Origin: a virus | IMG/VR virus record: IMGVR_UViG_3300017706_001436 | Coordinates: 1-27,883 of that record | Direction: 5' to 3' (one strand) | Length of the DNA: 27,883 bases | In this document: one piece after another, positions 1-27,883 of the stretch | Position numbering within the stretch: position 1 is the first letter of the stretch | Layout: every line of letters starts with the position of its first letter | Notes under the pieces: generated by a model | Seen by the model: only the letters and a program-made list of their open reading frames with translations | Databases searched by the model: none | Told to the model about the DNA's origin: nothing | Translations under genes and position numbers: made by a program

Positions 1-1
1 A

Positions 2-79
2 GGATTATCAGACTACGATAAGCTATCAGGTTTTAGATGGAGGATAGATGTAAGCATGAGGTACGACAATGAAAGTTAG
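2..79 (+). CDS. C-terminal end of an unidentified small gene
   Basis: A frame open from the window edge ends with TAG at 77-79 and reads GLSDYDKLSGFRWR..YDNES. The reading is ordinary soluble-protein sequence. Its end overlaps the next gene by 11 bases, as seen at other junctions here, and the GAGG that could serve the next gene lies inside it. The other two forward frames close early. The start lies outside the window and no function can be given. Confidence 0.35.
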   Translation, partial: GLSDYDKLSGFRWRIDVSMRYDNES

Positions 80-281
80 GACATACCATAAGAACGGAAA
101 AGCTGTACAGTTTTTAGGCTACAGTGACATTGATGCATCCAACGCAGCTAAAGTTGTGATGGGTGAGGTAGGAGATGTCGGATACTTCAAGCCCAGACTA
201 GGCACAGATGAATGGATATACGATTGGACATACGTAAAAGAATTAACTGATGCAGATTTAATGGAGGAACTAGGAAGATGA
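69..281 (+). CDS. hypothetical protein, 70 aa
   Basis: This 70-residue soluble protein is not recognised. It has no signal peptide, membrane segment or cysteine pattern. The aromatic, acidic second half (EWIYDWTYVKELTDADLMEE) suggests a small folded domain. The ATG at 69 follows a GAGG about eight bases upstream. Its stop overlaps the next start as ATGA, so the two are probably translationally coupled. As part of the run of small genes before the integrase, it may act on the host early in infection, but that is inferred only from position. Confidence 0.7.
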   Translation: MKVRTYHKNGKAVQFLGYSDIDASNAAKVVMGEVGDVGYFKPRLGTDEWIYDWTYVKELTDADLMEELGR

Positions 282-460
282 AATACAAAATAGTAGAAGT
301 ACCTTTGATATACTACGAAGTCCATGATGAAGATGGAAACGTAGCTTATGATGATGGAGGAGATAATCTCTTTGATACAAAAGAGGAGGCAGAAGATTTA
401 ATAGAAGATTTAAAGCTAGACGAAAGAATAGAGGCTTTAAATAGGAAGCAGAAAAGTTAA
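278..460 (+). CDS. hypothetical small acidic protein, 60 aa
   Basis: This 60-residue protein starts inside the stop of the previous gene (ATGA overlap). It is strongly acidic in the middle (VHDEDGNVAYDDGG) and ends in a charged helix-like stretch (KEEAEDLIEDLKLDERIEAL). No known domain is recognised. Very acidic small phage proteins sometimes mimic DNA, but nothing here shows that role. It belongs to the early small-gene chain. Confidence 0.7.
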   Translation: MKYKIVEVPLIYYEVHDEDGNVAYDDGGDNLFDTKEEAEDLIEDLKLDERIEALNRKQKS

Positions 461-476
461 TAGAGGTGTTAAAACA

Positions 477-803
477 ATGAGACTATACATGAATAAGCAA
501 GGCGAATGGGTAGGCACTCAGGCGGCTGCTAGAAAGATAGATGCATCTATGGTTGATGTACCTACAGACAAGCCTAACCTACTCAAGTGGCTTAATACAT
601 TCACTGGTGCAATAGATGATGCAGCTAAGGAAGTTATAGACAGCAAGCCTAAGACTAGGACTGTGACACAAAAAGCACACGCATGGGAAACTATCAGAGA
701 GTGTGCACAAAAGGCTTCCATAGATGATATGACTGTGGCATTAGCTGTATACATGGATAGAGTGCAAGACATTGCAGACAAACAGAAGGAGACACAACAA
801 TGA
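477..803 (+). CDS. hypothetical protein, 108 aa
   Basis: This is a 108-residue soluble protein. The N-terminus (MRLYMNKQGEWVGTQAAARK) contains a short beta-like stretch followed by VPTDKPNLLKWLN. The C-terminal half is helical and charged. The N-terminal pattern looks like small hypothetical proteins common in marine podoviruses, but no function is known to me. The start follows a 16-base gap containing AGAGGTG, a usable ribosome-binding site. Its stop overlaps the next start by four bases, so it is part of the same operon. Confidence 0.75.
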   Translation: MRLYMNKQGEWVGTQAAARKIDASMVDVPTDKPNLLKWLNTFTGAIDDAAKEVIDSKPKTRTVTQKAHAWETIRECAQKASIDDMTVALAVYMDRVQDIADKQKETQQ

Positions 804-1015
804 ACTACAAGACATCACAAGGTGTAGAACTATCAGACGATGGGTACACCAAGGTAACACAAAAGAAAAGTTTAGGGTACGGATGGGAGGCTACGTTGTA
901 CAACAATGACCGACTTGTACTCACACAAGATGCTACAGGAGAGACACTGAGCATACCACCAGAGTCTACGCAAACACTGCGAGACATATTTAAATCTATT
1001 AATGAGGAGACATAA
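800..1015 (+). CDS. hypothetical protein, 71 aa
   Basis: This 71-residue protein starts at ATG 800, overlapping the previous stop as ATGA. The middle reads like alternating beta strands (GYGWEATLYNNDRLVLTQD), and the end (STQTLRDIFKSINEE) like a helix. There is no membrane segment or signal. The next gene begins five bases after its stop, preceded by GAGGAGA inside this gene's end. The function is unknown. Confidence 0.7.
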   Translation: MNYKTSQGVELSDDGYTKVTQKKSLGYGWEATLYNNDRLVLTQDATGETLSIPPESTQTLRDIFKSINEET

Positions 1016-1020
1016 ACACA

Positions 1021-1236
1021 ATGGCTAACAACCAACTTAACACAATTATTAAACACCTTGAGACAGTAGGTAGTATCTCAACTCTAGAGGCTATCATACA
1101 GTACAGTATCATGGCGTTACCTAGACGTATCAAAGACCTTAAGGAGAAAGGGTATAACTTCAACAGCATACGCAAGTCACACCCAGTGACAGGTAAACGC
1201 TACACACGTTATGTATTAGTAGAGGATGCAGCGTAA
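1021..1236 (+). CDS. small helix-turn-helix DNA-binding protein
   Basis: This 71-residue basic protein has a helix-turn-helix pattern: residues 5-40 (HLETVGSISTLEAIIQYSI through LPRRIKDLKEKGYN) match the layout of a phage winged-HTH family (HTH_55-like). A wing-like hairpin follows (HPVTGKRYTRYVLV). Such proteins bind DNA, but the target is not known. It could be an early transcription regulator. It has no CI/Cro-type extra domain, so calling it the lysogeny repressor would go beyond the evidence. GAGGAG stands a suitable distance upstream of the ATG. The family call rests on pattern reading only. Confidence 0.75.
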   Translation: MANNQLNTIIKHLETVGSISTLEAIIQYSIMALPRRIKDLKEKGYNFNSIRKSHPVTGKRYTRYVLVEDAA

Positions 1237-1409
1237 TGGTTTGGGCATTAGTATGGATGCAGCTACTAGTCACATCTCAATCAGTGAAATACTTTCACGT
1301 TGAGACATACGCTAGTCAAGAAGAATGCGTTGCAGCTATGAGTAATGCTGCTGTGCTTGTATCAAACAAGAGTGAGACACTAGCATGTCTAGAGCTACAA
1401 GTAGAGTAG
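1236..1409 (+). CDS. small exported two-cysteine protein, 57 aa
   Basis: This 57-residue gene starts at the ATG sharing its first base with the previous TAA (TAATG). The first 16 residues (MVWALVWMQLLVTSQS) are hydrophobic, like a signal peptide or membrane anchor. The rest is a short domain with two cysteines (C31 in QEEC and C51 in LACLE) that could form a disulfide in the periplasm. The layout matches the gene at 14266: hydrophobic start, aromatic stretch, EC, Ala/Ser helix, second Cys, and a VE ending. No function is known. Confidence 0.6.
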   Translation: MVWALVWMQLLVTSQSVKYFHVETYASQEECVAAMSNAAVLVSNKSETLACLELQVE

Positions 1410-1414
1410 TTATC

Positions 1415-1519
1415 ATGCAGCGCAAAAAGAAATGGGTAGCGTATGATAAGGATGGATATGTTCTTGTCATATGCACAAACAAAAGAATAGTAGAGAACTT
1501 TGTAAAGAACAGGAGGTAG
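1415..1519 (+). CDS. hypothetical mini-protein, 34 aa
   Basis: A 34-codon frame exactly fills the gap between two neighbours. It encodes a basic peptide (MQRKKKWVAYDKDGYVLVIC, then TNKRIVENFVKNRR). Its last codons contain the AGGAGG ribosome-binding site of the next gene, as elsewhere in this operon. An in-frame ATG at 1385 would give 44 residues but overlaps the previous gene by 25 bases. Neither start has a strong ribosome-binding site, so the exact start and expression are uncertain. Confidence 0.45.
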   Translation: MQRKKKWVAYDKDGYVLVICTNKRIVENFVKNRR

Positions 1520-1520
1520 T

Positions 1521-1730
1521 ATGTATTACGCACTAGACATATACAGTAAGACAACAAAGAAGATGTTTGCTTATCATTCAAGCGACAGCCGTAAGGATAT
1601 ATTGAAACTAAAAGAGATGTATGGTAAGAGTGATTTGATATACATCAAGGAGTGTTACGGAGAGACAGATGCAGATAAACAAATATACAGAGAGTCTTCC
1701 AAATATGGAAGTACCACAGTTGCCAGTTAG
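1521..1730 (+). CDS. hypothetical protein, 69 aa
   Basis: This 69-residue protein starts four bases after a perfect AGGAGG, so the start is secure. The N-terminus (MYYALDIYSKTTKKMFAYHS) looks like two beta strands and is followed by a charged helix (SRKDILKLKEMYGKSD). It has no signal, membrane segment or known motif. The 3' end overlaps the next gene in another frame. The function is unknown. Confidence 0.7.
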   Translation: MYYALDIYSKTTKKMFAYHSSDSRKDILKLKEMYGKSDLIYIKECYGETDADKQIYRESSKYGSTTVAS

Positions 1731-1875
1731 TATGCTGCAACATATGGAACAGATGGGTCTACTACCTGTCTCGCATGAAGATGATGGAGTAAACAATCTT
1801 GATATGCAATGGAGAAGTGAAGCTAACTATTTTAGGAGAGATGTATTGGATGAGAATAATCAACCATTGTTTTAA
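1705..1875 (+). CDS. hypothetical protein, 56 aa
   Basis: This small gene overlaps the end of its upstream neighbour. Three in-frame ATGs are possible: 1669 (behind GGAGAG but with a 62-base overlap), 1705, and 1732 (just after the neighbour's stop). I chose 1705 as the compromise; the start is uncertain. The product contains MLQHMEQMGLLPVSHEDDG and ends RRDVLDENNQPLF. It has no recognised domain and may be a short adaptor-like peptide. Its 3' end overlaps the next membrane mini-gene. Confidence 0.5.
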   Translation: MEVPQLPVSMLQHMEQMGLLPVSHEDDGVNNLDMQWRSEANYFRRDVLDENNQPLF

Positions 1876-1960
1876 TGAGTTATTAAGGTGGGCTATAACC
1901 CTATACATAATATCGCCTTTTCTGTACATATTTTTTATTTACATAGGAGTACTAGATTGA
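1850..1960 (+). CDS. membrane mini-protein, 36 aa
   Basis: A 36-codon frame covers the stretch 1876-1963 that otherwise looks empty. It starts MRIINHCFNELLR and continues into one strong membrane segment (WAITLYIISPFLYIFFIYIG) ending VLD. AGGAGAG lies about eleven bases before ATG 1850; an in-frame ATG at 1841 would sit too close to it. It overlaps the previous gene by 26 bases and ends four bases before the next. Single-pass micro-proteins are common in early phage operons. The role is unknown. Confidence 0.5.
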   Translation: MRIINHCFNELLRWAITLYIISPFLYIFFIYIGVLD

Positions 1961-1963
1961 CAG

Positions 1964-2224
1964 ATGATGAGGTACATGAGAAAGACGATCCCCATGATGA
2001 CATTACTGATAGTCTTGGGAATCTACCTAAAGAGAATACTGACAGCAATGAGCGTCCTGATAAACGTGATACTAGGAGGACAAAACAATCAGACGTTCAG
2101 CGCAAGGAATCACCAGTGGCAGAAAGAGGGAAAGCCTAACGTAGTTTATTTTATTGACATGCTTATTGGCAAAGGTCATTGTGTTGAGGCGTGGGTATAT
2201 TGGAAAGTGAGGAGAAAATGGTAG
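1964..2224 (+). CDS. hypothetical membrane-anchored protein, 86 aa
   Basis: The N-terminus is hydrophobic with basic flanks (MTLLIVLGIYLKRILTAMSV), suggesting a membrane anchor. The following domain (NQTFSARNHQWQKEGKP, then a hydrophobic patch and HCVEAWVYWKVRRKW) has the look of a conserved small protein family I associate with marine podoviruses; its function is unknown to me. Starts at 1964, 1967 or 1976 are all possible; 1976 has GAGG just upstream. The last seven bases overlap the integrase start, which suggests coupling to it. Confidence 0.65.
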   Translation: MMRYMRKTIPMMTLLIVLGIYLKRILTAMSVLINVILGGQNNQTFSARNHQWQKEGKPNVVYFIDMLIGKGHCVEAWVYWKVRRKW

Positions 2225-3129
2225 ACATACCTAAACATACATCGAAGCTATCAGTTATTGTAGACTTCTATCTGCACAGTGATGCCTTTCGTAGTCTAAC
2301 TGGCAGCACACAAAAAGATTATGAGAAGCATTTGGATGCAGTACTTAAGACTACTGTAGAGGGTAGGCTCTTAGGTAACTACACAGTGCGTAGCATCAAA
2401 GCTAGACACACTAACCTAGCGTATGAGAAGTGGCTTGTGTCTGGTGTACGTACTGCTAACTACCGTAAAGCTATCTTGTCTGCTGCATGGAAGTACAGCT
2501 TGAGGTTAGACGTAATGGATAATGACCCAGTACGTTTGATCAAGACGAAGAGCACTAAGCCTCGCAAGGTCAAGTGGACTCGTGACCAGGTGTTACTATT
2601 TCTTGATACAGCATACGGTAACTTCAGGTGGCGCAGCATTGGGTTGATTGTACACATGGCATACGAGTGGGCGCAGCGTGTAGGAGACATGCGTACCTTG
2701 ACTTGGGATAACATTAACTTCACCGCAAAACGTGTTGATTTAACACAAAGTAAACGTGGTGCTGATGTACACTTACCTATACCTGATGATCTATTATCTA
2801 TGCTTAGACAACAGAGCCAAGACTTTGGATTCCAGAACTACGTAGCACCTAAGACTACACCAGTAGCAGGGGCATATGTGCCTTACGCAATTGACCACAT
2901 CGATGATGCAATTAATGAAGTCAAGGAAGCTGCAGGACTACCAAAGAAACTAACAGCTATGGATCTACGTAGGACAGCAATTACTGAGATGGTAGAGGCA
3001 GGTGTTGAGACTCTTGAGTTGATGCAAGTGACAGGTCACAGGAATCCTGAGTCAGTCAAGCCATACCTGGTTAATACATTTAGTGGTGCAAGCAATGCGT
3101 TAAACAAAAGGAGGAGCAAAGATGTCTAG
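2218..3129 (+). CDS. int: tyrosine recombinase (phage integrase)
   Basis: This 303-residue site-specific recombinase would insert the phage genome into the host chromosome and remove it. An N-terminal SAM-like DNA-binding part (about 10-105) precedes the catalytic domain (about 118-295). Catalytic residues are visible: R154 in WAQRVGDMR, K179 in TQSKRG, R251 in DLRRTAIT, H274 in TGHRN and the nucleophile Y283 in KPYLVNTF. The first residue of the HxxR box is Met248 instead of His. I chose ATG 2218 because GAGGAG lies just upstream and it overlaps the previous gene by only seven bases; a GTG at 2191 has no such site. No attP core or excisionase is recognisable nearby. Confidence 0.93.
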   Translation: MVDIPKHTSKLSVIVDFYLHSDAFRSLTGSTQKDYEKHLDAVLKTTVEGRLLGNYTVRSIKARHTNLAYEKWLVSGVRTANYRKAILSAAWKYSLRLDVMDNDPVRLIKTKSTKPRKVKWTRDQVLLFLDTAYGNFRWRSIGLIVHMAYEWAQRVGDMRTLTWDNINFTAKRVDLTQSKRGADVHLPIPDDLLSMLRQQSQDFGFQNYVAPKTTPVAGAYVPYAIDHIDDAINEVKEAAGLPKKLTAMDLRRTAITEMVEAGVETLELMQVTGHRNPESVKPYLVNTFSGASNALNKRRSKDV

Positions 3130-3550
3130 AAAAAGTGCAGATAAAATAAAACCCTTTAAAAAATTATTAAGTAATGTGTACTTAAATGCTAGTAGACCTT
3201 CGCCAACTAGACTCTCTTCAACACCTGATTATAAAGAGAAAAAGGTAGATCTTGATGCTCATTATTTAATGGATCTTTTCTATGACTACCAAAAAGAAAA
3301 ATGTTATTGGCTAGACATTACTCTAAATCCTTTATGGGTATTTGAATCAGGACACCCTTTAGCACTTAGTGTTGATAGATTAGAGTATGACTATAAAAAA
3401 GGACAAGTTGTTATTTGTTCTAGATTTGCAAACTTAGGTAGGAACTCTTTTCCAGACAAAGAATTTAAAGAGGTTGTTAAATATATTAAATCTCAATGGG
3501 GATGGGATGAATATCTTTTAACGCCACCTATTCAAAAAGAACTTTTTTAA
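3122..3550 (+). CDS. HNH-like protein of unknown activity, 142 aa
   Basis: The 142-residue product has a basic, Lys/Ser-rich N-terminus (1-40). A core follows: EKCYWLDITLNP, SVDRLEYDYKKGQVVICSRF and ANLGRN. This resembles phage HNH-like proteins in which the core D-H is replaced by D-R (here SVDR); no zinc-binding cysteine set is present. It may be a degenerate or variant HNH nuclease; activity is uncertain. It overlaps the integrase end by eight bases and has AAGGAGGAG upstream. The gene is visibly richer in A/T and AAA/TTA codons than its neighbours, which hints at separate acquisition. Confidence 0.7.
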   Translation: MSRKSADKIKPFKKLLSNVYLNASRPSPTRLSSTPDYKEKKVDLDAHYLMDLFYDYQKEKCYWLDITLNPLWVFESGHPLALSVDRLEYDYKKGQVVICSRFANLGRNSFPDKEFKEVVKYIKSQWGWDEYLLTPPIQKELF

Positions 3551-3565
3551 GAAGGAGGAATGAAG

Positions 3566-4354
3566 ATGGTAAACATTAAGAACTACCTGGAGTCGCTTGA
3601 TTTAAAAGAAGAATACAGACACAGAGGTGACTGCCCTAAGTGCAAAGGTAAGAACACATTCACTGCTACACGAGATGGTAGTGCGCTGTTGTACAACTGT
3701 TACAAGCTTGATTGTAACACCAAAGGTGTAGTGTCATCAGGTATGACAGCAAGAGAGATACAGCGTAAGCTCAAAGGGTATGAAGAACCTGAGTCAGAAC
3801 ATGAGGCATTCACTTGGCCTGAGTATGTAGTGACACCTACTGCAGAACACAGAGATCACGAAAGGTTTATAGGTAGGTGGGGCTTGTATGGTGAGGACTT
3901 GATGTACGATGTAATGGATGGACGTGTAGTGTTTCCTATCTATGACAGAGGTAAATTAGTAGGAGCTATAGGTAGATGTACATCTTACGCAGGGCAAGTT
4001 AAGTGGAAGCGTTACGATAGAACACCTACTGTATTCACTCGTGTCGTTGGTAAACCTAATGGTGTCGTAATGATAGTAGAAGATGTTATCAGTGCGACTG
4101 TAGCAGCTAAACTATTCCCAGGCTTAACAGGTCTAGCTATATTAGGTACATCATTTAGTGTGTCTAATATGCAACACTTAGATAATTTCTACAAAGTTAT
4201 AGTAGCATTAGACCCTGACGCTGCACATAAAACACTAGAGTATAAGAGAGAGATAGAGGCTTGCACAGGGTTAGAAACTATAGCGTTAAGACTCTATGAT
4301 GATATTAAATATAAAGTAGAAGCAGACATTAAAAAACTAGAGGAGATAGTTTAA
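3566..4354 (+). CDS. DNA primase (zinc finger and TOPRIM domain)
   Basis: This primase makes RNA primers for replication. Counting from ATG 3566 (262 residues), a zinc-binding site is formed by C23, C26, C45 and C50 (CPKCKGKNTF, then NCYKLDC). A TOPRIM domain follows, with E172 in MIVEDVISA and D216/D218 in VALDPDA as the metal-binding residues. It corresponds to the primase half of T7 gp4, with the helicase encoded separately downstream. ATG 3560 lies one base after AAGGAGG, whereas ATG 3566 is seven bases away, so 3566 is the better start. It ends with a TAATG overlap. Confidence 0.9.
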   Translation: MVNIKNYLESLDLKEEYRHRGDCPKCKGKNTFTATRDGSALLYNCYKLDCNTKGVVSSGMTAREIQRKLKGYEEPESEHEAFTWPEYVVTPTAEHRDHERFIGRWGLYGEDLMYDVMDGRVVFPIYDRGKLVGAIGRCTSYAGQVKWKRYDRTPTVFTRVVGKPNGVVMIVEDVISATVAAKLFPGLTGLAILGTSFSVSNMQHLDNFYKVIVALDPDAAHKTLEYKREIEACTGLETIALRLYDDIKYKVEADIKKLEEIV

Positions 4355-4548
4355 TGACACCAAGAGAAGAAGCAGAACAAGAAGCAAAGCTAACACACGA
4401 AGCATTTATCAAGTGGGTAAAGGTTACCTTCTACTGGATAATGGCAATGCTATTAGTACTAGCGTACTTTAACTTCGGAGTAGATAACAAAACAGGTAGC
4501 CAGTACAACGGTGCAGTATACGCACCCAAGAATATAGGAGACAAGTAA
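4354..4548 (+). CDS. small single-pass membrane protein, 64 aa
   Basis: The 64-residue product has a charged N-terminus (MTPREEAEQEAKLTHEAFIK), one membrane helix (about 21-42, WVKVTFYWIMAMLLVLAYF) and a polar tail. The charge pattern suggests that the N-terminus stays in the cytoplasm. It is coupled to the primase and to the next gene by TAATG overlaps. It sits inside the replication module but has no known replication role. Confidence 0.7.
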   Translation: MTPREEAEQEAKLTHEAFIKWVKVTFYWIMAMLLVLAYFNFGVDNKTGSQYNGAVYAPKNIGDK

Positions 4549-4763
4549 TGCAACCAAAGAACGTACCATGTCATATCCGTATCAAGGTAGCACCAACGCA
4601 GCAGCAGAAAGGTAGAGCCTGTCGGTTACACGGTAAAGACTTCAAGAGTATTGCTGATGCAGCGAGACACTGGAATGTGAACTACTCGTGGGCAGCAGAA
4701 CAAGTTAGTAAAGGATGGAACAAAGAAGGATTTCCTCAAAAGTATAGGAAGAGTTATGTCTGA
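4548..4763 (+). CDS. small basic protein with NUMOD1/HTH-like helix pair
   Basis: This basic 71-residue protein contains GKDFKSIADAARHWNVNY followed by SWAAEQVSKGW. This resembles the NUMOD1-like helix-turn-helix found in phage DNA-binding proteins and homing endonucleases (x-F-x-S-I-x-x-A-A pattern). It probably binds DNA. Being short and without a nuclease domain, it is not itself a homing enzyme. It starts at a TAATG overlap and its end overlaps the next gene by eight bases. Confidence 0.65.
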   Translation: MQPKNVPCHIRIKVAPTQQQKGRACRLHGKDFKSIADAARHWNVNYSWAAEQVSKGWNKEGFPQKYRKSYV

Positions 4764-4905
4764 ACAATATTGTACAACAAAAGGTTTAGGGTGGGCATTC
4801 TTAACGTGTGCATTCTTGATAGTGGGTGTACCTGTACTGATGTGGTTAGCTTTAGAAGGTAGCAGTTGGTACGAAACATTTAGCATGATGAATCCAATGT
4901 GGTGA
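4756..4905 (+). CDS. membrane mini-protein, 49 aa
   Basis: A 49-codon gene starts at ATG 4756, eight bases inside its neighbour, behind AGGAAGAG. The product has one membrane segment (about 11-32, LGWAFLTCAFLIVGVPVLMW) and a short polar end (SSWYETFSMMNPMW). It is placed in the space between primase and helicase together with another small gene. The function is unknown. Confidence 0.55.
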   Translation: MSEQYCTTKGLGWAFLTCAFLIVGVPVLMWLALEGSSWYETFSMMNPMW

Positions 4906-4909
4906 TGAT

Positions 4910-5071
4910 ATGAAAAAGACAGCAATAATAGATGATCGTGTACCACTAGGTAAAGTTTACGTTGACTTGACAGTAGACGAAGTGTTAGAGGCATGTAAGA
5001 GGTATGCTTCAGATAAAGCTTTTGATGAAGAGTTAGCTAGGATATATAACAAAGATACAAGTTTTGATTGA
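4910..5071 (+). CDS. hypothetical protein, 53 aa
   Basis: A 53-codon gene lies four bases after its neighbour and ends fourteen bases before the helicase start. The product (MKKTAIIDDRVPLGKVYVDL, then TVDEVLEACKRYASDKAFDE) is soluble and looks like strand-helix with a charged C-terminus. No motif is recognised. The ribosome-binding site is poor (the upstream bases are GGTGATGAT), so translation may depend on coupling to the preceding gene. Confidence 0.5.
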   Translation: MKKTAIIDDRVPLGKVYVDLTVDEVLEACKRYASDKAFDEELARIYNKDTSFD

Positions 5072-5085
5072 GAGAGGAGATACAC

Positions 5086-6315
5086 ATGATGGAACTAGCA
5101 TTAATCCGTACTATGTTGGACAAAGAGTTCTACGATAACCACAAGGGTATACGTTGTCCAGATAAGATATTCAGTAAGGATGCACGTAAGATTAAGCAGA
5201 CGCTTGACTACGCTATGGATACATACGGTAAGAACATTACACCTACAGAGTTAGAGTCTTTGTTCTTTGTTAACAATACCAGTATGACTACAGCCAACAA
5301 GCTAGTCTTTAATGAGTTGTTTCAAAAGGTTGCACGAGAGAAGCCACTATCTACAGAGATAGCTGATGATGTATTATCTAAGTTATTTCAACAGGTAGTA
5401 GGTGAAGAAATTGCTAACCTTGGATTTGATTACGTTAACGGTTCACAGTCTAGCTTAGAGCCTCTACGAAACATACTGAGTAATTACCAAGATGATTTCC
5501 TACCCAACCTCAAGGTAGAGTGGGATGATACAAGTATTGATACATTACTAAAAGCCAACGACATACAGTCACAATGGAAGTGGAACATACCTACGCTTAG
5601 GCGTAAGACAGAGGGCATCAGCGCAGGACACCTGGTTGTTGTAGGTGCTAGACCTAACACAGGTAAGACTAGCTTTCACGCTAGTACAATAGCTGCACCT
5701 GATGGCTTTGCTTCACAGGGTGCTAAGTGTATGGTTCTGTGCAATGAAGAAAGTTATGAACGTGTAGGTGCAAGATACCTTAGTGCCGCTACAAGTATGA
5801 GCATGGATGAAGTTAAGACTAACATGGCGGTAGCTGCATTACGTTACAATCCAGTAGAGAAGAACGTGTTTATCAAGGATAGCACAGGTAAAGACATGGC
5901 ATGGGTTGAGGCTATTATCAAAGCATACGAGCCTGACATTGTAGTTCTTGATATGGGTGACAAGTTTGCGTCCAAGACAAGTGATAAGTCAGACATCTAT
6001 CTCAAGGAAGCAGCCATACATGCACGTAACATATCTAAGGAACACAAGTGTGCAATCATATGGATGTCACAGTTGAGTGCAGCAGCAGAAGGTTTAGTAC
6101 ATCCTGATCAATCTATGCTTGAGGGTAGCCGTACTGGTAAAGCAGCGGAAGCTGACTTGATGATACTAATCTCAAAGAACAAAGTGGTTGAAGGACAAGA
6201 TGAAGATGAAAGTAATCAACGGCATCTTTGTATAGCCAAGAACAAACTCAAGGGTGGATGGCATGGTACTATTCACTGTGAGTTAGATGGTGATAGGAGT
6301 CAGTACTTAGCATGA
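5086..6315 (+). CDS. replicative DNA helicase (DnaB / T7 gp4 type)
   Basis: This 409-residue hexameric helicase unwinds the replication fork. A divergent N-terminal domain (about 1-165) precedes a RecA-like motor. The motor shows Walker A GARPNTGKT at 187-195, catalytic E222 in NEES, Walker B IVVLDMGD with D289, the Q-loop IIWMSQLS with Q329, and an arginine-containing EGSRTGKAAEAD segment. It has no primase domain; the primase is the separate gene at 3566. GAGAGGAGA stands five bases before ATG 5086, which I prefer to the upstream TTG. It overlaps the polymerase start by four bases (ATGA), coupling helicase and polymerase synthesis. Confidence 0.93.
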   Translation: MMELALIRTMLDKEFYDNHKGIRCPDKIFSKDARKIKQTLDYAMDTYGKNITPTELESLFFVNNTSMTTANKLVFNELFQKVAREKPLSTEIADDVLSKLFQQVVGEEIANLGFDYVNGSQSSLEPLRNILSNYQDDFLPNLKVEWDDTSIDTLLKANDIQSQWKWNIPTLRRKTEGISAGHLVVVGARPNTGKTSFHASTIAAPDGFASQGAKCMVLCNEESYERVGARYLSAATSMSMDEVKTNMAVAALRYNPVEKNVFIKDSTGKDMAWVEAIIKAYEPDIVVLDMGDKFASKTSDKSDIYLKEAAIHARNISKEHKCAIIWMSQLSAAAEGLVHPDQSMLEGSRTGKAAEADLMILISKNKVVEGQDEDESNQRHLCIAKNKLKGGWHGTIHCELDGDRSQYLA

Positions 6316-8360
6316 GACTTGTAGTTGATGTAGAAAACACAATCACCAAACGAGAGAAGAAGAACATCCTTGATCCGTTTGAACCTGGACTTGAGCTTGT
6401 GCAAGTAGGTATGCAGAATGTAGACAACACTGACGAGACATACCTGTTCACACTTAACCATAAAGAAGATCAAGATGTGGGTGGCTCAAGAGCTAAGAAC
6501 ATACAGATCATACTAGATAACACAACTCTCTTGATAATGCACAATGCACAGCATGACTTGATGTGGCTATGGGAATCAGGATTCAAGTATGACGGTGACA
6601 TCTATGACACGATGTTAGCTGAGTATTTGTTACAGCGTGGGCAGAAAGAACCATTGAGTCTAGAGGCATGTGCTGAACGTAGGAATCTAAACTACCAGAA
6701 GCAAGACACTCTCAAGGAGTATTACAAGAAAGGATACAACACCAATGAAATACCTTTACAAGAGCTTCTTTTTTATCTTAGGAGTGACCTCGACATTACT
6801 CGTGAGTTGTACTTTGCCTTGGAACAAGACTACGCCAAGCCAGAAGCAGAGTCCTTACATAAAGTCAGAAGTATTACCTTCCGCACCTGTAAAGCCCTTA
6901 CCAGAATGTATATGTCAGGATTCAGGGTGGATAGAAACACCTTACAAGAAGTCCGACTAGAGTTTCAACAAGAGAAAGTTCAGATAGAAGACAGGCTACA
7001 ACGCAAGACTCGTGAGCTTATGGGTGACACACCTATCAATCTCAACAGCCCAGAGCAAGCATCTCAAGTTATATTCAGTAGACGTGTGCACAACAAGAAA
7101 GAATGGGCTGACTTGCTTGAATACACTAAAACAAAGAAAGAGTTTGAAACAGTAATAGAAGAAAACAGTTCTGTCATTAGAAAGACTAAAGCATCTACTT
7201 GTCCTGAGTGTAATGGACGTGGCTTAGTACACAAGTTGCGTAAGGATGGTACACTTTACAAGCTACCAACTAAATGTAAGCCATGTGAGGGTAGAGGTTA
7301 TCATCTAAAAGAAATTAACGTAGTAGCAGGGTTGTTATTCAACCCACCAAGTAAGAAGTGGGTAAGCGCAAATGGTTTCAGTACTAGTAAGGGCAACCTT
7401 GAAAGTCTTATGGCTACCGCTACAAGCAACGGCATGGAGTCTGCTCTTGATTTCCTTACTGACCTTAAGCGTTTGTCTGCTATTAGCAGTTACCTTAGTA
7501 GCTTCGTGGATGGTATCGACATATATACCAAGCCCAACGGATTCCTACACGTTAACCTTACCCAAAGTGTTACCAGTACAGGTAGATTTTCTGGACGCAA
7601 TCCCAACATGCAAAACATGCCAAGAGGAGGTACATTCCCAGTGAAGCGTGTGTTCATATCACGATGGGAAGGTGGACAGATAATGGAATGTGACTTTGCT
7701 CAGTTGGAGTTCAGAGTTGCTGCATTCCTCTCACAGGACAGCACAGCCATGCAGGAGATCGAAACAGGATTTGATGTGCACTCCTACACTGCAAAGGTTA
7801 TCAGTGATGCAGGACAGCCTACAGCTAGACAGGCAGCAAAGGAACATACCTTCGCCCCACTCTTCGGAGCTACAGGGTATGGCAGACCCAAGGCTGTAGC
7901 CGCATACTACAAACACTTTAATGAGAAGTATGAGGGTGTAGCTGCATGGCACGAAGAGCTAGCAGATGAAGCTGCTAACTTTGAAAAGATTACTAACAAA
8001 AGTGGAAGACAATATGCATTTCCTGGTGTTACCAGAAGAGCGAATAATAGTGTGACACACTTCACTATGATTAAGAACTACCCTGTCCAAGGATTTGCTA
8101 CAGGTGACATCGTACCTGTTGTACTACTAGAGTTTGAGCGATTGCTTGAGCCGTTACATTCATGTTTAGTCAATACGGTACATGATTCTATGGTGATAGA
8201 TGTACACCCTGATGAAGTAAAAAAAGTTTTGACTATAGTGAATACTATTAACTCTAATCTAAACTGTGTTATAAAAGACGCATACGATGTAGAAATGAAT
8301 GTGCCTTTATTATTAGAAGCTAAAATAGGAAAGAATTGGCTTGACACAGTTGATGTTTAG
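6312..8360 (+). CDS. polA: family A DNA polymerase with exonuclease and DnaJ-type zinc insertion
   Basis: This 682-residue replicative polymerase has an intact 3'-5' exonuclease at about 1-190: D6/E8, NAQHD with D82, and YLRSD with Y155/D159. A zinc insertion at 297-330 has two CxxCxGxG motifs (C297, C300, C322, C325). The palm and fingers follow: motif A CDFAQLEFR (D461), motif B R506, K510, F514, F518 and motif C VHDSMVID (D625). The zinc insertion between exonuclease and polymerase is the known hallmark of HMO-2011-type phages; DnaJ itself has four such motifs. Two stretches use C-ending codons unusually often. A promoter-like sequence overlaps the 3' end. Confidence 0.95.
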   Translation: MRLVVDVENTITKREKKNILDPFEPGLELVQVGMQNVDNTDETYLFTLNHKEDQDVGGSRAKNIQIILDNTTLLIMHNAQHDLMWLWESGFKYDGDIYDTMLAEYLLQRGQKEPLSLEACAERRNLNYQKQDTLKEYYKKGYNTNEIPLQELLFYLRSDLDITRELYFALEQDYAKPEAESLHKVRSITFRTCKALTRMYMSGFRVDRNTLQEVRLEFQQEKVQIEDRLQRKTRELMGDTPINLNSPEQASQVIFSRRVHNKKEWADLLEYTKTKKEFETVIEENSSVIRKTKASTCPECNGRGLVHKLRKDGTLYKLPTKCKPCEGRGYHLKEINVVAGLLFNPPSKKWVSANGFSTSKGNLESLMATATSNGMESALDFLTDLKRLSAISSYLSSFVDGIDIYTKPNGFLHVNLTQSVTSTGRFSGRNPNMQNMPRGGTFPVKRVFISRWEGGQIMECDFAQLEFRVAAFLSQDSTAMQEIETGFDVHSYTAKVISDAGQPTARQAAKEHTFAPLFGATGYGRPKAVAAYYKHFNEKYEGVAAWHEELADEAANFEKITNKSGRQYAFPGVTRRANNSVTHFTMIKNYPVQGFATGDIVPVVLLEFERLLEPLHSCLVNTVHDSMVIDVHPDEVKKVLTIVNTINSNLNCVIKDAYDVEMNVPLLLEAKIGKNWLDTVDV

Positions 8361-8368
8361 AGTATAAC
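8341..8368 (+). promoter_or_regulatory. candidate sigma70-type promoter
   Basis: A perfect -35 TTGACA (8341-8346) is followed, after 16 bases, by TATAAC (8363-8368). It sits at the polymerase gene end, ahead of the only gap of over 40 bases within the replication module, and before the gene at 8405, whose ribosome-binding site is AAAAGGAAG. Placement supports a real promoter, but the match is by eye and the last -10 base is not consensus. Confidence 0.5.
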
Positions 8369-8404
8369 TAACCATCTTTAACTTTAAAAGGAAGTAAGTA
8401 AAAC

Positions 8405-9274
8405 ATGAATACAGAACTAGCGATACAAAACGATTTAGGTATGTCTCTTGCAGAGGCAGTAGGTGTAAACCCTCAAAGTGGTGGCGAAAGAAAGACTGCT
8501 GCTTTACCTAGAGTAAACCTCATGCACACTGGTATTATGGGTGAGATTGAAGTTAATGGTAAGCCTATTAAGACTGAGGTTGTACCTGCAGGATCATACA
8601 AGATTACAAAAGGTGAGGATGATGTTGTCTATGCAACTAGTCCTACTGTACGTATCTTTGCAATTAGACAGCAGTGGTCTAAGTGGGATTCTAAAGAAGA
8701 GATGATGATGAAGACAGTTATGGCTAACGATCTTAAGGGTGACTTGAAAGATAACGTTGGTACATTTAATCTAGGTAGACCATCAGGCTACATTGAAGAT
8801 TGGGATAGCGTACCTGAGAAGACAAAGGATCTGATACGCAGTATCAAACGTAAGAAGATTCTCTTTGGTGAGTTATCTGCAACAGGTGTTACTGATGAAG
8901 CAGGTGACCCAGTAGATGATATAACTAATATGCCTTTCTCTTTTGAAATACCACCTTCAAGCATTAAGTCATTAGACTTTGCAGTAAATGCATTAGGGCG
9001 TAAGAACATACTACCTATTCAGTGTACGTTCAAACTAGGTGCTAATGTAGTTGACTCTAAAACAGGTAATAACTTTGCTGTTATAACTTTAGATATGGGT
9101 GACAAGGTAGAGTTAAAACCAGAAGATCAAGAGATTCTACATAACTTCTTGGCATACATAACTACTCAAAACGAATACATTTTAAATGAGTGGGCTGAGA
9201 AGAACAAGGACACTATCTCTGATGATGATGCTGCAATCGTAGCAGAGTTTGTTAATGTAGAAGAGGCTGACTAA
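8405..9274 (+). CDS. conserved phage protein of unknown function, 289 aa (possible single-strand-binding role)
   Basis: This 289-residue soluble protein carries stretches such as EVVPAGSYKITKG, SPTVRIFAIRQQW and NVGTFNLGRPSGY. It ends in a very acidic tail (SDDDAAIVAEFVNVEEAD). It looks like a protein widely found next to the polymerase in marine podoviruses, but I know no proven activity. An acidic C-terminus and a place between polymerase and exonuclease are typical of single-strand DNA-binding proteins such as T7 gp2.5; that role is inference. AAAAGGAAG lies upstream, and the gene ends with a TAATG overlap with the exonuclease. Confidence 0.8.
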   Translation: MNTELAIQNDLGMSLAEAVGVNPQSGGERKTAALPRVNLMHTGIMGEIEVNGKPIKTEVVPAGSYKITKGEDDVVYATSPTVRIFAIRQQWSKWDSKEEMMMKTVMANDLKGDLKDNVGTFNLGRPSGYIEDWDSVPEKTKDLIRSIKRKKILFGELSATGVTDEAGDPVDDITNMPFSFEIPPSSIKSLDFAVNALGRKNILPIQCTFKLGANVVDSKTGNNFAVITLDMGDKVELKPEDQEILHNFLAYITTQNEYILNEWAEKNKDTISDDDAAIVAEFVNVEEAD

Positions 9275-10143
9275 TGAATCACCCTGCTGAACTAGCTGTG
9301 TTTGAATACCTTGGTAAAGCTGTCAAGGGTGAGACAGATATGGCTGAAGACATACGTAAGCAAGTTGCTGCTGATGTTGAGGCTGCACTAGAGAAGCAGT
9401 TCAGTGGTGGGCCTCGTGACAAGTTTAGACTAAGGATGTCCAACATTGGGCGTCCTACTTGTCAGCTATGGTTTGATAAGAATGACCCTGAAGATAAGAC
9501 ACCACTACCACCACACTTCTTGATCAATATGATCATAGGTGACATTGTGGAAGCAGTGTTCAAAGGGCTTCTTCGTGCTGCTGAGGTAGACTTCAAAGAC
9601 AATGATAGTGTTACCCTTAAGCTAAAGGATGGTACAGAAATAAAAGGTGAGTACGACATGGTACTTGATGGTAAGGTAGATGACGTTAAGTCAGCATCAC
9701 CTTGGTCATACAAGAACAAGTTCAATACTTTTGAAACACTAGCTAAGAGTGACAGCTTTGGTTATGTATCACAACTAGTAGGATATGCTGAAGCTGCAGG
9801 TTTAGATGTAGGTGGTTGGTGGGTAGTTAACAAAGCAAACGGTGAGTTTAAATATGTTGATGCAAGCCCTGTAGATAAAGACGAAGTAATAGAAAACATA
9901 GAAGATACAGTGGGTTACATCAATGAGGACAAACCTTTTGAGCGTTGCTTTGAGGCTATACCTGAGACACACTTTCGGAAGCAGACTGGTAATCTAAAGC
10001 TTGGCTCTGAGTGTGGCTTCTGTTCATTCAAACATAAGTGTTGGCCTAATCTACAAACTCGTACTGCTGTTATGTCTAAGGCACAGAATCCTCCAATGGT
10101 AGATTACGTACTGTTGAGTCCTGAGTATGCGGAAGCACATTAA
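9274..10143 (+). CDS. PD-(D/E)XK exonuclease with possible Fe-S cysteine set
   Basis: This 289-residue nuclease of the RecB/Cas4-like PD-(D/E)XK superfamily probably degrades or resects DNA during replication and recombination. The core is visible: D128 in GEYDMVLDG, D137-V-K139 in VDDVKSAS, and a QxxxY motif at Q167-Y171. One upstream cysteine (C63 in RPTCQLWF) and three near the end (C247, C250, C256) match the layout that holds a 4Fe-4S cluster in AddB and Cas4 proteins. It occupies the place where T7 has its gp6 exonuclease. It overlaps its neighbours by 1 and 17 bases. Confidence 0.85.
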   Translation: MNHPAELAVFEYLGKAVKGETDMAEDIRKQVAADVEAALEKQFSGGPRDKFRLRMSNIGRPTCQLWFDKNDPEDKTPLPPHFLINMIIGDIVEAVFKGLLRAAEVDFKDNDSVTLKLKDGTEIKGEYDMVLDGKVDDVKSASPWSYKNKFNTFETLAKSDSFGYVSQLVGYAEAAGLDVGGWWVVNKANGEFKYVDASPVDKDEVIENIEDTVGYINEDKPFERCFEAIPETHFRKQTGNLKLGSECGFCSFKHKCWPNLQTRTAVMSKAQNPPMVDYVLLSPEYAEAH

Positions 10144-10558
10144 AGGTAGGTATCGCAGTGGCCTGGAGAAAGAGGTTGCTGCGTACTTACGTAAGACACA
10201 AAAGAAAGTCAGATACGAAGTACTGAAAGTAGAGTGGGAAGACTTACGTTACCGCACCTACACACCAGACTTCGTGTTAGACAACGGTATTATTATTGAG
10301 ACAAAAGGTATATTTGATAGCGAAGATAGACGTAAGCATCGTGAGATACAGAGACAGCACCCTGAGTTAGACATACGGTTTGTGTTTAGTAATGCAAAAG
10401 CTAAGTTGTACAAGGGTGCAAAGTCTAGGTACTTTAACTGGTGTGAGCAGCATAAGTTTCAGTGGGCTAATCGTGTAATACCTGAAGACTGGTTAAAAGA
10501 AAAAGGTAAAGAGATTACAGTTAAGAAGATAGAACTAAAAACAAAAAGGAAATGCTGA
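10127..10558 (+). CDS. T7 gp3-like endonuclease I (Holliday junction resolvase)
   Basis: The 143-residue protein resembles T7 endonuclease I along most of its length: RSGLEKEV, TYTPDFVLDNGIIIETKG, RKHREIQRQHPELDIRFVFS, AKLYKG. The active-site residues correspond to T7 E20, D55, E65 and K67 (here E14, D48, E58, K60). The enzyme cuts branched DNA, resolves replication intermediates and, in T7, helps degrade host DNA. It starts 17 bases inside the exonuclease gene. The C-terminus is Lys-rich. The family call is secure; host DNA breakdown is inferred from T7. Confidence 0.95.
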   Translation: MRKHIKGRYRSGLEKEVAAYLRKTQKKVRYEVLKVEWEDLRYRTYTPDFVLDNGIIIETKGIFDSEDRRKHREIQRQHPELDIRFVFSNAKAKLYKGAKSRYFNWCEQHKFQWANRVIPEDWLKEKGKEITVKKIELKTKRKC

Positions 10559-10896
10559 TGGGTCATAGTTTAGATAATGATGAGATAGCAATAGTTATAA
10601 GTGCAGTAGATTACACAGACGATGGTAATTGGGATGGTGATACAAATGTGTCAATAGCAATATCACCTGAACACAACTTACCTGAACCTATTATTAATGG
10701 GATAGTAGATGTAGCAACTATGATGTCAGCATTCTTAGATATAGCAAATGAACACCCTGACATATATGAATTAGTAAGAGATCATAGAAATTATTTAATG
10801 ACTTTGGAAGATGATGAAGATGATAATTCTGTTGTAATTAAAGAAGGTAATGTGTATACACTTAACAAATGGTCAAAGACAAAAGGGAGTGCATGA
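10558..10896 (+). CDS. hypothetical acidic protein, 112 aa
   Basis: This 112-residue acidic protein starts at ATG 10558, sharing a base with the endonuclease stop (TGATG). An ATG at 10552 is possible but sits only two bases from AAAAGG, so the later start is better spaced. The product has an N-terminal beta-like part (EIAIVISAVDYTDDGNWDGD), a helical middle and an acidic run (LEDDEDDNS). No family is recognised. The gene is AT-rich compared with its neighbours. Confidence 0.7.
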   Translation: MGHSLDNDEIAIVISAVDYTDDGNWDGDTNVSIAISPEHNLPEPIINGIVDVATMMSAFLDIANEHPDIYELVRDHRNYLMTLEDDEDDNSVVIKEGNVYTLNKWSKTKGSA

Positions 10897-11163
10897 ATGG
10901 AATCTACAATAACATTAACTGGTGATACAACTTTTAATCACGATCAAGTAAACAATCCAGTACACTACAATCATAGTGGCATAGAATGTATTGAAGCTAT
11001 AGAAGCAATGACAGAAAACATGGCAGGATCTACAGCGCCACACGCTGCTAACGTACTTAAGTATTTGTGGAGACATGAATACAAGAACGGCTTAGAAGAT
11101 ATTAACAAAGCTATTTGGTATCTCAACAGGCTAAAGGATCGTTACAAGGAGCTACATAAATGA
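10897..11163 (+). CDS. DUF3310-family protein
   Basis: The 88-residue protein has the features of the phage DUF3310 family: VNNPVHYNHSGIECIEAIE, then NVLKYLWRHEYKNGLEDINK and a final helix with KAIWYLNRL. Members are often loosely annotated as nucleotide kinases, but no kinase motif is present and the biochemical role is unclear. The location, directly before a MazG-like protein and the ribonucleotide reductase, supports a link to nucleotide pools. It starts immediately after the previous stop and overlaps the next gene by four bases. Confidence 0.85.
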   Translation: MESTITLTGDTTFNHDQVNNPVHYNHSGIECIEAIEAMTENMAGSTAPHAANVLKYLWRHEYKNGLEDINKAIWYLNRLKDRYKELHK

Positions 11164-11516
11164 TAACAGCAGAAGATATAAATGCATGGAAAGACATGTA
11201 TGAAATGACATTCGGTGACTATCAGATAGAAGCAAGAAAGACTGCTATCTATCCTGAAGAACACAAGATAGTTTACCCTGCGTTAGGACTCGCAGGTGAA
11301 GCAGGTGAAGTAGCCAACAAAGTAAAGAAGATGTTAAGGGATGGGAAGTTTGACAGAGAAGATGTAGCTGCAGAAATAGGTGACTGCCTGTGGTACATAT
11401 CAGCTTTGTGCCGTGACTTAAACTTCGACATGGGATATATAGCTAGATGTAATTTAGATAAGCTTCACAGTCGTATGGAGAGAGGAACCATTAAAGGCAG
11501 TGGCGATAAGAGATGA
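11160..11516 (+). CDS. MazG-like nucleoside triphosphate pyrophosphohydrolase
   Basis: This 118-residue all-alpha NTP pyrophosphohydrolase carries GLAGEAGEVANKVKK (E47, E50) and a second metal-binding helix EIGDCLWYISALC (E72, D75). The ending NLDKLHSRMERGTIKGSGD is typical of MazG-like phage proteins. These enzymes hydrolyse nucleoside triphosphates to monophosphates; in marine phages they are thought to adjust nucleotide pools or alarmone levels. It is coupled by ATGA overlaps to the genes on both sides, which include the reductase module. Confidence 0.88.
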   Translation: MITAEDINAWKDMYEMTFGDYQIEARKTAIYPEEHKIVYPALGLAGEAGEVANKVKKMLRDGKFDREDVAAEIGDCLWYISALCRDLNFDMGYIARCNLDKLHSRMERGTIKGSGDKR

Positions 11517-11677
11517 AGTTCAACATTAAACTAACAATAGAGATAGACGAGGAAGAACGAATACTACCAATAGTAGCAGAGATGCACGAGGAGGCAGTTA
11601 CTGAGTTATTCCAAGATATTATTTATGATATTGATGGTGCAGTAATTAGAAAGATAGAGGTTAAAAAATATGAATAA
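11513..11677 (+). CDS. hypothetical protein, 54 aa
   Basis: A 54-codon gene bridges the MazG-like gene (ATGA overlap) and the ribonucleotide reductase (8-base overlap). The product reads MKFNIKLTIEIDEEERILPI, then an acidic helix and DIDGAVIRKIEVKKYE, giving a strand-helix-strand pattern. The tight fit at both ends supports it as a real gene. There is no known domain. A role related to the neighbouring nucleotide enzymes is possible but not shown. Confidence 0.65.
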   Translation: MKFNIKLTIEIDEEERILPIVAEMHEEAVTELFQDIIYDIDGAVIRKIEVKKYE

Positions 11678-13568
11678 CTACTTACCAACAGACTACCAAA
11701 GTTTTATACACAAGTCACGATATGCTAAGTACATTGATGGCAAAGGCAGAGAGTCTTGGTCTGAGACAGTGGATCGCTACATAGAAAACGTTGTAGGAAA
11801 TAAAGTAGATGCAGATACTAAAGATGAAATAATGTTTGCTATACTTAACTTAGAGATTATGCCTAGCATGAGAGCTATGATGACTGCAGGTGCAGCACTT
11901 GAGAGAGACAATACTGCAGGATATAACTGTAGCTATCTACCTGTAGATGACCCAAAGTCCTTCGATGAGGCTATGTACATCCTCCTCTGTGGTACTGGTG
12001 TCGGCTTCAGTGTTGAGAGGCAGTTCATTAGCAAGCTTCCCGAAGTACCTGAATTGTTCGAGAGTGATACTACCGTTGTGGTAAAGGACAGCAAGGAGGG
12101 GTGGGCTAAGGCGTTTAGACAAGTGTTAGCTCTCTTATGGGCAGGTGAAATTCCACAGTGGGATGTTAGCAGAGTTCGCCCTGCAGGTGCAAGGCTAAAA
12201 ACATTTGGTGGTAGAGCTAGTGGCCCAGCGCCTTTGATTGAGCTATTCAACTTTGCAGTTAAGACATTCAAGGATGCTCAAGGACGTAGGCTATCTAGCT
12301 TAGAGTGCCATGATCTAATGTGTTTCATTGGTCAGATAGTTGTAGTTGGTGGTGTTAGACGTAGCGCCATGATTAGTTTGTCTAACCTCAGTGATGATCG
12401 TATGCGTTACGCTAAGTCAGGACAGTGGTATGACAATGCAGGACATCGTGCTTTAGCTAACAACAGTGTATCTTATACAGAGAAGCCTGACTCAGAAACA
12501 TTCATGCGTGAGTGGCTATCTCTAGTAGAAAGTAAATCAGGTGAGAGAGGAGTATTCAATCGTGAAGCATCTAAAAAACAAGCTGCAAAGTTTGGCAGAC
12601 GTGATCCTAACTTTGAGTTCGGAACTAATCCTTGTAGTGAGATTATCTTACGCCCATACCAGTTCTGCAATCTTACAGAAGTTGTGGTACGAGCCACGGA
12701 CACGGTGGATGACTTGGATAGAAAAGTCAGACTCGCCACAATACTTGGCACGATCCAAAGCACGTACACAAAGTTCCCATACCTCAGAAAAGTCTGGACA
12801 ACCAACACAGAAGAAGAAAGATTATTAGGAGTAAGTCTCACAGGTATAATGGATAACCCTCTTATGACATCTTCAAACAAAGGACTGGAGAAGACACTTG
12901 AACATTTACGAGAAACTGCTGTTCATACTAATGCTGATTGGGCTGACCGCCTTGGCATTCCACAGTCAGCAGCAATTACCTGTGTAAAACCTAGTGGTAC
13001 GGTATCACAACTTGTTGACTCTGCATCTGGTATACATGCTAGACATGCACTTCATTATATCAGGACTGTGAGAGGTGACAACAAAGATCCACTTACACAA
13101 ATGATGAAGGATCAGCGCATACCTAATGCACCTTGTGTGATGAAGCCTGATACTACTACAGTGTTTAGCTTCCCACAGAAGTCACCCAATAAAGCTGTAA
13201 CTCGTAACGACTTGTCAGCCATTGAGCAACTGGAGACATGGTTAACTTATCAAAGACACTGGTGTGAGCATAAACCCTCTGTAACAGTGACAGTTCGTTC
13301 TGATGAATGGATGGAAGTAGGTGCATTTGTTTACAAACACTTTGATGAAATGAGTGGTGTGTCTTTTCTGCCACACTCTGATCATACTTATCAGCAAGCG
13401 CCCTATCAAGACTGTACAAAGGATGACTACAAAAAACTTTCAGCTATAATGCCAAAAAGTATTGACTGGTCAAAGCTTAGTGAGTATGAACAAGAAGATA
13501 ACACAGTTGGTATGCAAACTATGGCTTGTACTGGTGACGTGTGTGAAGTAGTAGATATAGGAGCATAA
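11670..13568 (+). CDS. nrdJ: class II (B12-dependent) ribonucleoside-triphosphate reductase, monomeric type
   Basis: This 632-residue enzyme reduces ribonucleotides to deoxyribonucleotides using adenosylcobalamin. Active-site residues match the monomeric Lactobacillus leichmannii type: C87 in YNCSY, thiyl C322 and E324 in NPCSEI, C333 in QFCNL (eleven residues after C322, as in that enzyme), and the C-terminal redox pair C620/C625 in ACTGDVCE. It is about 100 residues shorter than the bacterial enzyme. It supplies DNA precursors for phage replication and needs no radical-generating partner, but needs B12 from the host. Stretches near 11937-12125 and 12660-12830 have different codon use. Confidence 0.93.
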   Translation: MNNYLPTDYQSFIHKSRYAKYIDGKGRESWSETVDRYIENVVGNKVDADTKDEIMFAILNLEIMPSMRAMMTAGAALERDNTAGYNCSYLPVDDPKSFDEAMYILLCGTGVGFSVERQFISKLPEVPELFESDTTVVVKDSKEGWAKAFRQVLALLWAGEIPQWDVSRVRPAGARLKTFGGRASGPAPLIELFNFAVKTFKDAQGRRLSSLECHDLMCFIGQIVVVGGVRRSAMISLSNLSDDRMRYAKSGQWYDNAGHRALANNSVSYTEKPDSETFMREWLSLVESKSGERGVFNREASKKQAAKFGRRDPNFEFGTNPCSEIILRPYQFCNLTEVVVRATDTVDDLDRKVRLATILGTIQSTYTKFPYLRKVWTTNTEEERLLGVSLTGIMDNPLMTSSNKGLEKTLEHLRETAVHTNADWADRLGIPQSAAITCVKPSGTVSQLVDSASGIHARHALHYIRTVRGDNKDPLTQMMKDQRIPNAPCVMKPDTTTVFSFPQKSPNKAVTRNDLSAIEQLETWLTYQRHWCEHKPSVTVTVRSDEWMEVGAFVYKHFDEMSGVSFLPHSDHTYQQAPYQDCTKDDYKKLSAIMPKSIDWSKLSEYEQEDNTVGMQTMACTGDVCEVVDIGA

Positions 13569-13580
13569 AGGATAAACATA

Positions 13581-14054
13581 ATGTTAGAACCAATTAAAGG
13601 ATCATACTATAAAAAATTTGAACCTCAGTCTTATAAAGAAAATGATAGTAAGGCTAAGGTAGTAATAACAAAGTATCTAGAAAGTAATGGACACACCATT
13701 CTTGATACAGAGGAGGACTATTCTTTTGATATAAAGAGTGAGAAGAATGGTGCTAAATATTATAGTGAAGTAGAAATGAAGAACCAATGGAAAGGTAATT
13801 GGAATCCTAGTTGGAAAGAGATACGTATCCCTTATCGAAAGTATAAACTTATTAATAAGTATAAACAATTGCAGGGCGTTAAGACTTTTTGCAACTTTTA
13901 TATCATACGTAATGATTGCGAAAAAGCTTGGAGGATAAAAGACTTTCAACTTACCAAAGAATCTGCAAAAGAAATATGGTTAGCTAATGCTAGACGTTAT
14001 GAATACTTCTTTCATATACCATACCAAGAAGCAGAATTAGTAGACATAGTTTAA
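13581..14054 (+). CDS. PD-(D/E)XK-like nuclease candidate, 157 aa
   Basis: This 157-residue protein is rich in Lys and Tyr. Residues DYSFDI (D50) followed by YYSEVEMKNQW (E65-M-K67) give the D...ExK arrangement of PD-(D/E)XK nucleases. The preceding helix (SKAKVVITKYLESNGHTI) and the later strand-rich part (FCNFYIIRNDC) fit that fold. No known restriction or repair family is recognised. The gene is AT-rich, and its 3' end contains the -35 part of a promoter for the following cluster. A weak purine stretch (AAAGGAT) lies upstream of the ATG. Function is inferred from motif spacing only. Confidence 0.7.
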   Translation: MLEPIKGSYYKKFEPQSYKENDSKAKVVITKYLESNGHTILDTEEDYSFDIKSEKNGAKYYSEVEMKNQWKGNWNPSWKEIRIPYRKYKLINKYKQLQGVKTFCNFYIIRNDCEKAWRIKDFQLTKESAKEIWLANARRYEYFFHIPYQEAELVDIV

Positions 14055-14069
14055 ATACTGTGATATAAT
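14041..14069 (+). promoter_or_regulatory. extended -10 sigma70-type promoter
   Basis: The -35 TAGACA (14041-14046, one mismatch to TTGACA) is followed after exactly 17 bases by the perfect -10 TATAAT (14064-14069), preceded by TG at 14061-14062 (TGaTATAAT). It overlaps the nuclease-like gene end and stands before a 41-base gap and the gene at 14096. This is the best promoter match I found in the window. It would let the terminal small-gene cluster be transcribed separately by host RNA polymerase. Confidence 0.75.
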
Positions 14070-14095
14070 TACAACAACAATAAAAGGAGTTAATC

Positions 14096-14266
14096 ATGTT
14101 GTTATTTAATTTATTAGTGCCAGTAGTTTATCTTTTAACAGCTATAGGTTCTTACGATAATGTAGTAAAGCCTGTAGCTAAAGCATCGTGGGAAACAGGT
14201 GTTGTAGTCTATGAAAAAAGTGTAGACATTATTAAAGATGTGACAACTAACGATCCCACAGAATAA
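14096..14266 (+). CDS. small membrane or secreted protein, 56 aa
   Basis: A 56-codon gene lies behind a strong AAAAGGAG, about 27 bases downstream of the extended -10 promoter. The N-terminus (MLLFNLLVPVVYLLTAIGSY) is a membrane segment or uncleaved signal; the remaining 36 residues (ASWETGVVVYEKSVDIIKDV) form an amphipathic helix-like tail. It shares one base with the next start (TAATG). Promoter, ribosome-binding site and coupling together make it a convincing gene. Its target is unknown; the membrane position suggests action at the host envelope. Confidence 0.65.
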   Translation: MLLFNLLVPVVYLLTAIGSYDNVVKPVAKASWETGVVVYEKSVDIIKDVTTNDPTE

Positions 14267-14457
14267 TGTTTGTATTAGTATTTATACTCTCTTTAGGGAA
14301 TGGTTATGTACAAGTACAAGCTATTAATTATATTTACCCTACAATGAGGGAGTGTAAAGATAATGCAGTTACTATTAGAGAAAACCTTATGTTAAGTAGA
14401 CCTTCTGATGAATCAACAGTACTAGCATACTGCACAGAAATACCAGTGGAGGTATAG
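14266..14457 (+). CDS. small exported two-cysteine protein, 63 aa
   Basis: The 63-residue product begins with a hydrophobic, signal-like segment (MFVLVFILSLGNGYVQVQA). A short domain follows with C30 in MRECKDNA and C57 in LAYCTE, ending in PVEV. The layout parallels the gene at 1236: both have signal, Tyr-rich stretch, EC, Ala/Asn helix, Ser-rich link, second Cys and VE near the end. A periplasmic disulfide is likely if the signal works. It is coupled by TAATG to the gene before it and belongs to the promoter-driven terminal cluster. Confidence 0.7.
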   Translation: MFVLVFILSLGNGYVQVQAINYIYPTMRECKDNAVTIRENLMLSRPSDESTVLAYCTEIPVEV

Positions 14458-14463
14458 CTAAGT

Positions 14464-14670
14464 ATGAGCCTAGAAAAAGAAGCGCATGACTTTGTATCTA
14501 GGAGACACGATCATTTCAGAGAGGGTGTACAAAAACGTATTGAGGCATTAGATAAGTTTATAGCTGACAATCTATATCACACTAGTGAGACAAGAGAAGC
14601 TATGAAGCATCTAATGATATTACAAATGTGGGTAGAGCGTAGTGCAAAACTCAATGGTATAAAAAAGTAA
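14464..14670 (+). CDS. small helical protein with weak Acb2-like pattern, 68 aa
   Basis: The 68-residue product is predicted all-helical: a basic, His-rich N-terminal helix (EKEAHDFVSRRHDHFREGVQ), a second helix with RIEALDKFIADN, and a final one with SETREAMKHLMILQMWVER. The E...A...L....MW...A..N spacing near the end recalls phage Acb2-type proteins (anti-CBASS cyclic-nucleotide sponges). Similarity is limited and could be chance for a short helical protein. GGAGGT lies ten bases before the ATG. It is the last plus-strand gene, ending at the base before the terminator hairpin. Confidence 0.75.
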   Translation: MSLEKEAHDFVSRRHDHFREGVQKRIEALDKFIADNLYHTSETREAMKHLMILQMWVERSAKLNGIKK

Positions 14671-14687
14671 GGGCGCTAAATGCGCCC
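14671..14687 (-). terminator. hairpin terminator between convergent arms
   Basis: GGGCGC (14671-14676) pairs with GCGCCC (14682-14687) around a five-base TAAAT loop. Read on the minus strand, the hairpin is followed by TTACTTTTTT, a good intrinsic terminator for the late operon ending at 14697. On the plus strand only a broken T run (TATTTCTATT) follows, so termination there would be weaker. It lies exactly in the 26-base space between the convergent last genes. Confidence 0.8.
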
Positions 14688-14696
14688 CTATTTCTA

Positions 14697-17600
14697 TTAA
14701 TCTGCAGCTAATATTTTAGCTCTTTCTCTTGTTACTTCTCCTGATCTTTTTCTTAGCAACGCTGCCTCATCCACCATCAGTCTGTACAGATTAGTCTCGT
14801 ATATACCCTTCTCTTCTTCAGTAAAATCTTCACTACCTTTTATATAATTAACTGCATCATCTATTGACATATCTTCTGTCTCAAATATACCACCTATACT
14901 TCTAGAATAATAACCACGATTACTTTTCCACATCATTTCAGATAACTCTTTTTCAGAGTTAGACATGCCTCTATACTCGCCTTGTATATATAGTTGATAA
15001 TCCTTACGTAAAGAAGGTTCTGCAGAAGCATACCTTTTAAGTTGATCCTCTACTACACCACGATATAGCTTCTCAAGCTCTTTAAATTGTCTAGGTAGTT
15101 GAATACGTTTTTGTTGGTCTGTATAATTATTATACGTTTCTGTTTCTAAGAACTGCTCCATGTCACGAGCCATACGTCCTTGAGCAAACTGTTGAAAGCC
15201 TGTTTCTAAAAGTCTATTCTTTTCTCTGTATGGATTATAGATGTCTCTAAATGGATCAAGCTGCAGACGTGTAATCTCACGCTCTAGTGCATTCTTTGGC
15301 GGTCTACCTACAAGTCCAGTAAGCTGCTTGTCTAGTGGGTCTAGGATACGTAGTGGCCCATCACCCAAGACATTCATACGGATAGCATCATATTTTAAAT
15401 CATTACCGAATGCATCTTTAGCGTAGTCACTTTGAAATTGTGTACGTGTAGCTGAAGAGAAAAACTCTAGATACTTTATAACACCATCACCATCAATGTT
15501 TGTATCGAACATCTCGTTAAACGTGTTAGCCATTACGTCTGTGTTAAAGTCTGGTAGCTGACGTGTTACACGTTGATACAAATTCATGGGAACATTAGTG
15601 CCGTACATATCAAGCATAGAGAATGTAGGGTCTTCAGTGTTAGGAATATAAGCACTGCGTGGATCAAACTGCCCATAGAAATCTTTAAAGACAGCCATAG
15701 GATATGATACTGGAGTAACTATGTCTGCCATAGATCTATTAAACTTATCCCATCCTTGACCTTCTAACCCTGATATCATAGCGTCAATAGTACCTGTGTC
15801 TGGTCTAAACTCTGAAGCCCCTAATATTTTAGCTAAATCTTTACGTATTTCTTTAGTTGGTTTAGTAGGCATACCTTCTAACCTACGTGCAACATAGTCT
15901 GCCATATATGCTTGCGTAGTTAGTGGCCCCATAGCAGATTGCCCATCATACCTACGATTATTATTAGGGTCTATTACTTCGTTCCATGAAGTACCATCAT
16001 ATATCTTATTTTGATATACATTAATTAAACCTATCATACCTAAGCTACCAGTAATAGCTTTACCAAATTCTTCATCTGCTACTCTTTTACCTGAAGCTAT
16101 ACGTCTAGCCACCGTAAGACCTGTGTAGTCTGATACAAACTTAGCCTGTGATGCAAGGTAACGTGGGAATGGAATAGCTAATGTAAGACCATAGTTGTGA
16201 ATTGTACGTATGGCACTAGCTGCTGCTTTATTAATAGCACTAGCATCTTTACCCCCAAACCTACGTTGAAATGTAAATGCTAATGCTTCGTCTAATGCGT
16301 CTTGAAGTATATCATCTGGTAGGTCTTGTGTGCGTCCTTTACGCATCATGTCTAATACACTAGTACCTAATTCTTCATTGCCTAATTGTTTTAATTTTCT
16401 ATCGATAGTACCTGCAATAACAGCACGTTTAATTACACGGTCTGACATAGTGTTCAGAACATTCATAGCTGCGCCTACTTTAGAAAACTTATTACTACCT
16501 GCAATGGCTTGCTCTGCTATAGCTGCATCATAAAAAACTTTTTGCATACGCTTAGGTGCATTCTCATGTAACATACTAGTCAGTGCATCAGCAACATAAC
16601 TATCAGACGTAAGATACTTAAGGTTATCCATAGAGCCTTTTAGTGTTGCACCTGCAGTTGCTTCAGGGTTACTACGTATAGTACGAACAGCAGCAGTAGT
16701 AAGTTGATCTACCAAGTCTATACCTGTCATGGCTCCAGAAAATATATTGTTACGCATTGTTGTAGCAGGTTGAGATGTCATAAACATACGTCTAGCATTC
16801 TCAAGGTCTTTTAAATTGTTAATAAAAATAGAAGACATACCTTGCTTCACATCTTTCATAACCTTCATTTCATCAGACGTAACAGGTGACATACCTGCCT
16901 CAAACAAAGAATCAACTCTTTTAGCGTAAACTTTGTCTCTAGCTGTACGAGAACTACGCAATATACGAGCAGCATCTGATACCTCTGATGCATAAGCTAC
17001 TGATAATTGTTCTCGTGACAGGCTATACTTCTCACGTATATTATCAATGACAGCCAGTGCTTTACCATCACCGTTACTAATACTATCAGCAATAACTTCA
17101 GTGATACGCTTGCCTTGCTTGACCATATCATCTGTGACACCCATCTCTTCTGCTACTTCATAACCTGCAGCAGCGATACGTTGTATAGTGTCTACATCAA
17201 AGCCACCTATAAGTCCATCAGGTAGGTCAGAACTAAAAATGTCTTGTCGTACAATCTTACCTTCCTCTACCATACGTGGATCAATAGCACGTAGCAAATT
17301 GTTAGACACATATTTCATTAGTGCCTTACCTTCTTTAGTCTTCTTAGCTTTATCTGACAGCTTCTTAGCTGCTTCCCTTGCGGCTGCACGTCTTAAGTTT
17401 AGTGCCTCCTCCCCCTTCTTTCCTGCTTCCATAAGTTTTTTAGAAGCACGATTAGATACAGTACGTCCTGCTCCATACAAAGTTAAACCAGGTACAGCAC
17501 TAGCTACACCTGATACAGCAGCTTGACCCAAGCTTACATCACGCTCTTCACCAATGGTCTTGCCGCCAATCTGACGAATGCGTTGGTTAGCTAAGTCTGT

Positions 17601-18170
17601 TAGAGCACCAATGCTACCATCAGCAGCAGCAGTTATACCTGCCTTTTTTAGGTTACTCATAGCAGCCTTACGTAACATAGAAGCAGACACTGCTTTACCT
17701 GCACCCTTAGCTAATTCAGCTCCTGCCTTAACTGCCACAGCGCCTGTGCCACCAGTAAATAATCCTGCAAGAGCTGACGCCATAGTAGTAGGTGAAGATA
17801 ATACAGCACCTGCATAGTCTTGAAACTTTTCACCACCACGATCAAACCAACCTTCACCTTTAGAATTATCAAAGGCAAACATTAAACGACTGAAAGCTTG
17901 TCTCTCTTGTACTGGAGTGTTGTCATCAGAAATGTATGAATAGTCTTTATACATAGTACGTTCATTAATAGATTGATACCGCATATGCTCTAACACTTTA
18001 TCTGTTATATCAGAGGCAGACATATCTTGTAAGTCTTCGTCTGTATATTGCAAACGATCACTTTTTAAAAAAGTCACAGCATCTTTTAGAAATACACTAT
18101 CAAGAGTTAGGTCAGACAGTTTTTTATCTTTCATTGCCCCTGTAGTGTAGTAGTTATATTGTTCTGCCAA
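14697..18170 (-). CDS. large internal virion / ejection-type protein, 1157 aa
   Basis: This is the last and largest gene of the late operon. An acidic N-terminal part is followed by Ala/Gly-rich hydrophobic stretches (about 118-200, such as MASALAGLFTGGTGAVAVKAG). Long charged helical regions and a basic, Arg-rich C-terminal part follow. Size, composition and position fit podovirus internal core proteins that leave the virion to form the ejection channel (compare T7 gp15/gp16), but no enzymatic motif is visible. The start appears to be TTG (18168-18170) with AAGGA nine bases upstream; the next in-frame Met is residue 13. Confidence 0.75.
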   Translation of the reverse strand: MAEQYNYYTTGAMKDKKLSDLTLDSVFLKDAVTFLKSDRLQYTDEDLQDMSASDITDKVLEHMRYQSINERTMYKDYSYISDDNTPVQERQAFSRLMFAFDNSKGEGWFDRGGEKFQDYAGAVLSSPTTMASALAGLFTGGTGAVAVKAGAELAKGAGKAVSASMLRKAAMSNLKKAGITAAADGSIGALTDLANQRIRQIGGKTIGEERDVSLGQAAVSGVASAVPGLTLYGAGRTVSNRASKKLMEAGKKGEEALNLRRAAAREAAKKLSDKAKKTKEGKALMKYVSNNLLRAIDPRMVEEGKIVRQDIFSSDLPDGLIGGFDVDTIQRIAAAGYEVAEEMGVTDDMVKQGKRITEVIADSISNGDGKALAVIDNIREKYSLSREQLSVAYASEVSDAARILRSSRTARDKVYAKRVDSLFEAGMSPVTSDEMKVMKDVKQGMSSIFINNLKDLENARRMFMTSQPATTMRNNIFSGAMTGIDLVDQLTTAAVRTIRSNPEATAGATLKGSMDNLKYLTSDSYVADALTSMLHENAPKRMQKVFYDAAIAEQAIAGSNKFSKVGAAMNVLNTMSDRVIKRAVIAGTIDRKLKQLGNEELGTSVLDMMRKGRTQDLPDDILQDALDEALAFTFQRRFGGKDASAINKAAASAIRTIHNYGLTLAIPFPRYLASQAKFVSDYTGLTVARRIASGKRVADEEFGKAITGSLGMIGLINVYQNKIYDGTSWNEVIDPNNNRRYDGQSAMGPLTTQAYMADYVARRLEGMPTKPTKEIRKDLAKILGASEFRPDTGTIDAMISGLEGQGWDKFNRSMADIVTPVSYPMAVFKDFYGQFDPRSAYIPNTEDPTFSMLDMYGTNVPMNLYQRVTRQLPDFNTDVMANTFNEMFDTNIDGDGVIKYLEFFSSATRTQFQSDYAKDAFGNDLKYDAIRMNVLGDGPLRILDPLDKQLTGLVGRPPKNALEREITRLQLDPFRDIYNPYREKNRLLETGFQQFAQGRMARDMEQFLETETYNNYTDQQKRIQLPRQFKELEKLYRGVVEDQLKRYASAEPSLRKDYQLYIQGEYRGMSNSEKELSEMMWKSNRGYYSRSIGGIFETEDMSIDDAVNYIKGSEDFTEEEKGIYETNLYRLMVDEAALLRKRSGEVTRERAKILAAD

Positions 18171-18181
18171 GGTGCTAATCC

Positions 18182-20020
18182 TTATTGCCTGATATTACTT
18201 ATTACTTGTTTGTATATTTTAGCCATCAAATCTATATCATTACCATATGACATAGTTGGTATATCTAAGTTACCAGAGTTTTCTTCAAACCATGCAGCTA
18301 ATGCAAACTTAAACTCCTCTTCCTCTTCTTCTCCTGTAAAACCGTCCTCACGTAGGAAAGATATAATATCATTATTGTATGCATCTATAAAATTACGAGT
18401 GGTCTTTATCTCTCCAGGTTCATCTGCCTCACTATCTACTTCGTTCATAAATGCATCACTACCTGCAAACCACATATCTAAGTTACGCACAGGAAGACCT
18501 GCATCTTTGCGTTCTTTACGAGACAATTCTTTCCAGTCTGCTTTAGATATAGATGCCATAGCCTCACGCATACTAGCTTGATTTTCTAGATTACGTTTAG
18601 CTACTGCTCTTGCACTAGCGATAGCAGGTGGCTGCTCTGCTTCAGCTTGTATTTGCTCTAACTCCTTCTTTAGAGCGTTCTTTACAACAGCATCAGTCTC
18701 AGCTTCGATCTTACTCTGTAGTTCTTCTACTTCTTTGTCTTCTACTTCAGGTGCAACAGGAGATTCTGAAAGTACTTCAATCTCAGGCTCTTCTAATACC
18801 TCGTCTAATATCTTTTCTGCGTCTGTTACTTCTGATACCTCGTCAAATGAACCAGATGATGACCTTCCTCCTTTAAATATATCTTTTGTTTGTTCTACTA
18901 CTGGTTCTGAATCAATAATTTTTTCAGAAGAAGTCTCCTTAACTTCAGGTACAACACCATTAATAATAAATGCGTAGTCTTCAGCAGAGAAGCGGCCCTT
19001 TTCATTATATATACTATTTATGGCTGCAATAGCTTTGCCATTCTCTACGTTAGACATAAGACTTTGTAGCTCTGCTACTCCTGCAGTACCACCATCAATC
19101 TGTGAGAATATACCTTCTAGTAGATTTCTCCTAGCAGCAGGTCCAATTAAACCAAGTCCAGATCCAGAGTTAACAATCTCTAATTCAAGTTTAGACATAG
19201 CCATAGATGCTTCTAACGCATTGTCACGCATAACTTGTTTATTGTCGAGTTCAATTCCTGTAGTTGTACGGAAAATATCTGGATTAGAGATATCTGCACC
19301 TGCTAAACGAGTAGCAAACATAGAGTTAAACTTACGTTGTGTACTGTCGTAACTACCCTTATCATAATCTATATCATCAAATAATATATCACGAGTACGA
19401 GTAACACCAGGAATAACTTTCTGTTTCATACCTTGTGTAGATTGAAAGTACTCTAGATCTGACACATCATATCCCATAACCTTCATTGTCTCTAGCTGCT
19501 TTTCAGCAGACATCTTAGGATTAAGTCCAAGGAACTCAGCTAGACTAGCTGCACCTGTGCGTGTCTTTGCAGCTTCACTTTTAGGATCTTCTTCTTTATC
19601 AAGCATGAGACTTTGTATACCCATGATACGTGCAATAGCTTGATCTCTTGTAGTGTATTTAGGTAAGGCTTCTTTTGGCATATTGATTACGTTTATAAAA
19701 TCTTCTTTACGTACAGAGCTTCTTCCCGAAGCAGTACGATTAGCATCTTCTGTTATTATATTTTTATATAGCTGAGTAATGTCTGTACCTTGAGTTAATG
19801 CAACAAACTCATCATCCGTAACATTATACTTAGTCTTCATCATATCGCCAATTTCAAGAATGTTTTTATACTCTGCTGTAGCTTGTGCATAACGAGGTGC
19901 AACAGCTTTAGCGGAAGCTATACCTTGATCAACAAGGTCTTGCATACGTTCTTTAGCACCTTCAATACCTTCTATTATTGTATTAGTAAAACCTTTAGCA
20001 AAACCTGCTGAGAAACTCAT
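18182..20020 (-). CDS. internal virion-type protein, 612 aa
   Basis: The 612-residue product begins MSFSAGFAKGFTNTIIEGIE and is mostly helical. The first 360 residues look folded. A disordered, Glu-rich segment (about 365-455, including EKILDEVLEEPEIEVLSESP) follows, then a short acidic C-terminal domain (about 475-612). No catalytic motif is recognised. The location before the 1157-residue protein suggests a second internal or ejection protein. AGAGGATAATAAT overlapping the upstream gene end gives its ribosome-binding site. The assignment rests on context. Confidence 0.7.
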   Translation of the reverse strand: MSFSAGFAKGFTNTIIEGIEGAKERMQDLVDQGIASAKAVAPRYAQATAEYKNILEIGDMMKTKYNVTDDEFVALTQGTDITQLYKNIITEDANRTASGRSSVRKEDFINVINMPKEALPKYTTRDQAIARIMGIQSLMLDKEEDPKSEAAKTRTGAASLAEFLGLNPKMSAEKQLETMKVMGYDVSDLEYFQSTQGMKQKVIPGVTRTRDILFDDIDYDKGSYDSTQRKFNSMFATRLAGADISNPDIFRTTTGIELDNKQVMRDNALEASMAMSKLELEIVNSGSGLGLIGPAARRNLLEGIFSQIDGGTAGVAELQSLMSNVENGKAIAAINSIYNEKGRFSAEDYAFIINGVVPEVKETSSEKIIDSEPVVEQTKDIFKGGRSSSGSFDEVSEVTDAEKILDEVLEEPEIEVLSESPVAPEVEDKEVEELQSKIEAETDAVVKNALKKELEQIQAEAEQPPAIASARAVAKRNLENQASMREAMASISKADWKELSRKERKDAGLPVRNLDMWFAGSDAFMNEVDSEADEPGEIKTTRNFIDAYNNDIISFLREDGFTGEEEEEEFKFALAAWFEENSGNLDIPTMSYGNDIDLMAKIYKQVISNIRQ

Positions 20021-20024
20021 ATTA

Positions 20025-20570
20025 TTATCCTCTTGCCATTAATCCTACAGCATCCTCTGTAGGTTTTTCTTGTTGTATTTCTTCTGGTTCCGCTAATTCT
20101 TCTTGCGTTTCCATTATAAGTTTTTCACCTTGGTCTGCTTTGTCAGGTACAATCTTACCAGTTTTCATTGCAAGTTTGGCTTCTAGTTTAGCTTTACGTT
20201 TTTGTTTAGCCTTAGCATCCTTATCATCATATTCTGATAATGTCATTTTGTATTCTATACCAACAACATCAGCTAACGCTTTAATGTGGGCAGATAGAAG
20301 AGGTCTAATAAGAAGCTTCACATCAATACTGTGATACCCTTCTGTAATACCCATGCTAAGTAAACTACCTGATACAATATCAACAGGAATCCCTATCTCT
20401 AACATATCCATTACATCTTCAAGGACATCCTCATTAGTTAATCTTTTCATGTACATCTGAAGAGATTCCATAGGATCTGTTATCATAGGAGGATTTTCCC
20501 AAGGGCTATTCTTAGGCTCTGCTGTTAAAGACTGACCTGGAATTGGCCCATCAAAAGGAGATATCGACAT
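20025..20570 (-). CDS. conserved phage structural-region protein, 181 aa
   Basis: The N-terminus (SPFDGPIPGQSLTAEPKNSP) is distinctive and matches my memory of a protein conserved in marine podo- and myoviruses next to virion genes, with no known activity. A helical middle (DVLEDVMDMLEIGIPVDIVS and HSIDVKLLIRPLLSAHIKAL) is followed by a Lys-rich coil (AKAKQKRKAKLEAKLAMKTG) and an acidic end. It may be a virion assembly component. AAGG stands about eleven bases upstream, and the gap to the next gene is four bases. Confidence 0.7.
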   Translation of the reverse strand: MSISPFDGPIPGQSLTAEPKNSPWENPPMITDPMESLQMYMKRLTNEDVLEDVMDMLEIGIPVDIVSGSLLSMGITEGYHSIDVKLLIRPLLSAHIKALADVVGIEYKMTLSEYDDKDAKAKQKRKAKLEAKLAMKTGKIVPDKADQGEKLIMETQEELAEPEEIQQEKPTEDAVGLMARG

Positions 20571-20582
20571 TTTATATATACC

Positions 20583-21026
20583 TTATTTAGTGAATCCTGC
20601 GCCAAAGTATAATCCTACAATGGCTGATACAATGTGTGTGTCTAGTGGTGTGATTACAAAGCCTTGTGCCATCTTCCACTGTATAGCTTCGTTTGGCCCA
20701 AACAACCAATTCATAAAACCACCAGTAGCTTCAGTGTATCCTACATACACACTTACCTCAGGATACCATACTGCGACTAGCTTTGGCAATACAATTATTG
20801 AAAACACAGCAGATAAAGCTATAAGCCTACGTGTCCACGCAAAGTGTGAATCATTCTTACCTGCGTCACGAGCATCCTTTACTGCAGACCTCCTGAAGTT
20901 AGCACGTTCCATGAGCATGTCATTCTGTGCTTGCTTAGACTTTATTGATTGGCCCCATATAGACATTACTCCACCTAGTATAGTGGAGAAAAGCATGGTG
21001 ATTAGTTCTAGTGGTAGTCCAAACAT
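20583..21026 (-). CDS. three-helix membrane protein, holin candidate, 147 aa
   Basis: Three membrane segments can be seen: residues 4-24 (LPLELITMLFSTILGGVMSI), about 67-88 (LIALSAVFSIIVLPKLVAVW) and about 126-145 (PLDTHIVSAIVGLYFGAGF). A charged stretch (RRSAVKDARDAGKNDSHFAW) separates the first two. Its ATG shares a base with the stop of the lysozyme-like gene (TAATG), so the two are translationally coupled. A 3TM holin-like function is therefore reasonable. It could equally be a virion membrane component; no diagnostic holin motif is present. Confidence 0.7.
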   Translation of the reverse strand: MFGLPLELITMLFSTILGGVMSIWGQSIKSKQAQNDMLMERANFRRSAVKDARDAGKNDSHFAWTRRLIALSAVFSIIVLPKLVAVWYPEVSVYVGYTEATGGFMNWLFGPNEAIQWKMAQGFVITPLDTHIVSAIVGLYFGAGFTK

Positions 21027-22213
21027 TATAGTGGTGGCCTCTCCATTGCTCCTGCAGGTTTTCTTCTAGGACGAGGCGATTCACTTACTTGGCCTAGCAT
21101 TTTAAGTGATCCCTCTACTTTATTTAGAATATCTTTTGTTTCTTCTATTGTGTGCTGTGCTGAATTACCGCCACTAATACCTTCACTGTAATAAGAATCT
21201 CCTGCTTTTAAATCAACTTTAGGCCAAGGATTTTTAGTGGTAGGGTTAGGATTTTTTGGAATATCAAAGGGTACTGGCACTGAAGCAAACTCTTTTGCTA
21301 ATGCTAACATAGCATCATTAACATTTGATTTTTTAATAGTTTTATTATCTTGATATAACCAAGTCTGTAATTTTCTTCCTACTTTATCTGTTAATAGATA
21401 CGTACCCATCTTTTCCTGTAGATCAGATGTAAAAACTTGTATATCAGATAAATTCATTTTTTCAACAACTAAATCAAATGTTTTAGGTATAAACTGAAAC
21501 TTACCTACAGCAAAAAGTCTATCTTTGTCTTCTATAGATAAATCCATATATTCTTTTATTTCTCCTACAGTGAGCTCTGTTAACTTTTTACCATCTCTAG
21601 TTGTTGCACTAGTAGAGTTTTGTATTTTACCTCCTATAGTGCCACTATGAGAAGATTCATAACCTCCCTCACCCTTGCCTATAAAGTTAAGGAGGTCATT
21701 AACTTTCCCATCGGTAGGCTGCACCCCTTCAGCAGGAGTATCAGAGTCAACATCACCAACAGTTTCATTTATAATTTCCTTATCTACAGGGGGAGCCATT
21801 AATCCTTTACTTGATGTAATATCACTTTGATTAGACATTATTTCTTTAATAAGACTATCTGGTTCAATAAGCTCTGGTTCAATTGGCTTATCAGCCACTG
21901 TTTCAATTATAGGCTCTGACTCAAGGGTAATTGTAGGTAAAGCATCTGTTGTCATATCAACAGTAGGCATCTCTGGCATTGGCATATCCTGCAAAGATAT
22001 ACGCAACTCCTCACGAGCTTCCTCTACTTTACGTTCAGTATCATTCCACCAATCAGAAAAGAACTGCATTATACCAGAAGAGTCTTCATCCTCTTTAGTA
22101 AAAATACCAGTATCGTTTGACTTCTTGTTTAACTCAGCGTCACGAATATCTTGAAAATATTCTAGTAACTCTAGTGGGTCTGTTGTCTTTGGTGGATCTA
22201 TAAGACCTGCCAT
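21026..22213 (-). CDS. lysozyme/transglycosylase-like protein, 395 aa
   Basis: The first 170 residues are acidic and low-complexity (EMPTVDMTTDALPTITLESE), like a flexible or virion-attachment region. A lysozyme-like domain follows, with LLNFIGKGEGGYESS (E182 is the likely catalytic Glu), then LFAVGKFQFIPKTFD, the pattern of phage lysozyme and lytic transglycosylase folds. A Pro/Arg-rich tail ends the protein. It should cleave peptidoglycan, either for entry as a virion enzyme or for lysis. There is no signal peptide. AGGAG lies ten bases upstream, and it is coupled to the membrane protein gene that follows. Confidence 0.8.
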   Translation of the reverse strand: MAGLIDPPKTTDPLELLEYFQDIRDAELNKKSNDTGIFTKEDEDSSGIMQFFSDWWNDTERKVEEAREELRISLQDMPMPEMPTVDMTTDALPTITLESEPIIETVADKPIEPELIEPDSLIKEIMSNQSDITSSKGLMAPPVDKEIINETVGDVDSDTPAEGVQPTDGKVNDLLNFIGKGEGGYESSHSGTIGGKIQNSTSATTRDGKKLTELTVGEIKEYMDLSIEDKDRLFAVGKFQFIPKTFDLVVEKMNLSDIQVFTSDLQEKMGTYLLTDKVGRKLQTWLYQDNKTIKKSNVNDAMLALAKEFASVPVPFDIPKNPNPTTKNPWPKVDLKAGDSYYSEGISGGNSAQHTIEETKDILNKVEGSLKMLGQVSESPRPRRKPAGAMERPPL

Positions 22214-22233
22214 CTTTGTTTACTCCTGCTATA

Positions 22234-25200
22234 TCATCCTGCTATTGAAATAGGTACATTTAATATTTTACTCAGAAAGAATTTTGAAGCTGTAGCAGTA
22301 AGTGCACCCATAGCTGTACCTTTTACTGTATCTGCTTGCGCTTTGTTATTAAGTTCTGCTACTGTTATAGCACTTTCACGTTGTAACAAACTTTCCGTTG
22401 AACGCCACGCATAATCTAGTATATCACGTTCAGCTTGTATCATGTTAGCATAAGCTTGCATAGTTAAATTATTTTTAGCCATAACACCTTCACGTATAGC
22501 TTGATTATCTGCTGCAGTATCTGCTGTTGCAATAGCTTGCTGCCACGCTGCATTAGACTGTGCGATAATCAAAGAGTTCTGTGCATTGAATTGATCACGA
22601 GCATTTTGTTGTGCAGTGTTAAACTGCTCTATAGCATTCTCTTCACCTGCATTAAACATAGCGATAGCATTCTGTTGTTCAGAATTAAATTTATCAATGT
22701 CATTAGAGATGTTAGCTATAAACTGATCAAGCTGATTCTGACTTGCTGCATTAAATTGTGACTTTGCATTTTCTGCTCCTGCATCACTAAGTATAGAATT
22801 GACTAACGCTTGTGTCTTAAATATAGCAGCTTGTTGTTCGTTAGATAAGTTAGACATATCTGTTTGTAAGAATGCTTCAGCTTTTTGTACGTTAGCTTTC
22901 ATATTGTTTGACAAGTTAGTTACATCTATCTGAGACATAGCTGCTGCATCAGCTAACACTTTAGCACTTGATGAATTTAGATTAGCTATATCTGTAGTGC
23001 TTGTAATACGTGCATTCTCTAGTGCTACTTGCTGTTCTGCAGTAAAGTTCATATTAGCAATGTCAGCTATCTTAGCAGCATTTTGAACTCGTGTCTGGAA
23101 TGCTTGATCAAACTCCATACCTAAGAACTTAGCACGTTGCTCTGCAGCAAACATGGCAGTCTGCTGTCTGTTAGACAAGTTCTGAGCTTCAAAACCTGCT
23201 ACCGTCTGTGCATCTTGCATAGCTATAGGTAATGCGGATTCCATAGCAGCTTGTACAATAGCTTGTGCTGCTAAACTAGAAGAGCCTAGACCTCTTGCAG
23301 ACATAGCTGCTGCAGCAGTACGCATAGCACCTGCAGCCCAGGCAGGAGGTTCCCCACCTTCAAAGTCAGCCATGAGTTTAGTTAACTGCCCTTGTACAGT
23401 AGCATCTGTAGATGGTGCACCAGTAGCAGCTTCAAAGTTAACTGCTTCCTTTACACGATCCATATCAACTGTTGGACCTTCTATCATCTCACCTGTCATC
23501 TCTACACGTTTATCAGGAGCCTGTACTTGAATAGCTTCTTCAATCTGTGCAGCAGTTAATCCTAGCTGTGCTAGTTCTTGAGGTGACATATTAGCAGCTT
23601 CTGCAAGAGCTTCTGTGCTTGGCTTACCTGTTGCCGCTACTAATGTGTTTACTGTAGTTTTTACATCAGCTTCTGTTGCTGTTACTGTAGCTTCTGTAAC
23701 TTCAGGTACTACTTGATCATCTATATCCGTAGGTACTGCAGCTTTTTCAGCAGCAGCTTGTTCAGCTATAGCTGCAGCAGCCCCTTCTTCATCAGCAATC
23801 TTTTGTGCTTCGGTTTGTTTTATTTTTGATGCATTAGCTTGTCTTACAATACTACCAGGATCGGCAAAGGATTTGTAACGTATACCCTCAGTAGTGAACT
23901 CACCCTCAGTACCTTCTAATGTTGGTGACTTGTATTCATACTCTGCAGCGCCAGGTAAGTCATATTCTTTTGCTTGGAATAAACCCATTGCTTTTTCTGC
24001 AGAGGCAAAATCACTAAATGTTTGTACAGACCCTTCAGGTGAGATAACTTTGTATGTAGTAGTTTTTGTACTTGGATCAAATACAGAAGATATTGATGCC
24101 CCTGTAGTTGTAGTTACAAGAGAAGTTTCTACAGGACTATCGGGTGTTTTCATAGACTCTTCAGCAGAATTTCCTGAAAAAGTAAAGCCATTAGATTTAG
24201 CCCAAAAATCTAAGTCGCTCAAACCTGAACTTTCTCCCCCTCTAGGAGAGCCTGGTATTCTATCACCGTTTTTGTCAACCATCTCAAATACGCCAGGAGA
24301 GATTTCTACTACAGTTACAACACCATAATTAGTAATATTATCAAATATTAACTGATCTGCAGTTTGTTTTGCTAAAAGATCTTCAATGTTTTTAGTATCA
24401 ATACCTGCTTCGTTAGCAATTTCAATTGTAACTTGTTCTGTTGAACCATCACCATAAGTTACGGTAACAACACCAGGAATAATATTGCCATCTTCTCCGA
24501 TAGCAGGTGCACTATTAGTTACAACCTTATCATTTATAGTAGGTAAAGTAGGTCCATCACCTTCATCACCACCTTCACCTTCTGTTGGTTCACCACCTTC
24601 ACCTTCTGTTGGTTCACCATCTTCACCTTCTGTTGGAGTAGGAGCAGTTCCTGGTGCATAAGCTTTTCCATCAACAAACTCCCAACCATACTTCTCAACA
24701 AGTACCTTGTCAATACCTGTAGGTTCAGCACTAGGTTCTGGAGCAGGAGTTGGAGCAGGAGTTGGGGCTTCTGGTGCAGTGCCTGGTGCATAAGATTTAT
24801 CTGTAGCAGGATCATAAGTCCAACCATACTTATCAACAAGTATCTTGTTAATGCCTGTGGGTTGGGGAGTTGGCTCTGGTTCGGGAGTTGCAGGAGCATC
24901 TGGTGCAGGAGCATCTGGTGCAGGAGCAGGTGTAGCTGCAGGAGTTGGTGCTTTACCTGGAGGATAAGCTTTTCCATCTACCATTTCGTAACCATATTTT
25001 TCTACAAGTACCTTATCAATGGCAGCTTGGTTTGATGTAGCAGCAGGAGCAGGTGTAGCAGCAGGAGCAGGTGTAGCAGCAGGAGCAGGTGTAGCAGCAG
25101 GAGCAGGAGTTGCAGCAGGAGCAGGAGTTGCAGCAGGAGCAGGAGTTGCAGCAGGAGCAGGTTCTGGTGTAGCAACCCCAGAGTCTGCAGCAGGAGCAGG

Positions 25201-25554
25201 TGTAGCAGCAGGTGTAGGAGCAGGTGTAGCAACCCCAGAGTCTGCAGCAGGAGCAGGTGTAGCAGCAGGTGTAGGAGCAAAATATTTACCATCCTGCATA
25301 GTGTACCCATATGTATCCATGAGTACTTTACCGATACCTGCAGTTGTAGATATACCACCTCCCTTAAAACCTTTTGAGCCAATATCTATTCGTGCTCTTG
25401 CTATATCTGCAGAACGTCCAAGCATTGATGCAGCTTTAGGGTTAGACATAACAAACTTATTTATGTCATCCTGTTGGGCAGGACCAGTATAACCTAAAGG
25501 CCCAAGCAATTTCTTTTGTTGTTCTGTTGTAAAACCTGCAAACTTTTTAGCCAT
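22234..25554 (-). CDS. large repeat-rich virion protein, 1106 aa
   Basis: This is a modular protein. Four copies of a ~25-residue unit (core IDKVLVEKYGW..VDGKAYAPG) occur at about 71-94, 177-200, 232-259 and 278-303. They are joined by Pro/Ala linkers (AATPAP repeats) and followed by an acidic EPTEGEGG repeat. A beta-rich middle (about 338-560) precedes an Ala/Glu-rich link. The conserved-looking C-terminal part (about 755-1106) has GLGSSSLAAQAI and 11-residue helical repeats (SQFNAASQNQL and similar). Proteins with this kind of C-terminal region are common virion components of marine phages; function is unproven. TAAGGA lies upstream of the ATG. Confidence 0.8.
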   Translation of the reverse strand: MAKKFAGFTTEQQKKLLGPLGYTGPAQQDDINKFVMSNPKAASMLGRSADIARARIDIGSKGFKGGGISTTAGIGKVLMDTYGYTMQDGKYFAPTPAATPAPAADSGVATPAPTPAATPAPAADSGVATPEPAPAATPAPAATPAPAATPAPAATPAPAATPAPAATPAPAATSNQAAIDKVLVEKYGYEMVDGKAYPPGKAPTPAATPAPAPDAPAPDAPATPEPEPTPQPTGINKILVDKYGWTYDPATDKSYAPGTAPEAPTPAPTPAPEPSAEPTGIDKVLVEKYGWEFVDGKAYAPGTAPTPTEGEDGEPTEGEGGEPTEGEGGDEGDGPTLPTINDKVVTNSAPAIGEDGNIIPGVVTVTYGDGSTEQVTIEIANEAGIDTKNIEDLLAKQTADQLIFDNITNYGVVTVVEISPGVFEMVDKNGDRIPGSPRGGESSGLSDLDFWAKSNGFTFSGNSAEESMKTPDSPVETSLVTTTTGASISSVFDPSTKTTTYKVISPEGSVQTFSDFASAEKAMGLFQAKEYDLPGAAEYEYKSPTLEGTEGEFTTEGIRYKSFADPGSIVRQANASKIKQTEAQKIADEEGAAAAIAEQAAAEKAAVPTDIDDQVVPEVTEATVTATEADVKTTVNTLVAATGKPSTEALAEAANMSPQELAQLGLTAAQIEEAIQVQAPDKRVEMTGEMIEGPTVDMDRVKEAVNFEAATGAPSTDATVQGQLTKLMADFEGGEPPAWAAGAMRTAAAAMSARGLGSSSLAAQAIVQAAMESALPIAMQDAQTVAGFEAQNLSNRQQTAMFAAEQRAKFLGMEFDQAFQTRVQNAAKIADIANMNFTAEQQVALENARITSTTDIANLNSSSAKVLADAAAMSQIDVTNLSNNMKANVQKAEAFLQTDMSNLSNEQQAAIFKTQALVNSILSDAGAENAKSQFNAASQNQLDQFIANISNDIDKFNSEQQNAIAMFNAGEENAIEQFNTAQQNARDQFNAQNSLIIAQSNAAWQQAIATADTAADNQAIREGVMAKNNLTMQAYANMIQAERDILDYAWRSTESLLQRESAITVAELNNKAQADTVKGTAMGALTATASKFFLSKILNVPISIAG
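22564..22761 (-). repeat. 33-base-period repeat coding 11-residue helical units
   Basis: Six consecutive 11-residue units (SQFNAASQNQL, DQFIANISNDI, DKFNSEQQNAI, AMFNAGEENAI, EQFNTAQQNAR, DQFNAQNSLII) lie at residues 932-997 of the 1106-residue protein. Related 22-24-residue units (D-x-x-N-L/M) extend upstream to about residue 831. The spacing fits a hendecad coiled coil. The DNA copies are diverged, so this is a protein-level repeat. Confidence 0.75.
24862..25278 (-). repeat. Pro/Ala-coding minisatellite (18-base and 57-base units)
   Basis: Inside the 1106-residue gene, about six to seven tandem 18-base units encoding AATPAP occupy roughly 25038-25165. Two near-identical 57-base units, each containing CCCCAGAGTCTGCAGCAGG in plus orientation, follow to 25278 and encode ADSGVATP-type linkers. 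Shorter related Pro/Ala stretches continue down to 24862. Unit lengths are multiples of three, so copy-number change keeps the frame. Confidence 0.85.
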
Positions 25555-25564
25555 GTCTTATTCC

Positions 25565-25819
25565 TTACTTACCCATTGTCATCCATACCGCACCTGCAAT
25601 AAATGTCAGGACTCCAACGGTAGATACTTTTACTAATGTTGACCATATTGATCTGCGTGTGTCACGCCACGCTTCTATTAAGTTACGCATCTCTAGTATA
25701 TCTTTTTGTGCATCATTATCAAGTAGACCAATAGAACGCAGTGCCTCCTTAGCACCACGCCTAGCTGCGTTGTCTAGCATTGTCTCTATCTCTTCTGGGG
25801 TTAGTTTGATGTCACTCAT
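25565..25819 (-). CDS. small membrane protein, DUF6127-like, 84 aa
   Basis: The 84-residue product has a charged helical N-terminus (LTPEEIETMLDNAARRGAKE and IGLLDNDAQKDILEMRNLIE) and a C-terminal membrane helix (about 61-82, LVKVSTVGVLTFIAGAVWM). This layout recalls the phage DUF6127 family, sometimes found near lysis or tail genes; the exact role is unknown. No good ribosome-binding site stands before ATG 25819 (the closest AAGGA is about 16 bases away). A promoter-like sequence overlaps its upstream gap. Confidence 0.65.
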   Translation of the reverse strand: MSDIKLTPEEIETMLDNAARRGAKEALRSIGLLDNDAQKDILEMRNLIEAWRDTRRSIWSTLVKVSTVGVLTFIAGAVWMTMGK

Positions 25820-25848
25820 AGTTTAACTTATAAATCCTTAGTTGTCAA
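25820..25848 (-). promoter_or_regulatory. weak candidate promoter in late operon
   Basis: On the minus strand TTGACA (plus 25843-25848) is followed after 17 bases by TAAACT (plus 25820-25825). This is the largest gap in the late arm. The -10 has two mismatches and touches the ATG of the next gene, so it would mainly serve the genes further downstream. It could be chance. Confidence 0.3.
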
Positions 25849-25852
25849 GATG

Positions 25853-27832
25853 TTACGCTATTGCGTAGAAGATGTAGTTTTCACCATTATTATTGGGGCT
25901 ATTACCACTTCCCCCATAGAGCACTTTAAAACCACCAGAATAAGGCTCTAACCAATCATAACTATTGTTATGTGCATTTGTGCCATTTAAACGAATCCAA
26001 TAAGAGTTTGGTGAAGCAGTTAGACCTCTAGCTGTATCCCATACGCTCCAGTTGCCAACTGAATTACTTGTATTTTTAGTTAAAACAAACCTAGCTCCTG
26101 ACGAGAAGCCACATTCAATGTTTTGATTAGTGCCATTTCCAGTATAACTTCCAACTTTACTGACACCTGGGCAAGTAGCAAAAAGATAGGATATAAAATC
26201 ATCTCCACTTTTATTAGTGTAGCCATCACTACCAACAGTAAATCTTGCATCAGTTGGAGCTGTATTATCCCAAGTTGCTGTATTGGTAAATGATGGTGCA
26301 TATGAGTTTAAGTATAACCCTTTATTATTTCCTAATGCCGAATGAAAAACAGTCCAATTATATGTTGTTTCTCTAGATTTTACCCACATCATTTCAGGTG
26401 CTACCTTCAAGTTATGAAGAACATTATGAGTACTGCCACCTGTACCCTTGAAGCAAACAACATCAAAATAGCCTGGTGCTCTTTTCCAAGTCCAACTTAC
26501 AATATTAGCCGTACCACCCCACCAAGCAGCATCTAAATCTATAGTTCCACTATTATCATCCCACATTTCAAATGTGCCATGTGAGATTGTCGTTTGCGCT
26601 GCGTTGGATTCGGTAGCTAAATATTTATGACCAGTGATTCTAGGTATAATATATCTGTTGTTACTACCTGTTGTGGGTGTATTAATATTCATGTCTGGAA
26701 CAAAACCAAGATTATGAGTATTACTACTATTGGTTGTTATATTAGCAGAAAAAACTTTAGTCGCATCTTCTGGAGTAAATAGTGAGCCACGTTTTATTGC
26801 TACATAAATATATGATCCACCAGAGCCATTAAGATTACTACCACCATATTTAAGTTGAAAACCGTTAGAGTTTACGTCTAATATTTCGTAACCTGTTTCA
26901 TCTGCGTAAGCACTTTCAGCATATTGTATTGCATCCTTATGGCTCGTTTCTATCCCACGCATAACGTCAAATAAAAACCAACTACCTGAATAATTATTAC
27001 TCTTCATTAAAAGCCACTGAGGTTCAAACCCTGTGTTAATGTTAATAATAGGCCCAGTAGTAGACCCATTTCCATCATAACTACCACAATGAATAATGTC
27101 TTGATTAGCCTCTGGGCCAAACGTACCATTCTGATCGTGATGCGCCCAGATATAGGCTACGTAGGTTTGTCCATTTCCATTTGTAAATGAAGAGTTACCT
27201 ACTGTAAAATTTGTACTTGTTGGTGCTGTGTCTTGCCACCATGTGTTATTGTCATAAAATACTTCAGTTGTGTTTAGTGTGCCATACTCTGTAGCACCTC
27301 TAGCTCTATGATATACAGCCCAATCTTTGATACCATCTGTACGCTTCACAAGCATAAAACCAGGAACACTGCCTAAGTTATGTGATATTTGACGATTTGT
27401 TTGACCATTTCCAGTATAGGTTACTATGTCAAAAAAGTTTTTGGCTTTACGAAAGCTCCAAGAAACATACTTATTGTTAGTTGTCTGCAATTGAGACATG
27501 GCAGCAGTAGTGAACCCATTATTGTTAAAGGTGTACAAAGGACTTGAACCAAAATAAGAAGATACATTTCCTGAAGTGCCTTTATTAAAATTAGAGCTTA
27601 ATGGATGGTTACTGCCTAAATCCTCACTAAGTAACCAATTATTTTGAGTTGAGCCTCTATTTTTTATCCAAACCAACCCACCTTCGCCATCAAGATCTAG
27701 ACCATTAGTAATGGTATTTGAGTTTGTACCACCCTTATACAAGTGTGTGCTAAAAACTTCATCTACATCAAGCCCTGCGCCACCTGCTCCACTTGCACTT
27801 TGTAATGCTTGTAATATATTTCTGTTTGACAT
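25853..27832 (-). CDS. repeat-built tail fibre/appendage protein, 659 aa
   Basis: The protein is almost entirely beta-type, rich in Gly, Asn, Thr and Trp. The same module is seen at about residues 134, 246, 456 and 559: (F)D-x-V-x-Y-T-G-N-G, then HNLG..P..MLVK, then a W-x-V segment. More divergent versions occur near 26 and 360. It resembles DUF7483-type modules of marine phage tail proteins. The product is probably a distal tail or fibre component that recognises the host surface. The N-terminus (MSNRNILQALQSASGAGGAG) may attach it to the tail. A weak AAGAAAG precedes the ATG. Confidence 0.8.
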   Translation of the reverse strand: MSNRNILQALQSASGAGGAGLDVDEVFSTHLYKGGTNSNTITNGLDLDGEGGLVWIKNRGSTQNNWLLSEDLGSNHPLSSNFNKGTSGNVSSYFGSSPLYTFNNNGFTTAAMSQLQTTNNKYVSWSFRKAKNFFDIVTYTGNGQTNRQISHNLGSVPGFMLVKRTDGIKDWAVYHRARGATEYGTLNTTEVFYDNNTWWQDTAPTSTNFTVGNSSFTNGNGQTYVAYIWAHHDQNGTFGPEANQDIIHCGSYDGNGSTTGPIININTGFEPQWLLMKSNNYSGSWFLFDVMRGIETSHKDAIQYAESAYADETGYEILDVNSNGFQLKYGGSNLNGSGGSYIYVAIKRGSLFTPEDATKVFSANITTNSSNTHNLGFVPDMNINTPTTGSNNRYIIPRITGHKYLATESNAAQTTISHGTFEMWDDNSGTIDLDAAWWGGTANIVSWTWKRAPGYFDVVCFKGTGGSTHNVLHNLKVAPEMMWVKSRETTYNWTVFHSALGNNKGLYLNSYAPSFTNTATWDNTAPTDARFTVGSDGYTNKSGDDFISYLFATCPGVSKVGSYTGNGTNQNIECGFSSGARFVLTKNTSNSVGNWSVWDTARGLTASPNSYWIRLNGTNAHNNSYDWLEPYSGGFKVLYGGSGNSPNNNGENYIFYAIA

Positions 27833-27846
27833 TGTATACTTTCTTA

Positions 27847-27883
27847 TTAAGCAGCAGCGTCTATTGCTCTTGCACCATACCAG
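27847..27883 (-). CDS. C-terminal end of an upstream late gene
   Basis: The last eleven codons of a minus-strand frame entering from beyond the window read WYGARAIDAAA and end in a double stop (TAATAA). It lies 14 bases before the tail protein start on the same strand and is probably another virion protein. The short ending looks like those of marine phage structural proteins, but nothing more can be said. Confidence 0.55.
   Translation of the reverse strand, partial: WYGARAIDAAA

Follow-up and report, generated by a model that had tools for sequence, protein, structure and literature searches.

A predicted lipoprotein gene overprinted in the DNA polymerase gene of HMO-2011-type phages, and its possible role in lysis

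Does an open +1 frame inside the DNA polymerase gene of a phage encode a protein of its own and, if so, what might that protein do? The question is raised by a 27,883-nucleotide stretch of viral DNA, here called the window, which is half of an HMO-2011-type phage genome, with replication genes on the plus strand and structural and lysis genes on the minus strand. The frame in question is located in the replication module, apart from the lysis genes. The structural module also encodes, at 22234-25554, a large protein that has, close to the N-terminus, long repeats of the (TPAPAA)n type.

Direct reading of the sequence confirms most of what a first-pass annotation had described at this locus: a +1 frame of 71 codons that starts at ATG 6745 (and ends in a TAG at 6958-6960), a lipoprotein signal with LVSC, and an AAAGGA about ten bases upstream (Table 1). 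The product reads MKYLYKSFFFILGVTSTLLVSC followed by TLPWNKTTPSQKQSPYIKSEVLPSAPVKPLPECICQDSGWIETPYKKSD; it has a basic start and a hydrophobic core, and reaches LVSC at residues 19-22. The tail is moderately rich in proline. One feature was overstated: third-position C, which had been called unusually frequent in these polymerase codons, is at 28% compared with 21% gene-wide, with 92 of 610 windows scoring higher. A low-confidence AlphaFold model gives a helix at residues 2-22, corresponding to the signal peptide, and coil elsewhere, and the mature tail is predicted to be disordered. A C-terminal transmembrane (TM) segment, which a unimolecular spanin (u-spanin) has in addition to a lipobox, was looked for in the embedded ORF and none was found. 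The CxC pair is present in most members of the family and absent from one sublineage (L392-L411).

Table 1. Coordinates of the features discussed in the text, numbered from the first base of the window.
Feature	Position	Strand	Description
Host gene, family A DNA polymerase	6312..8360	+	682 aa; Pfam DNA_pol_A 2e-48, 3'-5' exonuclease 4e-8
Shine-Dalgarno-like AAAGGA	6729..6734	+	ATG 10 nt downstream
Overprinted ORF, predicted lipoprotein	6745..6960	+	71 aa, polymerase +1 frame; read directly, relatives, synonymous suppression
Signal peptide and lipobox	6745..6810	+	ORF residues 1-22; LVSC; Cys22 is the predicted lipidation site
Predicted mature tail	6811..6957	+	After Cys22; moderately Pro-rich, unstructured, Cys55-x-Cys57
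Holin-like membrane protein	20583..21026	-	147 aa; TM1, TM2, hydrophobic C-terminal helix; co-occurs with embedded ORF
Endolysin-like gene	21026..22213	-	Adjoins holin-like gene; PHROG endolysin family 5.7e-17

Relatives of the polymerase were gathered from viral contigs and isolates, and we refer to those with the embedded ORF as ORF+ and to those without it as ORF-. The +1 frame is conserved in more than 100 distinct relatives. Within the window's own clade it is open and carries a lipobox in nearly all sequences, and frame, lipobox and Shine-Dalgarno sequence are retained at polymerase identities of only 64-70%. Among pairs of relatives, the ratio of observed to expected synonymous differences (O/E) is 0.65 (z -13) over polymerase codons 146-211, which is the minimum among all 66-codon windows; the next non-overlapping one stands at 0.86. 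Under the signal peptide, at codons 146-168, close relatives show 3 synonymous differences where 69.2 are expected, and the ratio of third-position to first-position changes is 0.42, compared with 2.7-3.9 in neighbouring ordinary stretches. Such a low ratio fits +1 coding, because each third position of a polymerase codon is also a second position in the embedded frame. A control is provided by the HMO-2011 clade: there the +1 frame is closed in 79 of 79 sequences, and codons 146-168 show no suppression (synonymous O/E 1.13, position ratio 1.12). The synonymous-site comparison that the first-pass annotation had proposed thus finds suppression at the embedded ORF and none in the closed-frame clade, with frame, start and lipobox kept rather than lost amid normal synonymous variation. 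We conclude that purifying selection acts on the +1 frame at 6745-6960.

The same constraint can be followed codon by codon. A lipobox of the form L-x-[S/G/A/N]-C, mostly LVSC, occurs in 129 of 129 ORF+ sequences. The codon for polymerase Leu166 must end in G, because the lipobox cysteine depends on that base, and it does so in all 129, compared with 44 of 84 ORF- sequences and with 22% of all leucine codons in the same ORF+ genes. Similarly, Asn145 must be encoded by AAT because the embedded start codon overlaps there, and AAT is found in 114 of 125 sequences, compared with 41% gene-wide. Upstream of the start, 88% of ORF+ sequences have AAGGA, compared with 7% of ORF- sequences, and the codon for Gly141 is GGA in 69% of ORF+ sequences versus 24% gene-wide. 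In 11 variants the embedded start codon is ACG, and in all 11 an ATG of the same frame lies 14 codons before it, compared with 28 of 117 non-ACG sequences (Fisher 7e-7, a nominal value, since the sequences are related).

The ORF at 6745-6960 is almost certainly a genuine overprinted protein-coding gene, whose translation we infer. Synonymous suppression by itself is not proof of a protein, and an RNA or DNA element within the polymerase gene could also cause it. We consider such an element very improbable, given that polymerase first positions are free while third positions are fixed, which is the pattern of +1 coding, that the frame stays open, and that every ACG-start sequence examined has an upstream in-frame ATG. 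When the window polymerase is recoded at random using its own codon usage, all 71 +1 codons are open in 0.3% of trials, and an open frame with both ATG and lipobox arises in 0.003% (3e-5). That the frame is open by chance, through the composition of the polymerase, with its conservation imposed by the polymerase protein, is scarcely credible: further +1 stretches are also open, and conserved polymerase residues account in part for CxC and SGW at the C-terminus, but this reading, which had earlier been treated as a serious alternative, is already refuted by the synonymous-site test (3 changes versus 69, with inverted codon-position rates, neither seen in the control clade), and conservation in relatives, the G-ending Leu166 and the rarity of the combined features in random recoding also speak against it. 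The other open +1 patches that had raised concern do exist, but the strongest of them, over codons 354-404, shows no selection on the +1 frame. It is marked by a weaker synonymous dip (O/E 0.58), in close relatives only, over a hydrophobic +1 ORF (7372-7644). We rejected that ORF as a second gene, since its NN/NS of 1.68 indicates no purifying selection and stops interrupt it in other relatives.

The product of the embedded gene is very probably a lipoprotein, for which lipidation and outer-membrane sorting are predicted from the signal sequence. Searches of Pfam, PHROG and NCBIfam with the window protein returned no family; among 15 members, one (not the window protein) has a weak PHROG match to 'Rz-like spanin' (E=0.005). 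No standalone homologue was found in other phages, the sole three phage records found being the embedded copies in the isolates CRP-2, CRP-603 and CRP-207, whose polymerase genes are annotated without mention of it. A six-frame lipoprotein scan, which is imperfect in that it picked up neither the CRP-207 embedded ORF nor the u-spanin of CRP-1, returned no credible lipoprotein other than the embedded ORF in the window, in CRP-603 and in most near-complete ORF+ genomes; the remaining matches were for the most part antisense or started at GTG or TTG. The scan found no credible lipoprotein in CRP-4, CRP-5 and CRP-7, which have the same holin-like gene, nor in HMO-2011 and G013-G015. Judging from the lipoprotein-free scans of CRP-4, CRP-5, CRP-7 and HMO-2011, a lipoprotein is therefore not universally needed, and may be dispensable for outer-membrane lysis in the hosts concerned. 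CRP-207 has a second lipoprotein-like ORF alongside the embedded one (L252:48057-48272, minus strand), with a GTG start and an LLAGC box.

What might such a lipoprotein do? The window's holin-like and endolysin-like genes lie 12 kb from the embedded ORF, on the opposite strand. The product of the first, a conserved membrane protein, looks like a holin, and its AlphaFold model is of low confidence; the gene stands beside varied endolysins in unrelated phages. It is present in 37 of 37 ORF+ contigs that cover the lysis locus (in G006 and G041 partially, at contig ends) and in 0 of 18 ORF- contigs, a co-inheritance that rests on two phylogenetically independent contrasts. The ORF- genomes G016 and G044, which fall within the ORF+ clade, have kept the endolysin and the flanking gene and are missing the holin-like gene between them. 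We conclude that the embedded ORF is inherited together with the holin-like lysis gene. CRP-345 and CRP-1, which are without the embedded ORF, have a unimolecular spanin beside the endolysin; CRP-1 and the ORF+ phage CRP-2 have the same host strain. The CRP-1 protein, gp54 (L253:44786-45127, minus strand), is a homologue of the CRP-345 u-spanin that is annotated as hypothetical.

The account that we favour, and hold to be somewhat probable as a whole, is as follows. A single overprinting event in the polymerase of one large HMO-2011-type phage clade would have produced the gene, which would be translated from its own start on the polymerase message, by way of an internal Shine-Dalgarno sequence. 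Its product, once exported and lipidated at Cys22, would be sorted to the outer membrane and extend a short flexible tail into the periplasm. The protein would most likely disrupt the outer membrane at lysis, in the manner of an outer-membrane spanin (o-spanin), together with the distant holin-like/endolysin pair. Taken separately, the o-spanin-like role is one towards which we lean slightly. We do so because the protein is the sole credible lipoprotein of the window and of most near-complete ORF+ genomes, because the holin-like gene divides ORF+ from ORF- contigs completely, because G016 and G044 are without both genes, and because the ORF- phages CRP-1 and CRP-345 have a u-spanin in its stead beside the endolysin.

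The likeness to a spanin, already pointed out in the first-pass annotation, is supported by co-inheritance with a lysis gene, but no gene for an inner-membrane spanin (i-spanin), a protein with an N-terminal TM segment and a periplasmic domain whose gene usually adjoins or overlaps that of the o-spanin, was found adjoining the embedded ORF, and the likeness is offered as a suggestion. Coiled-coil proteins with an N-terminal TM segment (gp76-like and gp73-like) occur in many ORF+ genomes, and also in CRP-345, CRP-13, CRP-7 and CRP-4. We considered the protein resembling CRP-603 gp76 as an i-spanin, since it co-occurs widely and, in CRP-4 and CRP-7, is encoded close to the holin-like gene; because the ORF- phage CRP-345 has it too, we did not adopt it as the partner. 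In CRP-4 (L446:15334-16385) and CRP-7 (L449:47723-48766) the holin-like gene is followed by two small N-terminal-TM coiled-coil proteins, possibly a lysis cassette with i-spanin-like proteins in genomes for which the scan gives no credible lipoprotein. CRP-207 gp73 (L252:46124-46705), labelled 'putative lysozyme', has no lysozyme family match and resembles an N-terminal-TM coiled-coil protein.

The gene could also be real and serve some other envelope function, for instance in the timing of lysis, in regulating the holin or the endolysin, or in association with the virion. The specificity of the co-inheritance is in keeping with this, the holin-like gene alone being lost with the ORF while the endolysin is retained in G016 and G044; we nevertheless judge it unlikely, as nothing positive speaks for any particular alternative. 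Alternatively, a real outer-membrane lipoprotein might act early in infection, in superinfection exclusion or receptor masking, like Llp of T5. Its place in the replication module, expected to be expressed ahead of the structural genes, and its small size without an obvious i-spanin partner would suit such a role. However, exclusion proteins that are specific to a receptor are expected to turn over, whereas this ORF is unusually stable across many lineages, and it is co-inherited with a holin-like gene, with both missing from two ORF- genomes of the clade; we regard early action as quite unlikely.

In phage lambda, the o-spanin Rz1 is encoded inside the Rz gene, in its +1 frame. The candidate lysis lipoprotein is similar to Rz1 in being a short outer-membrane-type lipoprotein, encoded in an embedded +1 gene, with an unstructured, proline-containing tail that includes cysteine. 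It differs in that its host gene is a DNA polymerase rather than the i-spanin Rz, that it lies 12 kb from the lysis genes on the other strand, that no Rz partner was found, and that it has no detected sequence family match. The mature tail of Rz1 is reported to be disordered, as is predicted here; a periplasmic cysteine occurs in the spanin pair in 507 of 528 systems; and o-spanins embedded within i-spanin genes are known and often overlooked in annotation (PMC6139136). The T4 spanins PseT.2/PseT.3 are not near the T4 holin and endolysin (PMC6139136), and so resemble the present gene as a lipoprotein lysis gene unlinked to both, although they form a pair of separate genes and ours is a single overprinted candidate. 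The sgl lysis genes of ssRNA phages often lie within rep, the RNA replicase gene, in its +1 frame, and have been lost and regained (PMC7693330). There, as is proposed here, a lysis-type gene arose by +1-frame overprinting of a phage polymerase gene and was lost in particular lineages; but the sgl products are single-gene lysis proteins and belong to RNA phages, and ours is predicted to be a lipoprotein, in a dsDNA phage that has its own holin and endolysin. The u-spanins CRP-345 gp68 and CRP-1 gp54 are likewise lipoproteins of the same phage group, presumed to disrupt the outer membrane; unlike the embedded ORF, they are encoded by ordinary genes adjoining the endolysin, have a C-terminal membrane segment, and are present where the embedded ORF is absent.

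A search of the literature returned no report of a lipoprotein or lysis gene overprinted in the DNA polymerase of a tailed dsDNA phage, and the passages searched of papers on HMO-2011-type and RCA phages do not mention an embedded lipoprotein. Should the lysis reading be correct, these phages would have a spanin, either two-component or lone, encoded at least 12 kb from the other lysis genes on the opposite strand, and it would supply the missing outer-membrane lysis step for abundant marine phages. Annotation pipelines, and diversity studies based on the polymerase, would be missing a second gene in their marker region.

As regards the origin of the gene, all ORF+ sequences fall in one clade of the polymerase tree (support 100 and 96 in two trees). 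Presence and absence of the ORF require 3 changes, or 4 with more loss lineages in the tree, and the simplest reading is one gain followed by a few losses; the most basal ORF- rows (L379 and the L374 group) could be primary absences rather than losses. At the site of the start codon the sister clade has Arg-Asp and the ORF+ clade Asn-Glu; the start codon therefore came with an amino-acid change. The fullest version of the history, that the gene was born once de novo in the polymerase, serves as these phages' sole lipoprotein spanin component, and was lost with the holin gene where lysis systems changed, strikes us as evenly balanced between true and false. If it is true, the clade offers a well-sampled example of a gene born de novo inside a core replication gene, and its origin, maintenance and losses can be seen on one tree. 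The ORF- lineages inside the clade include L310, L338, L366, L374 and L379. Several sequences in or beside the ORF+ clade (L043, L048, L054, L365-L368, L373-L375 and L379) have stops in the +1 frame and are useful for dating losses. The ribonucleotide reductase of G016 (contig positions 14555-16558; L307, L308) is 26-29% identical to those of its relatives, and was apparently replaced in the same lineage as the loss of the embedded ORF.
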